Source of the DNA: Deltaproteobacteria bacterium HGW-Deltaproteobacteria-15
GTDB taxonomy: Bacteria > Desulfobacterota > DSM-4660 > Desulfatiglandales > HGW-15
Assembly: GCA_002840535.1 (NCBI GenBank)
Contig: PHBH01000048.1
Location: 41,707-105,706 of the forward strand
DNA: 64,000 bases
Direction of reading: 5' to 3'
Position 1 is the stretch's first letter. Each line of letters opens with the position of its first letter. The notes under the pieces are model-generated. The model saw only the letters and a list, made by a program, of their open reading frames with translations. It ran no database searches and was not told the DNA's origin. Both the position numbers and the translations under genes were made by a program. Shown piece after piece: positions 1 to 64,000 of this stretch.

Positions 1-1455
1 CACCTGAGATGGCCCATCAGAAATCGTTTTTATGAAATCTTTTCGCGGCTATTCACTTCAAAATCCATTCTCATGGAAATCATCGGGGAGATGGAAGAAG
101 GAAAGGAAATCATCGAGCGGAAATATGAGGAGGTGAATCGGTTAAATACGCAATTGAATCGAAAAATAAAGCAGCTGATGGCAATTCAGGAAACCGGCAA
201 GGCCATTCTTTCGATGCTCGACCTGGAGCAGCTCCTTACGGTCATTATGAATTTGCTTGCCGACGTCTGCCAGATCAATCGAGCCTTGATCATGCTGGCC
301 AACGAAAAAGAGGGATGTCTGGAATACGTGCATGGCATGGGTTTTCAGGGTGAAGTGCCGGCGGAAGTGAAGAATTACAGGGTTCCGCTCAGCAGGATCA
401 GCAACATGCTTGCCAGGGTCACCAATACCGGCAGGCCGGAATATATTCCGGAAGTGAAGAACGCCAGTTTGAAGGAGGACAATGTTCTCATCGCCTTTGG
501 GAAGCCTACCTCCATCTACGTGGTTCCGCTGATTACAAGATCCAAGGTCATCGGAATCATTGCCACGGATGCTGTGGACGGCAACGGGGTGCCTGAAGAG
601 ACAAGGGATCTCCTCGGCATTTTTGCCTCGCAGATCGCCATTGCCATTGAGAACGCGAGGCTCTATCGAACGCTTCAGGAACAGATGGTGCAATTGACGA
701 GGTCCCAGGCTCTTCTGAACAGGGCCGAAAAATTTTCCTTTCTTGGAAATCTTGCAGCCAGGCTGGCCCATGAAATCAAGAACCCCATGACTGCTATCGG
801 CACTTTCATTCAACTCCTGCCTCAGAAGTATGATGACGTGGAGTTTCGGAGCAGTTTCTATCGGATTGCCATGGAAGAGACGCAGAGGGTAAACAATCTG
901 ATTACCGAGCTTCTAGACCTGGTCAAGACCAAGGAATCTCACTTTGAACCATCAGACCTGCACGCGCTGATCGAAAAGATGGTTCTTCTCCTTTCCCCGC
1001 AGAGCAAGGCGAAGAATATCACAGTTCTTCGGGATTTCGATTCCCGGGTAGGAGAGATCTGGATGGACCCTGAAAAGATGAAACAGGTGATTCTCAATAT
1101 CCTGGCGAACGCCCTCGAGTTCTCCCCGGATGGAGGCAAGATCGAGGTGATTACGAAAGTGATGAACGAAAAGGAGTACTCCCGGACCGTACGCATCGAG
1201 ATAAAGGATCAGGGGATAGGAGTGGATCCTTCCATGGTGGAGAAAATCTTCGATCCCTATTTCACGACAAAACACAAAAGCAAGATGCATAGCGGCACGG
1301 GACTGGGTCTATTTATTGCACATCAGAATGTCCACGACCTGGGGGGAAGCATAGAGGTGAGAAGCAGGGAGAAGAAAGGGGCCGCCTTCATTGTAACCCT
1401 GCCTCTCAAGAGAAATCAGGAAGAGGTAAATCAATTGGGTGCCCATTTTCCTTGA
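1..1455 (+). CDS. GAF-domain sensor histidine kinase, 5' end outside window
   Basis: Sensor kinase that should autophosphorylate a histidine and pass the phosphate to a response regulator not seen here. Using the ORF-track numbering from base 73, a coiled coil (about 8-35) is followed by a GAF domain (about 38-196), a second coiled coil, a HisKA H-box LAHEIKNPM with the phospho-acceptor near H233, and a HATPase_c domain with an N-box (NILANALEFS), DQGIGVD and TGLGLFIA. The reading frame stays open from base 73 back to base 1 with plausible residues (RNRFYEIF), so ATG 73 is probably internal and the gene is truncated by the window edge. No membrane segment is visible in the part present. The family call is firm; the ligand of the GAF domain and the partner are unknown. 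Confidence 0.9.
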   Translation, partial: HLRWPIRNRFYEIFSRLFTSKSILMEIIGEMEEGKEIIERKYEEVNRLNTQLNRKIKQLMAIQETGKAILSMLDLEQLLTVIMNLLADVCQINRALIMLANEKEGCLEYVHGMGFQGEVPAEVKNYRVPLSRISNMLARVTNTGRPEYIPEVKNASLKEDNVLIAFGKPTSIYVVPLITRSKVIGIIATDAVDGNGVPEETRDLLGIFASQIAIAIENARLYRTLQEQMVQLTRSQALLNRAEKFSFLGNLAARLAHEIKNPMTAIGTFIQLLPQKYDDVEFRSSFYRIAMEETQRVNNLITELLDLVKTKESHFEPSDLHALIEKMVLLLSPQSKAKNITVLRDFDSRVGEIWMDPEKMKQVILNILANALEFSPDGGKIEVITKVMNEKEYSRTVRIEIKDQGIGVDPSMVEKIFDPYFTTKHKSKMHSGTGLGLFIAHQNVHDLGGSIEVRSREKKGAAFIVTLPLKRNQEEVNQLGAHFP

Positions 1456-1679
1456 CGCGGAGAAATCGGGTGTCTAAAGGAGAAAAAACCGACATGCATA
1501 ATGAATGTCCGATGCCGGTTGTCAATCGCAGGTCGACAGTGATAAGGAATATACGGGATTCATCTCTTCTTTCGTCATTCCAAACGCCGGCGCGCCTGAG
1601 ATGCAGAGGCGCAGCCGGAGTGCAGTTTTGTCTATTCATCAGTTTTCAGGCAGGCGACTCTTGATGGGGTGAACGGCTT

Positions 1680-2504
1680 ATGAGCAGGGTATTGGGAAGG
1701 CGTGTTTTCTGGTTTGGGCTGGCTTTCCTTCTTTTCGGACCGCTTGGGCTTTCTCCCTCGCATTCCCAGGAAAGGGTTCTCAAAAATTCACTCGGGATGG
1801 AGTTCGTGCTTATTCCTGCGGGCTCCTTCGAGATGGGAAGCCCTTTGGAAGAGCCTTCCCGCTACAAGAGCGAGATCCTTCACCGCGTGACCATCTCAGG
1901 ACCTCTGTATATGCAATCGAGCGAGGTGACGGTGGGACAGTGGACAAGCGTCATGGGAAAACGTCTGCTGAAGGCGCTGCCCGGGTCTTTGGATTCACCG
2001 GTCACCCGGGTCTCCTGGTTCGATTGTGCAGAATTTATCCAAAAGATGAATGCGAGAGGGGAGGGTACCTACCGGCTTCCTACCGAGGCGGAATGGGAAT
2101 ATGCATGCAGGGCAGGAAGCGCTCAACCATTTCACTGGGGCGCAGAGGCGGATTGCGCCAGGGCGATGTTCGGGAACAGCAGCCAAAGGGGCGGTGAGTG
2201 CGTCGAGCAGTCAAAGCACCTGCAGGCGGATGGACCCGCTCGCGTCAAGAGCTACAGCCCGAACGCTTGGGGGCTTTTTGACATGCATGGGAACGTCTGG
2301 GAATGGTGCCAGGACTGGTTCTCCGAATATCTGAAGGGGTGGCAGGTCGATCCTTCGGGGCCGGCAACGGGCAACCTGAAGGTCAGAAGGGGTGGAAGCT
2401 GGCTCAGCGAGGGCCACCGGCTCCGTTGCGCCAATAGAGCTTATGGTCATCCGGCCAGCCGGTTCAGCAGCACCGGTTTCCGCCTTGTGAGAGAGGTGCG
2501 TTGA
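1680..2504 (+). CDS. FGE/SUMF1-fold protein, exported, lacking the paired active-site cysteines
   Basis: Member of the formylglycine-generating-enzyme-sulfatase fold (PF03781), 274 aa. An N-terminal signal peptide (about residues 1-30, hydrophobic run WFGLAFLLFGPLGL) precedes the typical opening GMEFVLIPAGSFEMGS, then LPTEAEWEYACRAGS, DMHGNVWEWCQDW and the terminal VRRGGSW...GFRLV. True FGEs carry two catalytic cysteines just after RGGS; here the segment reads SWLSEGHRLRCA, with Ser where the first Cys is expected, so sulfatase activation is doubtful. No sulfatase is encoded nearby. It may be a binding or structural paralogue in the cell envelope. Its stop lies 15 bp from the convergent TRAP permease. 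Confidence 0.85.
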   Translation: MSRVLGRRVFWFGLAFLLFGPLGLSPSHSQERVLKNSLGMEFVLIPAGSFEMGSPLEEPSRYKSEILHRVTISGPLYMQSSEVTVGQWTSVMGKRLLKALPGSLDSPVTRVSWFDCAEFIQKMNARGEGTYRLPTEAEWEYACRAGSAQPFHWGAEADCARAMFGNSSQRGGECVEQSKHLQADGPARVKSYSPNAWGLFDMHGNVWEWCQDWFSEYLKGWQVDPSGPATGNLKVRRGGSWLSEGHRLRCANRAYGHPASRFSSTGFRLVREVR

Positions 2505-2519
2505 GAAGATGTTTGTCAT

Positions 2520-4514
2520 TCATTTCTGGTAAGTCACCTGAGTGTGATCTCTCCTGAGTTTCTGCGAAGCCACCGCGCCGGCGAAAAGCAGGACACCGGC
2601 TGCATCGTAGAGTGCCACCGGGTAAATCAGGAGCAGACCTCCCGCAATCAGCATCAACCGCTCATAGGCTGTCGTCTCTTTGAAGAGCCGGTTTTCCACA
2701 CCTGAAGCAATCGCGGTCAATCCCAGAAAGGAGGTGACGATGGTCCATACCATCCCGAGGGGAGGGCCCTTCAGAAGGATTCCCACACCTTTCTCATCGA
2801 GAACGAACATGAAAGGAACGATAAAGGCCGGGAGGGTGTATTTCCAGGCATAGAGGGTCGTCTTGTAGGGGTTCCCGCCGGTCAGAGCTGCGGCGGCAAA
2901 GCAGGAAAGAGCGGTGGGAGGAGAGACTTCGGAGAGAATGGCGTAGTAGAAGACAAACATGTGTGCCGCGTAATCAGGGACTCCCAGCATTATCAGTGCG
3001 GGTGCGGCGATCACGGCCGCAATGATGTACGAAGCCGTGACAGGTACCGCCAGCCCGACGACCCACACGATAAGGGCAGTGTAGACCGCAGTGAGAAAGA
3101 GGTTGCCTCCGGCATAGGCGATAATGATGGAGCTGAACTTCAATCCGAGTCCCGTAAGGGTGACCACGCCGACGATAATTCCTGCAGCCGCGCATGTGCA
3201 GGCCACATTCAGGACCCCGATCGAGCCTCCTCTCAGGGCCTGAACCAGTTTCCCGGGAGTCAGGGACGTTTCCCTTCTGATGAAGCTGACAGCAAAGGCA
3301 ATCACCGTCGCCCAGAAAACGGCCAGAATAGGGGTATATCCAAGGATCATGATCCCCACAATGGCAAAGAGGGATATGAAGTGGAATCCGTAAAGATAGG
3401 TGAGCCGGGCGATGCTGTAAGTTGTGTCGAATTCGATCTTCCGCGTTCCGAATTTCTTCGAATCCAGCTCCACCATCAGGAATATGGAGTAGTAGTAAAG
3501 ACAGGTCGGCACGACCGACATGAGAATCACGTCAAGATAGGAAAGCTTCAGGAATTCAGCAATCAGAAAGGCCGCCGCTCCAAGGACAGGGGGAGAAAGA
3601 ATAGCCCCGATGCCGCCCGCGGAGAGAAGTCCTCCTGCAGCGTCCTTGCTGTATCCTGCCTTTGCAAGCATGGGGTATGCCACAGAGCCCAGTGTGACGG
3701 TAGTCGCTACGCCGCTCCCGGAGGGTCCCCCCAGGAGAAAGGAGGCGAGCGTCACAGTGCGACCGGCGCCGCTCGGTTTCCCTCCCATGGCCGCGAAGGA
3801 AAAGTCGATGAAAAACTTGCCGGCCCCCGAGTACTCCAGGAATGCCCCATATATGGTGAACAGGATGATGAAGGTCGAGGAAACGTCAATGGGAACGCCG
3901 AAGATGCCTTCCAGGGTCATGTACATGTGGCCGATGATTCTGTCTACGTCATATCCGCGGTGAGTCCAGGGCGCGGGAAGTTGGGGACCGACGAAAGCGT
4001 AGACGAGAAATGCGAGCACCACGGCCGGCATGATCAAGCCGGATGAGCGGCGGGTCGCCTCCAGAACCAGGAGAATAAGAATCACCCCGAAGAGCTTATC
4101 CCAGAAATTCGGAATCACCGATCTGTAGATGAACTCCTCGAAGTCCACGAACATGTATACGATAACGGCGACGCTCAGAAGGGCGAGAAGGACATCGATC
4201 CAGTTGATCCTGTTTTTTAGTCGTCGAGAGGAAGGGAACACGAGAAACGTAAGGAAGAGGACCATCATGACGTGGATCCCCCGGAGAATCTGGGTCATGA
4301 TCACGCCTGCCGCTGCATAGAGATGGATCAGGGACATGGCGACGGCCACGATTGTCACAAAAGCGGCCGTTTTGCCCGTGAGCCTTCGGGAGGGGCCTTC
4401 CTCTTCTTCGATGTATTTTTCCGCCTTCTTGAGGGCCTCTTCGGAAACTACGGGTTCGAGGTTTTCTCCTCTATCGTTCAAAGTGTACTCCGATGCAGGG
4501 CAATGAGCGGCCAA
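2520..4514 (-). CDS. TRAP transporter fused 4TM/12TM permease, TAXI type
   Basis: Fused DctQ-DctM membrane subunit (664 aa) of a tripartite ATP-independent periplasmic transporter of the TAXI class, importing an unidentified carboxylate using an ion gradient. A cytoplasmic N-terminal tail rich in Glu is followed by many hydrophobic helices and a conserved DctM-like core (GGPSGSGVATTVTLGS, SAGGIGAILSPPVLGAAAFLIAE). It lies downstream of the TAXI binding protein on the same strand, separated by 177 bp that contain a strong hairpin. The ORF-track start is TTG at 4514; a second TTG at 4481 has GGAG six bases upstream and is equally plausible. No ATG is available near the N-terminus. Confidence 0.93.
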   Translation of the reverse strand: MAAHCPASEYTLNDRGENLEPVVSEEALKKAEKYIEEEEGPSRRLTGKTAAFVTIVAVAMSLIHLYAAAGVIMTQILRGIHVMMVLFLTFLVFPSSRRLKNRINWIDVLLALLSVAVIVYMFVDFEEFIYRSVIPNFWDKLFGVILILLVLEATRRSSGLIMPAVVLAFLVYAFVGPQLPAPWTHRGYDVDRIIGHMYMTLEGIFGVPIDVSSTFIILFTIYGAFLEYSGAGKFFIDFSFAAMGGKPSGAGRTVTLASFLLGGPSGSGVATTVTLGSVAYPMLAKAGYSKDAAGGLLSAGGIGAILSPPVLGAAAFLIAEFLKLSYLDVILMSVVPTCLYYYSIFLMVELDSKKFGTRKIEFDTTYSIARLTYLYGFHFISLFAIVGIMILGYTPILAVFWATVIAFAVSFIRRETSLTPGKLVQALRGGSIGVLNVACTCAAAGIIVGVVTLTGLGLKFSSIIIAYAGGNLFLTAVYTALIVWVVGLAVPVTASYIIAAVIAAPALIMLGVPDYAAHMFVFYYAILSEVSPPTALSCFAAAALTGGNPYKTTLYAWKYTLPAFIVPFMFVLDEKGVGILLKGPPLGMVWTIVTSFLGLTAIASGVENRLFKETTAYERLMLIAGGLLLIYPVALYDAAGVLLFAGAVASQKLRRDHTQVTYQK

Positions 4515-4648
4515 GACAATGCTCCGGAGGGCTCATCCCCGGCGCCGGTGCTTCGAATCTTATGAAACATCCGGGGAGCCTCCGGTAAGCCCCTGGCGCT
4601 GAAGGATGTGCGGGTGAGTTCAATCTGTTCGAAAGGGCATTCAGAACC

Positions 4649-4680
4649 TCCTGCCCGCATGGCAGTGCAGGCGGGCAGGA
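4649..4680. repeat. REP-like hairpin between TAXI binding-protein and permease genes
   Basis: Ten-base arms TCCTGCCCGC and GCGGGCAGGA flank a 12-base loop. The hairpin sits in the leader between the solute-binding protein and the permease, where it could stabilise the upstream mRNA and lower permease expression. It could equally be a dispersed palindromic repeat; only one copy is seen in this window. Confidence 0.6.
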
Positions 4681-4691
4681 TCTCCATGCCA

Positions 4692-5654
4692 TCATTTGAA
4701 CTTGAGGCCCTTTTCCTTGAAGAATTTGAGGGCACCGGGATGAATGGGAATGGGCGATCCATGGACCTGTGGCTCCAGTTTGATATGAGCCGCTTCCCTG
4801 TGGACTGCGATTAACTCCGGCTGGCGCTCGAATAGGGTTTTTACAACATCATATGCGACGTTGTCCTTCATCGCAGAGTTGCAGATCAGCACATTCCATA
4901 CCACGGCGATGGAAGCATCCTGATCCTGCCCGGGATAACTCTTGGCGGGGATGGTGCCTTTGACATAGATGGGCCCGTATTTCTCGACCATCTTCGGCAC
5001 ACCGTCTCCATGGGAGATCAGTTTCAACTTGACGCCGGGGGTTGCGCCGAGATCGGTCACCGAGGCGGTGGGAATTCCACCATCCCAGATGTACGCATCG
5101 ATTTTGCCGTCTTTGAGCGCCCCTGCCGACTCAGCCGCGCCCAGCCGTTCTCTGTTTATATCCTTGTCGGGGTCCAGCCCGTATGCCTCCAGAACACGCA
5201 ACCCTTTGACCTCGGTGCCACTTCCGGGAGAACCAGTAGAGACTCTTTTGCCTTTCAGATCCTGGACCTTTTCAATTCCCTTTCCCTCGAGTGTCACGAA
5301 GTGCATGTTGTTGGGATAAAGGACGGCAAGGGTGGCGATCGGGAACTTCTGCTTGAACTTTCCTTTGCCCTGGAACGCATCCCATGCCACGTCCGCCATA
5401 ACAAAGGCCATGTCCGCCTTGCCGCCTCCAACCAGGAGACAGTTGTCCACCGAGGCAGAGGTCACTTCGGCCGTGGCCTCAACATAAGCGATGTGCTTGG
5501 AGAGAATGTTGGCCATCCCTCCTCCCATGGGGTAATACACGCCACCGGTTCCGCCTGTAGCGATGGAGAGGCGGACATCCTTTTTTTGAGCCCACGCAGG
5601 GGTCAACCCGAAGATCAGGGTCACAACAATTGCGAGCATGAACGAACGCTTCAT
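4692..5654 (-). CDS. TAXI-family TRAP transporter solute-binding protein
   Basis: Periplasmic substrate receptor (320 aa) for the downstream fused permease. A signal peptide (MKRSFMLAIVVTLIFGLTPAWAQ) is followed by the TAXI signature SIATGGTGGVYYPMGGGMAN and later KGKRVSTGSPGSGTEVKG, typical of the family once called immunogenic protein / TAXI. The length is normal. The gene starts the transporter operon, with a purine-rich AGAAGGAGG ribosome-binding site upstream (AAGGAGG complement visible at 5660-5668). The substrate is not predictable from sequence; characterised TAXI systems bind glutamate, alpha-ketoglutarate or related acids. The convergence of the operon with the FGE gene gives no functional hint. 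Confidence 0.94.
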   Translation of the reverse strand: MKRSFMLAIVVTLIFGLTPAWAQKKDVRLSIATGGTGGVYYPMGGGMANILSKHIAYVEATAEVTSASVDNCLLVGGGKADMAFVMADVAWDAFQGKGKFKQKFPIATLAVLYPNNMHFVTLEGKGIEKVQDLKGKRVSTGSPGSGTEVKGLRVLEAYGLDPDKDINRERLGAAESAGALKDGKIDAYIWDGGIPTASVTDLGATPGVKLKLISHGDGVPKMVEKYGPIYVKGTIPAKSYPGQDQDASIAVVWNVLICNSAMKDNVAYDVVKTLFERQPELIAVHREAAHIKLEPQVHGSPIPIHPGALKFFKEKGLKFK

Positions 5655-5833
5655 TGTTAAGCCTCCTTCTCTTTAAGTTTTCATCTTGTTCAGGGCTGAC
5701 GGCGCCCATGGCAGGCATGCGGAAAGGGAACACCTTTCCCTTTGACACAACAACATACCCCTAGCAAAGGGGTGAGGGACTGTCAACTGGAAATTGGAGG
5801 AAATGGATGGGTTGCTGGGTGCCTGGTTTGTGG

Positions 5834-5862
5834 TTGACACACTTTCAGAAAGGGTTTACAGA
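5834..5862 (+). promoter_or_regulatory. Candidate sigma-70 promoter upstream of the acyl-CoA synthetase
   Basis: TTGACA and TACAGA are separated by 17 bases on the plus strand, about 255 bases before the ATG at 6121. The -35 is perfect and the -10 is moderate. The long leader contains the CAGGTGT-type repeat array, so transcription from here would run through that array. Confidence 0.4.
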
Positions 5863-5930
5863 ATTCCGCAAACTTCGGTTTCAAAGAGTTAGTGTCCGTC
5901 CAGAAACGGGCGTTTTCCGGATTGAGGTTT

Positions 5931-6040
5931 CAGGCTTCAGTGTTCAGGTGTCAGGAAACTGATATCTTCTTTGCTGACACCTGACACCTGACACCTGACA
6001 CCTGGCACCTGACACCTGACACCCGGCACCCGACACCTAC
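5931..6040. repeat. Short-period repeat array with inverted arms (GACACCT units)
   Basis: The left arm (5931-5955) reads CAGTGTTCAGGTGTCAGG; the right arm (5974-6039) is a run of GACACCT/GGCACCT heptamers, its approximate reverse complement. It lies in the 466-bp gap between the TAXI operon start and the acyl-CoA synthetase. Apart from this array and the promoter-like site, I see nothing coding in the gap. Confidence 0.8.
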
Positions 6041-6120
6041 AGAGTTTCTTTCATCTATAAGCCTGGCGCCGGGGCGCCGGGGTTGGTTGCTAAACTTTCA
6101 AATCATGAAGGAGGTAGAGC

Positions 6121-7683
6121 ATGCCCCTGAACGAGCTTTTACCCAAGGCGGCTAAACTGCATCCGCAGCAGGAAGCCGTGGTTTGCGGCAAGACGAGATT
6201 GACGTACAGGCAATTCGCGGGCCGGGTTTGGAGATTGTGCGGTGGCTTGCGTCGGCTCGGCCTCCAAAGAAACGACAGGGTCGCCATTCTTCATGAGAAC
6301 TGCCATGTGTTTCTGGAAGCCTATTTTGCCGCTGCTCACAGCGGGCTGATACTCGTCCCCCTCAATCACCGGCTCTCCCCAAAGGAACTTGCAGTCATCC
6401 TGGACGACAGCGGGGCACGGGTGATGATTGCCCACGAGAGTTTCAAGGAAAAGGTGAAGGATCTTACAGGACTTGTCCGGTCAATGGAAAGGGTCGTCTG
6501 GAGTCCAGGCCAATCGACTTTGGAATCCGGCGAGAAGTTCATGATGTACGAAGAGATGTTGAGGGAAGAGGAGGAGACGGTTCCTCCGGAACTGTCGATC
6601 CGGGATGACGATGTTGCGCATCTCTACTATACCAGCGGAACCACCGGACGTCCCAAGGGAGTGATGCTGACACACAAGAACGTGAAGAGCCACGCTTTGG
6701 GGACCATAGCCGAGCTCCATCTGACGGACAGGGATCGCTGGTTCCATGTGGCGCCTCTGTTTCATCTTGCTGATGCCTGGGCGACCTTTGCAATCACATG
6801 GGCCGGGGGAAAGCATATCCTCTGTCCCTCGTTCGAGCCGGCGAGGGTGCTCAGGCTCATAGACGAAGAACGGGTCACCCTGACCAACCTGATACCCACC
6901 ATGCTCAATATGATGATTCATCATCCCGATTCAGCGAAGCATGATTACTCCAGCCTCAGGGTTCTCCTGAGCGGGGGGGCGCCCATTGCACCGGAAGTGG
7001 TTAGAAAAATCATCGAGACATTCCGGTGCGATTACATCCAGACGTACGGGATGACGGAAACAAGCCCCTATCTCACACTCTCTATCCTGAAGTCGCGACT
7101 CCGGGATCTTCCGGATGAGGAGCAGCTCGGGTTCAAGGCGAGCACGGGAAGGGAATTCATAAATGTTTCTCTCAAGGTTGTGGACGAGCAGGGAAGGGAA
7201 GTGGCAAGGGACGGCAGACAGGTTGGAGAGATCATCGTAAAGGGAGACATTGTCACGCCGGGTTATTGGAACCTGGACCAGGAAACCGGGGCCGCCATCA
7301 AAGACGGGTGGCTCAGAACCGGAGATCTCGCCGTGGTCAATGAAGAAGAGTACGTCACTATCGTTGACAGAAAAAAGGACATGATCATCACGGGCGGGGA
7401 AAACGTCTATTCCACGGAGGTGGAAAACGTCCTCTACACCCACCCGGCGGTTCTCGAGGCGGCGGTCATAGGAGTGCCGGATCCGAAGTGGGGAGAGGCG
7501 GTCAAGGCATGTCTGGTTCTAAAACCCGGGCGGGAGGCGACGGATCAGGAGATCATCCGTTTCTGCAAGGAACATCTTGCCCATTACAAGGCACCTAAGA
7601 GCGTGGAGTTCCTGGAAACCCTTCCGAGGACCGGATCAGGCAAGATCTACAAGAAGGGCCTTCGCGAGCCCCATCTTCGATAA
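6121..7683 (+). CDS. AMP-forming acyl-CoA synthetase (fatty-acid--CoA ligase family)
   Basis: ANL-superfamily adenylating enzyme (520 aa) that should activate a carboxylic acid to acyl-AMP and then acyl-CoA. The P-loop motif YYTSGTTGRPKGV lies near residues 164-176, the A5 motif is QTYGMTETSP, the hinge/A7-A8 region contains GWLRTGDLA and DRKKDMIITGGENVYS, and the catalytic A10 lysine is in PRTGSGKIYKKGL at the C-terminus. The length and order are those of medium/long-chain or aromatic acyl-CoA ligases. The ATG is preceded by AAGGAGGTAGAGC. It stands alone; the chain-length preference cannot be read from the sequence. The neighbouring TAXI transporter might supply a carboxylate substrate, but that is only a guess. 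Confidence 0.93.
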   Translation: MPLNELLPKAAKLHPQQEAVVCGKTRLTYRQFAGRVWRLCGGLRRLGLQRNDRVAILHENCHVFLEAYFAAAHSGLILVPLNHRLSPKELAVILDDSGARVMIAHESFKEKVKDLTGLVRSMERVVWSPGQSTLESGEKFMMYEEMLREEEETVPPELSIRDDDVAHLYYTSGTTGRPKGVMLTHKNVKSHALGTIAELHLTDRDRWFHVAPLFHLADAWATFAITWAGGKHILCPSFEPARVLRLIDEERVTLTNLIPTMLNMMIHHPDSAKHDYSSLRVLLSGGAPIAPEVVRKIIETFRCDYIQTYGMTETSPYLTLSILKSRLRDLPDEEQLGFKASTGREFINVSLKVVDEQGREVARDGRQVGEIIVKGDIVTPGYWNLDQETGAAIKDGWLRTGDLAVVNEEEYVTIVDRKKDMIITGGENVYSTEVENVLYTHPAVLEAAVIGVPDPKWGEAVKACLVLKPGREATDQEIIRFCKEHLAHYKAPKSVEFLETLPRTGSGKIYKKGLREPHLR

Positions 7684-7760
7684 AGCAGAAAGAGGCGGCC
7701 CCCGTCTCAGCTTGTCGACGAGGGCCACAAGATTCCTCTCTTCTCTATCTTCGATGCGGA

Positions 7761-8198
7761 CTAGATGCTGCCGACGATAATCAGTCCGAACACCATCGCG
7801 AAGAGGGCAAAGCTCTCGACAATGCCGACCGCTGCGAAGGATTTGCCGAAGATCTCCGGCTTCTTGGCAGAAGCCTGGATGGCCGTGGCCGCAGCCATGC
7901 CCTGGTAGATGGCCGATACCATGATGCCGAGCCCGCAAAAAAGGCCGATGCCGAGAAGACCCAGACCGGCGCCGGCCTTGATTTTGCCCAGCATGACAAA
8001 CATCAGCACGATCCCGTAAATGGTTTGTGAAGAAGGGGCCGCAGAGATCCCGATGAATTTTCCGTGTCCTTCCTCCACCTTCGCCATGACTCCGTGGGAA
8101 GCAGAGCCGGCAATTCCGCATCCGATCGCACTTCCCATGGCCGGAAGACCTACAGCACACGCGCAACCCGCAAATCCGAGCATTGTGTAAAAGTCCAT
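7761..8198 (-). CDS. atpK: V-type ATP synthase subunit K (rotor ring proteolipid)
   Basis: Membrane rotor subunit (145 aa) with two helical hairpins, that is, the duplicated V-type form. The ion-carrying glutamate is in the last helix (GIVESFALFAM). The first hairpin has SSQTIYG instead of a carboxylate, and helix 3 has AIYQGM. The Q, Q and E are placed like Gln65, Gln110 and Glu139 of the Enterococcus hirae Na+ ring. I chose the second ATG because AAGAGGAG stands nine bases ahead; the ORF-track ATG at 8207 overlaps that site. It is the last gene of the operon, after subunit I. The gene is convergent with the acyl-CoA synthetase, with no clear terminator between them. Confidence 0.92.
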   Translation of the reverse strand: MDFYTMLGFAGCACAVGLPAMGSAIGCGIAGSASHGVMAKVEEGHGKFIGISAAPSSQTIYGIVLMFVMLGKIKAGAGLGLLGIGLFCGLGIMVSAIYQGMAAATAIQASAKKPEIFGKSFAAVGIVESFALFAMVFGLIIVGSI

Positions 8199-8214
8199 TC
8201 TATGCATCTCCTCT

Positions 8215-10149
8215 TTATTGTTCTCTTGATTTGATTATCTTAAAAGGCTTGTACACCACCCCATCACCTACGAAACACCATCGATACCACTCCAGGAAAT
8301 TCAGCCTCAAACCATGGATCACCCCTCCCATTATTCCCAGCAGAAGATTGACCAGATGCCCTACAATAAGTATCAGTGCGGCAATGATGTAACCGAACCA
8401 GGGCACCCCTTTCGCAATGTCGTCCGCGAGCATGTTGAACGTCTGAGCCATATACACCGTTGCAATGCCAAGGGCGAAGAGTCTTAAATAGGAGAGCACG
8501 TCCGAGAAGATCTGAACGATTCCAAGGAGCCCGTTCAATCCCTCCGCCGCCCTCAGGATGAGGTTCTTCTTGGTGGAGGAGAAGAGGAATACCACCGCGA
8601 GCCCTGCAATGAGGACGTATTTTGCAGGGGGATTATCCACACCCTGCCCCATTTGGCTGCTCACGAGGAAATATCCGCCCCAGATAACCGGAACCCATCC
8701 GAGCGCTGCAAAATCGCGCGAGTTCTTGAACTTGATCAGGAGGGAAATGGAAATGTGGATCATACCGATGATGATCGAGAGGAGCATGATCCGGTTCTGT
8801 CCCTCTTTGGTATTGAAATCCAGGATCATCAGCTTGTTGAGGGGATTCTCCGGGCTGATGCTGACACCGAAATAGCCGGCGCTGATAATGCCGTAAATAA
8901 CCGTCGAGGCGCCGAGGAGATACATCAGCCGGAAAAAGCGCACCGCACCGGGTGAATCGCTCTTGAATTTTCTCTGCAGAATAAAGGTGAGAATCAGAAG
9001 GGTGGCGCCATACCCGGCATCCCCCAGAATCATTCCGAAGAAGACGGCGAAGAAGTACAGAACGATTCCGCTCGGGTCGAAATCGGCATAGTTGGGATAG
9101 GAATAGACCTTTACCAGATCCTCTCCGGATTCGAAGGCACGCTTGTTCGCCAGCGCGACCGGGACCGCGTCGTTGTCTGTGGGTTCTTCGCTGTAGTGGT
9201 GAAGGGTGAACGACGGTCCGATCTTGTCGATCAACTCCTTGTCAGGCATGGGAGACCAGCATTTGAGAATGAAGAGACGGCCCTCAAGCTCGGTTGCCGT
9301 GTTGAGCGCGGCTCTCCGGTAGGAGAGAAGATTCGTCAGCTCGCTCTCGCTCCGAATGAGGGTGTCCAGATTGGAGGCCAGTCCGGCATACGCACTCTCG
9401 ATCTCCTTCAACTCTTCCTTCCTGGCGTTCAGCTCTCCCTGCAAGCCGGAAAGGCTTTTCGAGGACATCCTCTCCTCGGGGATATTCAGGGGAGCGGCCT
9501 CGAAGGAGAGCGTGATGAAGCAAACCTCCCCGTTGGCGATGCTGATTACCTGGTGATAGACATTCTCAAGCGGAAGACTCTCGAATGCCTTCTGCGCGAC
9601 CCTGAAGAAACCTACGTGCAACCCCTTTGCCTGCAGGGACTCAAGGTCTTCCACCCTGAAATCCCCCCACGGCTCCTGGGTTCCGATTTCCTTCCTGAGA
9701 GCTACGATTTCCGTCTGGAGGCGGGCTTCTCTTTGTGCCAGCGACTCCCTTTGGCTGCAGATCTCGGAAGCGTTGAGAGTTCCAGGGATCTTTGAAGAGA
9801 AAGAAGAACCATCAAAACCACGGGGAGAGACAATCGACGTCTTCGAAACGGTCACGCCGGGTGCCACTGCACCCTGGCCGGAGACCTGCACCGTCACCGG
9901 GAGAGTGTTCATTTCGTGCCGGGTCTTCTCCTCTGCGGTCTGCTTCGCGGCCATACCGGCGGGCGCCTTTGTTGCCAGAAACTTCCGCGTCTCGGTAACC
10001 CGGGCCAGTTCTTTGGCAAGGTCCTGCGCTTCTACCGCCTCCTTCGGAAGGATGAGATGGGCCACCCCGATTTCCTGGAGGCGTTCCAAAAACTTCTCCT
10101 TCTGGCTTTCCATGCCGATGAAGGTGATTTTTCGCATTTTGACAATCAT
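8215..10149 (-). CDS. atpI: V-type ATP synthase subunit I (a-like membrane stator)
   Basis: Stator subunit (644 aa) that carries the ion half-channels beside the K ring. The first half is soluble with long coiled coils (about 80-290), and the second half holds about seven membrane segments, beginning near DFDPSGIVLYFFAVFFGMILGDAGYGA. The segment FALGIATVYMAQTFN resembles the conserved arginine region of family members, although the key arginine is in SYLRLFALG. The gene overlaps subunit D by four bases (ATGA type), so the two are probably translationally coupled, and it precedes K by 16 bases. The length matches Chlamydia and spirochaete I subunits. Confidence 0.93.
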   Translation of the reverse strand: MIVKMRKITFIGMESQKEKFLERLQEIGVAHLILPKEAVEAQDLAKELARVTETRKFLATKAPAGMAAKQTAEEKTRHEMNTLPVTVQVSGQGAVAPGVTVSKTSIVSPRGFDGSSFSSKIPGTLNASEICSQRESLAQREARLQTEIVALRKEIGTQEPWGDFRVEDLESLQAKGLHVGFFRVAQKAFESLPLENVYHQVISIANGEVCFITLSFEAAPLNIPEERMSSKSLSGLQGELNARKEELKEIESAYAGLASNLDTLIRSESELTNLLSYRRAALNTATELEGRLFILKCWSPMPDKELIDKIGPSFTLHHYSEEPTDNDAVPVALANKRAFESGEDLVKVYSYPNYADFDPSGIVLYFFAVFFGMILGDAGYGATLLILTFILQRKFKSDSPGAVRFFRLMYLLGASTVIYGIISAGYFGVSISPENPLNKLMILDFNTKEGQNRIMLLSIIIGMIHISISLLIKFKNSRDFAALGWVPVIWGGYFLVSSQMGQGVDNPPAKYVLIAGLAVVFLFSSTKKNLILRAAEGLNGLLGIVQIFSDVLSYLRLFALGIATVYMAQTFNMLADDIAKGVPWFGYIIAALILIVGHLVNLLLGIMGGVIHGLRLNFLEWYRWCFVGDGVVYKPFKIIKSREQ

Positions 10150-10757
10150 CTGCTCGCCTCGCTCTGCTGGATTTTCGCCTTGGCCAGCTTGGCCCGGCCC
10201 ACCGCAGCGGTCTCCTCATCACCAAGAAAGATGCGGATCTTCCGGATATTCTCTTTGAGCTCCGGTATCAGTTTCTTCTCGAACAGGTTGGTGCGTTGCG
10301 TGGTCGTTCGGAGTTCATCGCGGATCAGCTCTTCCTTGCGCAGGAGAACGCGCAATTCTTCTCGAATGGACACAAGCATCCGAAGGGCGGAGACGACCGT
10401 ATCCAGCCAGGAAGGGGTGGCGAACAGGGAGTAATCCACCTCCTCGAAAACTACCTTCTTGAATTCCGGTACATCCACACCGGCGATATTGTCCGTTTCC
10501 GTTACGACCTCCCGGATCACCAGAAAATCGTTTATATCCACGGCGGGGTCTGTCAGAAATCGCGACCAGGGCCGGATTCGATCCGTGGTCTCCTGGAGCT
10601 TCCTCCGCTTCTCCTCGATGATGGGCTCCATCTGCCGGATGACGATCTGGAGCTGCATCTTCTTCAACTGCAGGATGGGAAGGAACTTCTCGTACTTGGA
10701 CTTGGCATCCCGCTGCGCCTTGAGAGCCGTCTTGTTGTATTTGAGTTTCTCAGCCAT
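10146..10757 (-). CDS. atpD: V-type ATP synthase subunit D (central shaft)
   Basis: Central-stalk subunit (203 aa), largely two long helices forming a coiled coil that rotates inside the A3B3 head. The opening KLKYNKTALKAQRDAKSKYEKFLPILQL is characteristic of the NtpD/VatD family. It lies downstream of B with a 102-bp spacer carrying a repeat array and overlaps the start of subunit I. No separate subunit F, the usual partner at the foot of the shaft, is encoded in the operon. Confidence 0.93.
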   Translation of the reverse strand: MAEKLKYNKTALKAQRDAKSKYEKFLPILQLKKMQLQIVIRQMEPIIEEKRRKLQETTDRIRPWSRFLTDPAVDINDFLVIREVVTETDNIAGVDVPEFKKVVFEEVDYSLFATPSWLDTVVSALRMLVSIREELRVLLRKEELIRDELRTTTQRTNLFEKKLIPELKENIRKIRIFLGDEETAAVGRAKLAKAKIQQSEASR

Positions 10758-10773
10758 TTTTCACCTGCTACAG

Positions 10774-10850
10774 AATGCTGGATGCCGGATACGGGGTGCT
10801 GGATAGTTTTTCTAAATCAAGCATCGAGCATCGAACATCTGGCATGCATC
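10774..10850. repeat. Inverted short-period repeat array within the V-ATPase operon
   Basis: GGATGCCGGATACGGGGTGC-type units (10774-10805) face GCATCGAGCATCGAACATC units (10816-10850), the approximate reverse complement. The array fills most of the 102 bases between atpB and atpD, and could form an mRNA hairpin separating head and shaft genes. Confidence 0.65.
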
Positions 10851-10859
10851 GCTCGCCAA

Positions 10860-12179
10860 TTAAGCCGCTTTCTTCAATCCCTTTTTCGCGGGCCAGAACT
10901 CATTGATCATTTCATTCTTGAGACCGGTCTGGACCGGCTCGAAGTACCTGGCCAGAATGTCCCAGCAAAGATCCAGTGCCTGCTCGATGGGAATATTCAC
11001 GTTCAGGTCCATCAGTTCCGTTTCAAAATCCTTCCCGTAGGAAAGAAGGGTCTCATCCCACTTGGAGAGCTTGAAACCCATGGCAATCTTGTTGCGGGAC
11101 TCACGGCAATCCGAATACAGGCGGATCATGGTGTTCATGATGTCGTTGTGGTCCTTGCGTGTGACCTTGGAGACCACATTCTGTTTGAGTCTGCTCAGGG
11201 AGCCGAAGGGGTCGATGACGCCATTATGAAGGTAAAACTGTCCTTCCGTGATGTACCCGGTGTTGTCGGGAACGGGGTGGGTGACGTCGTCGCCGGGCAT
11301 TGTTGTTACGGCGAGGATCGTGATGTCCCCCAGTCCCTCCATGTCCACCGCCTTTTCATAGCGGGATGCGAGCTGGGAATAGAGGTCCCCGGGATAGCCA
11401 CGGTTGCTGGGGATCTGTTCCATGGAGATGGAAATCTCCTTGAGGGAGTCGGAGAAGTTGGTCATGTCCGTGAGCAGGGTAAGAACCCTTTTGCCCGATT
11501 CGGCAAACCGTTCCGCAACCGCAAGGGCCATATCCGGCACGAGCAGGCATTCCACCACGGGATCGGAGGCGAGATGAATGAACATGATCACGCGGTTCAT
11601 GACCCCGCTTTCCTCGAAGGTTCGCCTGAAGAAGGTGAAGTCATCGAACTTGAGTCCCATCCCCCCCAAAATGATGATGTCCGCCTCAGCCTGCATTCCC
11701 ACCCGCGCAAGCACCTGATTGTAAGGCTCGCCCGGGATGGAGAAGATGGGCAGCTTCTGGCTCACCACCAGGGAATTGAACACGTCGATCATGGGAATGT
11801 TGGTTCGGATCATCTCTTTGGGAATGATGCGGTTTGCCGGGTTGAAGGAGGGACCGCCGATCGGGATCTCTTCCTCCACAGGGACCGGGCCGCCGTCGAT
11901 CGGCTCCCCGCCGCCGTTGAAAATCCGTCCGAGCATGGACGGCCCGTACTTGACCTGCATGGGATGTCCCAGAAAACGAACCGTGTCGTTCGTGGCAAGC
12001 CCTTTGGTTCCGCCGAAGACCTGAAGAGCGACCGATTCTCCTGATATCCGGATGACCTGGCCCAGGGTCTTTTTGCCGGGGGACTCGATCACGGCAAGCT
12101 CCCCGAGACCGATGGACGTAGCATTCAGGGTTGCAATGTTCCCTGTGATTTCGCGAATCTTGGTGATGATTTCTCTCAC
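10860..12179 (-). CDS. atpB: V-type ATP synthase subunit B (regulatory head subunit)
   Basis: Non-catalytic nucleotide-binding-fold subunit (439 aa) alternating with A in the hexameric head. It shows the ATP-synthase beta-barrel at the N-terminus ([19 protein letters not shown]), then [15 protein letters not shown], and [17 protein letters not shown] where A subunits have a P-loop, as expected for [48 protein letters not shown] matches the conserved core. It follows subunit A by four bases. The length is normal for the family. Confidence 0.95.
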
Positions 12180-12183
12180 GGCA

Positions 12184-13890
12184 TTAACCCCCTAGAAATT
12201 CGTTGATCTGCTTTTCATATTCCTTGAATTTATCTTCCTGCCATTTCGAGGAATTCCAGTTTCTGAACAGCGCGGTCAGTTTGAAGAAGATATTCCTTGC
12301 ATCATCCTTGTCCTTGGCCGGGATCTCCTTTTGCAGGAGTTCGTGCACCTTGTTGAAAACATAGACCTGCCGATCCATGGTGTTGAAAGCGTCGACCTCG
12401 TCAAAGGCGTTCTGCTGCAGATAGACGGAATCCAGAAACTCCGCCTTGAGCTGGACGATGAAGTCCGACAGGGATGTGCCTTCCTCGCCGACGACATCCA
12501 TTCGTTTCTTGATTTCATTCCCGTCAAAGGTGAGGCGCTGCGCATCCTTGACCTTCTTGACCCAGGTAGGATCCAGTTTGTCCAGTGTTTCCTTCATCTG
12601 CTCAGGATACTTTGACCAGGAGATGAGGGGGTCGATCGCTGGAAATCGGCGCGCATTCGATCTTGCCCACGTGAGGCCCAGAAAGGCGCCGACCACGGCC
12701 AGGGTGCCCTGGGTAACCGGCTCTTCGAAGTTCCCGCCTGCCGGGGAAACGGTCCCGATGATGCTGACCGAGCCGTTGTTGCCGTCTTTCAGACGGACGA
12801 GCCCTGCACGCTCGTAAAAATCGGCGATCCTGGACTGCAGGTAGGCCGGAAAGGCCTCCTCTCCCGGGATCTCTTCCAAACGTCCGCTCATCTCCCGAAG
12901 CGCCTGAGCCCACCGCGAGGTGGAGTCTGCGAGAATAAGGACGCCCAGACCCATCTGGCGGTAGTATTCCCCGAGAGTCACCGCTGTATAGATGGATGCC
13001 TCCCTCGCCGCGACCGGCATGGAGGAGGTGTTGCAGATAATGATGGTCCGCTCCATCAGGGTCTTGCCCGTGTAGGGATCGATCAGATGGGGGAAATCGC
13101 GCAGAGTCTCGACGACCTCACCCGCGCGCTCTCCACAGGCCGCGACAATGATGACATCGACATCCGCATATCGGGAAATAATCTGCTGAAGAACCGTCTT
13201 GCCCGAGCCGAATGGGCCGGGGATGCAGGCCGTGCCTCCCTTTGCCACCGGGTAGAAGGTGTCGACGATGCGGCACCCGGTCACCAGGGGCTCTTGAGGA
13301 AGAAGCCGCTGCTGGTAGGCACGCAAAGCGATCTTGATCGGCCACTCCTGCATCATGGTCAGTTCGTGAACCTTGCCGGTCTCATCCTCTGCCTGGGCCA
13401 CGACCTGGTTCACGGTGTAGGAGCCCTTGCCTGCCACGTTCTTGACTTTGGCCTTGCCTATGAAATTGAAGGGCACAAAGATCTTGTGCGTGAAAATCCC
13501 TTCCGGCACTGTGCCCAGGACATCCCCTGCGGCAATGACATCGCCCGGCTTGGCTGCGGGAGTGAATTCCCATTTCTTTTCGCGATCCAGACTCTCCAGG
13601 TAGACCCCTCTCGTGAGAAAGAGGCCGCACTTGCCGGCCAACTTGGGAAGAGGATTCTGAAGACCGTCATAAATCTGGCCGAGCAGACCCGGACCGAGCT
13701 CCGCCACAAGGAGATCCTTTGTGAACTGCACCTGATCTCCCACTTTTACACCACGGGTATCTTCAAAAGCCTGCATGTAGCAGAGGTTGTCCTTCACCCG
13801 GATGACCTCGCATTTGAGACGGCTCTCGCCCGTGACCACGTACGCCACTTCATTCTGGCGCACGTTTGTGTCGAAAGAGGCGGTAAGCAT
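12184..13890 (-). CDS. atpA: V-type ATP synthase catalytic subunit A
   Basis: Catalytic head subunit (568 aa) that hydrolyses or makes ATP. It has an N-terminal barrel, the V-type bulge domain (about 110-190), a Walker A GPFGSGKT at about 225-232, the stretch [22 protein letters not shown], a Walker B-like [19 protein letters not shown] and the arginine/adenine-pocket region [20 protein letters not shown]. At 568 residues it is slightly shorter than the 580-600 aa forms. It lies 16 bases after the DUF2764 gene. The assignment is unambiguous; whether the enzyme works as an ATP synthase or a pump cannot be told from this gene. Confidence 0.96.
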
Positions 13891-13906
13891 GTTACCGTAT
13901 CCCGCC

Positions 13907-14665
13907 TTATAGTTCCTCCAGATGCCTGACGGTTTCCATGCCCTGTTCCTCGCTCAAGGAGACATTTCTCTCCACCAGGTGGAGCTTCAGGAGATAGGCC
14001 AGAACCACGTCAAAGTCAAAATCGAGTTTTTCCGTCATCTCGTCGATGGTATCCCAGATGATCTGTTGAATGGCCTCTTCCATCTCCAAAGGCCCTTTTG
14101 CGGAAACGATCTTTTCGATCCATGCGTATTCTGCACTCAACCCGAAATCTTCTCCACTGCTTCGGCTGAGCTGATCGACTACATCTCCTTCGCCGACCAG
14201 GGAGTCCGAGGGGGGAAGACCCCTCCTCCGCGCACGGACGGCAGCAACCGTATTTCTCAGATCCCTTTCGAAGATCATGTAAGCCCGGAGAAAGGGACTC
14301 GAGGTTTTCTCGATGACATAGTCGTAGTAGGCCTCGTGAATCCGTTCCAGGTTCCTTGGGCTCAAACCTTCGGCGGCAATGGTTTCAAATTGCTCGGCCA
14401 TGAACTCGGGCACATCCTTGGGAGACTTGAGCTGTTCCCTCCAGAACCCCATTCCATAAAGGCTGTATTCGACCTCCACGGATTTTCCGCGCAACAACCT
14501 TTCAATCTGGAGAAGATCGCCTGCAAGAAGGAGCAACTCCACTTGTTTCCAGTCCTGCTCCGTGATGTGATTCTTCTCAGCAAGAAGGTCCGACAAACGG
14601 ATTTTCAGCTTCTTGTCATCCCTGTGGATTTCAGGAAGATAAGCGACCAGGAAGTAGTATTTCAT
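13907..14665 (-). CDS. DUF2764 protein, V-ATPase operon subunit
   Basis: A 252-aa soluble, helix-rich protein (MKYYFLVAYLPEIHRDD..) of the DUF2764 family, found between subunits E and A in V-ATPase operons of Chlamydiae, spirochaetes and some other bacteria. Position and size suggest it takes the place of subunit C (the collar under the rotor), since no recognisable C gene is present. That substitution is inferred from context. It overlaps subunit E by four bases. Confidence 0.85.
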   Translation of the reverse strand: MKYYFLVAYLPEIHRDDKKLKIRLSDLLAEKNHITEQDWKQVELLLLAGDLLQIERLLRGKSVEVEYSLYGMGFWREQLKSPKDVPEFMAEQFETIAAEGLSPRNLERIHEAYYDYVIEKTSSPFLRAYMIFERDLRNTVAAVRARRRGLPPSDSLVGEGDVVDQLSRSSGEDFGLSAEYAWIEKIVSAKGPLEMEEAIQQIIWDTIDEMTEKLDFDFDVVLAYLLKLHLVERNVSLSEEQGMETVRHLEEL

Positions 14666-15315
14666 TTGCTGCTCAATCCCTTGACATCTATGGCTTTGAA
14701 ATAGCTGCGAAATCGCGGAGCGAGATACTTCAGGAAGAGCTCCAGGAAGGCCTCATCGGTGAAATCGAGTCTTACCACTCCGTCGCCGGTGCCTATGATG
14801 AATCCAAAGGCAACGCCGTCGCTCCTGAGGTTGAGGGTGACATTGCCGCCTTTGCGCTCGCCCGGAAGAGCTTTGACGAGCTCCATCGTGAAATCCGTGA
14901 GTTTTTCCTGCTGCTCCTTGGATACGAGGACGTTGAGGTCCGTATGTTCCGGATTCTTCACGTACTCGCGTACACAGGTGGTCATGAGATCCTTCAGAAA
15001 CTTGGTATCGTCCAAGGTTTCGGAGATCTTCTGTTTCATGGGGAGCGCGAGGATCTGTTCTTCGATGGTCCTCTTGAGGTCTGTCATCAGCTGTGAGGCA
15101 GCGATTTCCATGGAAGATTGAAGCTGACGATGATTCTTCTCCGCCTCTTCCCTGGCGCTGGAGACAATGGATTCCGCTTCAGCTTTTGCCTTGAGAAGGA
15201 TCTCGTTGGCCTTCTGGTTCGCGCCTTCTATGATACTGCGAGAGGCCTCTTCGCCGCTTTCCACACCGTGCTTCTTCAAAGTCTCTATGAGTTCCTGCAA
15301 TTTGGTGTCCGCCAT
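14662..15315 (-). CDS. atpE: V-type ATP synthase subunit E (peripheral stalk)
   Basis: Peripheral-stalk subunit (217 aa from the chosen start) tethering the head to subunit I. A long amphipathic N-terminal helix (about 10-90, rich in Ala, Glu and Lys) precedes a globular C-terminal domain ending near LRFTDEAF-like residues, as in NtpE. The ORF-track start at 15351 is unsupported; ATG at 15315 (MADTKLQ) has AAAGGGG eight bases upstream. It is the first gene of the operon. No gene for the stalk partner G/H is seen upstream, where a 294-bp non-coding stretch begins. Confidence 0.9.
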   Translation of the reverse strand: MADTKLQELIETLKKHGVESGEEASRSIIEGANQKANEILLKAKAEAESIVSSAREEAEKNHRQLQSSMEIAASQLMTDLKRTIEEQILALPMKQKISETLDDTKFLKDLMTTCVREYVKNPEHTDLNVLVSKEQQEKLTDFTMELVKALPGERKGGNVTLNLRSDGVAFGFIIGTGDGVVRLDFTDEAFLELFLKYLAPRFRSYFKAIDVKGLSSK

Positions 15316-15351
15316 ATTCATTTCCCCTTTAGTGAGGTTTTCCTGATGCAC

Positions 15352-15645
15352 TTTCCTGCAAGAAAGCTTTTATTCTCGGAGCGGTCTCATCCGGGTCGCA
15401 TGTTCAGGAGCCTTTCCCCGTGTTTCCGCAATGGTTCCAGTCGGACTCCGCCCTTCATTTTCCCGAGTGGGATTGCTCGGGGTAAAAGGCTTGTCCTTCG
15501 GCCCGTGCCGGGCCTGCCAACTATGTGAAAAAAATGCGAGGAAATTCGAAAAACTCCGCGTACCATACATCAGAGAAAAGTGTCAAATCTTTTTTTATGG
15601 AATGCTGGACCCCGCTGACTCCCTGCGGAGCCGTCCCTATGAACC
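15352..15645. other. Non-coding leader of the V-ATPase operon
   Basis: This stretch of about 294 bp between atpE and the FAD oxidase contains no convincing ORF. On the minus strand a TTGACA lies near 15585-15590, which could serve as a -35, but no good -10 stands at the right distance. AT-rich sequence (TTTTTTTATGG on the plus strand) precedes the stop of the oxidase gene. Confidence 0.4.
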
Positions 15646-17040
15646 TCAATGCCCGTCTGAGGATCCGTCAAGAGCCATCTTGCCAGGATTGAGGATGTTC
15701 TTGGGATCGATGAGTCTCTTAAGAGAACGCATGAGCTCGAGCGCTGCGCTGTCGTGCTCAAGACTCATGTAAGGCGCTTTGGAGAGTCCGATACCGTGCT
15801 CCCCGGTGAGAGTGCCGCCCATCTCACAGATAAAGGCAAACACTTCCGCCACAGCCTTGCGCATTCTAGCCACCTGATCCGGGTCCGCACGATCATACAT
15901 GATCCGCGGGTGGAGATTTCCATCTCCTGCATGGCCGAAGATGACAAAAGGCAGATCAAGACGTTGTACGATGGCGGAGATCCCTGTCAGGAGATCCGGC
16001 ACTTTGGAGATGGGAACGGCGATATCCTCCGAAACATTGTTGGTTCTGAGCTTGGCGGCAAGGCTGCCCACGGATTTTCTGAGCTTCCACAATTTCTCCG
16101 CCTCAGCGGCGTTCGCCGCCCTCTGGACGTCGCTCACATGATTCTTTTTAAAGACCTCGATCACCTTGTCCATCTGAAAGGACGTTTCCGCGTCCGTATA
16201 GCCGTCCGTCTCCGCCAGAATCATGGCGGAACCATCCGGAAGGGAGACGCCGGCGCTCTGGCGGATTACCCTGATGGAATTGGCATCGAGCACCTCGAGA
16301 ACGCTTGGAATGATGCCTGAATGCATGATATCCGAAACCGCCTGCCCCGCGTCCCGCAAGGTTGCGAACACGGCCAGAGCGGTCTGGAATGTGAGAGGCC
16401 GTGGGCTGATCTTGAGGGTGATCTCGGTAATGACCCCCAGCGTTCCCTCGGAACCTACGAAGAGTCTCGTCAGATCGTACCCTGAAGAGGATTTCATGCA
16501 GGAGGTGCCGGTACGGGTGATCCGGCCGTCGGGCAGGACCAGTTCAAGACCGAGGACGTAATCTCTGGTGACCCCATATTTGGCGCCGCGGATCCCGCCG
16601 GCATTCGTCGCTACATTCCCGCCCAGGGTGCACACCTTTCCGCTAGCCGGATCGGGCGGGAAGAAAAAGCCGTAAGGGAGAAGGGCCTTCTCCAGATCGG
16701 AATACACCACACCGGGTTGTACCACAGCAAGGCGGTCGGGGATGCGGATGGCCAGGATGCGGTTCATTCGGCACATGTCAAGAACCACGCCGCCGCGAAT
16801 CGGGATAGCCCCCCCTGACAGACCGGTTCCGGCACCACGTGGAATCACGGGGAAGCCTAATCGATCTGCAAGGGAAAGGATTTTCGAAACCTGCTCCCGC
16901 GTGGAGGGCCACACGGCGCAATCGGGTCTGTGATCGTTGTCCGAGGCATCATAGGAATAAGACACCAGGTCGATCAAACGGTCCGTAAAATTGTCAGGGC
17001 CTACAATTTCGCCCAGTTCACTCTTGAGGCTCGAGTCCAT
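15646..17040 (-). CDS. FAD-binding oxidase, GlcD / D-lactate dehydrogenase-like
   Basis: FAD-linked 2-hydroxyacid dehydrogenase (464 aa from the chosen start) of the GlcD family, oxidising glycolate, D-lactate or a related acid and passing electrons to a quinone, an electron-transfer protein or an iron-sulfur partner. The PCMH-type FAD domain contains VIPRGAGTGLSGGAIP (about 65-80) and GGNVATNAGGIRGAKYGVTRDYVLG; the C-terminal cap contains IFGHAGDGNLH and the terminal GTLTGEHGIGLSKAPYM. I preferred ATG 17040 (MDSSLKSEL) because homologues begin there; the ORF-track extension to 17151 is arginine-rich and not protein-like. No GlcE/GlcF partner is adjacent, so it is probably a stand-alone subunit. 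Confidence 0.93.
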   Translation of the reverse strand: MDSSLKSELGEIVGPDNFTDRLIDLVSYSYDASDNDHRPDCAVWPSTREQVSKILSLADRLGFPVIPRGAGTGLSGGAIPIRGGVVLDMCRMNRILAIRIPDRLAVVQPGVVYSDLEKALLPYGFFFPPDPASGKVCTLGGNVATNAGGIRGAKYGVTRDYVLGLELVLPDGRITRTGTSCMKSSSGYDLTRLFVGSEGTLGVITEITLKISPRPLTFQTALAVFATLRDAGQAVSDIMHSGIIPSVLEVLDANSIRVIRQSAGVSLPDGSAMILAETDGYTDAETSFQMDKVIEVFKKNHVSDVQRAANAAEAEKLWKLRKSVGSLAAKLRTNNVSEDIAVPISKVPDLLTGISAIVQRLDLPFVIFGHAGDGNLHPRIMYDRADPDQVARMRKAVAEVFAFICEMGGTLTGEHGIGLSKAPYMSLEHDSAALELMRSLKRLIDPKNILNPGKMALDGSSDGH

Positions 17041-17442
17041 TTCTTCATACCCATGGGGGCGCTTCCGGAGACTGAACAACATGGAAAGCGACCCGAACAG
17101 GAATATTCTCACACCGCAGCGCCGGGGCGCAAGATCAAAAATGTCGTCCAAGAGATGTTTTCAAGAGAGAAGATGAGAACCGCGACACTGGCCTGTATTG
17201 AATCGTGGAACGGATAGGAATGCCGATGTCGAATATCGTTTTCCGGGTAAGTTCTACCGATCCGGGGTGAAGAGGGCGTAGTTCAGGGTTCAGTGTTCAG
17301 AGTTCAGCAGACCGCGTGAAGATAACGGCAAACCGATGCCAAGGTGGACAAGGGTGCATAACGACACCTGTCATTTCGACCAGAGGGAGAAATCTTGCTT
17401 TTGTGGCAGGATGGAAGTGCATTCCGGCCATAGCAATGAGAG

Positions 17443-17727
17443 CTATACAAAAATATCCACGGTATCGCCTTCCTCCGAATGGGATGGGGAATCCGGGGAC
17501 TCTTTCTGGTTCCCGCTTGCATCATAGGTCGAGGCATTGGGGTCGGAGTCCCTGTTCCGCTCGTCGACCTTCTCATCCATTTTATTCCTCTCTCTGTTCA
17601 CGTCCAGCCCGGAATTGAGGCTCTCCGTAGCACCCTGGACGGGTCGGGCTTGTTCCGGTTCGGTGATTTTTGCCTGAACCGGCAGTTGAGGTCTTAAGGC
17701 AGCAGGGTCGAAGGTATCGATGATCAT
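17443..17727 (-). CDS. 94-aa hydrophilic protein downstream of a c-di-GMP riboswitch
   Basis: Small unknown protein beginning MIIDTFDPAALRP, then a Pro/Gln-rich segment and an acidic, Ser/Asp-rich, low-complexity C-terminus (SPSHSEEGDTVDIFV). No membrane segment, signal peptide or cysteine is present, so it is probably cytoplasmic and partly disordered. The start is fixed by a strong AAAGGAGG nine bases before the ATG; the ORF-track extension to 17808 would run back through the leader. Upstream on the same strand are a terminator, a c-di-GMP-I aptamer and a sigma-28-like promoter, so expression is probably tied to motility and c-di-GMP. A flagellar or chemotaxis-associated role is a guess from control alone. 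Confidence 0.75.
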   Translation of the reverse strand: MIIDTFDPAALRPQLPVQAKITEPEQARPVQGATESLNSGLDVNRERNKMDEKVDERNRDSDPNASTYDASGNQKESPDSPSHSEEGDTVDIFV

Positions 17728-17789
17728 TGTTGCAGCCCTCCTTTCGTTCGGCAATCCTTTGCGGCAAACGCAACAGGGGCTCACGTCAA

Positions 17790-17823
17790 GAAAAAAGCCC
17801 GCTTCCAATACAGGGACCGGGCT
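17790..17823 (-). terminator. Intrinsic terminator of the c-di-GMP riboswitch expression platform
   Basis: On the minus strand AGCCCG pairs with CGGGCT across a loop, followed by TTTTTTC. It directly follows the aptamer and precedes the AAAGGAGG of the 94-aa gene. That is the arrangement of a transcription-controlling riboswitch. Confidence 0.8.
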
Positions 17824-17829
17824 CTATGG

Positions 17830-17932
17830 GAACTCACCTTGCGGCTCCGCTGTCATATCCAATCTCCTGGACTTAGACCGGAAGCTTTGCGTCCCTGCCT
17901 TTCGGAAGGTTTGCCCTCTGGCAAAATCGTTT
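17830..17932 (-). ncRNA. Cyclic di-GMP-I (GEMM) riboswitch aptamer
   Basis: Read on the minus strand the segment contains GGCAAACC, a hairpin with a GAAA tetraloop (CTTCCGAAAGGCAGG), the diagnostic GGACGCAAAGC, then CCGGTCTAAG and TATGAC, matching the CCUAAG/UAUGG tetraloop receptor of GEMM-I aptamers such as Vc2 of Vibrio cholerae. One mismatch is seen in the P2 helix. The order and spacing are those of class I; P1 pairing is approximate. Ligand binding should either favour or block the terminator immediately downstream. The direction of control cannot be decided without folding. Confidence 0.88.
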
Positions 17933-17938
17933 ACCTTC

Positions 17939-17966
17939 TTATCGGCAGGTCGGATTCGGAACTTGA
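17939..17966 (-). promoter_or_regulatory. Sigma-28 (FliA)-type promoter of the riboswitch transcript
   Basis: On the minus strand TCAAGTTC is followed after 12 bases by GCCGATAA. The -10 is a perfect match to the flagellar sigma-28 consensus; the -35 resembles TAAAGTTT imperfectly, and the spacer is one base off the enteric N11. The predicted start of transcription falls right at the 5' edge of the aptamer, which supports both calls. Confidence 0.65.
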
Positions 17967-18171
17967 CTCCCTTCTGCGTGCGCTTTCCTCAGCACACCTC
18001 CTTCTTCAAGAGAGAATCCCGCCACCGAGTCCCGCTCCACTTTTATAGAGCTAAAGTGTTACTACTCTTCTTTTTCTTATTTACTTGGCAGTGATTATGT
18101 TAGATTGATACTTGATCATAGCCTCTCAAGGGCGATGAAAAGAAAAAGAAGCAAGGATTGGTGGAATACCT

Positions 18172-19665
18172 ATGACGACCGATAACCCATCAGATATTCA
18201 GGAAGACGTTCAGGACAGTGAAGAGAAAAGCTTCGCGGAGCTCATGGAATCGTATGAAGGCGGCAGGGATGAGAACATACGCGTGGGCGATAGGATCAGT
18301 GGAAAGATTCTGTCGATCGGAAAAGACGCCGTTTTCGTCGACACCGGAACCAAGATCGACGGCGCCGTGGACCGCGACGAGCTCGTCGATGAGCACGGGG
18401 TCCTTCCTTACCAGGTCGGAGACACCCTTGAGCTTTACGTGGCCTCCAAAACCGGTGACGAGATAAGGCTTTCCAGGACCGCATCCAAGACAGGGGGGTT
18501 CCAGGCCCTCATAAGCGCCAAGGAAAATTCCGTGCCCGTAGAGGGAAAAGTGAAGGGGCTTGTAAAGGGAGGATTTTTCGTCGAGATCATGAAAAAGCGG
18601 GCCTTTTGCCCTATGGGCCAAATGGGTCTGGGTTACGTGGACAAGCCCGAAGACCATGTTGGAAAGACCTATCCCTTTCTCATTACGCAGCTCGAGGAAA
18701 GGGGGAAGAACATTGTCGTATCCAGACGGGAGCTGCTCAGGGCGGAACAGGCAAAGGTCAGAGAGGAGTTCTTGAAGGGGCTGGCCCCGGGCGCCGAGCT
18801 GGACGGAAGGATAACGAGGCTGATGCCATACGGTGCTTTCGTCGAAATATTTCCGGGACTGGAAGGCATGGTGCATCTTTCGGAGTTGAGCTGGTCCCGC
18901 GTGAACAAGCCGGAGGAAGTTGTCTCAAAGGACCAGATGATTCGGGTAAGGGTCATCAGCATTGACAAGGAAGCTGCCGGCGACAGAATGAGGATTTCTC
19001 TATCCGCCAAACAGGTAACCGGCGACCCTTGGGAAAATCTGGAAGAGAAATTCCATCCGGGCGACAGGTTGCAGGGAAAAGTGACCCGATGCGCGAAATT
19101 CGGTGCGTTCGTTGAAATCGCGCCCGGCGTGGAAGGGCTTGTTCATATCAGCGAAATGAGTTACCGGAAAAGGGTCATGAGACCGGAAGATGTGGCAAAT
19201 CCCGGTGATATCGTGGAGGTCTTGGTAAAGGAGATCGATAGCTCCAAGAGGAGAATCTCCCTGAGCATCCGGGATGCGGAGGGAGACCCATGGGCGGATG
19301 TGGATACGAGATTTCAGGTCGGCCAGATCATCGAAGGGACCGTGGAGAAGAAGGAGAGGTTCGGTTGGTTCGTAAACCTTGCTCCCGGCATTACCGGTCT
19401 TCTGCCAAAGTCCCGGATGATGGAATCAGGCGCGCCGGGCACGTCGGACAAGATCAGGGAGGGAGAATCCCTTAAGGTCCTCATAGAGATGATCCAATCG
19501 CAGGAGCGAAGAATCACCCTCGGTCCGGCAGACCGAAAAGATGAGGACGATTGGCGGAAGTTCGCGGCGACAACAGGGAAAAAGACCCTGGGTTCCCTGG
19601 GAGAGAGACTGCAGAGTGCAATGAAATCCAAGGAGTCCCAGAGGGAAAAGGTGTCCGAAGAATGA
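18172..19665 (+). CDS. Five-domain S1 RNA-binding protein (ribosomal S1-like)
   Basis: Cytoplasmic RNA-binding protein (497 aa) with an acidic N-terminal tail and five S1 (OB-fold) repeats at roughly 35-102, 118-190, 205-280, 292-365 and 377-448, each ending near a motif like ISLSAKQ or ISLSIRD. YGAFVEIFPGLEGMVHLSEL and FGAFVEIAPGVEGLVHISEM are the best-conserved cores. Canonical S1 has six repeats and lies near cmk; this one has five and is elsewhere, so it may be a second, S1-like protein that binds mRNA or acts in RNA turnover. The ATG has GGTGGA seven bases ahead. Its stop overlaps the start of the next gene (ATGA). Confidence 0.88.
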   Translation: MTTDNPSDIQEDVQDSEEKSFAELMESYEGGRDENIRVGDRISGKILSIGKDAVFVDTGTKIDGAVDRDELVDEHGVLPYQVGDTLELYVASKTGDEIRLSRTASKTGGFQALISAKENSVPVEGKVKGLVKGGFFVEIMKKRAFCPMGQMGLGYVDKPEDHVGKTYPFLITQLEERGKNIVVSRRELLRAEQAKVREEFLKGLAPGAELDGRITRLMPYGAFVEIFPGLEGMVHLSELSWSRVNKPEEVVSKDQMIRVRVISIDKEAAGDRMRISLSAKQVTGDPWENLEEKFHPGDRLQGKVTRCAKFGAFVEIAPGVEGLVHISEMSYRKRVMRPEDVANPGDIVEVLVKEIDSSKRRISLSIRDAEGDPWADVDTRFQVGQIIEGTVEKKERFGWFVNLAPGITGLLPKSRMMESGAPGTSDKIREGESLKVLIEMIQSQERRITLGPADRKDEDDWRKFAATTGKKTLGSLGERLQSAMKSKESQREKVSEE

Positions 19666-19997
19666 CGGGAAGATGTGCGCCGCTCTTCCTCCTATGCCTT
19701 GTGCTTCTTCATGGTTTCGGCTGCGTCCGGAATGTCCCGCCGGAGAATTCCAGAACCATTCTGCTCTCGGTTCCCAATCTCATGGGCGGCTGAGGCAATC
19801 CCCTCAACAGGGCAAGGGCTGCTCTGAAGGCGATAGACGGGCTCATCGCTTATGACGTGGATACCGTCCAGAAGAGTATTCTGGTCACCTTTGACGACAA
19901 GGTAACCGGTTCCGACAGGATCATCGGGCAACCGGCCGCAAGAGGATATACCGTCGCGGGCGGCGCTGCAGGAGATCCGGCCAAACTCTGCAATTAA
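19662..19997 (+). CDS. HMA-like lipoprotein with in-frame TGA (selenoprotein candidate or broken gene)
   Basis: Reading from ATG 19662 (overlapping the S1 stop, with AAGG nine bases upstream) gives a lipoprotein-type signal (LFLLCLVLLHGFGC, probable lipid-bearing Cys), then TILLSVPNLMGG, a TGA at 19791-19793, and 67 further residues in the same frame to TAA 19995. Across the TGA the pattern is the beta-alpha-beta-beta-alpha-beta order of a heavy-metal-associated domain: ILLSVPNLMGG, helix NPLNRARAALKAIDGL, strands AYDVDTVQKSILVTFDD, helix RIIGQPAARG. TGA stands where HMA proteins have a metal-binding Cys. It could be selenocysteine, a TGC-to-TGA nonsense change or a sequencing error; a weak stem (CAGGGC/GCTCTG) follows 14 bases after the TGA. 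It is co-transcribed with the S1 gene. Confidence 0.5.
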
Positions 19998-20025
19998 AAA
20001 ATCCATAGGAGGAGTGTGCAGGAAG

Positions 20026-20991
20026 ATGCGTGTACTCTCAGGCATCCAGCCGTCTGGCGAACTTCACATCGGCAACTATTTTGGGATGATGAAGCCGATG
20101 ATCGAGTATCAGGACCGATCCGAGCTCTTCTGCTTCATTGTAAACTATCATGCCATGACGTCCGTAACGGAAGCGGAACGACTTTCGTCCGGAACCCTTC
20201 GTGCTGCACTCGATTTCCTTTCCCTGGGTCTGGACCCGGAAAAGGCCATTTTCTGGGTTCAATCGGATGTGCCCGAGGTGACCGAACTCACATGGATTCT
20301 GAACAACGTGACCCCTGTGGGCCTCCTCCTGAGGAGCCATTCTTACAAAGACAAGGTGGAGCAAGGCATCGCGCCAAATCACGGGCTGTTGACCTATCCC
20401 GTTCTCATGGCGGCCGATATTCTCCTCTACCAGACTGACAGGGTGCCGGTCGGAAAGGACCAGCAGCAGCATCTGGAGATTACCCGCGACATCGCGATCC
20501 GCTTCAACAACATCTATGGGGAAACCTTTGTGCTTCCTGAAGCGGAGATCAATCAAAAGGTCCCCACGGTGGTGGGAACCGACGGAAGAAAGATGAGCAA
20601 ATCCTACGACAACACCATTGAGATCTTCTGTGAGGAAAAAGCCTTGCGCCAGAAGATCGCCAGGATTGTGACCGATGCCACACCGGTGGCTGACCCCAAG
20701 GATCCTGACAAGTGCAATCTTTATGCGACCATCAGCCTTTTTATGAATGAGCAGGAAAAGGCGGATCTGGCTGCGCGATATCGAAGGGGAGGGCTCAAGT
20801 ACAGCGATGTCAAAAAGGAGCTTTTCGAGAGGATGACGGAATACTTCAAGGAGGCGCGGAACAGAAGGATGGAACTGGTCCGTGACCCGGAAACCATTCG
20901 TGCCATCCTCAGAAAAGGCGCCGAAAAGGCGAGGCACAAAGCTCTTCCCACCATGGAACTGGTAAGAAAGAGGACCGGGATCAATTACTGA
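20026..20991 (+). CDS. trpS: Tryptophanyl-tRNA synthetase
   Basis: Class I aminoacyl-tRNA synthetase (321 aa) that charges tRNA-Trp. The HIGH-type motif is SGELHIGNYFG (near residues 9-19) and the KMSKS loop is RKMSKSYDN (about 190-198). GLLRSHSYKDKVEQG and DILLYQTDRVPVGKDQQQHLE match the bacterial TrpRS core. The length is normal. ATG 20026 is preferred; the ORF-track GTG at 20014 lies inside the AGGAGGAG ribosome-binding site. It lies 28 bp after the HMA-like gene in the same direction and is convergent with the DUF2845 gene. Confidence 0.96.
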   Translation: MRVLSGIQPSGELHIGNYFGMMKPMIEYQDRSELFCFIVNYHAMTSVTEAERLSSGTLRAALDFLSLGLDPEKAIFWVQSDVPEVTELTWILNNVTPVGLLLRSHSYKDKVEQGIAPNHGLLTYPVLMAADILLYQTDRVPVGKDQQQHLEITRDIAIRFNNIYGETFVLPEAEINQKVPTVVGTDGRKMSKSYDNTIEIFCEEKALRQKIARIVTDATPVADPKDPDKCNLYATISLFMNEQEKADLAARYRRGGLKYSDVKKELFERMTEYFKEARNRRMELVRDPETIRAILRKGAEKARHKALPTMELVRKRTGINY

Positions 20992-21002
20992 TCGCCTTCA
21001 GG

Positions 21003-21332
21003 TCAGCGTCTGGTCCTTGGGCCATAGCAGTCGGACTGCCCTGTCCCATAACCCTGAGACTCTATCTCCTTGAGTCTCCCGCCCACAAAGCGGAGCACAT
21101 AAAGGAAGTCACTGCTCCCGCAATTGTAATACCACAGTTGAGTATCCAAGAGACCGTCCCTGTATCCCACCATCTCTTTCCAGGTAGGTTCCCCGCATTC
21201 CATAAAGACCTTTCCTGACGTGTCGTCCAGGCTGATGAGTTCACGGCCGCAGCGAAAATTGTCGTACTCCGCGAGTGCCACAGCTGGAAAAAGAAGGCAG
21301 GCGAGTGCGATGAAACCGAGCGATTTGATCAT
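21003..21332 (-). CDS. DUF2845 domain protein, exported
   Basis: Small envelope protein (109 aa) of the DUF2845 family. A signal peptide (MIKSLGFIALACLLFPAVALA) precedes the family core FRCGRELISLDDTSGKVFMECGEPTWKE, with two conserved cysteines, and a C-terminal WYYNCGSSDFLYVLRFVGGRL beta region, giving four cysteines in total that could form disulfides. The function is unknown. The start is the second of two consecutive ATGs, five bases after GGAGGAGG; ATG 21335 is possible. cobU lies upstream in the same direction after about 60 bp. Confidence 0.85.
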   Translation of the reverse strand: MIKSLGFIALACLLFPAVALAEYDNFRCGRELISLDDTSGKVFMECGEPTWKEMVGYRDGLLDTQLWYYNCGSSDFLYVLRFVGGRLKEIESQGYGTGQSDCYGPRTRR

Positions 21333-21394
21333 CATGGCCTCCTCCGAAAAGATAAGTAAAGACACCCAAACGATAGCCATCAAATCCGCGAGAG

Positions 21395-21940
21395 TCAATG
21401 GAGGTCGGGAAGACTCCCTTTCAAGGCGAGTGGGACTCCGCAGCAGAGAAGATAGACATGGGTCGACTTTTCCGCCACCTTCCGATTCAGGTACCCGGCC
21501 ATGTCTCTGAAGGACCGCGCAAGGGCATGCTCCGGCACGATCCCCCAGCCCACCTCATTGGTTACAAGAACGAGATCACAGGAAACATGGTCCATGTCGG
21601 ACAGGAAGGCATCCACCTCCGCCTGAATTTGTTCCTGACGGCCGCCCGAACGGTGGTAGAGGTTTCCCAGCCATACGGTGAGGCAGTCGACAACGGCCAC
21701 CTCGGTTGAATCAGGCAGAGTCGCGAGGATACGGCCGGGTGCCGTGGGTTCTTCGATAGTCTCGAAAAGGGCGCCCCTTTCGAGTTGGTGTTTTGAGATT
21801 CGCTCATTCATTTCAGGGTCCGTGTTTACGGCTGTCGCCACAAAGGTTCGCCTGGAGTAATTCCTGACGGCGAGACGGAGGGCAAATGCGCTCTTTCCGC
21901 ATCTTGCCCCGCCGGTGATGAGAATACGCAGTGGATTCAT
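21395..21940 (-). CDS. cobU: Adenosylcobinamide kinase / adenosylcobinamide-phosphate guanylyltransferase
   Basis: Bifunctional nucleotide-loop assembly enzyme of cobalamin synthesis and salvage (181 aa): it phosphorylates adenosylcobinamide and transfers GMP. A P-loop ILITGGARCGKSAFAL (family GGxRSGKS) lies at the N-terminus, then AVNTDPEMNERISKHQLERG and EVAVVDCLTVWLGNL, and the C-terminal LVTNEVGWGIVPEHALARSFRDMAGYLNRKVAE, all typical of CobU. The start is ATG 21940, with GAGGAG upstream; the ORF-track extension to 22033 is not conserved-looking. No other cob genes are in the window, so it works with enzymes encoded elsewhere. Confidence 0.95.
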   Translation of the reverse strand: MNPLRILITGGARCGKSAFALRLAVRNYSRRTFVATAVNTDPEMNERISKHQLERGALFETIEEPTAPGRILATLPDSTEVAVVDCLTVWLGNLYHRSGGRQEQIQAEVDAFLSDMDHVSCDLVLVTNEVGWGIVPEHALARSFRDMAGYLNRKVAEKSTHVYLLCCGVPLALKGSLPDLH

Positions 21941-22168
21941 TTTGTATCGGCTCCTCTCGTTCGGCAATGAATATAGAGATTTTTCCCTCGGTGTGTCAAC
22001 GGGCCTGATTTGTTGTATAGTACGGATGGTCACGATACTGGATTAAACCTATTCACCTTACAAGGGACTCATGAAAATATGGGGTTGAACAAGAGAAGAA
22101 GGCTCGCGGGCGAAAGCGTCGATTCGAAATTTCCTTTGGTCTGAACGCCGACTCAAGAGAGAGATGAA

Positions 22169-23899
22169 ATGGGTAATCTGGTGATTGTCTCGAACCGCAG
22201 CCCCTTTCACTTTACTACGGAGTTTCTCGAAAACGCAGAAGAGTGTCTGAGGAAGGGAGTTGCCCCCAAATCGCCCGGCTTCGGGGAAGGCGGCTTGGTG
22301 CAGGCAATGGCCGGGCTATTGAGAGGGGGGGAGTGGAACCCCACATGGATAGGGGCTTCCATGGGTGACAGAGATGTCGATGTCGCGAGGGGGCGCTACT
22401 CCGATCTGTTCCAGAGGATGCTGGATGAAAACCATGCTCCTGAACATTTCCCGCACATCGAAATCGGTCACGATCATAGGATGCGTTTCCGGTATCGGGA
22501 CTATTCCTTCCGCATGAGATTCGTGCTTTTCGACATTACCCATATGCACAGCTACTACAGCAGATTTGCCAACGGTTTCTTGTGGCCCATCATGCACCTT
22601 ACCAGGACTCCTCTTTTTTATCAGACAACAAAGGCCTTCCCGAGGCCGGCCTTCGAGAAGAATGACTTCATACAGTATACGAGCAGCGCCGTGACATTCG
22701 CCAACACTATCTGGGACGAGATCCGCCGTTCCAACCGCTTTGGAGAGCAGTTTGTGGTGTGGAACCAGGATTATCATCTCATGCAGATAGCCGAATTGTA
22801 TAAAGCCCTGCTGGCCGCAGAAGGTCACACCGGATCCGACAGAAGGAGAGTCCACGTCGGACAATTCATCCACACGCCGTTTTTCAACATCCACGAAATT
22901 CAGGGGCTCATCCGCCAGGACAAGAGGAAGAGGGTGAAGATGCAGATCCACGATCCCTTTGGCGACAGCATGGAAACGGTGCTGCAGAAGATCACCTGGG
23001 GGATGCTCGCCAATGATTTTGTAGGCTTCCATACTAAAGAATACTGCGACAATTTTCTGGAAGCCGTGCAGGAGTGGTTTCCGGTGAACATCCGTGTGAC
23101 CGGACAGTGGTATGAGATCAGCTACCAGGACCGGGTTACCACCATCGGCGCCTTCCCCATCGGGCTCGACGTGCAAAGGATTCTCTCGGAAGTCTCTGCG
23201 GGGAAACGATTCAGATACAGATTCGAGTCAATGGATATTCATGAGAGGATATCGAAAGACAAGAAAGCCGGCCTGACCATTTTTGGTGGTCTGGAGAGGT
23301 GCGACTACACAAAAGGGCTCGTGGAAAGGCTTGAGATCTTCGCCAGAGCCCTTTCCGTCATGAGGGAAGGCGGACGAGAGGCACGCTTTTACCAGGTCAC
23401 GGCTCCCAGCAGGTCCGAGAATCCGGATTACCGAAATCTCGAGCAGGTGCTGCATCGGGAAGTTCTCAGGCTGAATGGAGACCTGGGCGGTCAGACGATC
23501 ATTCACATCGACAAAGGTATTCCGGTTCCTCAGAACTACCGATTCATGAAAGAGGTGAATGTCATGATGGTGACCCCGTTGGAAGATGGAATGAATCTGG
23601 TGGCTTTCGAGTACATTCTCTCTCAAAAATTCGTCAAGCCTGGAGAGAGGGGAATCCTGGTCCTCAGCTCAAGCGGTGCTTCGCGTGTTCTCAAAGCAAA
23701 AGGGTTCGGGGAAAAGGACGGGGTTGTTTACATCAATCCGTTGCGTCCGAAGGATGCCGGAACGAAGACCGTGGATGCTATGGAACGCGGGGTGCGGATA
23801 TCCGATCGACTGATTCGTTATGTGGAAGAGGAGCGCAGGGTGGACGACTGGGCAAAAAACAATATCGATGCGATCGTGGAGAGTCGAAAACTTGACTGA
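22169..23899 (+). CDS. otsA: Trehalose-6-phosphate synthase-like GT20 glycosyltransferase
   Basis: GT20-family enzyme (576 aa), predicted to join NDP-glucose and glucose-6-phosphate into trehalose-6-phosphate. Family blocks are NLVIVSNRSPF at the start, GQFIHTPFF, NDFVGFHTKEYCDNFLEAV, the sugar-nucleotide site GLERCDYTKGLVERLEIFARAL and PLEDGMNLVAFEYILSQK. It is about 100 residues longer than E. coli OtsA, with insertions after the N-terminal loop, so the acceptor may differ (for example glycerol-3-phosphate in glucosylglycerol synthesis). No OtsB-like phosphatase is adjacent. The window also carries an independent TreT-type route to trehalose at 47.8-49 kb. ATG is preceded by AGAGAGAG. Confidence 0.85.
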   Translation: MGNLVIVSNRSPFHFTTEFLENAEECLRKGVAPKSPGFGEGGLVQAMAGLLRGGEWNPTWIGASMGDRDVDVARGRYSDLFQRMLDENHAPEHFPHIEIGHDHRMRFRYRDYSFRMRFVLFDITHMHSYYSRFANGFLWPIMHLTRTPLFYQTTKAFPRPAFEKNDFIQYTSSAVTFANTIWDEIRRSNRFGEQFVVWNQDYHLMQIAELYKALLAAEGHTGSDRRRVHVGQFIHTPFFNIHEIQGLIRQDKRKRVKMQIHDPFGDSMETVLQKITWGMLANDFVGFHTKEYCDNFLEAVQEWFPVNIRVTGQWYEISYQDRVTTIGAFPIGLDVQRILSEVSAGKRFRYRFESMDIHERISKDKKAGLTIFGGLERCDYTKGLVERLEIFARALSVMREGGREARFYQVTAPSRSENPDYRNLEQVLHREVLRLNGDLGGQTIIHIDKGIPVPQNYRFMKEVNVMMVTPLEDGMNLVAFEYILSQKFVKPGERGILVLSSSGASRVLKAKGFGEKDGVVYINPLRPKDAGTKTVDAMERGVRISDRLIRYVEEERRVDDWAKNNIDAIVESRKLD

Positions 23900-23902
23900 G
23901 AA

Positions 23903-24511
23903 TCACTGCAAGGTCGTCCAGATACGATTGATCTTCTTCACATAGGCGACCGTCTCTTTGGCGGAGCCGCTGACCAGCAAAAGCACCTTTGAGATGGAAT
24001 CCCAGGAGTTCGGATTCAGACCCATTTGGGCTGCCAGCTGTTGGGCCTTGAGTATGGTGTATTTGCCGGCATTGTAAGAGGCGAACATGAAATTGAGGCG
24101 ATCCTGAACCGTCATCGACTCCTGCCACTCATTCCACATCACCCAATTATAATAGATCCCGGCTGCGATGTTCCAACGGGGCTGCTGCGGGTCGCTCCAG
24201 ATAAAAGGGTTCTTGTCAGTGATTTCCCGGAAAGTCCCAGGGAGGATCTGCATGATGCCCATTGCTCCGTCTTGTGATTGAACAGTCGGCCTCAGATTGG
24301 ACTCGGCGATAGCTTGAGCCTTGAAGTATCTCCAATCGAAATGGGAGCCGAAGTAGCGGATAGAGTACTTCAAGAAGTAACGGTCATACTCCGAATTGTT
24401 CTTGTACGTTTCGGATGGATGTGCCCGGGAAGGAAGAGAGACGAAAAAAACCAGTGCGAGAAATATGCCGACTTTCCTGGAAACCCTCCATGTTTTCTCT
24501 TTCCAGCGCAT
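23903..24511 (-). CDS. Lytic transglycosylase (SLT domain), exported
   Basis: Peptidoglycan-cleaving enzyme (202 aa) acting in the periplasm. A signal peptide (about 1-30, VGIFLALVFFVSLPSRA) precedes the SLT lysozyme-like fold: AQAIAESNLRPTVQSQDGAMGIMQILP with the catalytic Glu near residue 70, then NIAAGIYYNWVMWNEW and MFASYNAGKYTILKAQ. No LysM or PBP3 receptor domain is present, so it is the short MltC/MltE-like single-domain type. It is convergent with the GT20 gene (3 bp apart) and lies downstream of the baeRF-like gene. Confidence 0.92.
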   Translation of the reverse strand: MRWKEKTWRVSRKVGIFLALVFFVSLPSRAHPSETYKNNSEYDRYFLKYSIRYFGSHFDWRYFKAQAIAESNLRPTVQSQDGAMGIMQILPGTFREITDKNPFIWSDPQQPRWNIAAGIYYNWVMWNEWQESMTVQDRLNFMFASYNAGKYTILKAQQLAAQMGLNPNSWDSISKVLLLVSGSAKETVAYVKKINRIWTTLQ

Positions 24512-24709
24512 AACGATCCTTCCTCCTCTCCGGGTATGGCTGCCCTTCTATGGACAGCAGAATTCGTGTCGGAACTTGATCTTGGCGTATGAAGTCTCGC
24601 TGCCGGGGGAATCGGGATTCGCTTATACTACTTGCATTGTGCCCAACGCTCAATACGGGATAAGCTGTATTCTGGCTCTCGAAAGCCCTGAGGAGTAGTG
24701 CGGGGCAAG

Positions 24710-25870
24710 CTAATACCGGAACAGGGCGGCCGCCTGCGCTCTGCCGGGGACGCGCGCCCGGGGAAGCGGAATGACCGTGCCGCCATTGGCAAGTGTGTAA
24801 ATGGCGGCAAAGTTGAGCAAATCGTAGCTGCCCATCCGAGACCCTCCTGGTGATACCTTTGCTTCGTCTTTCTCCCTGTCGAAGACCCCCCAAACCTCTT
24901 CATCCTCAGACAGAAGAAGGGAGTCCACCCGGGCATGATAGGCAGAAGCGGCGATCTCCCGGACGTCCTTTGATCCCGGCAGCCTGACTGCCTTTTCTTC
25001 ATAATCGGAGATTGCGCTGGCCGCTCTTTCGCTGAGGAGTCTCTCTATTTTCGGCCATGCCTGCTTCTTCAACTCCTCCGGAGTCCACCCCTCCGGGTTT
25101 CCCGGTATTCCCACTTTTTGAAGATGGGGATAGGTATTCGCCTCTTCGTAGATCGGAAGAAGGTAATCGACGCCTGCCAGAATCAAGGGATCCTTTCCCT
25201 GCTGAAGGAACTGTTCCAGGGCCTTGTTCACCAGCTTGAAGTACCTGAGGATATCATCCTTTGTTTCTTCGAGCCCTGTGCCATGAGAGTGAAATATGGC
25301 TGCCGAGGGCTTGTCTCCAATTCTATCGGTGCCGGTTCGGAACTGCAGCCGGTTCTGAGGTTCGTCGTACCGGAGGGCTTCCTCCATGCTGCCGGGCATG
25401 TCCGGGATATTCACCTCAAGCACCTGCTGAAGAGAGCACTCCATCAATCTCACTTCCTTCATGCTCAATGCCAGGACATAGAATTTTTGTAGACGGCGAA
25501 GAAAGGAGATCAGCGGTTTCACATGGAAGTGGTCTGCCGCAATCACCAACTCTCTAAAGGGGGCTGGAAGTCGGTAGGTCCTGATCATCCCTGGGGACCT
25601 GAATATCGCCAATCCCCTGCTCTGGTTCGACCAGAAAAGATTATCGTGTGTCAATGCCCGCAATGGGCCGAAGAAATCCTTCGGCAAAGGGGTTGGACCC
25701 GGATTTTCCGAGAGGAGCCTTTCGGCCGAGGTAAGCAGGTTTTTGAACCTGGTGGGGTTTTGTCGTACCTCCTGGCCAGCCTGAACTGCCGGCATGAACA
25801 TGCTGAGGCAAGCACTCCTTTGCTTGGACATGAGAGCCTCGAGGTCCGGTTTTGTAAAGAGATCTTCCAT
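24710..25870 (-). CDS. baeRF-family (bacterial archaeo-eukaryotic release-factor-like) protein
   Basis: A 386-aa soluble protein resembling the bacterial baeRF families, eRF1-domain-2-like proteins of unknown role in ribosome rescue or stress. Visible features are LSMFMPAVQAGQEVRQNPTRFKNLL, LTHDNLFWSNQSRGLAIFRSPGMIRTYRLP and the C-terminal L7Ae-like stretch SAYHARVDSLLLSEDEEVWGVFD...DLLNFAAIYTLANGGTVIPLP. The GGQ loop of true release factors is not seen, as is usual for this family. ATG 25870 has GGAGGAAG eight bases ahead. Its neighbours do not suggest a pathway. The family assignment is from the motif pattern and should be treated as likely, not certain. Confidence 0.7.
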   Translation of the reverse strand: MEDLFTKPDLEALMSKQRSACLSMFMPAVQAGQEVRQNPTRFKNLLTSAERLLSENPGPTPLPKDFFGPLRALTHDNLFWSNQSRGLAIFRSPGMIRTYRLPAPFRELVIAADHFHVKPLISFLRRLQKFYVLALSMKEVRLMECSLQQVLEVNIPDMPGSMEEALRYDEPQNRLQFRTGTDRIGDKPSAAIFHSHGTGLEETKDDILRYFKLVNKALEQFLQQGKDPLILAGVDYLLPIYEEANTYPHLQKVGIPGNPEGWTPEELKKQAWPKIERLLSERAASAISDYEEKAVRLPGSKDVREIAASAYHARVDSLLLSEDEEVWGVFDREKDEAKVSPGGSRMGSYDLLNFAAIYTLANGGTVIPLPRARVPGRAQAAALFRY

Positions 25871-26082
25871 GCTTCCTCCGCAATCGGCCTTTGTGAATTT
25901 TTTGATACTATTATTTCAGATGCTGAATACTGGCCGATTCGATCAAAAAGTCGTCGAACACCTCGCCCATAACACCCTGATTAAACTCCGCTTCGGCACT
26001 ATCAGGAGAAACACGAGGGAGGGGCGTTTCGTACATCGCTGCAGAAGTCTAGGGCAGCGCACTGCTTGCTTTCATGCGCGTC

Positions 26083-26124
26083 CTGTATATATATATACAG
26101 TAGCGCCGGGTTGTGGTATATAAT
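26083..26124 (+). promoter_or_regulatory. Perfect 18-bp palindrome overlapping a putative promoter
   Basis: CTGTATATATATATACAG is a perfect palindrome at 26083-26100, followed by a perfect -10 TATAAT at 26119-26124. The palindrome would overlap the -35 region, so it is well placed as an operator for the NarL-type regulator gene at 26325. It resembles the LexA box, but the CTG and CAG half-sites are 12 bases apart instead of 10. Confidence 0.45.
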
Positions 26125-26324
26125 CCATGCAATGTATTTCGTTCTGCTTTCGGACTGATTCCAGATGTAAGCCGGTGCCCCCGTTTCCGGCTAGGCCTAA
26201 TGCCCTTATCCTGACGAGATCCATCTTACGGGACTGCAATGATCCGGATGATTCCCGGCGTTTTCTGTGTCACCCCAGTCCGGCGGAAGGCAGGCGGGAT
26301 CCGTCTTTCTGCGGAGGTTAATTC

Positions 26325-26996
26325 ATGGCCCCAAAACGGAAGATCGTCATAGCAGAGGATCACAAGATTCTTCGAGAGGGATTGAAATCCCTTCTCAGGA
26401 CCATTGATGATCTTGAAATTGTCGGCGAAGCGGCGGACGGGCTGGAAGCCATCCGGTGTGTGGAAAACTATCACCCGGAACTCCTGCTGCTCGATCTTTC
26501 CATGCCGAAGATGAACGGGATTTCCGTGATCAGGGATATCAAGAGCCGTTTCCCTGAAACGAAAATACTCGTCCTCACCATTCATGAATCCGAAGATTAT
26601 ATTCTGGAGTCCTTTCATTCGGGCCTGGACGGGTATTGTCTCAAGGATGCGAACTATTCCGAATTGCTCATCGCGATCAGGAGCGTTCTGGAAGGCAAGA
26701 CATATCTCAGCCCAAGTATCTCCGAAAAAGTCCTGGCCGGTTTCCTGGACGACCGCAAGACCCTCAAGTCGCGTTCTTCCTGGGACATGATCACCCAGAG
26801 GGAGAGAGAAGTGCTCAAGCTGGTAGGGGAGGGTTACAAGAACAAGGAGATTGCGGATTATCTCTGCATCAGCGTGAAGACCGTGGAGAAGCATAGAAGC
26901 AACATCATGAGAAAGCTGGACGTCCACACCTCCTCCGCTCTCACCGCCATTGCGATTGAAAAGGGGCTGGTGACCAAGACGGCGACCAACCCCTGA
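26325..26996 (+). CDS. NarL/FixJ-family response regulator
   Basis: DNA-binding response regulator (223 aa). The receiver domain (1-125) has EDHK acid residues and phospho-acceptor D57 in LLLLDLSMPK, plus the K in GYCLKDANYS. The LuxR-type helix-turn-helix lies at about 160-215 (TQREREVLKLVGEGYKNKEIADYLCISVKTVEKHRSNIMRKLDV). ATG 26325 follows TGCGGAGGTTAATTC. The nearest kinase is the REC-histidine kinase on the opposite strand 90 bp away, which is convergent, and this arrangement suggests they form a pair. A hairpin lies between them. Its targets are unknown. Confidence 0.95.
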   Translation: MAPKRKIVIAEDHKILREGLKSLLRTIDDLEIVGEAADGLEAIRCVENYHPELLLLDLSMPKMNGISVIRDIKSRFPETKILVLTIHESEDYILESFHSGLDGYCLKDANYSELLIAIRSVLEGKTYLSPSISEKVLAGFLDDRKTLKSRSSWDMITQREREVLKLVGEGYKNKEIADYLCISVKTVEKHRSNIMRKLDVHTSSALTAIAIEKGLVTKTATNP

Positions 26997-27021
26997 ATCC
27001 CCTTCGGATTCTGTTTTTGAC

Positions 27022-27060
27022 AGAGAGGGCCTGCGTCCGTAAAGGAGGCAGGCCCTCTCT
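27022..27060. terminator. Hairpin between convergent signalling genes
   Basis: Perfect 13-base arms AGAGAGGGCCTGC and GCAGGCCCTCTCT with a 13-base loop. No strong U-run follows on either strand, so it may act as a rho-dependent or mRNA-stabilising structure, and could serve both convergent genes. Confidence 0.6.
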
Positions 27061-27084
27061 ACTCGCGGAAACTCCTTGATCCGT

Positions 27085-28368
27085 TCAGCTGACGGGCCAT
27101 GTGACCTTTATCGTCGTGCCCTTGCCTTTGCTGGATACAATCGTAAAGGCCCCTCCGGATAACTCCGCCCTTTCTTTCATACTTTGAAGCCCGAGCTTGT
27201 GCCGGTGGTCGTCCTCCATGAGGATCTCCCGCAGATCGAATCCGCGCCCGTTGTCTCGAATGGAGAGCAGGACGATGCCTCGCTTGTTGGAGAGCGCGAG
27301 TTCGACCTGGTCCGCATCGCTGTGCTTGGAAATGTTGTTCAGGGCTTCCTGGATGATGCGGTAAATGACGATCTTGATGCCTTCCGGGATTTCGTGCTCT
27401 TCAGCGTCGATAGTCTCCACCAGGCTCGCATTCGGCCGCACCTCCCGAAATTGCCTGACAAGCGAACGCATGGCAGCGAGAATTCCGAGATCGTCCAGGA
27501 TGAGCGGACGGAGATTTCCGTAAATCCTCTTGAGATCCTTGATGGTGGCTTCCACTGTGGAGGTGAGCTGGCCCAGCACGGCGCCGTCAAGACATCGTTT
27601 GCCTTCTCCGGCGCGGGTGACCTCCAGTTCCAGCCCGTACTTCACAGCAGTCAGACTCGCGCCAATGCTGTCGTGAAGCTCATGGGCCACCCTTTTCCTC
27701 TCGTTTTCCTGGGCCTCCATGAGCTTGGAAGAGAGAATGCGGAGCTGGTTTTCGGATTGACGCAGGGCCTCCAGGTTCTTGCAGTGCTCGATGGAATATC
27801 GGATGGAGCGCTCAAGGAGTTGGGAATTGACCTGTCCTTTATCGAGGAAGTCTGCTGCGCCTTCCCTCATGGCTTCCATGTCCACCTCATGATCGCCATG
27901 TGAGGTGAGGATGATCACCGGGAATGTGAAGCCGTCCTTCTGGAACTTCTTCATTAACTCGATTCCGTTTCCCGGTTCGAGCCGGTAGTCCATCAGACAC
28001 ACGTCGTAGAATCCGGGTTTTGGCAACTCCAAGGCCGCCTCATAGGAAGAGATCCACTGCAGCTGGACTTCCCAGTTCTTGAACTCCGAGAGCATGTCCC
28101 GAAAGATCAAATAATCATCCTCATCGTCGTCGACCAGGAGCATCCTGAGCAATCTGGTTTTTCTCAGCGATTCCAATGGCGCCTCCGGTAGTTCTTTGTG
28201 GTAGTTCACCACGGCACTCAACCGTTCCTGTGATCCTTTCGGGCGGGCACTGCGCGACTGAAACGCCGATAATTGCGACAGGTCGTCACTGCAGTTGCCC
28301 CCGGCAAGACTTTGTTCGTGACTCAACCTGGTATATTCGTAACGCTTTAGCTCTTTACAAACGGGCAC
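27085..28368 (-). CDS. Receiver-histidine kinase hybrid (REC, HisKA_3, HATPase)
   Basis: Cytoplasmic kinase with an N-terminal receiver and C-terminal NarX-type kinase (427 aa from the GTG in the ORF track). The receiver runs from about 76 (MLLVDDDEDDYLIF) with D127 in CLMDYRLEPG; the HisKA_3 H-box is VAHELHDSIGASL with the phospho-acceptor near H232; HATPase motifs are EALNNISKHSDAD and SIRDNGRGFD. The first 70 residues are low-confidence: GTG 28368 has AGAGAG seven bases upstream, but a start near residue 53 or 76 is also possible. No membrane segment is present, so its input is probably another protein or a receiver phosphorylated by a second kinase. It may pair with the NarL regulator at 26325 or 28519. 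Confidence 0.88.
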   Translation of the reverse strand: MPVCKELKRYEYTRLSHEQSLAGGNCSDDLSQLSAFQSRSARPKGSQERLSAVVNYHKELPEAPLESLRKTRLLRMLLVDDDEDDYLIFRDMLSEFKNWEVQLQWISSYEAALELPKPGFYDVCLMDYRLEPGNGIELMKKFQKDGFTFPVIILTSHGDHEVDMEAMREGAADFLDKGQVNSQLLERSIRYSIEHCKNLEALRQSENQLRILSSKLMEAQENERKRVAHELHDSIGASLTAVKYGLELEVTRAGEGKRCLDGAVLGQLTSTVEATIKDLKRIYGNLRPLILDDLGILAAMRSLVRQFREVRPNASLVETIDAEEHEIPEGIKIVIYRIIQEALNNISKHSDADQVELALSNKRGIVLLSIRDNGRGFDLREILMEDDHRHKLGLQSMKERAELSGGAFTIVSSKGKGTTIKVTWPVS

Positions 28369-28518
28369 TCATCAACTCTCTGTTTCAAAGAGGTAAGCGT
28401 TACGTATATTCTTAATGCTTTTTTCAGAGTTATTCAAGGTTGTGGAAACGTTTGCGGCTGGTTCCCTGAGCCCGGACCTCAAATTCACAGGATGGCGGTC
28501 GGAGGAAATCATGGTTGT

Positions 28519-29208
28519 TCACAGCTCGATCAGCTTTCTTTTGAGAGCGAGCTTGGTGAGATCCACGACGGATTTTGCGTTGAGTTTCTCCATAATGTTG
28601 TACTTGTGAGTCTCGGCGGTCTTGGGACTGATGCACAGTACCTCGGCGATTTCTCGGACGGACTTCCCATTGGCCAGAAGAGGGAAAACCTCCTTTTCCC
28701 GTTGGCTGAGCCTGGTGAGACTGCCGTGAAGGTCATCTTCTTTTCCACCTGCGGCCGACTCCAGCTGCTCAAGATGACCTCTGATGACCTCCTTTACCGG
28801 ACCGCTGAAATAAGTTCCTCCCTCTCTCACGGCTTCCAACGCGAAGAGGAGGTCGGAAACGGGCTCATCCTTGAGAACGTAGGCTGAAATTCCCTGCCGG
28901 AAAAGGGAAACCACATGTTCCTTGTCGGAGTACATCGTGAAGATGATGATCCTGGTGTTGTCATTCCACTTGCGTATCTCGTAGGTGGTCTGAAATCCAT
29001 CCTGGTTAACCATCGAGATATCCAGGATGACCAGGTCGGGCTTCAGTGTCTTCACCTTTTTGATTCCCTCCACACCATCCAGAGCAAAGCCGACCACCTC
29101 AAAATCCGGAAGCGAAGCAAGGGCGCTGCGAATTCCCTCCACCACGATCATATGATCGTCAATGATGACCAGCCTCGTTTTCCTGGTGGGTCTAGGCGCG
29201 GTGTTCAC
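28519..29208 (-). CDS. NarL/FixJ-family response regulator (second)
   Basis: Response regulator (229 aa): receiver domain with the acidic pair IDDH, D63 in LVILDISMVNQDGF, and a switch lysine in YVLKDEPVSD; LuxR HTH near 160-215 (LSQREKEVFPLLANGKSVREIAEVLCISPKTAETHKYNIMEKLN). Its ATG overlaps the stop of the upstream PAS kinase by four bases (ATGA), so the two are translationally coupled and form a classic kinase-regulator pair. The gene ends about 150 bp before the REC-kinase gene in the same direction. Confidence 0.95.
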   Translation of the reverse strand: MNTAPRPTRKTRLVIIDDHMIVVEGIRSALASLPDFEVVGFALDGVEGIKKVKTLKPDLVILDISMVNQDGFQTTYEIRKWNDNTRIIIFTMYSDKEHVVSLFRQGISAYVLKDEPVSDLLFALEAVREGGTYFSGPVKEVIRGHLEQLESAAGGKEDDLHGSLTRLSQREKEVFPLLANGKSVREIAEVLCISPKTAETHKYNIMEKLNAKSVVDLTKLALKRKLIEL

Positions 29209-30797
29209 GATGTCTGCTCCTGTACAGGGACCCTGGCGGTCAGGTGCGTGCCTTTGCCGGGTCGGGTTTCAATGTCAACCGTGCCACCCACCTGCGCGGC
29301 CCTCTCCTTCATGATCAGGATCCCCAGAGGACCCTTAGCGGAGGTTGTGATCTGTTTCTGATCGAAGCCGGACCCGTCATCCTCGATGGTGAGGAGCACC
29401 GAATTCGCCTTGCGAATGAGCGTAATGTCTACACTCCGCGCTGAGGCGTGCTTGAGCACATTGGTCAGGGCTTCTTGGAGGATGCGGTAGAGGGTGAGAT
29501 CCTTGTCATTCCCGAGTTTGCTGGCAATTCCCCGGTGAAAGAACGTGATCTTCAGGCCGGACGACCGCGTCACCTGGGTGATCAGGTTCTCGATGCTGGG
29601 GACGAGGCCAAGGGTATCCAGCATGGCTGGCCGGAGTTCCTGAGAAATGTTCCTGCTGAAACTCATGGCTTGCGATGCCTTTTCGATGGCTGACTCCATG
29701 ACAGCCCTCGCCCCCTCATCCGTGACTTTCTTTCGAAGGAGTTCAAGATCCATTTTGAGCGTGGTCAGTATCTGCCCGATATGGTCGTGGAGGGCCATTG
29801 CCATGTCCCGACGATCCTGTTCGAGCAGTTCCACGAGCTTCTTGGACAGATGCTTGCGCCTTCTGGAGTATTCGATGATCTGAGTTGTCGAAAACTGGAG
29901 GGCTTTTTCAAATTTCTCGCGCCTGGCAATCTCGTTTCTCAGTTCTACATTGATTTTTTCCAGTTCTGCGGTTCGTACTCGAACTTCCTCTTCCAGGTTC
30001 ACATGGATGTTTCTGAGAAAGGTGAAGTCGCGGATAAATCCCACTGCGGTTTCCACAGCATCGGGGTCCGGAGTATCCGGAATGAGGCTTGCTTGGAAGT
30101 ACCGGGGCGGCTCCCCTGCGAAAGAGTACTCAAAATCCAATGTCTGGACCTTGCCTGTCCGCATGGCCTGAGCCCAGGCGCTGCAGAGAACCGCGGGCAA
30201 GCCGATCTCCTCCGGGGTTTTTCCGGGGAAACTTTCCCTGGGTATGGAGAGGTGATGTTCAGCGGCCGGGTTGACATATGTGAAACGCAGGTCTCTCCCC
30301 AGAGTGGCAATGATATCCGGAGCCCCGTCGGCGAATGCATAGTCTCGTCGATGAAACCTTGCGAGCCTCTCCTCCATCACCTTCGGACGGCTGATGTCCA
30401 TGAACGCGGAGTACACGGCTTCGATGTCTCCAAGAGAATCGAAAAGAGGTGTGCTCACCAGACGGATCCAGCTGACCTCGTTCTTGACGCTCAATCTCAG
30501 CTCGCAGGTCGCTTTGCCCCTGTGTTCCAGAATTGCGTTTCGATGCAGGGAGAGAATCGGCAGGTCAGGCTGTGCGACAAAATCGCCGATCGGTCTGCCG
30601 ATGACGTCATCCCGATGGCACCGGAGCATCTCAGCGCCCGCCATGTTGACCTCCAGGATTCCCATATTCCGGTCCATGGTCAAATAGCCGGTGGGGGCAA
30701 GGTCATAGAGCCTGAAATATCTGTTGCGCGAGGCTTGAAGTTCCGCCTGTATCCGGCGGAGTTCCGCATTCTGAGACTCGAGTTCCGACGGGCACAT
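29205..30797 (-). CDS. PAS-PAS sensor histidine kinase (NarX-type)
   Basis: Histidine kinase (530 aa from the chosen start). An N-terminal coiled coil, two PAS domains (about 28-135, opening RYFRLYDLAPTGYLTMDRN, and about 150-260, TLGRDLRFTYVNPAAEHHLSIP), a linker coiled coil, a HisKA_3 region with MAMALHDHIGQILTTLKMDLELL, and a HATPase domain with EALTNVLKHASARS and LTIEDDGSGFDQK. No transmembrane segment is seen, so it senses a cytoplasmic signal. ATG 30797 has GGAGGA nine bases ahead; the ORF-track extension to 30875 is weak. It feeds the NarL regulator immediately downstream. Confidence 0.93.
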   Translation of the reverse strand: MCPSELESQNAELRRIQAELQASRNRYFRLYDLAPTGYLTMDRNMGILEVNMAGAEMLRCHRDDVIGRPIGDFVAQPDLPILSLHRNAILEHRGKATCELRLSVKNEVSWIRLVSTPLFDSLGDIEAVYSAFMDISRPKVMEERLARFHRRDYAFADGAPDIIATLGRDLRFTYVNPAAEHHLSIPRESFPGKTPEEIGLPAVLCSAWAQAMRTGKVQTLDFEYSFAGEPPRYFQASLIPDTPDPDAVETAVGFIRDFTFLRNIHVNLEEEVRVRTAELEKINVELRNEIARREKFEKALQFSTTQIIEYSRRRKHLSKKLVELLEQDRRDMAMALHDHIGQILTTLKMDLELLRKKVTDEGARAVMESAIEKASQAMSFSRNISQELRPAMLDTLGLVPSIENLITQVTRSSGLKITFFHRGIASKLGNDKDLTLYRILQEALTNVLKHASARSVDITLIRKANSVLLTIEDDGSGFDQKQITTSAKGPLGILIMKERAAQVGGTVDIETRPGKGTHLTARVPVQEQTS

Positions 30798-31018
30798 GGG
30801 AAGGGTCCTCCGGAAGGTTAGGGGCGCTATGCAAGAAGGAGGTTGTTGTTGACGTGAGAGGCCATTATACACCAACCCAGAACGAAAGCGCCAAACAAAA
30901 TGATCTCATTTTGCACATCAAACGGTGAAGGATGGGACCCTCGCCATCATCTCGTCCGGTGGAAAAGCCGGCGACTAACATACTGACCCTTGAACTTCCG
31001 GAATCCCGGGATATAACG

Positions 31019-31275
31019 AAATGGAATAATGGAATGATGGAATACTGGAATGATTGGGCATGGCCATGATGGAGTATTGGAATAATGAAATGAGGGAATA
31101 TTGGAATAGTGGGAATAATGGAATGATGGGTATCATCAGGCTGATTAGAAGGTCAGATGCCTTATTCCTTCATGCCCGTTAGGTAAATTCGGTATTGACC
31201 TCTTAACCCATTCTTCCATCGTTCCAATATTCCATCATTCCAATCCCATTCTTCCAACATTCCATTATTCCAATT
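31019..31275. repeat. Large inverted array of TGGAAT-type octamers
   Basis: The left half repeats units such as TGGAATAATGGAATGATGG (31019-31130); the right half (31210-31275) repeats ATTCCATCATTCCAA. The two halves are near reverse complements and could fold into a long hairpin. It occupies the gap between the divergent PAS kinase and EEP-family gene, about 438 bp, and the rest of the gap shows no ORF. Confidence 0.85.
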
Positions 31276-31312
31276 CATCTTACAGTGCACAGGCGAGGAC
31301 GGCTTTCAAGCA

Positions 31313-32023
31313 ATGGTTCTTACCCAAAGGACGTTTACGGCAGCTACATACAACGTGCATAAGTGCGTGGGAATGGACGTCAGGCACGATCCGGAGCGAA
31401 TCGCATCTGTTGTCAGGGAGATCGGTGCGGATATCATCGGGCTTCAGGAAGTGGATAACCGCTCGGGAGGAAGGCGGTTGTCGGCGCAGATGGAGTTCAT
31501 TGCAAAGTACACCGGGTACACCGCCCTGGCCGGGCCCACCATTCGCCGAGTGGACGGTCACTATGGAAACGTGCTGCTTACGCGCTGGCCCCTCATCGAG
31601 AGCAGGGAAATCAACCTGAATGTCCCCGGACGCGAACCGAGAGGCGCAATTGAAGGTCTTGTTCGAGTTCGGTCCGCGGAAGTGCGGATAATTGTCGTTC
31701 ACCTCGGCCTTGCAGCCGCGGAACGGTGGGTGCAGATCTGCAGACTGGCAGAGGTGATTCGCAACAGGAACTCCGGAATGCTGATCCTTCTTGGTGACAT
31801 GAATGAATGGTATCCACGGAGCAGGGGACTGGATCTGCTGCACCGATACATGGGGAAACCGAACACCATTCCGAGTTACCCCGCCTGGTGTCCCTTTCTA
31901 TCTCTGGACAGGATCTGGGTGCGACCCAGGAATTCCTTGATCAAGGTGAGAGCCCACGCTACTGCTCTTTCCAGGGTGGCCTCGGATCACCTGCCGATAG
32001 TGGCCGAAATCCAAATCGCATAA
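31313..32023 (+). CDS. Endonuclease/exonuclease/phosphatase (EEP) family hydrolase
   Basis: Predicted Mg2+-dependent phosphodiesterase or nuclease of the EEP superfamily (236 aa). Family motifs are present in order: ATYNVHKCVG, DIIGLQEVDN (metal-binding Glu), GNVLLTRWP, VVHLGL, LLGDMNEW (Asp/Asn pair) and ASDHLPIVAEI (catalytic His). No signal peptide or membrane segment is seen. It resembles the cls-adjacent YbhP/ElsH type of membrane-lipid or DNA phosphodiesterases, but no cardiolipin synthase is present. The substrate is uncertain: DNA, lipid or phospho-sugar are all possible. No strong ribosome-binding site is visible, so the start is provisional. Confidence 0.88.
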   Translation: MVLTQRTFTAATYNVHKCVGMDVRHDPERIASVVREIGADIIGLQEVDNRSGGRRLSAQMEFIAKYTGYTALAGPTIRRVDGHYGNVLLTRWPLIESREINLNVPGREPRGAIEGLVRVRSAEVRIIVVHLGLAAAERWVQICRLAEVIRNRNSGMLILLGDMNEWYPRSRGLDLLHRYMGKPNTIPSYPAWCPFLSLDRIWVRPRNSLIKVRAHATALSRVASDHLPIVAEIQIA

Positions 32024-32210
32024 GGCATCACACCTCCCCGGCATACGTACCATGAGTCGTACAAATACGGTCTCTACCCTACTGACTTTTTCCTCTTCTG
32101 GCCGCAACATGAGGGACCTCTTAAGGGCGTGGTCAGTCGCTTGGTAATGATTACGGATCGGCATTCCCGCTAAGGATTGAAAGCTCGGAGTGAACTGAAG
32201 AGGAGAGCCC

Positions 32211-32420
32211 ATGCTGAAGGAATGGTTGTGGTGGCAGATAGAAGTCAGTATGGAACATCTTGAAGATGACAACATCACTCCGCTTTCGGATCTGACCATC
32301 TGCTACTGGATGGCGCTGGTGTTACAGGGGGTTCAAGTCTCTTCAGTGCCGACGATCCACTACGGCGGTCATATGGGAGAAATATCCGGACCTGACTGGC
32401 TTTTGTACGGCTCCGCATAA
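32211..32420 (+). CDS. Small unknown ORF with good ribosome-binding site
   Basis: A 69-aa ORF (MLKEWLWWQIEVSMEHLED..) rich in Trp and acidic residues, preceded by AGAGGAGAGCCC. No cysteine pairs, membrane helix or recognised domain. Codon use is plausible but not decisive. It lies in a 606-bp gap between the EEP gene and the Lon-like protease; the rest of the gap looks non-coding. It may be a real small protein or chance. Confidence 0.35.
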   Translation: MLKEWLWWQIEVSMEHLEDDNITPLSDLTICYWMALVLQGVQVSSVPTIHYGGHMGEISGPDWLLYGSA

Positions 32421-32629
32421 CAACAAAGGGGGAAGGGGTGGTTGCCCCAATCGTGACACATTGAAGCTCCCTGCAGCCCCGCTAGCTTACGGGATTTCCG
32501 CTTCGCTGCAACAAGCCTGCGGGTTAGCGCTCGCTGTTTCGGTTCAAGAAATGGTAACACCAAGCTCTCCGGCGGTGGGGTCGTTATCGACCGTCCCTGT
32601 ATAGAGCCAAAATATTGCAGGATGAAAGG

Positions 32630-35059
32630 ATGAAGAAGATGGATCCAAGAGAATTGGGCCCCGAGGGGCTTTATCATGCTACTGATCCGAAGGTGTTCTC
32701 TTTCGAATCCACGGCGGAAATCCAGGATCTGAAGCGGATCGTAGGGCAACCCAGGGCGGTGGAAGCCCTCCGGTTCGGAGTGGAGATTGATCGTGAAGGG
32801 TACAACGTGTTTGCAGTCGGCCATCCGGGAACAGGGAAACATACCCTTGTCTGCCGTTTTCTGAAGAAGAAGGCGGAGACGGTCCCCGTTCCCCCCGACG
32901 TCTGCTATGTGAACAATTTCGCTGAACCGCATAAACCCAAGGTGCTGCGCATGCCTCCCGGCCGGGGCAGGGAGCTTTCGCACGAAATGGAGAGAATCAT
33001 AGAAGACGGCCGAAACGCCTTGAAAGCGGCGTTTGAAAACGAAGAGTATCAGAACCGGGCGCGGGGCATTACCCAGGAATTTCAGGATCGCCAGCAGCAG
33101 GCGGTGGAGGAGCTGCAGAAAAAAACACAGGAAAAGGGATTGACCCTCTTCAGAACGCCGACAGGGCTGGCCTTTGCCCCTGTGAAGGAAGGAAACATCA
33201 TTCCCCCCGATGAGTTCAGCAAACTTCCGGAGGAAGAACGAAAGCGGTTGGAGCAGGAGGTTCAGAGTCTTCAGGAAAGCGCCCAAAAAATGTTTATCAA
33301 GGTCCCGGCATGGGAAAGGGAACTTCGGGACAAGATGAGATCCCTGAACCAGGAAGTCTCCACCCTGGCGGTGGGCCCCCTCCTGCAGGAGCTGCGTGAG
33401 AAATTCAAGGACGTGCAGGAGGTGGTGGAATATCTCCAGGATGTGGAAAAGGATATGATCGAGAACCTTCACGATCTGCTCCCGCGGGAAAATCCTCAGC
33501 AGCAGGGTCCTCCCGGAGCGCAGCAGGATGCGTCGGCCACCCGAAAGTACCGGGTCAATGTGCTGGTGGATAACAGCAAATCCAAGGGAGGCCCTGTTAT
33601 CTATGAGGACAACCCGACCTATCAGAATCTGGCCGGCCGTATCGAGCATCTGCCTCACATGGGCACACTCCTGACAGATTTCAATATGATCAGAGCCGGT
33701 GCATTTCACAGGGCCAACGGCGGCTACCTGGTGCTGGACGCAGTCAAGGTCCTGATGCAGCCTTACTCGTGGGAAGGACTGAAGCGGACCTTGCGGGCAA
33801 GAAAAGCCAAGATCGAGTCCCTCGGTGAACTGTACGGGCTAATCAGCACGGTTTCCATCGATCCGGAGCCCATTCCCCTGAATATGAAGGTAGTTCTCAT
33901 GGGGCCGCCCAATGTGTACTACCTGCTGCAACAGCATGATCCCGAGTTCAGCGAGCTATTCAAGGTGACCGCAGATTTTGACGTCCAGATGAATCGCACG
34001 CCCGAAACACAGGAAGAGTTCGGCCGGCTCGTCGGAACCGTCGCACGCCAGGAAGGTCTGCGTCCTCTCGACAGAGGGGCCGTTGCCCGGGTTATCGAGC
34101 GAAGTGCGCGCATGGTGGGGGATGCCGAAAGGCTGTCGATTCACATGCAGAGTATCACGGATCTTCTGCGGGAATCGGATTTCTGGTCAGGCAAAAACGG
34201 GGGAAACGGCAACGGCACGATCACCGCCGCCGATGTGGATCGGGCCGTGGAGGCATGGGTATACAGATCGGACCGTATCCGGGAGCGGATGCAGGAGGAA
34301 ATCCAGCGAGGAACCATATTCATCGACACGGATGGCAAGAAGATCGGGCAGATCAATGGACTTTCGGTGATGCAGCTCGGCGGATTCGCCTTCGGGAGAC
34401 CCAGCCGCATCACTGCCCGCGTACGTCTCGGAAAAGGAGAGGTAGTGGACATCGAGCGAGAGGTGGAGATGGGCGGGCCCATTCATTCCAAGGGCGTCCT
34501 GATCCTCTCCGGCTATCTTGGTGCTCGTTTTGCGACCGAACAGCCCTTCTCCCTTTCAGCGAGTCTCGTCTTCGAGCAATCCTACGGCGGAATCGAAGGA
34601 GACAGCGCCTCTTCGGCAGAGCTCTATGCGCTCCTTTCCGCAATTGGAGAAATTCCCGTAAAGCAATCGCTCGCCGTTACGGGATCGGTAAATCAGCATG
34701 GCATGGTACAGCCCATCGGCGGTGTGAACGAGAAGATCGAAGGGTTCTTCGATACGTGCAGGAGAAAGGGGTTGACCGGCGATCAGGGAGTGCTCATCCC
34801 GAAATCTAATGTGAAGCACCTGATGCTGCGAAAGGACGTGGTTGAAGCGGTTCGTGAGGGTAAATTCCACGTGTACCCGGTGGAGACGATCGATGAGGGT
34901 ATTGAGATCCTGACGGGAATGGCTGCAGGGGTGCAGGATGCGAACGGCAGTTACCCCACGAAGAGCGTGAACGGGAAGGTCCATGCCAGGCTCCTCGAAC
35001 TGGCGGAGAAGGCGCGGAAATTCAGCGCCCAGCAGTCGGCGCAAGGGGGGAAAGAGTGA
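32630..35059 (+). CDS. Lon-like ATP-dependent protease (LonB/AAA_32 type)
   Basis: Single-chain AAA+ protease (809 aa) of the bacterial LonB-like group. An N-terminal region without the classical LAN domain leads to a Walker A FAVGHPGTGKHT (near residues 62-73), a long coiled-coil insertion (about 110-290), AAA motifs (RANGGYLVLDAVKVL, PLNMKVVLMGPPNVYYLL), and a C-terminal Lon protease domain with the Ser of GDSASSAE and the catalytic Lys in GEIPVKQSLAVTG. It should degrade misfolded or regulatory proteins in the cytoplasm. The ORF-track start is TTG 32615; ATG 32630 has AGGA seven bases ahead, and ATG 32639 is also possible. It is coupled to the USP gene by an overlap. Confidence 0.94.
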   Translation: MKKMDPRELGPEGLYHATDPKVFSFESTAEIQDLKRIVGQPRAVEALRFGVEIDREGYNVFAVGHPGTGKHTLVCRFLKKKAETVPVPPDVCYVNNFAEPHKPKVLRMPPGRGRELSHEMERIIEDGRNALKAAFENEEYQNRARGITQEFQDRQQQAVEELQKKTQEKGLTLFRTPTGLAFAPVKEGNIIPPDEFSKLPEEERKRLEQEVQSLQESAQKMFIKVPAWERELRDKMRSLNQEVSTLAVGPLLQELREKFKDVQEVVEYLQDVEKDMIENLHDLLPRENPQQQGPPGAQQDASATRKYRVNVLVDNSKSKGGPVIYEDNPTYQNLAGRIEHLPHMGTLLTDFNMIRAGAFHRANGGYLVLDAVKVLMQPYSWEGLKRTLRARKAKIESLGELYGLISTVSIDPEPIPLNMKVVLMGPPNVYYLLQQHDPEFSELFKVTADFDVQMNRTPETQEEFGRLVGTVARQEGLRPLDRGAVARVIERSARMVGDAERLSIHMQSITDLLRESDFWSGKNGGNGNGTITAADVDRAVEAWVYRSDRIRERMQEEIQRGTIFIDTDGKKIGQINGLSVMQLGGFAFGRPSRITARVRLGKGEVVDIEREVEMGGPIHSKGVLILSGYLGARFATEQPFSLSASLVFEQSYGGIEGDSASSAELYALLSAIGEIPVKQSLAVTGSVNQHGMVQPIGGVNEKIEGFFDTCRRKGLTGDQGVLIPKSNVKHLMLRKDVVEAVREGKFHVYPVETIDEGIEILTGMAAGVQDANGSYPTKSVNGKVHARLLELAEKARKFSAQQSAQGGKE

Positions 35060-35892
35060 ACGCAAGGGAAGACAAAGTGACCATTCGACGTATTCTCGTT
35101 GCCATGGACCCTTCCTACCGCAGCGTGGGCGCTCTCGATGTTGCGGCCGAGCTCGCTGCAAGACTGGGCGCAGAGTTGAGCGCGGTCTTTGTGGAGGATG
35201 CGGACCTGCTCCATCTCGCCGAGCTTCCGTTCGCGATGGAGATAGGCAGCAGGAGCTGCTGTCTCCGGCCTGTGCGGCTGGTGGACCTGGAGAGACAGAT
35301 GCGGGCCCAGGCCGAAGAGATGCGCAAAGCGCTGGTGGCTGCTGCCGAGCGTTGGGGAGTGACGTGGAGCTTCAGAGTGAGCCGCGGGCCTGTAGCAACG
35401 GAAATCCTGACTGCCAGCATGGAGGCGGATCTGGTGATCCTCGGGAAGAGAGGGTGGAGCCTCAGCAGGCGGTTGGGCTCGACCGTCCGGTTCATTATCA
35501 CACGCGGAAAAGGAATGGCCCTCGTGCTCCAGGAGGGCGCAAAGCTCAAGGTCCCTGTCGTAGCGATCTACAATACCTCGGAGAATGCGGACAAGGTGCT
35601 CCAAACCGCCGCAACGCTGGCCGACATGAAGGATGGCAGGCTCATGGTGCTTGTAGTCGCCCCGGACGCGGAGACGGGTAGCGAACTGCACGGGCGTGCG
35701 GCGGAGTATCTGAAGAGCCGGGGTGTGGAAGGCCGAGCGAGCGTCCTGATCAAGCCCGGCATTGCACTGTTGGCACATACCGTACATGGGATGGGGCCTG
35801 TGGTTTTGCCATGCGAGCAGACCTTTCTCTTCAGTGACGATCTCTGCGAACTTGTGAACTTGACCGAAAACCCGGTGCTGCTCATCAGGTAG
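35056..35892 (+). CDS. Universal stress protein (UspA family)
   Basis: Cytoplasmic USP-fold protein (278 aa). The N-terminal domain has IRRILVAMDPSYRSVGALDVAAELAARLGAELSAVFV and ILTASMEADLVILGKRGWSLSRRLGST, which matches the G-x2-G-x(9)-G(S/T) type binding loop only loosely. The C-terminal half (about 165-278) looks like a degenerate second USP domain (VPVVAIYNTSENADKVLQTAATLADMK). The start is GTG 35056, overlapping the Lon stop by four bases (GTGA), with GGGGGGAAAGA upstream. Translational coupling suggests a joint stress role with the protease. Confidence 0.82.
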   Translation: MNAREDKVTIRRILVAMDPSYRSVGALDVAAELAARLGAELSAVFVEDADLLHLAELPFAMEIGSRSCCLRPVRLVDLERQMRAQAEEMRKALVAAAERWGVTWSFRVSRGPVATEILTASMEADLVILGKRGWSLSRRLGSTVRFIITRGKGMALVLQEGAKLKVPVVAIYNTSENADKVLQTAATLADMKDGRLMVLVVAPDAETGSELHGRAAEYLKSRGVEGRASVLIKPGIALLAHTVHGMGPVVLPCEQTFLFSDDLCELVNLTENPVLLIR

Positions 35893-36146
35893 TTGCCGGT
35901 TGCCGGTCGAAGTTTGAGAGATTTCGGTGAATCCTTGAGAGGGAAGCGATCTCCACCAGATGTACGTGGAATTACGCAATTACTTTTTTCCTCCCATTCT
36001 AAATACAGTGGTTCCCCCATTGTCGAAACCCCCTCATCTGGATAAAGTGATTCAGGAACTCTGAATATCGAAGTGATCATGGCTGAGGCTGGATAGAGGA
36101 CAATGAAATCAGTTACATTCGCGCTCCTCCGGGGAGGGAGGCCTTT

Positions 36147-36383
36147 ATGGAACCAAGAGAACTGGTTGAGGAATTGGCAAAAGCATTGGTAGAGAGGCCG
36201 GAAGAAGTTGCTGTGAGCGAATTGAAGGGAGAGCAGGTGACGGTCATTGAACTGAAGGTGGCCAAGGAGGACATCGGGAAGGTCATCGGCAGGGGCGGGA
36301 GGATCGCCATGGCCCTGAGGACCATATTGGGGGCGGTTTCGTCCAAGACGAGAAAGAACGTCCTGCTCGAAATAATCGATTGA
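36147..36383 (+). CDS. khpA: KH-domain RNA-binding protein
   Basis: A 78-aa single KH-domain protein of the KhpA/YlqC family, which binds RNA and forms a complex with KhpB in other bacteria. The domain includes the GxxG loop in DIGKVIGRGGRIAMALRTIL. A strong GGGGAGGGAGG stands seven bases before the ATG. It overlaps the next gene's alternative start. In many genomes khpA sits next to ribosomal protein S16 and rimM, which are not here, so its partner genes are elsewhere. Confidence 0.92.
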   Translation: MEPRELVEELAKALVERPEEVAVSELKGEQVTVIELKVAKEDIGKVIGRGGRIAMALRTILGAVSSKTRKNVLLEIID

Positions 36384-36412
36384 GGTCCCAGGATCGAGAC
36401 CCGGCAACGGAG

Positions 36413-36796
36413 ATGAAAGAGGCTCCAGAACGAGAAAAATTCCGAGAACTCCTTTTGCACGAGCGGAACAGGCTGCGGGAATTGCGGGAAGGTCTTGAGG
36501 AGTCCTTTCGCGTCCTTCAGCAGCTCGAGCGTGAATTTGAGGTGAACGCTCACAAAAAGAACTTCTCCTTTCCGCTGGAGGAACTGGACACACTGGGAAC
36601 GGATGAAGCCACCGACCGTGCATTAGGAAAAACCGAAAAAAATTATTATTTCACGCGACGAAGCAGAGGGTGGTATGCTAAAGGCACCCCTGCGTCTAAG
36701 CGTCTCATGCGTGCCGTCCACGGGGCGCGAGTTGCGGAAGCAGGTTTCTTGCTGAAGGGGATCAGACACTTGAATGGAGAACGCTATGCTGGATGA
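36413..36796 (+). CDS. Small coiled-coil protein of unknown function
   Basis: A 127-aa hydrophilic protein. The first half is a charged coiled coil (FRELLLHERNRLRELREGLEESFRVLQQLEREFEVNAH); the second is basic (YYFTRRSRGWYAKGTPASKRLMRAVHGARVAEAGFLLKG). No recognised domain. A TTG at 36380 would overlap the KhpA stop as TTGA and could be the coupled start; ATG 36413 has only a very close GGAG. It overlaps the phasin-like gene start. Its genomic partners suggest an RNA- or granule-associated role, without direct evidence. Confidence 0.6.
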   Translation: MKEAPEREKFRELLLHERNRLRELREGLEESFRVLQQLEREFEVNAHKKNFSFPLEELDTLGTDEATDRALGKTEKNYYFTRRSRGWYAKGTPASKRLMRAVHGARVAEAGFLLKGIRHLNGERYAG

Positions 36797-37118
36797 TATC
36801 AAGAAATTACTTCTGGCAGGTCTGGGCGGTGTGGTGTTGACAAAGGACAAACTCGAAGAATGGAAAAAACGGCTGGTGAAGGAAAACAAGATGAGCGAAG
36901 GCGAAGCAAAGCGTCTGATAGACGAGTTGAGGGAAGCCGGGGAGAATCAATGGAAGGATATCGAGAAATCCTTTCGTGAGATGATGCGAAAACGATTGGA
37001 CAGTATGGATGTTGCCGATCAACGGGAACTGGAAAAACTGCGTTCCAGAGTGGACGAATTGGAACTCAGAGTGTCCGCTGTTGAAAAGACAATCGGACCC
37101 GCACAGAAACTGCCGTGA
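36786..37118 (+). CDS. Phasin-like / polyhydroxyalkanoate-granule regulator-like protein
   Basis: A 110-aa helical protein (MLDDIKKLLLAGLGGVVLTKDKLEEWKKRLVKENKMSEGEAKRLIDELREAG) of the phasin-like superfamily, with a hydrophobic GLGGVVL segment followed by amphipathic helices and a C-terminal coiled coil (LEKLRSRVDELELRVSAVEKTI). Such proteins occur on storage granules or with PhaR-type regulators. ATG 36786 has GGAG seven bases upstream. It overlaps the preceding coiled-coil gene and ends one base before the P-type ATPase ATG (TGAAATG). No PHA synthase is nearby. Confidence 0.7.
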   Translation: MLDDIKKLLLAGLGGVVLTKDKLEEWKKRLVKENKMSEGEAKRLIDELREAGENQWKDIEKSFREMMRKRLDSMDVADQRELEKLRSRVDELELRVSAVEKTIGPAQKLP

Positions 37119-37119
37119 A

Positions 37120-39585
37120 ATGGATGAACGATCAGCGGAAACGGCTCATCGACGGACATCCGACGAGGGGAAATGCCGTCTTTGCGGGCTTCCGGTAGGC
37201 CGTTCCACAGCTCGCCTGAGCTGGAATGGAAACACGCATTCTTTTTGCTGCAGGGGGTGTCTGTTTGTCTTCCAGGTCCTGTCCGAGAGGCCGGAAGGAC
37301 CTCCCTCGGATTTCCTTGATACCGATCTTTTTCGGGCTGCGGCTGCCGCCGGTGTGATTCGGAACTACGACGATCCTGCCCCCGAATCTTCCAAGAAAGT
37401 ATGTTACCCCAAAGAGTTCGTCCAGGAGTGCCACCTCAGAGTAGAGGGAATGTGGTGCATGGCCTGTGCTTTCCTGATCGAGGAAGTGCTTCGGAAGCGG
37501 GAGGGCATCGTCGGCGTCGAAGTCCTTTTTTTCAGCGATCTGGTGCGAATCCAATATCTCCCCCATCGAACAAGTCCAGAACTGATTCTTAAAGAAATCA
37601 CAAAACTAGGCTACGGTGCATTTCTCTTTGAGGACGATTCCGGCGGGTCTCATGAAAAAAAGGATCTGCTGGTAAGATTGGGCGTATCGTCCATCCTGAC
37701 CATGAACATCATGGGGATCTCCTTCGTAGTGTATGGAGGCTTCTTCCGGGAGCTCGGGGAAAAGGCCATATCATCCATTTCCTACCCTTTGTTGGTCCTC
37801 TGTACAGGGGTGCTGCTGTATGGAGGATTGCCGATCCTGAAGCGGGCCGCTGCAGCGCTCCGGCATCGGACGGCGTCCATGGACACATTGATTTCGATCG
37901 GTTCACTCTCCGCTTACGGGTACAGCCTCTTCAGCATGAGCCAGGGGAGCGTTCATCTCTATTTCGATACGGCAGCTATGCTGATTACACTGGTTCTCCT
38001 GGGGAGGTTCATTGAACTTCATGCGAGGGATAGAGTCACGCAGGGCATCCATGAAATGCACCTTCTGGCGCGACAAAAAGTTCGTTTGATGCTGGACGGC
38101 AGGGAAAGATGGGCAGCGCCGGATCTGGTCCATGCAGGAGATCTCATTCAGGTCAGGAAAGGGGAGAGATCGGCTGTTGACGGGCGAATTGTATGCGGCC
38201 GTACCATGGTGGACGAGTCTTTCCTGACAGGGGAGAGCCGCCCACTCCGAAAATCCGAAGGGGAAATCATAACCGGCGGCAGCCTTCTTCTCGGGAACAC
38301 CGTAGAAATGCATGCAGTCTCTGAGGGAAGCTCGAGCACGCTGAGCCAGATGATGCAGATTCTTCAGGATGCGTTAAGCCTCAAGGACCCGATTGAACTG
38401 TTTGCCGACCGCGTGACCCGCCTGGCCGTGCCGGCCGTACTGCTCCTTGCTTCCGCCACGGCAGCGATCCTCGTCGCTGCCGGCGCGACCTGGTCCGATT
38501 CCCTGCTGCGGGCCGTTACCGTGCTGGTGATCGCCTGCCCCTGCGCCCTGGGGATCGCGACCCCCCTGGCCAGAGTGGCTTCCCTGGGATCCGCTCGAAA
38601 GAAAGGGATCCTTATTGCAAAGCCGGGTGCTTTGGAGAGAGCCAGGGATTTGCAGGCCATTGTTCTGGACAAGACGGGAACGGTCACAGAAGGCCGATTT
38701 GGTCTCCAACACATGATCATGGAAGAAGGAACGAGCCATGAGGAAGGGCTGGTAAGGGCATGCTCCGTGGAATCCGAATCCGAACACTTCATTGCAAGGG
38801 AGATCCTGGAAAAGGCCAAGGCTCTCTCTCTAACATGGGTCAAGTGCAAGCATGCCGAGTGTGTCGAGGGGCAGGGAGTGTGCGGAGAGGACAGGGGCAA
38901 GGAGGTTCTTGTCGGGAATCGGTCCCATATCGGGTCCAGGGGATGGTCCATTCACCCTGCTCTGGAGCGGAAGGCCACGGAATTCGAAAGGGCAGGGCAG
39001 ACGGTAGTGTTCGTGGCGTGGGACGGACGAGCCAGGGGTCTCTTTTCGTTTGGTGACACTATCAGGGAAGCCGCAAACGGCACGATTGCCGCTCTCCGAT
39101 CCAGAGGATTGGAGGTATGGCTTGTCTCCGGCGATTCACAAGAAACGACCGCAGCAGTTGCCAGGGGGCTGGGTATCAAAAACTACGCGGGGCAGGCGCT
39201 CCCCATGGACAAGGTCGAGATTGTGCGTGCTCTACAAGCCGCGGGCAAGCGTGTGGGAATGGTAGGAGACGGGATCAACGACGCGGCCGGATTGGCCCAG
39301 GCTGATGTGGGATTTGCTCTGGCGGCAAAAAGCAACCTCCTCCAGCAGGCGAGCGATGTCACGATTATTTCCGCGGATCTGAAAAAGGTGATCGACGCTC
39401 TGGATTTTTCGGCCTTCCACAACCATGTGGTGCGGCAGAATCTCTTCTTTTCATTCCTCTACAACGGCATTGGCATTCCCCTTGCGCTGAGCGGATATCT
39501 AAACCCCGTCCTCGCAATCCTCGCCATGTTCGCAAGCAGCCTCACCGTGATCGGCAACACGATCAGGATCACTAGAAGAAAGTAA
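37120..39585 (+). CDS. Copper-type heavy-metal P-type ATPase with zinc-finger-like N-terminus
   Basis: P1B-type ATPase (821 aa) predicted to export Cu+ or a related soft metal. The N-terminus has a metal-binding CRLCGLPV...CCRGC domain (PF12156 type), then an HMA domain with GMWCMAC near residues 110-125, eight membrane helices, the transmembrane metal site CPC in VIACPCALGIATPL, the phosphorylation site DKTGTVTEG, and the HP/GDGIND motifs (GMVGDGINDAAGLAQADVG). The N-terminal domain resembles FixI/CcoI and CopA2 of cbb3-oxidase assembly. The ORF-track extension to 37009 is out of context. ATG 37120 closely follows the phasin-like gene stop. A repeat array begins right at its stop codon. Confidence 0.93.
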   Translation: MDERSAETAHRRTSDEGKCRLCGLPVGRSTARLSWNGNTHSFCCRGCLFVFQVLSERPEGPPSDFLDTDLFRAAAAAGVIRNYDDPAPESSKKVCYPKEFVQECHLRVEGMWCMACAFLIEEVLRKREGIVGVEVLFFSDLVRIQYLPHRTSPELILKEITKLGYGAFLFEDDSGGSHEKKDLLVRLGVSSILTMNIMGISFVVYGGFFRELGEKAISSISYPLLVLCTGVLLYGGLPILKRAAAALRHRTASMDTLISIGSLSAYGYSLFSMSQGSVHLYFDTAAMLITLVLLGRFIELHARDRVTQGIHEMHLLARQKVRLMLDGRERWAAPDLVHAGDLIQVRKGERSAVDGRIVCGRTMVDESFLTGESRPLRKSEGEIITGGSLLLGNTVEMHAVSEGSSSTLSQMMQILQDALSLKDPIELFADRVTRLAVPAVLLLASATAAILVAAGATWSDSLLRAVTVLVIACPCALGIATPLARVASLGSARKKGILIAKPGALERARDLQAIVLDKTGTVTEGRFGLQHMIMEEGTSHEEGLVRACSVESESEHFIAREILEKAKALSLTWVKCKHAECVEGQGVCGEDRGKEVLVGNRSHIGSRGWSIHPALERKATEFERAGQTVVFVAWDGRARGLFSFGDTIREAANGTIAALRSRGLEVWLVSGDSQETTAAVARGLGIKNYAGQALPMDKVEIVRALQAAGKRVGMVGDGINDAAGLAQADVGFALAAKSNLLQQASDVTIISADLKKVIDALDFSAFHNHVVRQNLFFSFLYNGIGIPLALSGYLNPVLAILAMFASSLTVIGNTIRITRRK

Positions 39586-39806
39586 GCAGTAGGCAGTAAG
39601 CAGTAAGCAGCAAAACCAACTGAGAAATGTAAAAGTTCGGTCCAACAGCAATCTGGATTCCGGCTTCCGCCGGAATGACGGAAATAGGAACACTGAAGAA
39701 TGAATGGATGTCCGTTGCGTCCCCGACTCTTACATCAAGCTAACTATATCGGTCTGTCCTTTCGCTTCTTACTGCCTACTGCCTACTGCTTACTGCTTAC
39801 TGCTCA
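39584..39806. repeat. Inverted AGTAAGC heptamer arrays around a REP palindrome
   Basis: AGTAAGCAGTAGGCAGTAAG-type units (39584-39613) face ACTGCCTACTGCTTACTGC units (39766-39806). Between them is a palindrome TTCCGGCTTCCGCCGGAA (39658-39675), a common dispersed repeat. The whole lies between convergent genes (P-type ATPase and cytochrome b5-DUF2231), and the first array includes the ATPase stop codon. It could form a large stem at the 3' ends of both transcripts. Confidence 0.85.
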
Positions 39807-39812
39807 CTTCTT

Positions 39813-40526
39813 TTATTCCGTCGGAAACGTAAGTTTTGCCCCAAACCAGCCAATCGCGGTGGTGAGAGCGAAAAGACAGATCACGAGAAGCAGATAGATG
39901 ACACCCCCTAAATCCAGGTTGCTGAGGATTTCGGGGTTTTGGATTCTCCAGACGAAGAGGAGAATCTCCAATGGGAGAAGCAGGAATGAAAGGATCTGCT
40001 TCATGACCACAGCGTGAATCCATTTGGCAAAGTAGTTGAGCCACCAGGTATAGAACCCGGTAGCCATGGTGATCGGGGTGAAAAAAATGGCGGCGCCCAG
40101 GCAGTGCAGCGCAGTGACCTCAAAAGAGCGTATTCCCGTAGCAAGGTAGAGGAGGACGAAAGCGGGGACGGCAAGAGTAAAGGAGATGGGAAAATGAACG
40201 GTCATCGGATGGGGGTGTCTTCTGAGCATGGGCACCCTGGTCAGGATCCATTCGAGAGCCGGCGGCAGCTTTCGTTCAACCGGTTCTTCCTTCAGGGTGC
40301 CGACCTCAGGATATCTTTCCAGCACTTCCAGTGTATGGGGCGCCGCCTTGATATCGTGCGTGAGATCGTTCCCGGCATTGTGCCTGTTCATGTGGCGGCC
40401 GCTCTTCCAGAGCTTGCTCTGTGTGACATCGTAGATCTTGCCCATGTGGGCTATATAGGCGGGCCTGCCTTCTTTCCCATTGCATTTCCTCAACTCGTCC
40501 AAATCGATTTCCTTAGCCATTTCCAC
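39813..40526 (-). CDS. Cytochrome b5-like heme domain fused to DUF2231 membrane domain
   Basis: A 237-aa membrane protein. The N-terminus (about 5-75) is a cytochrome b5-like fold: DLDELRKCNGKEGRPAYIAHMGKIYDVTQSKLW, with HMNRHNAG supplying a likely heme-binding His. From about 100 on, LRRHPHPMTVHFPISFTLAVPAFVLLYL starts a DUF2231 domain with four helices, in which conserved His residues may bind a second heme. It probably moves electrons to or from quinones at the membrane. Whether it is a heme reductase is inference. Its start has GGTGGAAATGG context; it is convergent with the P-type ATPase and the next gene diverges. Confidence 0.85.
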   Translation of the reverse strand: MEMAKEIDLDELRKCNGKEGRPAYIAHMGKIYDVTQSKLWKSGRHMNRHNAGNDLTHDIKAAPHTLEVLERYPEVGTLKEEPVERKLPPALEWILTRVPMLRRHPHPMTVHFPISFTLAVPAFVLLYLATGIRSFEVTALHCLGAAIFFTPITMATGFYTWWLNYFAKWIHAVVMKQILSFLLLPLEILLFVWRIQNPEILSNLDLGGVIYLLLVICLFALTTAIGWFGAKLTFPTE

Positions 40527-40772
40527 CTCATGTAATCTGTTAGAAAAGTGTTAGTGCAGATTCTAATTCAGCTTTCGTCTTTTTCCATATACTATTCGTG
40601 CAGAGGGATGTCCATTAGGGACCCATCACCCGAAAATACGGTAAATACCTGATTTAGCCTTTTGCTAAACCATGGCACTCTCAGGGCCACCTGAACCCTG
40701 GATGGGAGAAGCCATCCCATCCGCATCCCGATTCTGCCGGTTTCACCGGAGGAAAGCGCTTCCGATCTGCTC

Positions 40773-41483
40773 ATGGATAAGAGCTCTTTTGTCAAAAGGA
40801 TGTTTGAAGATATAGCCTTCTCCTACGATCTTCAAAACAGTGTTCTTTCTCTTCGAAGGGACATATCGTGGAGAAGGATTCTTGCCCGTTCCCTCGGCGC
40901 GTCATACAGGGGCTTGATCCTGGATGCGGCCACAGGCACATCGGAGGTTGCAATCGAGATTTGCAGGCAGAATGGAAGCGCAAAGGTCGTAGGCGTCGAT
41001 ATCTCGCCCAGGATGCTGGGGATTGCCAGTGAAAAGATCCGGGCGAGGCAATTGGATAATCGAATACACCTCGGGCTGGGAGACGGCCGCACGCTTCCAT
41101 TCAAAGACGGGACTTTCGACGCAGTCAGCATAGCATTCGGGCTTCGCAATATCGATGAAAGAAAAAAGGCGCTGGCGGAGTTCGGGAGGGTCCTGAAGCC
41201 CGGCGGGCAGTTGCTCATCATGGAATTCGGTTACCCTGAAGATCCGCTCCTGCGCATAATTTACGGCTTCTACTTTCATTATGTGCTTCCGCCGCTGGGG
41301 AACAGGCTTTCCAGAACGGATTATGCGTACTCCTATCTGGTCGAATCCGTGCGATCCTTCCCGGGGAAAGAGGCCTTCCTGAAGGAGATGGGAGACGCCG
41401 GGTTTAGACACCTCGGAACAAGGAAACTCACCTTCGGCATTGCCGTCATTTATAGTGGAGTGAAGCGAGAGAAGGACCTGTGA
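40773..41483 (+). CDS. ubiE: Ubiquinone/menaquinone-type C-methyltransferase
   Basis: SAM-dependent methyltransferase (236 aa) of the UbiE/MenG family that methylates demethylquinone intermediates in the last steps of quinone synthesis. The SAM-binding motif is LILDAATGTSEVAIEI (motif I), then VVGVDISPRMLGIA, FDAVSIAFGLRNIDERKKALAEFGRVLKPGGQLLIMEFG, the UbiE signature. Operon with a second methyltransferase and a UbiA prenyltransferase: the first and second genes overlap by four bases, as do the second and third. The ATG has no strong SD upstream, but the family alignment supports it. Confidence 0.92.
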   Translation: MDKSSFVKRMFEDIAFSYDLQNSVLSLRRDISWRRILARSLGASYRGLILDAATGTSEVAIEICRQNGSAKVVGVDISPRMLGIASEKIRARQLDNRIHLGLGDGRTLPFKDGTFDAVSIAFGLRNIDERKKALAEFGRVLKPGGQLLIMEFGYPEDPLLRIIYGFYFHYVLPPLGNRLSRTDYAYSYLVESVRSFPGKEAFLKEMGDAGFRHLGTRKLTFGIAVIYSGVKREKDL

Positions 41484-42070
41484 AAGTCAACTGGCCGGAG
41501 AAGATATGGGTGAACAGCCCGATGCGGCTCATGGTGCAGAAGTGGGAGACCCGCTTCTTTCAGGGGCTGCATGACATGCCGCCGGGCGCCGCCTGCCTCG
41601 AGATCGGCTGCGGCCGCGGCGCGGCAGTACCATTGATTTCCAGGTGGTTCAGCCCTCGCCGGATCGATGCCCTTGACATCGATCCGGAAATGGTCCGGCG
41701 AGCCATGGGCAGGCGAAGGGGAACAACTCCTCACGGCCTGATCATGGCAGCGGACGCACAGGTGCTTCCATACCGGGATCAATGCCTCGATGCGGTTTTC
41801 AATTTCGGCATTATTCATCATCTCGAAAGGTGGAAGCTCGGACTCGAGGAGATTGCGAGGGTGCTGAGAAAAGGCGGCAGGTTCTATTTTGAAGAAATCT
41901 ATCCCCCACTTTATGCCAACCGCCTTTTGAGACATGTTGTGGCCCATCCCCGGGAAAACCGCTTCCATGGGCCGGAGTTCCGGGCCGCAATGGATCATGT
42001 CGGTCTGGATCTCCTGCAGGGGTATCACGAGAGCCGGTTTGCAATTCTGGGAGTGGCGGTGAAAAGGTGA
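41480..42070 (+). CDS. Class I SAM-dependent methyltransferase
   Basis: A 196-aa methyltransferase with motif I CLEIGCGRGAAVPLIS, acidic DIDPEMVRRAM and an HH motif in FNFGIIHHLERW, resembling UbiE/COQ5-like enzymes. It overlaps the UbiE and UbiA genes by four bases each, so it probably acts on the same quinone precursor. GTG at 41480 serves as the start, overlapping the UbiE stop (GTGA). Its substrate is unknown. Confidence 0.85.
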   Translation: MKVNWPEKIWVNSPMRLMVQKWETRFFQGLHDMPPGAACLEIGCGRGAAVPLISRWFSPRRIDALDIDPEMVRRAMGRRRGTTPHGLIMAADAQVLPYRDQCLDAVFNFGIIHHLERWKLGLEEIARVLRKGGRFYFEEIYPPLYANRLLRHVVAHPRENRFHGPEFRAAMDHVGLDLLQGYHESRFAILGVAVKR

Positions 42071-43020
42071 ATCCTCCAACGGGAACCGTGCTGCAGAAGA
42101 GCGAAATCGAACGTCCACGATGGATGCTGCTGCTGGCTCTTTCGAGAACGCCCCACGCCATCCTGGATATGGCCGCGCCGGGACTTTCAGGACTGTTGCT
42201 GCTGGACGCATTCCCGCCGTTGCAGGTCGCCATTCTGGGGCTCTTCACTGTGTTTGCAGGCTATACATCGGTATACGCGCTCAATGATCTCATGGATTGC
42301 CGCTCGGACAGCGCCAGGATCAAGCTGGCCGGATACGGCGGGGCGGAGAGCTACCTCGACAGTGTGATTGTGCGTCATCCCGTGGCACGGGGGATTCTGG
42401 ATTTTCGAGAAGGTCTCTCGTGGTCCGCTGCATGGGCCTGCCTTGCCCTCGCAGGGGCCTATGCGCTCGATCCCGTCTGTGCTCTGATTTTTCTGGGAGG
42501 CTGCCTGCTGGAGGCGATCTATTGCCTGATGTGGCGGGTCAGCCATTTTCGTGCGATCGTGAGCGGTGCAGTGAAATGCTCCGGGCCGGTCGCTGCCGCT
42601 TTTGCGCTGGTTCCCGAGCCTCCCTTCACTTTTCTGATTGTATTGTTCCTCTGGATTTTTTGCTGGGAAATCGGAGGCCAGAACATCCCTGCCGATTGGT
42701 CGGAAATTGATGATGACAGGCGGCTGCAGGCAAAAACCATTCCGGTTCGTCTTGGCCCGCGGATGGCCGGTATCGTGATGTTTAGTTTGCTGGTGGCTAC
42801 CGTTCTGCTGTCACTCCTGCTGGTCTTTATGCTGCCGATGGAGAACAGGGCAGCCTGTGCAATGTTGTTCCTGACAACGGGCGGTTTTTTCCTCCTTCTG
42901 CCCGGTGTTCGTCTCTTACGGTCCAGGAATCCCGTTGATGCCATGGCCCTGTTCAACCGATCCAGCCTCTACCCCTTTGTTCTCCTGATAGCCGTTGCAG
43001 TCAAGATCCTGGTCTCCTGA
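42067..43020 (+). CDS. UbiA-family prenyltransferase
   Basis: Integral membrane prenyltransferase (317 aa) that attaches an isoprenoid chain to an aromatic acceptor. Two Asp-rich motifs are visible: NDLMDCRSDSARIK (first) and DWSEIDDDRRLQAKTIPVRLG (second), and about eight to nine hydrophobic helices. GTG or ATG near 42067 overlaps the methyltransferase stop. With the two methyltransferases it forms a quinone-modifying operon; MenA, UbiA or a specialised homologue are all possible. The acceptor is not predictable. Confidence 0.88.
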   Translation: MNPPTGTVLQKSEIERPRWMLLLALSRTPHAILDMAAPGLSGLLLLDAFPPLQVAILGLFTVFAGYTSVYALNDLMDCRSDSARIKLAGYGGAESYLDSVIVRHPVARGILDFREGLSWSAAWACLALAGAYALDPVCALIFLGGCLLEAIYCLMWRVSHFRAIVSGAVKCSGPVAAAFALVPEPPFTFLIVLFLWIFCWEIGGQNIPADWSEIDDDRRLQAKTIPVRLGPRMAGIVMFSLLVATVLLSLLLVFMLPMENRAACAMLFLTTGGFFLLLPGVRLLRSRNPVDAMALFNRSSLYPFVLLIAVAVKILVS

Positions 43021-43048
43021 GCACGCCGGCTTTCCTACTGCCCATCCC

Positions 43049-43076
43049 TTGACAGTTTTAATCTTCAGCTTATCTT
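43049..43076 (+). promoter_or_regulatory. Candidate sigma-70 promoter of the sigma-factor gene
   Basis: TTGACA at 43049-43054 and TATCTT at 43071-43076 are separated by 16 bases, about 48 bases upstream of the ATG at 43124. This is the best promoter-like site in the gap after the prenyltransferase. Confidence 0.5.
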
Positions 43077-43123
43077 TTTTAAGCATTTCAAACCCTTTCT
43101 GAGACGAATCCCCTGAATGTGAA

Positions 43124-44479
43124 ATGAGTCTTCATCACACGGGTGACGTGGTGGGAATATCCGTCTTTATAGGGATGGAGGATAAGTTGATTGAGCAAGA
43201 AGAAAAAGATCTGATCAGAGGCCCGGTTTGCGAACCGATAATCGCCAATCCGGATCGAGACGAGGATGAAGGGTACAGTCGTGCGCCCGAGGATCTCTAT
43301 TTTCAGGAAATGACGCGATTTTCTGTACTTACCGCAGAACAAGAGGTGGAAATCTTCAAACGCATAGAACTGCAGGAAGCCCGGTTGTTCTACCTGATGG
43401 TCCGCTACCTGCACCTTCTGCGTGAAAATATCCGTGCCTTGAACTTTGAAGAAAATGACCGGGGTTATGGGAGCCTTTTGCGCCTTAATCCTGCCCATGA
43501 GAAATGGCTGTTTTCACCGATCCCGGTCCGTCTCAGCGCAAGAAGGGACAGAGTTCTTCAGAAGTTGCAGGAGGCATTTCGTGAGCTCGGCATCACGGAT
43601 AAGGAAGTGGATTTTTTCGTGGAGAAACTTTCTCTTCTCCTCAAGAAACTGGAACTTCAGGGAATGAAAATAGAGTGCGCAGGCGAGCATCCCTGTGAGG
43701 ACCTCAAACGACTCCTTGACGCTCAGTATGAACTCAAAGAAGCACGAAGGAACATGATCGAAGCCAATCTCCGGCTTGTTCGCAGCATAGCCGTGAAGTA
43801 TGCCCGGCACAGCATTCCCATTCTGGACGTCATTCAGGAAGGCAATCTCGGATTGATCAGGGCAGTGGAGAAGTTCGACTATCGAAGGGGATGCAGATTC
43901 AGTACCTATGCGATCTGGTGGATCCGACAGGCGGTCAGTCGGGCGGTCCAGAGCCATGGCCAGCCGGTTCGCATTCCCGCACACATTATGGAAGAGGTTC
44001 AGAGGGCCAAAAGGACATCCAAGCAGGCAGCGCGAGAAATGGGGCGGACGCCCACCAAGGAGGAGATAGCCTGGATGATGGAGATTTCTGTCCAGGATCT
44101 CGAGGGTGTCCTGGAAGCGATGCGGAACCGTGCGATCTCACTGGACATGCCCGTTGGCGACAGCGAGACGGAAATGAAGCACTTCATGGCGGATACGGAC
44201 TCCCTCACCCCTGAAGAGTCATTCATTCGAAACAATATGGACGCCCAGACACGGGACCTCCTGAAAGTCCTTACCACGCGGGAGCAGACTATCCTCAGGA
44301 AACGCTTCGGCATCGATGGCGGCAGAGAGCAGACCCTGCAGGAACTCTCAGAGGAATTCGGTGTGACCAGGGAACGTATACGGCAGATCGAAAGAAAAGC
44401 CCTTGCAAAGCTACGGCGCTTCAGGCGGATTCTCGATCCCGATCGATACGAAGAGGAACTGCAGATCTTGCAGGGTTGA
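43124..44479 (+). CDS. Primary-type sigma-70 factor (RpoD/RpoS-like)
   Basis: RNA polymerase sigma factor (451 aa) with regions 1.2 ([26 protein letters not shown]), 2 ([55 protein letters not shown]), 3 and 4 ([51 protein letters not shown]). The NCR insert of the housekeeping sigma is present in part (about 80-200), and region 1.1 is absent, as in group 2 or RpoS/RpoH-like factors. ATG 43124 lacks a clear SD; 43175 (MEDKLIEQE) is a possible alternative. It may be a stationary-phase or general-stress sigma. The operon context gives no clue. Confidence 0.9.
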
Positions 44480-44482
44480 GAA

Positions 44483-44776
44483 TCAGTTGTCCGCCAGCAA
44501 CGGTTCGGCATAGGGACTCTCAAACCAGAGACTTCTTCCCGGCTCTGACTCGATGAGTGTCTCCGTCATGAAGAGCAGCACAAGAATGAGAGTCCCCTCG
44601 TCAACTTCGAAATCATCCCAGCCTCTTGATTGCATCTCGATATTCATCTCGTCGAGACTCAAGGAGGCTTCCTCGGCAATGATCGAGCCAAGATCTCTGA
44701 TGCATGCTGGAATCCGGTCGAGGGGGATTCCCTTGCTCGATAGCTGCTCCACCAGGTTCCTGACGTTGCTGTTCAT
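44483..44776 (-). CDS. Small acidic protein of unknown function
   Basis: A 97-aa protein (MNSNVRNLVEQLSSKGIPLDRIPACIRDLG), largely helical and acidic at its C-terminus (EPGRSLWFESPYAEPLLADN). No domain recognised. It starts at ATG 44776 with GGGGG five bases ahead; a GTG at 44788 would extend it by four residues. It is convergent with the sigma-factor gene (3 bp apart). It might regulate that factor, for which I have no evidence beyond adjacency. Confidence 0.65.
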   Translation of the reverse strand: MNSNVRNLVEQLSSKGIPLDRIPACIRDLGSIIAEEASLSLDEMNIEMQSRGWDDFEVDEGTLILVLLFMTETLIESEPGRSLWFESPYAEPLLADN

Positions 44777-44892
44777 CGGAGCCCCCACTTTTCAGCTTGC
44801 GATGCGTCTGCATCGGCTGGTTTCGCCTTCCGGAGCTTGATCCCCCGGTTCCGGCCGCAGTTTCTCGAGTTCCGCCGTGGAGGCATACCCGT

Positions 44893-45123
44893 TTAATCCA
44901 TTTCCGGATTGATCTCCCGGAAAATGGTTTCCTTGATATCAGGATAGGTCCCGGCGAATGAGGGTAACGTTTGCTCCAGAAACCTGTTCAGCGCAGCAAT
45001 CTCCAGTTTGATTTTATCGATCTCGGCTTTCATTTCCATAAGGCGGGAATCGGTCAAGTCGCCGGACATGCGCAGTGCTGTACCCATCCGATCGATTTCC
45101 TTTTGTAGTGCAACCAGGTTCAT
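44893..45123 (-). CDS. Small coiled-coil protein of unknown function
   Basis: A 76-aa helical protein (MNLVALQKEIDRMGTALRMSGDLTDSRLMEMKAEIDKIKLEIAALNRFLEQ) with heptad-like spacing and an acidic tail. GAGGTGA stands nine bases before the ATG, which supports real translation. It lies upstream of the 97-aa gene in the same direction with a 116-bp gap. Nothing in it is recognised. Confidence 0.7.
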   Translation of the reverse strand: MNLVALQKEIDRMGTALRMSGDLTDSRLMEMKAEIDKIKLEIAALNRFLEQTLPSFAGTYPDIKETIFREINPEMD

Positions 45124-45415
45124 CCCTTAGTCACCTCGTTCCTCCACTCTCCCTCGAGCAAATTTTCTATTACTCATGCCTTTGCAGGGGTCCGGTTACA
45201 ATAGGGCAGTTCATGTATTTTCCCGGTAGGTTATTGAATTGACTAAGTACCTGTGATGGTTAAAGCAGGCGAATACCCCTGAGGACCTTGTGGAATACAG
45301 GATCTGGCTTATTGGTGAGAACAGAGGGTAGTCAGTAGAATGTGGGGTGTGGGCCGGCCGCTGGTCGCCTGAGAGCCAGTGTAAACAAGTGGCCTTAAAC
45401 ACAGGGGGTTCTCAT

Positions 45416-46543
45416 ATGTTTGGCAAGAGATTCAATCTATTCAGACTAATGGGTTTTCAGGTGCGGATCGATCTCAGCTGGATTTTTATCGCCGTTCTGA
45501 TTTCCTGGTCCCTGTCCACCGGCTTTTTCCCGTTTTATTACCAGGGTCTCAATACGGGTACGTATTGGATCATGGGAGTGGTGGGAGCATTGGGCCTGTT
45601 TTTGTCGATCATCGTCCATGAGTTTTCTCATTCGCTCGTGGCGAGGAAATACGGAATGCCGATGAAAGGCATTACCCTTTTCATTTTCGGCGGCATGGCT
45701 GAAATGGGGGACGAACCCCCAAGCTCCAAGGCGGAGTTTATGATGGCGGTGATCGGCCCGATTTCGAGCATTGTGATCGCCGGAATTTTCTATGGCGTCT
45801 ACGCGGCAGGCGGTGGATTGATTCCGCAGGCGGTAAACGGAGTGATCGGGTATCTCTCGTTCATCAATGCGATTCTGGCTGCTTTCAACATCATCCCGGC
45901 ATTCCCTCTCGATGGAGGAAGGGTGCTCCGCTCTCTTCTCTGGGGCATCAAGGGCGACCTCCGATGGGCCACGCGCATCAGCTCTTTCATCGGCTCAGCT
46001 TTCGGAATCCTTCTGATCTTCATGGGGATTGTCAGTTTTTTTTCAGGAAATTTCATCGGCGGCATGTGGTGGTTTCTGATAGGGATGTTTCTAAACAGCG
46101 CCGCGAGGATGTCCTATCAACAGCTCCTTACCCGAAGGGCGCTTGAAGGCGAATCGGTCAGCCGCTTCATGACAAAAGACCCTGTCACGGTTTCGCGGTC
46201 CACAACACTGGAAAGCTTCGTGAATGATTATGTCTACCGCTACCAGCACAAGATGTTCCCGGTGGTGAGCGACTCGGATCAGATGGACGGCTGTATTACA
46301 ACCGCCGAGATCAAGGCGATCCCGCGGGAGGAGTGGAAGAGCAAGAGGGTGGGCGATATCCTGAAACCCTGCTCCACCGACACGGTCATCCCGGCAGAAA
46401 CCGATGCCGTGAAAGCCCTTTCCCTTATGAACCGCACAGGCTCGAGCAGATTGCTCGTGGTGGAAGGCAACCGGCTTGCCGGCGTGATATCGCTCAAAGA
46501 CATGCTGAAGTTTCTGTCTCTGAAAGTGGAGATGGACGCATGA
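45416..46543 (+). CDS. Site-2 protease family intramembrane metalloprotease with CBS domains
   Basis: Membrane zinc protease (375 aa) of the Rip3/SpoIVFB type. The zinc site HEFSH (in SIIVHEFSHSLVARK) lies in the third hydrophobic segment, and the second site in FNIIPAFPLDGGRVLRSLLW, both typical of S2P. Several helices follow, then two C-terminal CBS domains (about 245-375; SRFMTKDPVTVSRSTTLESFVNDYVYR and VGDILKPCSTDTVIPAETDAVKALSLMNRTGSSRLLVVEG). The CBS pair probably senses adenine nucleotides to control cleavage of a membrane-bound regulator. ATG 45416 has AGGGGG seven bases ahead. A second CBS gene follows. Confidence 0.93.
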   Translation: MFGKRFNLFRLMGFQVRIDLSWIFIAVLISWSLSTGFFPFYYQGLNTGTYWIMGVVGALGLFLSIIVHEFSHSLVARKYGMPMKGITLFIFGGMAEMGDEPPSSKAEFMMAVIGPISSIVIAGIFYGVYAAGGGLIPQAVNGVIGYLSFINAILAAFNIIPAFPLDGGRVLRSLLWGIKGDLRWATRISSFIGSAFGILLIFMGIVSFFSGNFIGGMWWFLIGMFLNSAARMSYQQLLTRRALEGESVSRFMTKDPVTVSRSTTLESFVNDYVYRYQHKMFPVVSDSDQMDGCITTAEIKAIPREEWKSKRVGDILKPCSTDTVIPAETDAVKALSLMNRTGSSRLLVVEGNRLAGVISLKDMLKFLSLKVEMDA

Positions 46544-46655
46544 AACAGAAAAGAGAGGAATGAGGGTTCCGTTGCTGAAAAGGTGGTGAGGCTCTCACCA
46601 AGCCCGGTGCTGACCATTCCGGCGCCACCCCCTGAGAAAGAAGCATGATAGGACT

Positions 46656-47243
46656 ATGAAAAATTCTGAACACACACAGAGGACCGACATAAAGTCGCCC
46701 ACCATAAAGACGATGATGATTCCCCTGAGCTTATGCGCCAGGGTGGAGGAGGGTGCAAACCTCCACGATGCGATCGCGGTGTTGTACGATACCCACACAA
46801 GGGATCTACAGAGCTCTTACAGGTCCAGGGCCATCCTGGTTTTCAACCGCGAGAATCGGATCGTCGGAAAAATCGATCCCCTTGATCTTATCGCAGGAGT
46901 GGAGGATGGATACAGGAGGATAGGGGATCTCAAGTCCATCTCCCATATGGGGTTCACACGGGAGTTCATGAAGATGATGATCGACAGCCACAGGCTGTGG
47001 CAGGATCCTTTAACGGACATTTGCAGGAAGGCAGCCAGCCGGAAGGTCGGAGATATCATGAGCAAACCCGGCCCTGAAGAATTCGTGGAGGAAGAGGACT
47101 CCCTCGCTGAGGCGATTCACCGGCTGGCACTGGGGCATCTCCCGTTCCTGATTGTGAAAAAGGACGAAAAGGTTACGGGAATTCTGCGGATGGACGACAT
47201 CTTCGGGAGGATCTGCGATGAAATCCGCAGATGCGAGCCGTGA
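46656..47243 (+). CDS. CBS-domain protein
   Basis: A 195-aa protein carrying a CBS pair: the first repeat at about 25-75 (ARVEEGANLHDAIAVLYDTHTRDLQSSYRSRAILVFNRENRIVGKIDPLDLIAG) and the second at about 125-190 (VGDIMSKPGPEEFVEEEDSLAEAIHRLALGHLPFLIVKKDEKVTGILRMDDIFG), separated by a helical insert. Likely binds nucleotide. It lies 112 bp after the S2P-CBS gene, same strand, and may work with it. No enzyme domain is attached. Its stop is followed by an AGTAAAC-type repeat. Confidence 0.9.
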   Translation: MKNSEHTQRTDIKSPTIKTMMIPLSLCARVEEGANLHDAIAVLYDTHTRDLQSSYRSRAILVFNRENRIVGKIDPLDLIAGVEDGYRRIGDLKSISHMGFTREFMKMMIDSHRLWQDPLTDICRKAASRKVGDIMSKPGPEEFVEEEDSLAEAIHRLALGHLPFLIVKKDEKVTGILRMDDIFGRICDEIRRCEP

Positions 47244-47251
47244 TTTAGGGA

Positions 47252-47284
47252 GAGTAAGCAGTAAACAGTAAGCAGTAAGCAGTT
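47252..47284. repeat. AGTAAGC-type heptamer array
   Basis: About four units of AGTAAGC/AGTAAAC (for example AGTAAGCAGTAAACAGTAAG) follow the CBS gene stop. The same unit occurs in the array at 39584. No facing copy is seen nearby, so it is probably a single-sided array. Confidence 0.75.
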
Positions 47285-47396
47285 CCGGAAAAGACAGAAT
47301 GGATCAACCCCCTCGCCTTTCAGCGTCCCAGCTTGGCTCAGCCGTGGAAAGGCAAGGGCAGAGAGCATAGCGCATAGCGAAGAGGCCCAGATGCAG

Positions 47397-47423
47397 GATG
47401 GGTAGAGCGCAGCGAAACCCATC
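47397..47423. repeat. REP-like palindrome (GATGGGT ... ACCCATC)
   Basis: Seven-base arms GATGGGT and ACCCATC flank a 13-base loop (AGAGCGCAGCGAA). This is a dispersed palindrome known in several proteobacterial lineages. It overlaps the end of the minus-strand reading frame at 47422. Confidence 0.7.
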
Positions 47424-47456
47424 AGCAGAGTTCGCGCAGTTCCAGTCTTGTAATCT

Positions 47457-47509
47457 GGAGCAAGTCCTCCTTGCGACTTAGCTTGTCCCAATCAGAAGAA
47501 ATCGCAACC
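47457..47509 (-). repeat. Short dispersed repeat, copy A
   Basis: On the minus strand GGTTGCGATTTCTTCTGAT (47491-47509) and, further on, GGAGGACTTGCTCC (47457-47470) recur, slightly changed, at 63886-63933 on the plus strand. It lies between the REP palindrome and the MITE-like element, inside a gap with no convincing gene. Confidence 0.6.
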
Positions 47510-47567
47510 AGGAGGTTCCTCCAGAGAGAAGGATACTCGCCCTCTACTTCCCCAGCCGCCTCCACAA

Positions 47568-47773
47568 CAGGTTGCTCAAAAATGCCCAGATGCAAGTTGT
47601 GCTTTCTCAATCCGGCTATTTGTGGCAGCGCCCGATGACGGGGACCCACCCGAAGGGGTGGGGAGTCCGTGGCCCTTGACGGACAAGTCTTGAGGAGTGA
47701 GGCGTACATTATAGTACGCCGCAACGACGAGGGACGAGGGCAACATAGCAGATGGGCGTTTTTCAGCAACCTG
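47568..47773. mobile_element. MITE-like element with 26-bp imperfect terminal inverted repeats
   Basis: The left end (47568-47593) reads CAGGTTGCTCAAAAATGCCC and the right end, read inward on the minus strand, CAGGTTGCTGAAAAACGCCC; over 26 bases about 22 match. The 206-bp interior encodes no transposase and carries a perfect palindrome-like site GGCGTAC-N6-GTACGCC (47701-47720). The right end lies one base after the treT stop codon. The ORF-track frame at 47422-47769 crosses it and is not a believable gene. A target-site duplication is not obvious. Confidence 0.6.
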
Positions 47774-47774
47774 C

Positions 47775-49004
47775 TTAATCCAAGAAGATCGTCCCGCGAG
47801 GCTTGTCCAGAGCCAGCAGCAGAAGCAGATATCTCTTGAGCTTCTTGGTAATCAGGAATTCGTTTCTCACGCGGCGCTTCCCGTTCTCACCAAGACGCAT
47901 TGCCAGCTCCGGCTGGTTGAGAAGCGATCGGATGGCAAGGCTTGCCCCTTCCACTGTATGAACCAGGAGGCCGGTGTGACCGTCGATGATCTGAGCCGGT
48001 ATTCCTCCCACGGCACCGCCGATGACCGGTCGACCCTTCCAGAGCGCCTCGGCAACCGTCAGGGCGAACCCCTCCTTCAATGATTTTTGAAGGATCACCT
48101 GGGATCCGCGTTGAAAGGCATTGATCTCCAGCGGAATCGAAGGACTGAAAAGAAGGATGTGAATGTCGGGGTCGTTCCCGGCTTCATTGCGGACAAGTTC
48201 GAGGATTTTGTCCGACTCAGGATCGTCGGCAGCCTTGTCGCCTACGAGAAGAAGTCTGCAATCCACATACTTTCTGGCCAGCTTGAAGGCTTGCACCACT
48301 CCCACAGGATCCTTCCAGGGATCATATCTCGAAATCTGGGTCACAACGGGTTTGTCTCTCGGAATGCCGTATTTTTCAAAAACCCCGTCGATGTAGGATT
48401 CTTCGAGGTCCCTGTTCTTGTCATCCAAAGGGTCAATGGCCGGAAAAAACTGATACTGGGGAATGGCCAGCTCGGGTGAGAAGAGAGGGGAAGTAAAAAT
48501 TGCAGCGTCGTACTTTTCAATGGTGGGCCTCAAGAACTGCCACAACTGCGCATTGGGACGGGAAAGATCGATGTGGCAGCGCCAGACCCATCGGTTCTTC
48601 ATGTTGCTCTTGTGAAGGATCATGGCCGCAGGCTGCGGATCATGGATGACGATCAGGTCTTCCTCAAATATGAACTCTTTCGCGTTCATCCGATTGACCG
48701 AGAGATATTTTTCGAACTCGTCCTCCGAGAAAATCTGGGCCTTTCCCTGGAGTCCGTTGTGAAAGCTCTTCGTGATCTCATAGAACGGCTCATCCCCCTT
48801 GATGACTTCCCACGACACCTTAACGCCGAGCTCATTCAAAAGGGGAACGATTCGATGCAGCATCTCCGCCACTCCACCACCCACTGCAGTGGAGTTGACC
48901 ATCTTGATGGTTCGCCCGCCCACGTGAGAGGCGAGGATGGTCAGTTCCTCGATCACATCCGGTCCCACCACTTCTCTGTAGTCAAACAGATTTGCACCGT
49001 CCAT
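47775..49004 (-). CDS. treT: Trehalose synthase, TreT-type GT4 glycosyltransferase
   Basis: Glycosyltransferase (409 aa) of the TreT family (trehalose glycosyltransferring synthase), making trehalose from NDP-glucose and glucose reversibly. The N-terminus has MVNSTAVGGGVAEMLHRIVPLLNELG and KGDEPFYEITKSFHNGLQG, the second lobe QISRYDPWKDPVGVVQAFKLARK and the nucleotide-sugar region LKEGFALTVAEALWKGRPVIGGAVGGIPAQI. ATG 49004 has AGGG five bases ahead. It is the last gene downstream of GlgE, TreS-Mak and GlgB, and its product would feed TreS. The gene is followed directly by a MITE-like element. Confidence 0.9.
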   Translation of the reverse strand: MDGANLFDYREVVGPDVIEELTILASHVGGRTIKMVNSTAVGGGVAEMLHRIVPLLNELGVKVSWEVIKGDEPFYEITKSFHNGLQGKAQIFSEDEFEKYLSVNRMNAKEFIFEEDLIVIHDPQPAAMILHKSNMKNRWVWRCHIDLSRPNAQLWQFLRPTIEKYDAAIFTSPLFSPELAIPQYQFFPAIDPLDDKNRDLEESYIDGVFEKYGIPRDKPVVTQISRYDPWKDPVGVVQAFKLARKYVDCRLLLVGDKAADDPESDKILELVRNEAGNDPDIHILLFSPSIPLEINAFQRGSQVILQKSLKEGFALTVAEALWKGRPVIGGAVGGIPAQIIDGHTGLLVHTVEGASLAIRSLLNQPELAMRLGENGKRRVRNEFLITKKLKRYLLLLLALDKPRGTIFLD

Positions 49005-49016
49005 AGTTACCCTGGT

Positions 49017-49160
49017 TTCTCCGGTTTCTTGGTTTATTTGGTTTATTTGGGTTTCTCTGGTTTGTTTGGTTTGTTTGGTTTACAGAAAATCAAAAAGAAA
49101 TGCGGTGTCGTGGATTTCTTTAACTAAACGAACCAAACAAACGAGATAAACCAACTAACC
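49017..49160. repeat. Inverted array of GTTTGTTTG nonamers
   Basis: The left side (49017-49080) repeats GTTTATTTG/GTTTGTTTG; the right side (49120-49158) repeats AAACGAACCAAACAAACGA, its reverse complement. The array separates treT from the DUF5752 gene, and the right end runs into the stop codon of the latter. It could form a long stem in the operon mRNA. Confidence 0.85.
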
Positions 49161-49802
49161 GTTTAAGTGTTCATCGACCATATGAATGATTCTCGATCGC
49201 AAATCTTCAAGGGTATGGACATGGATATCGATTCTTTTGATCCTGGCCGCCAGTTCGGCCAGCCCAAGGCTTTTTTCGATCCAGGTGGAAAAATCGTCGG
49301 TCTCCAGTTTCGTTTCCAGTCTCGATTCTATGAAATGGTAATACAGGGAATCTCTGCTGATCGCAGAAAGAAGGTCACGAAACGAACTGAGGTCATAGGC
49401 GAACTTGTCGGTGAGATAGATGAATCTCTGAACATCGTGGAGAAAGAAGGGATCGTCGGCTTTCTTGTCGAACGCGGCGGGCTTCAACGTGCGGTAGTTC
49501 TCGATGATGTGCACCAGACGTTGCCTGAGACTCTCCACCGAAGAATACTCCCTGAAATCCACGGCCATGATCTTTTCGGCGAGCGCATTTTCACCAAGAC
49601 TCCTCAATACCCAAACCGCGAAGTCGCTGTTATAGGGGGCTCGAACCTCCCGCAGTTTGTGAAGCGCCGAAAAGGTGTGGTTGAAGATGGAGGATTCCGT
49701 GCATGTCCTTATCAGGTCAAGGAGTTCGGGAAGGGTATACGCCCGTTTTCCGGTCAGCACCTCCAGCGAAGCGCTGGAACGAAACTGCAGCACATCTCTC
49801 AC
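49155..49802 (-). CDS. DUF5752 family protein
   Basis: A 215-aa helical protein (start GTG 49802, RDVLQFRSSASLEVLTGKRAYTLPELLDLIRTC) of the DUF5752 family, found with trehalose and glycogen genes. The function is unknown. The ORF-track frame reaches back into glgB to 50249, but that part is a shadow; GTG 49802 lies two bases after the glgB stop with GAGGGGG six bases before. The helices LYYHFIESRLETKLETDDFSTWIEKSLGLAELAARIKRIDIHV suggest a scaffolding or regulatory protein. The gene is nearly fused to glgB in expression. Confidence 0.82.
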   Translation of the reverse strand: MRDVLQFRSSASLEVLTGKRAYTLPELLDLIRTCTESSIFNHTFSALHKLREVRAPYNSDFAVWVLRSLGENALAEKIMAVDFREYSSVESLRQRLVHIIENYRTLKPAAFDKKADDPFFLHDVQRFIYLTDKFAYDLSSFRDLLSAISRDSLYYHFIESRLETKLETDDFSTWIEKSLGLAELAARIKRIDIHVHTLEDLRSRIIHMVDEHLNG

Positions 49803-49804
49803 GA

Positions 49805-51730
49805 TTACCCCCTCTTCAAGTAGATCACCCCAAGGGGCGGCAAGGTCAGATTGAGCGAATGAGGGAATCCATGGAATGGAACCGGCGAGGCCTGAATCCC
49901 TCCCATGTTGCCCTGGCCGCTTCCGGAGTACCCCGTTGCGTCGCTGTTCAAGACCTCTTTCCAGAAGCCGCCGGAGGGCGCCCCCACCCTGTAATTCTGG
50001 CGCGGAACCGGCGTGAAATTGCAGGCAACGATAATGGGATCTTCTTCCCCGTCCATTCTCATGAGGCTTACCGTGCTCTGTTGCGAGTCGCTGCAATCGA
50101 TCCACCGGAAACCCGACGGATCGAAGTCGACTTGGTGGAGGACTTTCTCTCTTCTGTAAAGGCCATTCAGATCGCTCACCCACCGCTGAAGCCCTGTGTG
50201 AAGGGGTGAGTCGAGAAGATTCCATTCCAGGCTCGCCTCGTGATACCACTCACTCCATTGGCCGAACTCCCCTCCCATGAAGATGAGCTTTTTGCCGGGC
50301 TGCGCATACATGTAGCCGAAAAGCAGCCTGAGGTTGGCAAACTTCTGCCAGTCGTCGCCCGGCATCTTTCTGATGAGCGAGCCTTTGCCGTAAACGACTT
50401 CGTCATGGGAAAGAGGGAGTACGAAGTTTTCATGGAAGGCGTAGAGCATCCGGAAGGTCAATCTGTCATGGTGAAACTTTCGGTGAATGGGGTCCTTGCT
50501 CATGTAATCCAGGGTATCGTGCATCCAGCCCATGTCCCATTTCATACCGAACCCCAGTCCACCTACGTACGTGGGCCGCGAGACCATGGGCCATGAAGTG
50601 GATTCCTCCGCAATCGTCTGCGCATCCGGGAATTCCCTGTATATATCTTCGTTGAAACGGCGCAGGAACTGGATGGCTTCCAGGTTCTCCTTGCCTCCAT
50701 ACTTGTTAGGGATCCATCCCCCCTCGCTTCGTCCGTAATCCAGATAGAGCATGGAAGCGACGGCATCGACGCGGAGCCCGTCGGCATGGTACTTCTCAAG
50801 CCAGAAGAATCCACTGCTGCATAAGAACCCCCTGACCTCGTTTCGGGAATAATTGAATATGAAGCTATCCCAGTCGGGGTGGATGCCCTGTCGGGGATCC
50901 TCGTGCTCATAGAGATGGGTGCCGTCGAAAAACCCGAGCCCGTGCTCGTCCGTAGGAAAGTGAGAGGGTACCCAGTCCAGGAGCACTCCGATCCCGTGCT
51001 GGTGAAAACGGTCAATCAGAAACATGAGATCCTGGGGGGTTCCAAAACGGCTTGAAGGCGAAAAATATCCCAGGGACTGATATCCCCAGGACCCGTAGAA
51101 GGGATGTTCCATAATAGGAAGGAATTCCACATGAGTGAACCCCATCTTCTGCACATACTCCGGGAGATAGTTCGCTATCTCGCGATAAGTGAGGAACCGA
51201 TTTCCCTCTTCCGGAACCCTCCTCCACGAGCCGAGGTGAACCTCATAAATGGAAATCGGCGCCTGGCCTCGGTTCTTTTCCCTTCTTCCTCCCATCCATT
51301 CCTGATCTTCCCAGGAATAATCGAGATCCCAGACGATGGATCCGGTGTGCGGAGGCGTTTCCCCATGGAAAGCAAAGGGGTCGGCCTTGTCTGCGCGGTA
51401 CCCGTTGTATTTTGAGGCCACATGGTACTTGTATTTGGCACCTTTGCCTAAGCCTGGGATGAATCCCTCCCAAATCCCGGATTGACCCCTTGGTCTCAGA
51501 TCATGGGTTGTCTTGTCCCACCCATTGAAATCACCAAAAACGGTCACGCGCTCCGCATTCGGCGCCCAGACCGAGAAGGAAACGCCTTCCGCTCCCTGAT
51601 GATTCGCGAGATGGCTGCCCAACTTGTTGAACAGATGCAGATGGGTTCCCTCATTGAAGAGATACAGGTCCTCTTCGCTCAAAAGGGTGTGCTCATACCA
51701 TACAGGTCCATTCGATTTTCTTGCCTCCAC
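49805..51730 (-). CDS. glgB: 1,4-alpha-glucan branching enzyme
   Basis: GH13 branching enzyme (641 aa) introducing alpha-1,6 branches in glycogen. N-terminal CBM48-like module ([22 protein letters not shown]) then the catalytic barrel: [43 protein letters not shown], nucleophile region [17 protein letters not shown], acid/base AQTIAEEST and [15 protein letters not shown]. The length lacks the extra N-terminal module of some GlgB forms. It is flanked by TreS-Mak upstream and the DUF5752 gene downstream on the same strand. It branches the linear chains made by GlgE. Confidence 0.95.
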
Positions 51731-51773
51731 TGCGTCACTCCCCCTTTCGGTAAATCCGAATATCGACTCGCTC

Positions 51774-54700
51774 TTATCTATTTTCCCCGGACATGAATCC
51801 CAAAAGCCCCTTGAAAGGGATCTTCAGCCACTCCGGTCGATTGTTCAATTCATAGCCCATCTCGTAAACCGCCTTTTCCAGAAGAAATGTGTCGAGAAGC
51901 ATCTGGAGTTCCTCCCGGGTGGAAGGGAGAAATTTTCCGGTTTCGGCCGCCGTCAGGTATGCTCTCAAAAAAACTCTGCAAACCCATTGCACCCACAAAT
52001 TCAAACACTGCTCGAAATAGTCCATGTCGTCCGGGTTCACGACCCCATGGGTCTGCTGTGCGAAAAGCGCGGAATAGCCGGCGTACTGAAAGGAGCGAAG
52101 CATCCCTGCCACATCCCTCAGGGGCGAGCGCTTCAGTCTTCTCTCCGACAGGGGTCTTGCAGGCTCGCCTTCGAAGTCTATGATCACAAAATCCTTGCCG
52201 GTATACAGAACCTGTCCCAGGTGAAAGTCGCCGTGGCACCGGATTCTGCGGGCGGTGATTCTCATGCGCGTAATGGCGCGGAAGCGTTCAAGTATGGGGC
52301 CTTCGAGAGCGAGGACCTTCACTGCGTCGGATTTCAGGGACAGGGGAAGGTCTTTGATCTGTCTTCTGAGGGTATTGAAAACGCGGCCGTTCAGGTTTCG
52401 CAACGACTGATAGAGGGAGCGCTGGTACAGTGTTGAGAAGCCCTCCGGAGTGAATTCGGGATTCTCGCGCTCCGATGCCAGAATGGAATGCAGTTCCCCG
52501 GTTCGGGACCCCAGACGACGGGCGGGCTCGATAAAAGGACCCACCGCTTCAAAGGCTCCCTGAGGCAGTTCCTCCTCGTCTCCGGACCATGCCAGCGGCT
52601 TCTCGGGGAAGGGGATCTCCTCCATCGTTTTTCTTTTTGCCGCGGCCATCTCCAGGAATCCCCGCAGCACATCCTGAACATAGGTCCATGCATCGCCCTG
52701 GTTGGGAACGAATTCCACAAGGCCGGCCAGATTCATCGAACCCTTCTTGCCCTTGTCATACTCCAGGGATCCCAGTACGGCCGGGACAAAATCGCAGCCT
52801 TTCTCGGTCAGAAACCGTCCGATCTCGAGATCCGGATCCATCCCTTCCTCCAATAGCCGAACGAGCTTGAGGATAAAACGCTTCCCATAAACGATCGAGG
52901 TGTTGGTCTGCTCCGCCTTGATCAGGGCGGGCTCCAGGGACTCGGCTTCCCGCAATGCGGAGGCAAGATGTTTTGCGGGTTGCGCCACAATCCTGCCTTC
53001 CGCCGCCCTCACGTGCCTCGGCTTGGATAAAAAATCGAGCAGGGCTTCGCTCGCAGAGCGATCTACCGAGGCATCGAAGAGAATCCCCTCTCTGCCGTCT
53101 GCATGTTTCAACCTTGTAATCACTGCCTGCGGGTAATCGGCAATGACTCTCTCGGCCTGCTCTCCCTCTGCCTTCATGAGGGGGAGGAGATAGGTTTCTC
53201 CCTCTCCATCCCTGTACTCTACCTGAATCAGACTGAGAGTGAGAGCTTTTATTGCATGCTCAAGAGAGAGCATCTCCCGGAAAACGGCTGTTCGAACAGA
53301 GCGGGCTTTGCTCCTGAACCAGCGGCTTCTTTGGAGAAAATCGGGCAGAACCTTCTCTATGGATTCACGGTCGGCTTTTTGGAAGGGAAGATCCTCCTTT
53401 CCCGAGAGCGGAACAAGCGGGAGATCCTGCCTGCTGGAAATTTCGATCATGCCCCCGACCTTTTTCGAAGGTTCCAGGCAAAACCAGTAAAAACCATGGG
53501 GACCGAACGAGAGGGGGAGAACGTTTTCCTTCATGAGGGGGAACGTAACTCTGCCAAACATCTCCACGGGCACCCTTCCGGCAAAGGAGGAAAGGTCCAG
53601 CTCCGTATACTGCACGAAGCGGGAGAGGTTGGCCGCGACCAGGACGTGCTCGTCCTGATAGGATCTGACATAAACGAGGACTTTGTAGTTATCCGGATCC
53701 AGAAACTGAATGCTCCCCCTGCTGAATGCCCTGTATCTCTTCCTCAGGAGAAAAAGGCGCTTCATCCACCAGAGAAGAGATTGCGGATTCGCCTGCTGCG
53801 CCTCTACGTTGATGGTTTCATAATGGTACTCCGGGTCGGTGATCAGAGGGAGGTACAGCTTCTGGGGATTGGCGCGGGAAAAACCCGCATTCCGATCCGC
53901 ACTCCACTGCATGGGCGTTCGCACGCCGTTTCGGTCCCCCAGGTAAAAGTTGTCTCCCATCCCGATTTCATCTCCGTAGTAGAGAATGGGGGTTCCGGGC
54001 ATGGAGCAGAGAAGACTGCTCATGAGCTCGATCCTTCTGCGATTGTTGGCCAGGAGCGGGGCAAGTCGCCTCCTGATTCCCAGGTTGACCCTCATCCTGG
54101 GGTCCTGGGCATAGACGCGGTACATGTAATCCCTTTCCTCGTCCGTGACCATTTCCAGGGTGAGTTCGTCATGGTTGCGCAGGAAGATGGCCCATTGGCA
54201 GCATTCGTCGACGGCAGGGGTCTGCTCCATGATGTCTACGATGGGGAAGCGGTTTTCCATGCGAATGGCCATGAACATCCTGGGCATCAATGGGAAGTGG
54301 AAGGCCATCTGCGCTTCGTCCCCTTTTCCGAAATAGGCTGCAGCATCTTCCGGCCACTGGTTGGCTTCGGCCAGCAGAATCCGGTTTGCATGCTTCGCGT
54401 CGACGTGGGCTCTCATTGTCCTGAGAAATTCGTGTGTCTCGGGAAGATTTTCGCAGTTGGTCCCTTCTCTCTCGAAGAGGTAGGGCACGGCATCCAGCCG
54501 CAACCCGTCCACGCCCATGTCGAGCCAGTAGTCGAGGAGATTGAGGATGGCCTTCCTCACGTGAGGATTGTTATAGTTCAGATCGGGCTGGTGGGAGTAG
54601 AAGCGGTGCCAGTAATACGCTTTCGCCACCGGGTCCCAGGCCCAATTCGAAGATTCGAAATCCTGAAAAATGATGCGCGCTTCCTCGTAACGAACAGGGG

Positions 54701-55109
54701 TATCGCTCCATACATAGAAATCTCTCCACCTGCTTCCGGATTTGGCCCGGCGCGCGCGTTGGAACCAGGGGTGCTGATCCGAGGTATGGTTTACCACCAG
54801 TTCCGTGATCACGCGCAGGTCACGCCTGTGGGCTTCCCGGAGGAAATTCCTGAAATCGCGCAACGTGCCGTATTCGGGATGAATGGATCTGTAATCGGCA
54901 ATATCATAGCCGTCGTCCTTGAGAGGGGAAGGGAAGAAGGGAAGCAGCCAGAGCGCGGTCACCCCAAGATCCTGAAGATAGTCCAGCCCAGAGGTCAAAC
55001 CCTTGAAATCGCCGATGCCGTCGCCGTCGCTGTCACAGAATGCCTTTACGTGAAGCTGATAGACCAGTGCGTCTTTGAACCACAGCGGTGGGGGCCCGTT
55101 CTGTTTCAT
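51774..55109 (-). CDS. treS: Trehalose synthase-maltokinase fusion (TreS-Mak)
   Basis: A 1111-aa two-enzyme protein. The N-terminal half (about 1-550) is a GH13 TreS that interconverts trehalose and maltose ([22 protein letters not shown], catalytic [33 protein letters not shown]). The C-terminal half (about 575-1111) is a maltokinase with [29 protein letters not shown] as its kinase-like catalytic loop. The fusion makes maltose-1-phosphate directly from trehalose, the donor for GlgE. It lies 15 bases after glgE and 43 bases before glgB. The fused form is found in several bacterial lineages. Confidence 0.95.
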
Positions 55110-55124
55110 AATCGATCCCTGTCT

Positions 55125-57119
55125 CTACATGAAATAGTCGAAATCTCTCTCCGTCCTTAAACGCCGGCGCACGCGGAACACTTGAGCCGGAGAAACCCTG
55201 GGGTCCAACTCGACATAGTTCCTTGCTCCATGCCAGAGGAACCGTCCCTCGCCCAAAAGGTCGTGCATCTGATACCCCTCCCGCGACTCGAGCCCCATCT
55301 CCTCGGCAGGGAAATGGACCCATGCGCCGTGGGTGTGGTGCGGGTCGAGATTGATCACCACGAACAGAATATTGGAGTAGTCCTCCGTGTGTTTTGAAAA
55401 ACAGAGGATCTGCTCATGATCCGATTCGTGAAACCCGAGACCCCGGTCGCTCTGAAGCGCCGGATTTTCCCTCCGGATGCGGTTCAATCTGCCGATGAAC
55501 TCCCTGAGGCTGAATGGATCATGAATGTTCCAGTCCTTGACCTCATATTTTTCCGAATCGAGATACTCCTCGCTCCCCCACTCCTTTGCTCTGCCTTCGC
55601 ATAACTCAAAAGCCGGCCCGTAGATGCCCCAGTTCGCGCCTAGCATGGCGGCCAGCGCCGCCCTCGTCATAAACGCCGGTCTGCCTCCGGTCTGCAGATT
55701 CTCTGTCAGGATATCGGGTGTATTGGGCCAGAGGTTCGGCCTGAAAAACTCATGCACATCCGTGAGGGTCAACTCTCGAAAGTACTCGACGATCTCCCAA
55801 GCGGTGTTTCGCCATGCAAAATAGGTGTAGGACTGCGTGAACCCGAGCTTGGCAAGCCGGTACATGACCTTGGGCCGGGTGAAGGCCTCGGAGAGGAATA
55901 GAACGTCGGGGAAATCCTTTTTGATGTTGCCGATCAGCCATTCCCAGAATTCAAACGGCTTGGTGTGAGGATTGTCCACCCGGAAGATCCGCACCCCCTG
56001 TTCGATCCAGAAGTACACGACGCTCAGGAGCTCGGAAAAAAGCTCCTGCCAGCGATCGGTTTCAAAATGGATGGGAAAGATGTCCTCGTATTTCTTGGGA
56101 GGGTTTTCCGCATACTGGATCGCGCCGTCCGGCCGATGCCTGAACCACTCGGGGTGTTCCCTCACATAAGGATGGTCGGGGCTGCATTGGTAGGCGAGGT
56201 CCAGCGCGATCTCTATCCCGTGCTCCTGTGCCTTCTTGAGAAGGGAACGGAAATCGGCGAGTGTGCCGAGCTCAGGATGCACCGCCTTGTGACCGCCTTC
56301 TTCCGAGCCGATGGCCCATGGGCTGCCCGGATCTCCGGGTTCTCCAACCGCCGAGTTGTTCCTGCCTTTTCGATGAGTGGTCCCGATCGGGTGAATGGGA
56401 GGGAGATAGAGAACGTCAAATCCCATATCGGCGATATAGGACAGCCGCTGCTTACAATCGTTAAACGTGCCATGGCCGCCTTCCCGGCCGGCCCAGCGGG
56501 AACGGGGGAACATTTCGTACCAGGCGCTGAAGCGGGCTTTCTCCCTGTCAACCACCACCGCCAGCTCGCATCCATATGTGGCTGCGGAAGCCCTGTCCGG
56601 CCAGCGATCCATCAGGGAGTCGAGTTCGTCCCAGAGGGCCGGAGAAATCCCGGAACCCCTTCCTGCCGCTTTTTCCATCTCCTCGGCAAGATCCTGAATT
56701 CTTGCAGCCGCGCTTCCTTCCGCCCTCTTTGATGCCTCGTGAGCCATTTGGACGCCGATCATCATGTCGACCGAGACGTTCTGTCTCGCTCTCATTTTCT
56801 TAATGAGATCCCTTCGCCAGCTCTTGAAGGGGTCGATCCATGCGCGAAGGGTGTAGCGATAGATTCCTGCTTCCGCGACCTCGAAGGAACCCCGCCATCG
56901 ATCGTTCACGAGGGGCTTCATCGGCGAAAATGCCCAATCCGGATCGGCTTCCCTTCGAAACAGCAGGACAGAGGAGATGACATCGTGGCCGTCAACGAAG
57001 ATATCGGCTTCCACATTAACGCTCTCTCCAACGGTTCGCTTGATCGGAAACCTGCCGCAGTCCACTTGCGGGGCCACGTTCTCTATAACGACTCTGGGTG
57101 TTCTTTGTACCGGGATCAC
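55125..57119 (-). CDS. glgE: Alpha-1,4-glucan:maltose-1-phosphate maltosyltransferase
   Basis: GH13_3 enzyme (664 aa) that transfers maltose from maltose-1-phosphate to growing alpha-1,4-glucans. It has an N-terminal beta domain (PRVVIENVAPQVDCGRFPIKRTVGESVNVEADIFVDGHDV), an insert, and the catalytic barrel with the hallmark FRVDNPHTKPFEFWEWLI and LYLPPIHPIGTTHRKGRNN. It starts the minus-strand operon (glgE, treS-mak, glgB, DUF5752, treT). A GTG or ATG at 57119 is used; the gap to the divergent glycosyltransferase is about 106 bp and presumably contains both promoters. Confidence 0.95.
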   Translation of the reverse strand: MIPVQRTPRVVIENVAPQVDCGRFPIKRTVGESVNVEADIFVDGHDVISSVLLFRREADPDWAFSPMKPLVNDRWRGSFEVAEAGIYRYTLRAWIDPFKSWRRDLIKKMRARQNVSVDMMIGVQMAHEASKRAEGSAAARIQDLAEEMEKAAGRGSGISPALWDELDSLMDRWPDRASAATYGCELAVVVDREKARFSAWYEMFPRSRWAGREGGHGTFNDCKQRLSYIADMGFDVLYLPPIHPIGTTHRKGRNNSAVGEPGDPGSPWAIGSEEGGHKAVHPELGTLADFRSLLKKAQEHGIEIALDLAYQCSPDHPYVREHPEWFRHRPDGAIQYAENPPKKYEDIFPIHFETDRWQELFSELLSVVYFWIEQGVRIFRVDNPHTKPFEFWEWLIGNIKKDFPDVLFLSEAFTRPKVMYRLAKLGFTQSYTYFAWRNTAWEIVEYFRELTLTDVHEFFRPNLWPNTPDILTENLQTGGRPAFMTRAALAAMLGANWGIYGPAFELCEGRAKEWGSEEYLDSEKYEVKDWNIHDPFSLREFIGRLNRIRRENPALQSDRGLGFHESDHEQILCFSKHTEDYSNILFVVINLDPHHTHGAWVHFPAEEMGLESREGYQMHDLLGEGRFLWHGARNYVELDPRVSPAQVFRVRRRLRTERDFDYFM

Positions 57120-57225
57120 GCTGCGCTCCTTTTACTCATCCACGGATAGACAGAACAGAGAATCTTATATACCATCTCTCATTTGCGGCTGAATGTCAGC
57201 CCATTTCCTTTCCAGGAGAATCTCC

Positions 57226-58455
57226 GTGAAGATAGCCATCTTAACCAAGGAATTCCCGCCTCATGTCTATGGGGGGGCGGGCATACACGTCGAATACCTG
57301 TCCCGAGAGCTGAGAAGAGCTGCCGGAGGGAAACATTCGATCGAATTGTTGTGCTTCGGGGAGCAGCGAGAAACCTCCGATCGCTGGAAAGTCAATGGTG
57401 TAGCGCCGCCCACTGCTCTCGACTCTTATGATCAGCGACACGGCGCCCTCCTGGATGCCCTCTACCGGGATGTGGCCATGTTGGGTCGATTGAGAGAAGC
57501 GGACGTGGTCCACTGCCACACATGGTACACCCACCTTGCCGGATGTTTGTTGAAACAGATGGTGGGTGCGTCCCTTGTGCTGACCACACACTCACTGGAG
57601 CCCCATCGGCCCTGGAAACGGGAGCAGTTGGATACGGCCTACAGGGCGTCATCCTGGATCGAGAAAACCGCCTATGAGAACGCCGACGGGGTCATCGCCG
57701 TTTCCCAAGCCATGAAGAAGGACGTCCACCTCCTCTATGGCGTCGATCATGACAAGATCAGGGTGATCCATAACGGCATCGATGAAGATCAATACCGCCC
57801 CACAAAGGATCCTTTCGTTCTGAAGAAGTACGGGATCGATCCGGACAGGCCGTTTGTGCTCGCGGTTGCTCGACTGACGCGCCAGAAAGGAATGGCCCAT
57901 TTTCTCGATGCGGCCGGATACCTCGAATCCGGGATCCAGGTGGTCATGTGTGCAAGCAGTCCCGACACCCCCGGAATGATGCAGGAGACCATGGAGAAGA
58001 TCGCCCGGGTGAGAAAGCGTTCCCCGAACACGATCATTTGGGTCACGGAGACTGTCCCTGTACAGGATCTGATCGTGTTGTACAGCGAGACCTCCGTATT
58101 TGTCTGCCCTTCAATCTATGAGCCGTTCGGGATCGTGAACCTCGAAGCAATGGCCTGCGGAGCCCCGGTTGTGGCCTCGGCCGTCGGGGGGATCCGCGAA
58201 GTCGTGGTGGAAGGAGTGACAGGAAGCCTGGTTTCGTTCGAGACGTCAAGCGAAGACGACTCTGAACCTCGCTCGCCCGAAACCTTTGCCAAGGATCTTG
58301 CCAATGCCGTGAACATACTGATAGCCTCTCCTGAGAAGAAAAGAGAGATGGGGCTTCGCGCACGAGAGAGGGTGAAGGAGTATTTCAGTTGGAAAGCCGT
58401 GGCCGAGAAGACCCTGGAGTTCTACACGCACCTGCGCAACACAGACCGTGCCTGA
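57226..58455 (+). CDS. glgM: GT4 glycogen synthase / maltose-1-phosphate synthase (GlgA/GlgM type)
   Basis: GT4 glycosyltransferase (409 aa) of the actinobacterial GlgA/GlgM family. It contains KIAILTKEFPPHVYGGAGIHVEYLSREL, DVVHCHTWYTHLAG, VIHNGIDEDQYRP, AVARLTRQKGMAHFLDA and SIYEPFGIVNLEAMACGAPVVASAVGGIREVV. In actinobacteria the homologue makes maltose-1-phosphate from ADP-glucose and glucose-1-phosphate, giving a second supply for GlgE. Without biochemistry, plain glycogen elongation is also possible. GTG 57226 has AGGAG seven bases ahead; ATG 57193 in the track is unsupported. Divergent from glgE. Confidence 0.88.
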   Translation: MKIAILTKEFPPHVYGGAGIHVEYLSRELRRAAGGKHSIELLCFGEQRETSDRWKVNGVAPPTALDSYDQRHGALLDALYRDVAMLGRLREADVVHCHTWYTHLAGCLLKQMVGASLVLTTHSLEPHRPWKREQLDTAYRASSWIEKTAYENADGVIAVSQAMKKDVHLLYGVDHDKIRVIHNGIDEDQYRPTKDPFVLKKYGIDPDRPFVLAVARLTRQKGMAHFLDAAGYLESGIQVVMCASSPDTPGMMQETMEKIARVRKRSPNTIIWVTETVPVQDLIVLYSETSVFVCPSIYEPFGIVNLEAMACGAPVVASAVGGIREVVVEGVTGSLVSFETSSEDDSEPRSPETFAKDLANAVNILIASPEKKREMGLRARERVKEYFSWKAVAEKTLEFYTHLRNTDRA

Positions 58456-58965
58456 AATATTCCCCTTCCTGCAGCCGGGGTTCTTATCATTTGTTTTTTC
58501 AAAGAACGGCACCACTCTTCTTGACTGAACTTGCGTCCTCTGAACCGCTGCGGAGGACGAGTCGTCTGCCCTCTTCAGGTCATCCCCAAATATAGGGGAA
58601 AGGTCCTGGGTTCTTAATAGGGTTTACCCTGTATTTTCGGTAGGAGGGCCGGGAGAACTACGCGGGTGGCGCAAAGGCACCGCAAAGTGCAGCACGGCGC
58701 ATGGCGCATGGGCAAAATAAAGAGCATAAGAATTATAATCTTCCCGCACATGTTCTGAGAGGACGACACGTAAACTCCTACACCTGAATCCTTCTGTTTC
58801 ACTGTGATTACCGCCGGCTCTCCCGTGAATTGCAGGAGATCCCCCATTTCACTTCAAGAGATGCAAGACCATTTGTTTTGAAGGCAGCGGCGAAGGTGAG
58901 AACGAGGGGCAGTGAACCGGTTCTGCGGGAGCCGTTTTCTCATCACGGCTAAGGGAGGAACTCAC
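58456..58965. other. Intergenic region with no gene seen
   Basis: About 510 bp between the glycosyltransferase and the zinc-ribbon gene. I see a GGCGCATGGCGCATGG-type short duplication near 58700-58715 and no convincing ORF or promoter. The minus-strand frames listed in the track have poor amino-acid composition. Confidence 0.4.
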
Positions 58966-59229
58966 ATGATCGTAAAATGTCTTGTCTGCCGACAAGAGAT
59001 GATCCTGAACCATGCAAAGTTCCAGAACTATCAAGGCCCGGTCAAATGCTTCGGTTGTGGCGCCATGATGAACGTCAGGAGTGTTCGGGGAGTAGTAGGA
59101 TCCGTAGATCAGCTGGGGAGAGCGGGAGGGTTTCTGCAGAATGTGACCGGGTGGCGCAGTTTCAGGAGAATGCGTGCGCCGTTCGGGGCAACGACGAAAT
59201 TTTCACCTGGGAAGCCCAGGGGAACCTGA
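58966..59229 (+). CDS. Zinc-ribbon protein of unknown function
   Basis: An 87-aa protein with two CxxC pairs, MIVKCLVCRQEMI and VKCFGCGAMM, about 25 residues apart, forming a zinc ribbon, followed by a basic tail (GWRSFRRMRAPFGATTKF). ATG 58966 is preceded by AAGGGAGGAACTCAC. It may bind nucleic acid or a protein partner. The gene is followed by an intrinsic terminator. Confidence 0.8.
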   Translation: MIVKCLVCRQEMILNHAKFQNYQGPVKCFGCGAMMNVRSVRGVVGSVDQLGRAGGFLQNVTGWRSFRRMRAPFGATTKFSPGKPRGT

Positions 59230-59234
59230 GCGTG

Positions 59235-59267
59235 AACCGGCCGGCCGTTTGGGCGGCCGGTTTTTTT
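59235..59267 (+). terminator. Intrinsic terminator after the zinc-ribbon gene
   Basis: AACCGGCCG pairs with CGGCCGGTT across a short loop and is followed by TTTTTTT. It lies a few bases after the zinc-ribbon stop and ends transcription before the convergent pyk gene. Confidence 0.9.
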
Positions 59268-59341
59268 GTGAAACTTCGCGCTCTGTCCCTGCGCGCTGAA
59301 GCGTTTCGGCGCGCAAGCTTCTCCCTGGTGGTGAGATCCTG

Positions 59342-60772
59342 CTAACCGCGACGCAGGTCGAGGATTTCCATACGGTTGTTTGCATCAGGGTTTTCCGCTG
59401 AAGGGCCCTCGATCAGGACCACGAGATCCCCTTCCATGCCGTGGGATCGCAGCCAGTCGCGAGCAAAGGGCTTCCAGTCGTGGGGGTGCTCTGCGGAAAA
59501 AACCGGGATGACGCCATAGGAGAAGAGAAGATCCTGACACGTGGCGTGTAGAGGACTTACTGCGGTAATCCAGAGGGGCGGCTTGAACCTGGCAAGGCTC
59601 CTGGCCGTGGCGCCGCTGCGGGAGGGGGCGATCACGGCGGCAGGAATGAGGTGCCGGAGTGCTGTTTGAACACTCAGTGCAATGAGGTCGCGCAGTTCCA
59701 TTTTCATTCTGCCGTCTTCGGGGTCCAGCGATTTCAAGGCCGGTTCTTCTCTTTGCCGCGGTTCAATAGCGGAAGCGATCCTCGACAGCATTGAGACCGA
59801 CTCCACCGGATATCTTCCCATGGCGGTCTCTCCCGAGAGCATGAGGCAATCCGTTCCGTCCAGTACTGCGTTGGCAACATCGGTTGCCTCGGCCCGGGTG
59901 GGAAGCTTGTGATGGGTCATGGATTCGAGCATCTGAGTGGCCGTTATCACGGGCTTGCCTGCACTGTTTGCCTGCTTTAACAGAGATTTTTGCACCACGG
60001 CAATCTGCTCGATAGGGATTTCGACGCCGAGGTCCCCCCTGGCGATCATGATGCCGTCCGCGGAACGCATAATATCTTCCATGTGATCCAGCGCGCGGGA
60101 TCGCTCGATTTTCGCGATAATGAAAGGATCGTAGCCCAGAGACCTGGCTGCCTCGCGTACCGCGCGGACGTCCTCTGCAGTCTCTACAAATGATTGGCTG
60201 ACTGCATCGACCCCGTTTTCCAGGGCGAATTTCATGCACCGGAAATCATTCTCGGTAAAGGCAGGAATGCCGAGATCGATGCCCGGCAGGTTGAGTCCCT
60301 TGCGAGAGCGAAGCTCGCCGCCCGTCAGGACGCGGCACAGAATCGACTTCTCCCCGGCCTGAATCACCTCCAGTTGAACATACCCGTCGTTCAGAAAGAG
60401 CCTGTGGCCCGGCATTACAATTTTCGGCAATCGTTCGAAGCTTACGGAAACCTTTTCCCTGTCGCCGAGAAGATCCTCCGTAGTGAGGGTGAAAAGGTCT
60501 CCGGAGGTCAGCTCGACGGGCTCGCTCGCGAAGCGGCCTATGCGCAGCTTTGGTCCGGGAAGGTCTGCCATAATGGCGACGGGATGGGCAGCTCTCTCTG
60601 CGGTTGCACGAAGATCCTCGATCACCCGTCCATGTCCCGGGAAATCTCCATGAGAAAAATTGAGCCTGGCCACGTTCATTCCCGCCCGCATCATACCTTC
60701 CATTGTCTCAGGCGAGGCAGAGGCGGGTCCGATGGTGCAGACGATCTTCGTCTTGTTCGGCGGAAGGGCCAT
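59342..60772 (-). CDS. pyk: Pyruvate kinase
   Basis: Glycolytic enzyme (476 aa) converting phosphoenolpyruvate and ADP to pyruvate and ATP. TKIVCTIGPASASPETM, NVARLNFSHGD, the K+/Mg2+ sites in PVAIMADLPGPKLRIG and the signature IAKIERSRALDHMEDIMRSADGIMIARGDLGVEIP are present, with the C-terminal effector-type domain (about 350-470) shortened and ending in ENPDANNRMEILDLRRG. ATG 60772 follows a GGAGGATGATCA-type site. It is convergent with the zinc-ribbon gene. The allosteric effector is not readable. Confidence 0.96.
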   Translation of the reverse strand: MALPPNKTKIVCTIGPASASPETMEGMMRAGMNVARLNFSHGDFPGHGRVIEDLRATAERAAHPVAIMADLPGPKLRIGRFASEPVELTSGDLFTLTTEDLLGDREKVSVSFERLPKIVMPGHRLFLNDGYVQLEVIQAGEKSILCRVLTGGELRSRKGLNLPGIDLGIPAFTENDFRCMKFALENGVDAVSQSFVETAEDVRAVREAARSLGYDPFIIAKIERSRALDHMEDIMRSADGIMIARGDLGVEIPIEQIAVVQKSLLKQANSAGKPVITATQMLESMTHHKLPTRAEATDVANAVLDGTDCLMLSGETAMGRYPVESVSMLSRIASAIEPRQREEPALKSLDPEDGRMKMELRDLIALSVQTALRHLIPAAVIAPSRSGATARSLARFKPPLWITAVSPLHATCQDLLFSYGVIPVFSAEHPHDWKPFARDWLRSHGMEGDLVVLIEGPSAENPDANNRMEILDLRRG

Positions 60773-60847
60773 TGATCATCCTCCAGCAAGTGATCTGCAT
60801 CGAAACGGCAGTGGATTCATCTGCCCATCCTATCTCAGCCCGCTAAC

Positions 60848-61097
60848 CATGACAAGCGCGACGGGTCGACTCACACTTGAAGCCGGGAGCTTGGATAATG
60901 TCATTTCTCCCAAGAACATCACCGCCGATTTTGTGTATGTCCGGCTGCATGGAGCGGAGGAGCCTTACAGGGGAGCCTGTTCAGCGGCAGTGCTCTCGGG
61001 GTGGATGCGCTCAAACTCCAAAGCATGCTCAATTCCGGCAGAGGCGAAGAAATCGGAGGAACCGGGGGAAACCTGAAGATGGAAGAAATGTTGTAGA
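60848..61097 (+). pseudogene. DUF72 gene remnant
   Basis: One frame reads NITADFVYVRLHGAEEPYRGACS, matching the conserved DUF72 core TADFVYVRLHG. A shifted frame just downstream reads VDALKLQSML, like the DUF72 C-terminal helix. The intervening segment of about 40 residues is missing and a frameshift lies between, so this looks like a decayed 3' end of a DUF72 gene. No start or 5' part is visible. Confidence 0.55.
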
Positions 61098-61251
61098 ACG
61101 ACCTCACGGAATCCTCCATAAAGTATGATGCGGGCTCTGAAGATACAGGAAAGTATTATTCACAATTACAGTCACTAACCCATTCTCAGGATCCGGATCG
61201 CCGATACAATAGCGTCCTGTCTCACTTTTTTCAAAAAAGCGGGGGTATCGT

Positions 61252-62217
61252 ATGAAAGCAGAAGAAGCACAATGGGGAGATGCGGGTTTTGAAATGGGCG
61301 GCCTGATCGACGTGGTTGAGAAGGAGGAAAAACCGGATTCGAATCCTCCTGATCCGGTCAAGAAGGATTTTGCGCCATATGATCCCCTTCGCAAATATCT
61401 TGCAGAGATCCAGCGATTCGAGCTCTTGAGCCGGGAGGAGGAAAAGGGACTCGCCATCAGCGTCCGCGAAAAAGGGGATGAGAGGGCGACTTTTCGATTG
61501 ATCACATCCAATCTTCGTCTCGTGGTCAAAATCGCTCTGGGGTTCCAAAGGCACAATTCTTCGAAGGTCCTGGATCTGATTCAGGAGGGCAATCTGGGGT
61601 TGATCCACGCCTTGAAGAAGTTTGACCCCGAACGAGGCACTCGGTTCTCTTACTATGCGGCATACTGGATCAGGGCCTATATTCTCCGTTTCATCATGGA
61701 AAACAGAAAACTGGTTAAGATCGGAACGACACAACATCAACGCAAGCTGTTCTACAACCTGAATAAAGAGAAACAGAAGATCCTTTCCCTGGGGCTCGCT
61801 CCTGAACCGGAGATCCTCGCCCAGCGTTTGGACGTAAGCAAGGAAGAGGTGATCGAAATGGCGGAGAGGCTCGAGGGTGCAGATGTTCCATTTGATTTCT
61901 CCTCTTTGGAAGGAGCAGAGGCTCATCCGGTTGCAGAAGGAGATATCTGCATGAAGCTTTCCGAAAAGCAGAGAAAGGAGATGATGAAGGAGAAACTGGA
62001 GAAGTTTCGAAGAACGCTTTCCAAAAAGGAGGGATTCATTTTCGACCACCGGATCATGGCGGAAGAGCCGCTTACGCTCAGAGAGATTGGAGAGAAATAC
62101 AGGATCTCCCGTGAGAGAGTTCGACAGAGGCAGAAGTCCATTGTCCTCAAGCTGAAGAAATGGCTCGAGGAGGAGATTCCCGGGTTTCAGGAAAGATACA
62201 TCGACTATCTGTCCTGA
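61252..62217 (+). CDS. rpoH: Heat-shock sigma factor RpoH-like (sigma-32)
   Basis: Sigma-70-family factor (321 aa) of the RpoH type. An N-terminal acidic stretch leads to the box DPLRKYLAEIQRFELLSREEEKGLAI, region 2 ([63 protein letters not shown]) and region 4 (LTLREIGEKYRISRERVRQRQKSIVLKLKKWL). The region 2 box QRHNSSKVLDLIQEGN and the RpoH-type spacing make it RpoH-like. It is convergent with a small heat-shock protein gene, a fitting neighbour. Confidence 0.9.
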   Translation: MKAEEAQWGDAGFEMGGLIDVVEKEEKPDSNPPDPVKKDFAPYDPLRKYLAEIQRFELLSREEEKGLAISVREKGDERATFRLITSNLRLVVKIALGFQRHNSSKVLDLIQEGNLGLIHALKKFDPERGTRFSYYAAYWIRAYILRFIMENRKLVKIGTTQHQRKLFYNLNKEKQKILSLGLAPEPEILAQRLDVSKEEVIEMAERLEGADVPFDFSSLEGAEAHPVAEGDICMKLSEKQRKEMMKEKLEKFRRTLSKKEGFIFDHRIMAEEPLTLREIGEKYRISRERVRQRQKSIVLKLKKWLEEEIPGFQERYIDYLS

Positions 62218-62226
62218 GGGGAGCGT

Positions 62227-62673
62227 TCAAGTGCGAATGTTTATCCGGACTTTCTTCTTTTCATCTGCCGTCGTTTTCGGCAGACTCATTCTCAACACTC
62301 CGTTCCTGAATACGGCTTTTACCATTTCGCCTTCCACATCTGCTGGAAGGCGAAATGAGCGATGGAAGGTTCTGGAATTTATCTCCCGGCAACAATAGTG
62401 TTCTTCAGGCCCGATTTCCTCTTTACTCTTTTCACCCCTCAATGTGAGGAGATCTCCGGTCACCCGAACGTCGATATCCCCGGGTTCGAACCCTGGCAAC
62501 TCCACGGTAACCAGAATATGGTCCTCCTTCTCCGTTATGTCCATTGAGGGCATCCATTTTCCGGAACGGAAACGGTTCGCAACATTCTCCCCGAAAAAAC
62601 GTTTCCACATCTCGTCCATTTCCCATCTCAGATTCCCGACCTCCTGAAAAGGTCTCCACGGCACCAGTTCCAT
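62227..62673 (-). CDS. Hsp20 small heat-shock protein
   Basis: Alpha-crystallin-domain chaperone (148 aa) that holds unfolding proteins under stress. Conserved VTVELPGFEPGDIDVRVTGDLLTLRGEKS and the C-terminal AVFRNGVLRMSLPKT motif are present. ATG 62673 (MELVPWRPFQEVGNLRWEMDEM) is chosen because AGGAGGGAGGG stands before it; the ORF-track start at 62739 lies in the leader. Nine bases separate its stop from that of RpoH. Confidence 0.94.
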   Translation of the reverse strand: MELVPWRPFQEVGNLRWEMDEMWKRFFGENVANRFRSGKWMPSMDITEKEDHILVTVELPGFEPGDIDVRVTGDLLTLRGEKSKEEIGPEEHYCCREINSRTFHRSFRLPADVEGEMVKAVFRNGVLRMSLPKTTADEKKKVRINIRT

Positions 62674-62745
62674 ACAACCCTCCCTCCTGAAGATTGTGCG
62701 AATCTCATGGTCATTCACTCCCCTAGCGCTTCGGTGCAAAACGGT

Positions 62746-62767
62746 AAATAAGTAACAGCACTTATTT
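62746..62767. promoter_or_regulatory. Palindrome upstream of hsp20
   Basis: AAATAAGT and ACTTATTT (8-base arms) flank AACAGC about 75 bases upstream of the hsp20 start. It could be an operator for a stress repressor. It does not match the HrcA/CIRCE element. The rest of the 447-bp gap to the HPF gene (62674-63120) contains a weak plus-strand ORF (62776) that I do not accept. Confidence 0.45.
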
Positions 62768-63120
62768 TAGGAGAGATGAAACGGTATGGAGGATATACGG
62801 TGAAAAGCAGGATATGGGGAGAAGTTACGACCCCTTTGGGAAGCAGGCCGTTGGGAAACGGAGCATGGAAAGTACATGATTGCCCGTATTGCCCGCTTTC
62901 CTGTCGCTCGGTACCTTATTCCTCAGCGGCGGTAAACCCTAAAAGAGCTTTTGAAATCAACACGAACAGCACGTTGATGTCAGTGGAAAAGGGTGAGCCG
63001 TATGACGGAGAGGTTACAGGGACTTAGATCGATTATGGAGGGACCTATGCCTTTCTTTGATTTTCTGGTTCACTTCCAATACTGACAACAGACACCTAAC
63101 CATCAACAAGGGGATGAATT

Positions 63121-63735
63121 ATGAAGGTTCCACTGGAAATCACATTCAGGGGTGTTGAAAAATCGGACTTTCTTGAGGAGCTTATCCGGCAAAAGGCGGC
63201 GGCTCTGGAAAAAGTCTGCGATCACGTGATCAGTTGCAGAGTTGCAGTTGAGGCGCCTCAGCAACACCAGCGTGGAGGCAGGCCATTTCGGGTCAGAATT
63301 ACCTTGAATGTTCCGCCGGGACATGAAGTTGCAGTCAGGCGGGAAGCAAGCGAGGGAAGCATTCATGATGAGTTGCCTGCGGTGATCAGGAACGCTTTTG
63401 ATGCTGCGAGGAGAAAGCTGAAAAGGCTGACCGAGAAAAAACGCGGCGAGGTGAAGACCCATCCTGTTCACGAGGAGTCCATGGCTATTGTGGTGCGGCT
63501 CTTCCGTGAGGACGGCTACGGTTTTCTGAAAACACTGGATGGCCGTGATCTGTATTTTCATCAGAATTCCGTGCTCCAGAACGACTTTGATCGATTGGAG
63601 ATAGGTACCGGCGTGCGGTACGAAGAGGAGGAGGGAGAGGATGGCCCGCAGGCCAGCACCGTGCAGATTATCGACAAGCCCGGCGCTCGTGTTTCCGCTC
63701 AATCTCCGGTGTCGCCTCCTCTCGGTTGGGAATGA
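63121..63735 (+). CDS. HPF/RaiA ribosome-hibernation domain fused to a cold-shock domain
   Basis: A 204-aa two-domain protein. The N-terminus (1-110) is an HPF/RaiA fold (EITFRGVEKSDFLEELIRQKAAALEKV and the C-terminal AVIRNAFDAARRKLKRL) that blocks the ribosomal A/P sites. The C-terminus (about 122-190) is a cold-shock-like OB fold (MAIVVRLFREDGYGFLKTLDGRDLYFHQNSVLQNDFDRL) with RNA-binding FxF motifs. The fusion may anchor hibernating ribosomes or bind RNA in stress. ATG 63121 has AAGGGG upstream. Confidence 0.9.
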   Translation: MKVPLEITFRGVEKSDFLEELIRQKAAALEKVCDHVISCRVAVEAPQQHQRGGRPFRVRITLNVPPGHEVAVRREASEGSIHDELPAVIRNAFDAARRKLKRLTEKKRGEVKTHPVHEESMAIVVRLFREDGYGFLKTLDGRDLYFHQNSVLQNDFDRLEIGTGVRYEEEEGEDGPQASTVQIIDKPGARVSAQSPVSPPLGWE

Positions 63736-64000
63736 AAGAAGAACCGCAGAATGTCAAATGTAGGACTTCAAGAATTGAAAGGAAAGGCAAGGCCGATAAA
63801 CAGCGAGCAGTAAGCGGGTATTCAAAGAGTTTGTAGGAGCACCCTCCCCAATCCTCCGTAGCAGTGCCACTGCGGAGGACGGGCCGGTTGTGATTTCTTC
63901 TGATCAGAGAGATCGCGATGAGGAGCTTGCTCCTTGTATGGTGAAATTAGAGTCATTTGTTCTTTGAAAAATTGAAGCTTCCATTTTTCGGTAAAACCAG
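63736..64000. other. Distal non-coding region with repeats
   Basis: About 265 bp to the window end with no complete gene. It contains GCCGATAA at 63792-63799 (possible sigma-28 -10 without a matching -35), a short AGCAGTAAGC unit, a hairpin with CCTCC/GGAGG and GCAGTG/CACTGC arms near 63854-63879, and a second copy of the dispersed repeat listed at 47457 (63886-63933). Confidence 0.5.

Follow-up and report, generated by a model that had tools for sequence, protein, structure and literature searches.

A repeat family with IS5-type ends and a conserved hairpin core, found beside the treT stop codon and in other genomes of the phylum

The short repeat that abuts the treT gene in our window (the whole stretch of 64,000 nucleotides analyzed here) is best explained as a MITE with a core that is kept folded, very likely mobilized in trans by a transposase of IS5 type (DUF772 and DDE). 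The preliminary description of this DNA had proposed a non-autonomous element mobilized in trans, and held that the lack of any other copy in the genome and of transposase ends matching its own would speak against it. Neither was the case, since we found many copies, a 4-bp duplication at their borders, and transposase genes with the same ends. The features of the region are as follows.

46656..47243, + strand: convergent left neighbor, which ends 324 bp from arm L
47568..47773, + strand: MITE copy as far as recognizable, from arm L to the right end R, long class of about 200 bp
47568..47593, + strand: arm L, internal third repeat CAGGTTGCTCAAAAA, with C at position 10
47597..47627, + strand: small hairpin with approximate boundaries, the first of two modules that the long class has and the 125-bp class lacks
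47634..47684, + strand: hairpins with approximate boundaries, the second of these modules, likewise lacking in the 125-bp class
47701..47720, + strand: apical hairpin GGCGTAC-N6-GTACGCC of the conserved core
47748..47773, + strand: right end R, whose reverse complement starts with CAGGTTGCTGAAAAA, as do the ends of IS5-type insertion sequences
47775..49004, - strand: treT-like glycosyltransferase, with its stop codon one base from the element

The repeat search returned a single inverted pair at the element, 47568-47593 with 47748-47773, i.e. two arms of 26 nt that are 85% complementary and 154 nt apart, which agrees with the match of about 22 out of 26 terminal bases given in the preliminary description. 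We also recovered the palindrome described there (GGCGTAC at 47701-47707, ATTATA at 47708-47713, and GTACGCC at 47714-47720) and the abutment on treT, where a single base (47774) separates the right end from the stop codon (47775-47777). A mechanical ORF of 115 aa (47422-47769, minus strand) runs across the element, and there is no convincing gene inside it. The interior can be regarded as non-coding, as had been claimed, and the element is short, non-coding, and multicopy, like other MITEs. The extent of 206 bp needs a partial correction: the right end is accurate, but the left boundary was drawn at arm L, which full-length relatives show to be an internal repeat. The best candidate for an outer left end of the window copy has 6 mismatches in 15 positions, which is no better than many random windows, and no target duplication can be recognized there, leaving the right end as the sole recognizable outer end of this copy. 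The repeat structure of the window copy exceeds what is expected by chance, given RNA fold z scores of -7.1 (+ strand) and -5.6 (- strand) relative to shuffled sequence and the presence of some 40 further places with BLAST matches in the same genome. Other repeat-like stretches (gtaagcagtaaacagtaagcagtaagcagt and cagatgcaggatgggtagagcgcagcgaaacccatca) are found between the left neighbor and the element, at 47250-47440.

Other copies are numerous, both in the host genome and in its relatives. A BLAST search with the element matched 65 pieces of its own genome. Of the copies there, 48 are delimited by both arms, and further ones were found with a covariance model trained on 22 own-genome copies of the 125-bp class, for a total of about 40 to 50 or more. 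Across the phylum, the covariance model identified the core of the element in 156 of 395 genomes, i.e. around 40% of those sampled. The named hosts of similar copies include Syntrophaceae, Smithella, Syntrophus, and other 'Deltaproteobacteria' assemblies, and searches of plasmids and phages gave no match to the element. The copies cluster by length at about 125, 150-172, and 198-206 bp, and the window copy is in the long class, with two extra small-hairpin modules.

Copies in genomes G197 and G378 carry a further repeat, R' (CAGGTTGCTGAAAAAC...), 25-29 bp left of arm L. Judging by sequence, the outer ends of full copies are R' and R, with the sequence CAGGYTGYTGAAAAA, and arm L is internal. 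Position 10 is usually C in the inner arm L, and G in R' and R. When the 66 copies with a recognizable R' were compared, 27 had identical 4-bp flanks (mean of 3.7 and maximum of 9 in 2000 shuffles), and flanks of other lengths were rarely identical. The duplicated bases mostly follow YTAR (CTAA, TTAG, CTAG, and TTAA). As is typical of MITEs, the family shows a target duplication, and an autonomous element has the same terminal inverted repeats.

A transposase with these ends was found in viral contigs, searched for the combination of YTAR and the end sequence. In one of them (L338), two inverted CAGGTTGCTGAAAAA ends flank a 1.3-kb segment that contains an ORF of 377 aa, and there is a CTAG on both sides. 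NCBIfam assigns the product of this ORF to the IS5 family of transposases (NF033581, 291 bits for a cut-off of 140), and the protein has DUF772 and DDE_Tnp_1 domains and relatives in 46 of the 395 genomes of the phylum (E <= 1e-10). For four relatives from the same phylum (L352, L353, L354, and L356), the stretch retrieved contains both ends with zero mismatches, these elements being bounded by CAGGYTGYTGAAAAA and YTAR-like flanks, which are CTAG/CTAG for L356. A fifth one (L359) has two mismatches in its ends, several others show one such end, and the more remote relatives, which are probably IS1182-like (27-36% identity), lack these ends. The insertion sequences and the MITE have their ends in common, and perhaps a few adjacent bases, but the conserved core of the MITE is absent from the insertion sequences. 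We propose that the IS5-type transposase would recognize the outer 15-bp ends CAGGYTGYTGAAAAA and cut YTAR-like targets with a 4-bp stagger, and we infer from this shared sequence that it moved the copies described here. Transposases with the inverted repeats of the element are thus present in the viral contig and in genomes of the same phylum. None was found in the own genome, which gave no match to this transposase in the search of the phylum, and its copies therefore look orphaned of their mobilizer. The latter was presumably lost by the host or left out of its assembly, which may have skipped multicopy elements. Transposase and MITE show no clear co-occurrence, as the MITE is found in 21 of 46 genomes with a transposase match vs 135 of 349 without one, so that the link between the two rests on the ends and the target.

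Several other candidate mobilizers were considered and rejected. IS701 was suspected from the 4-bp duplication, but its published ends (---YACT-Y) mismatch those of the element (PMC2266710). None of the loci fetched first contained a convincing autonomous element. Among nine element-rich genomes, five lack DDE_Tnp_1 genes, and those present in the others are devoid of these ends.

The copies have a marked position relative to genes. In the own genome, with neighbor genes called by a simple codon-usage finder instead of a standard gene caller, the distance from the right end to the stop is 0-2 nt for most right neighbors on the minus strand. When the right neighbor is on the plus strand the end is further away, commonly 10-30 nt before the start codon. 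In G197, 13 copies are at exactly 0 nt from a stop, and five left neighbors end 28 nt before L, which is about where R' begins. The target itself may account in a simple way for repeats located precisely at gene ends: YTAR holds TAA or TAG, so that an insertion at a stop would duplicate it and the gene would stay intact. Insertions inside genes would be lost by selection, and the survivors would be those against stop codons or between genes. We infer that this explains the abutment on stop codons. As for treT, its C-terminus is intact relative to homologues, and the element is not present in the 3' flank sequence read in these homologues. Their downstream neighborhoods are not syntenic with that of treT, and no strict empty site (syntenic and without the element) was found among them. 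Some loci (L051, L056, L060, L062, L063, L067, and L068) have solitary CAGGTTGCTGAAAAA copies, some of them mismatched, immediately 3' of stop codons. A few of these loci have element remnants, and they resemble decayed insertions.

The core between L and R is predicted to fold into one long hairpin, paired on one strand. In a plain MAFFT alignment of 22 own-genome copies, with a structure derived from the same sequences, 97% of the pair cells are standard pairs. In this alignment, 16 pairs are altered on both sides, for a mean of 4.2 after shuffling and at most 3 when the structure is slid. Among 68 copies from other lineages, in an alignment fitted to the covariance model and hence leaning towards the structure, there are 217 G-T cells vs 38 A-C cells, 16 of which are at one doubtful pair. 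The ratio becomes 62 to 35 once the few pairs with common wobble are removed. This excess of G-T over A-C points to a fold that is maintained on one specific strand. The paired changes might also result from correction of one arm by the other, through template switching at quasi-palindromes, instead of selection on the fold. The arms do vary together within single copies (CGGG/CGGG, CAGGC/CAGGC, and AAGG/AAGG), as this would produce. Yet, two irregularities of the stem are conserved and were left uncorrected, namely the C.C mismatch at position 10 and a tandem G-A internal loop, and such correction alone would not predict the G-T excess. We regard arm-to-arm correction as unlikely to be the source of these changes.

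A non-mobile structured RNA, or a family of bidirectional terminators, that functions at gene ends and was multiplied in some other way would account for the strong covariation, for the A5 and T5 tracts that flank the G+C-rich stem, and for the location at gene ends. It leaves unexplained the target duplication, the ends in common with insertion sequences, and the occurrence of copies in both orientations relative to flanking genes; moreover, a simple scan of the region gave no terminator-like site. We thus find it very improbable. We tentatively suggest, with somewhat more doubt than confidence, that the core, instead of being filler, is a structured RNA (or single-stranded DNA) module selected across the phylum and spread by transposon ends. 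If this were true, one mobile family would seed folded elements next to the stops of dozens of genes in each genome. Our best guess as to function, by analogy with what is described for ERIC, is that the hairpin, once transcribed, might act on read-through transcripts. No covariance model of Rfam matches the element.

The orientation of the copies is associated with replication in some genomes. In the complete genome G197, 84 of 103 hits have the orientation expected from a split at about 1.4 Mb (P 8e-11, Fisher test), and the folded strand is on the lagging side in 44 of the 54 copies examined, with origin and terminus inferred from weak local GC skew. This switch is independent of the strand of the flanking genes, since the folded strand is lagging in 18 of 24 cases where flanking tandem genes are on the leading strand and in 10 of 10 where they are on the lagging strand. 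Permutation tests in six genomes show that orientation follows the replichores in three (P = 0.0002 in G197, 0.0004 in G378, and 0.003 in G287), with no significant bias, for small counts, in G331, G098, and G101. The own-genome copies have no orientation bias by local GC skew, other-genome loci (L099-L147) being left out of this comparison. Transposases of many IS families were reported to interact with the beta sliding clamp (PMC4549789), and a similar interaction is a possible cause of the bias.

A palindrome of the REP or RAYT type, mobilized in the form of single-stranded DNA by a transposase of the Y1 (HUH) group, would also explain a hairpin with one-strand asymmetry and replication-linked orientation. 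The long imperfect hairpin with conserved mismatches, the G-T excess on one strand, the orientation by replichore in G197, G378, and G287, and the RAYT-like gene present in G197 and G378 are all in line with it. However, the 4-bp duplication is specific to each copy, the element-carrying genomes G283, G347, and G287 have no Y1 matches, the 30 stretches around Y1 genes contain one weak core match only, and the ends are those of a DDE-type insertion sequence instead. Considering these points, this origin seems highly improbable, and the IS5-type transposase remains our preferred mobilizer. A Y1/RAYT mobilizer found no support, the gene being neither flanked by the repeat nor consistently co-occurring with it. 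The RAYT-like (Y1) transposase genes of G197 and G378 (L154 and L155) are single genes unassociated with this repeat.

In kind, the element is an ERIC- or Correia-like MITE (PMC2229807, PMC10969869), whose unusual trait is a widely conserved fold on one strand. The ERIC or IRU sequences of enterobacteria (127 bp) are likewise intergenic, of similar length, present in dozens to hundreds of copies, and have terminal inverted repeats, a target duplication, and a transcript predicted as a long stem-loop (PMC2229807, PMC10969869). They differ from the element in sequence and in their ends, with TA at the termini as opposed to a 4-bp YTAR-like duplication and IS5-type ends, and are from a different phylum. 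The likeness, which lies in the long hairpin, is one of working principle; in the case of our element, the ends identify the mobilizer group. Correia or NEMIS elements of Neisseria are also MITEs with a long hairpin, inverted-repeat ends, and length classes, but their ends and their target (TA) are different, and RNase III processing has been reported for them. The nearest named MITE by host among those we met is Chunjie of Geobacter uraniireducens (Genetics 2008). As described in PMC10969869, to which our comparison is confined, it has conserved ends, direct repeats, a length of 178-235 bp, and an intergenic location. The MRSC-65-2 motif resembles the element by its single long stem with strong covariation, often in dozens of copies per genome and sometimes near transposases, but has a conserved UYCCGG repeat that is absent from the copies of the element (PMC11109978). 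IS5-family insertion sequences with NF033581, such as L338 and the four relatives with perfect ends, have the same 15-bp ends and YTAR-like flanks, but are 1.3 kb long, encode the transposase, and lack a conserved hairpin core. The 'multicopy nucleotide sequences' of Geobacter (PMC2700814, PMC2996986) were discarded, as the element is not described in the legends read.

We found no earlier description of the element among the open-licence papers searched. Our results account for an intergenic repeat family that is dispersed in the genomes of Syntrophales and of other members of the phylum, and tie it to a named transposase group. It is a testable proposal, based on the strand-specific covariation, that a selfish element places a conserved fold at the 3' ends of genes. 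Similar ends are also found around other interiors. G378 has a second MITE family (L292, L295, and L300), with TTAG flanks and a different interior (CAGGCTGTTGAAAAAcagcctgctaa...), and the viral contigs L323, L337, L346, and L348 carry MITEs, about 156-167 bp long, that share the ends of the element, have TTAA or CTAA flanks, and differ in their interiors.
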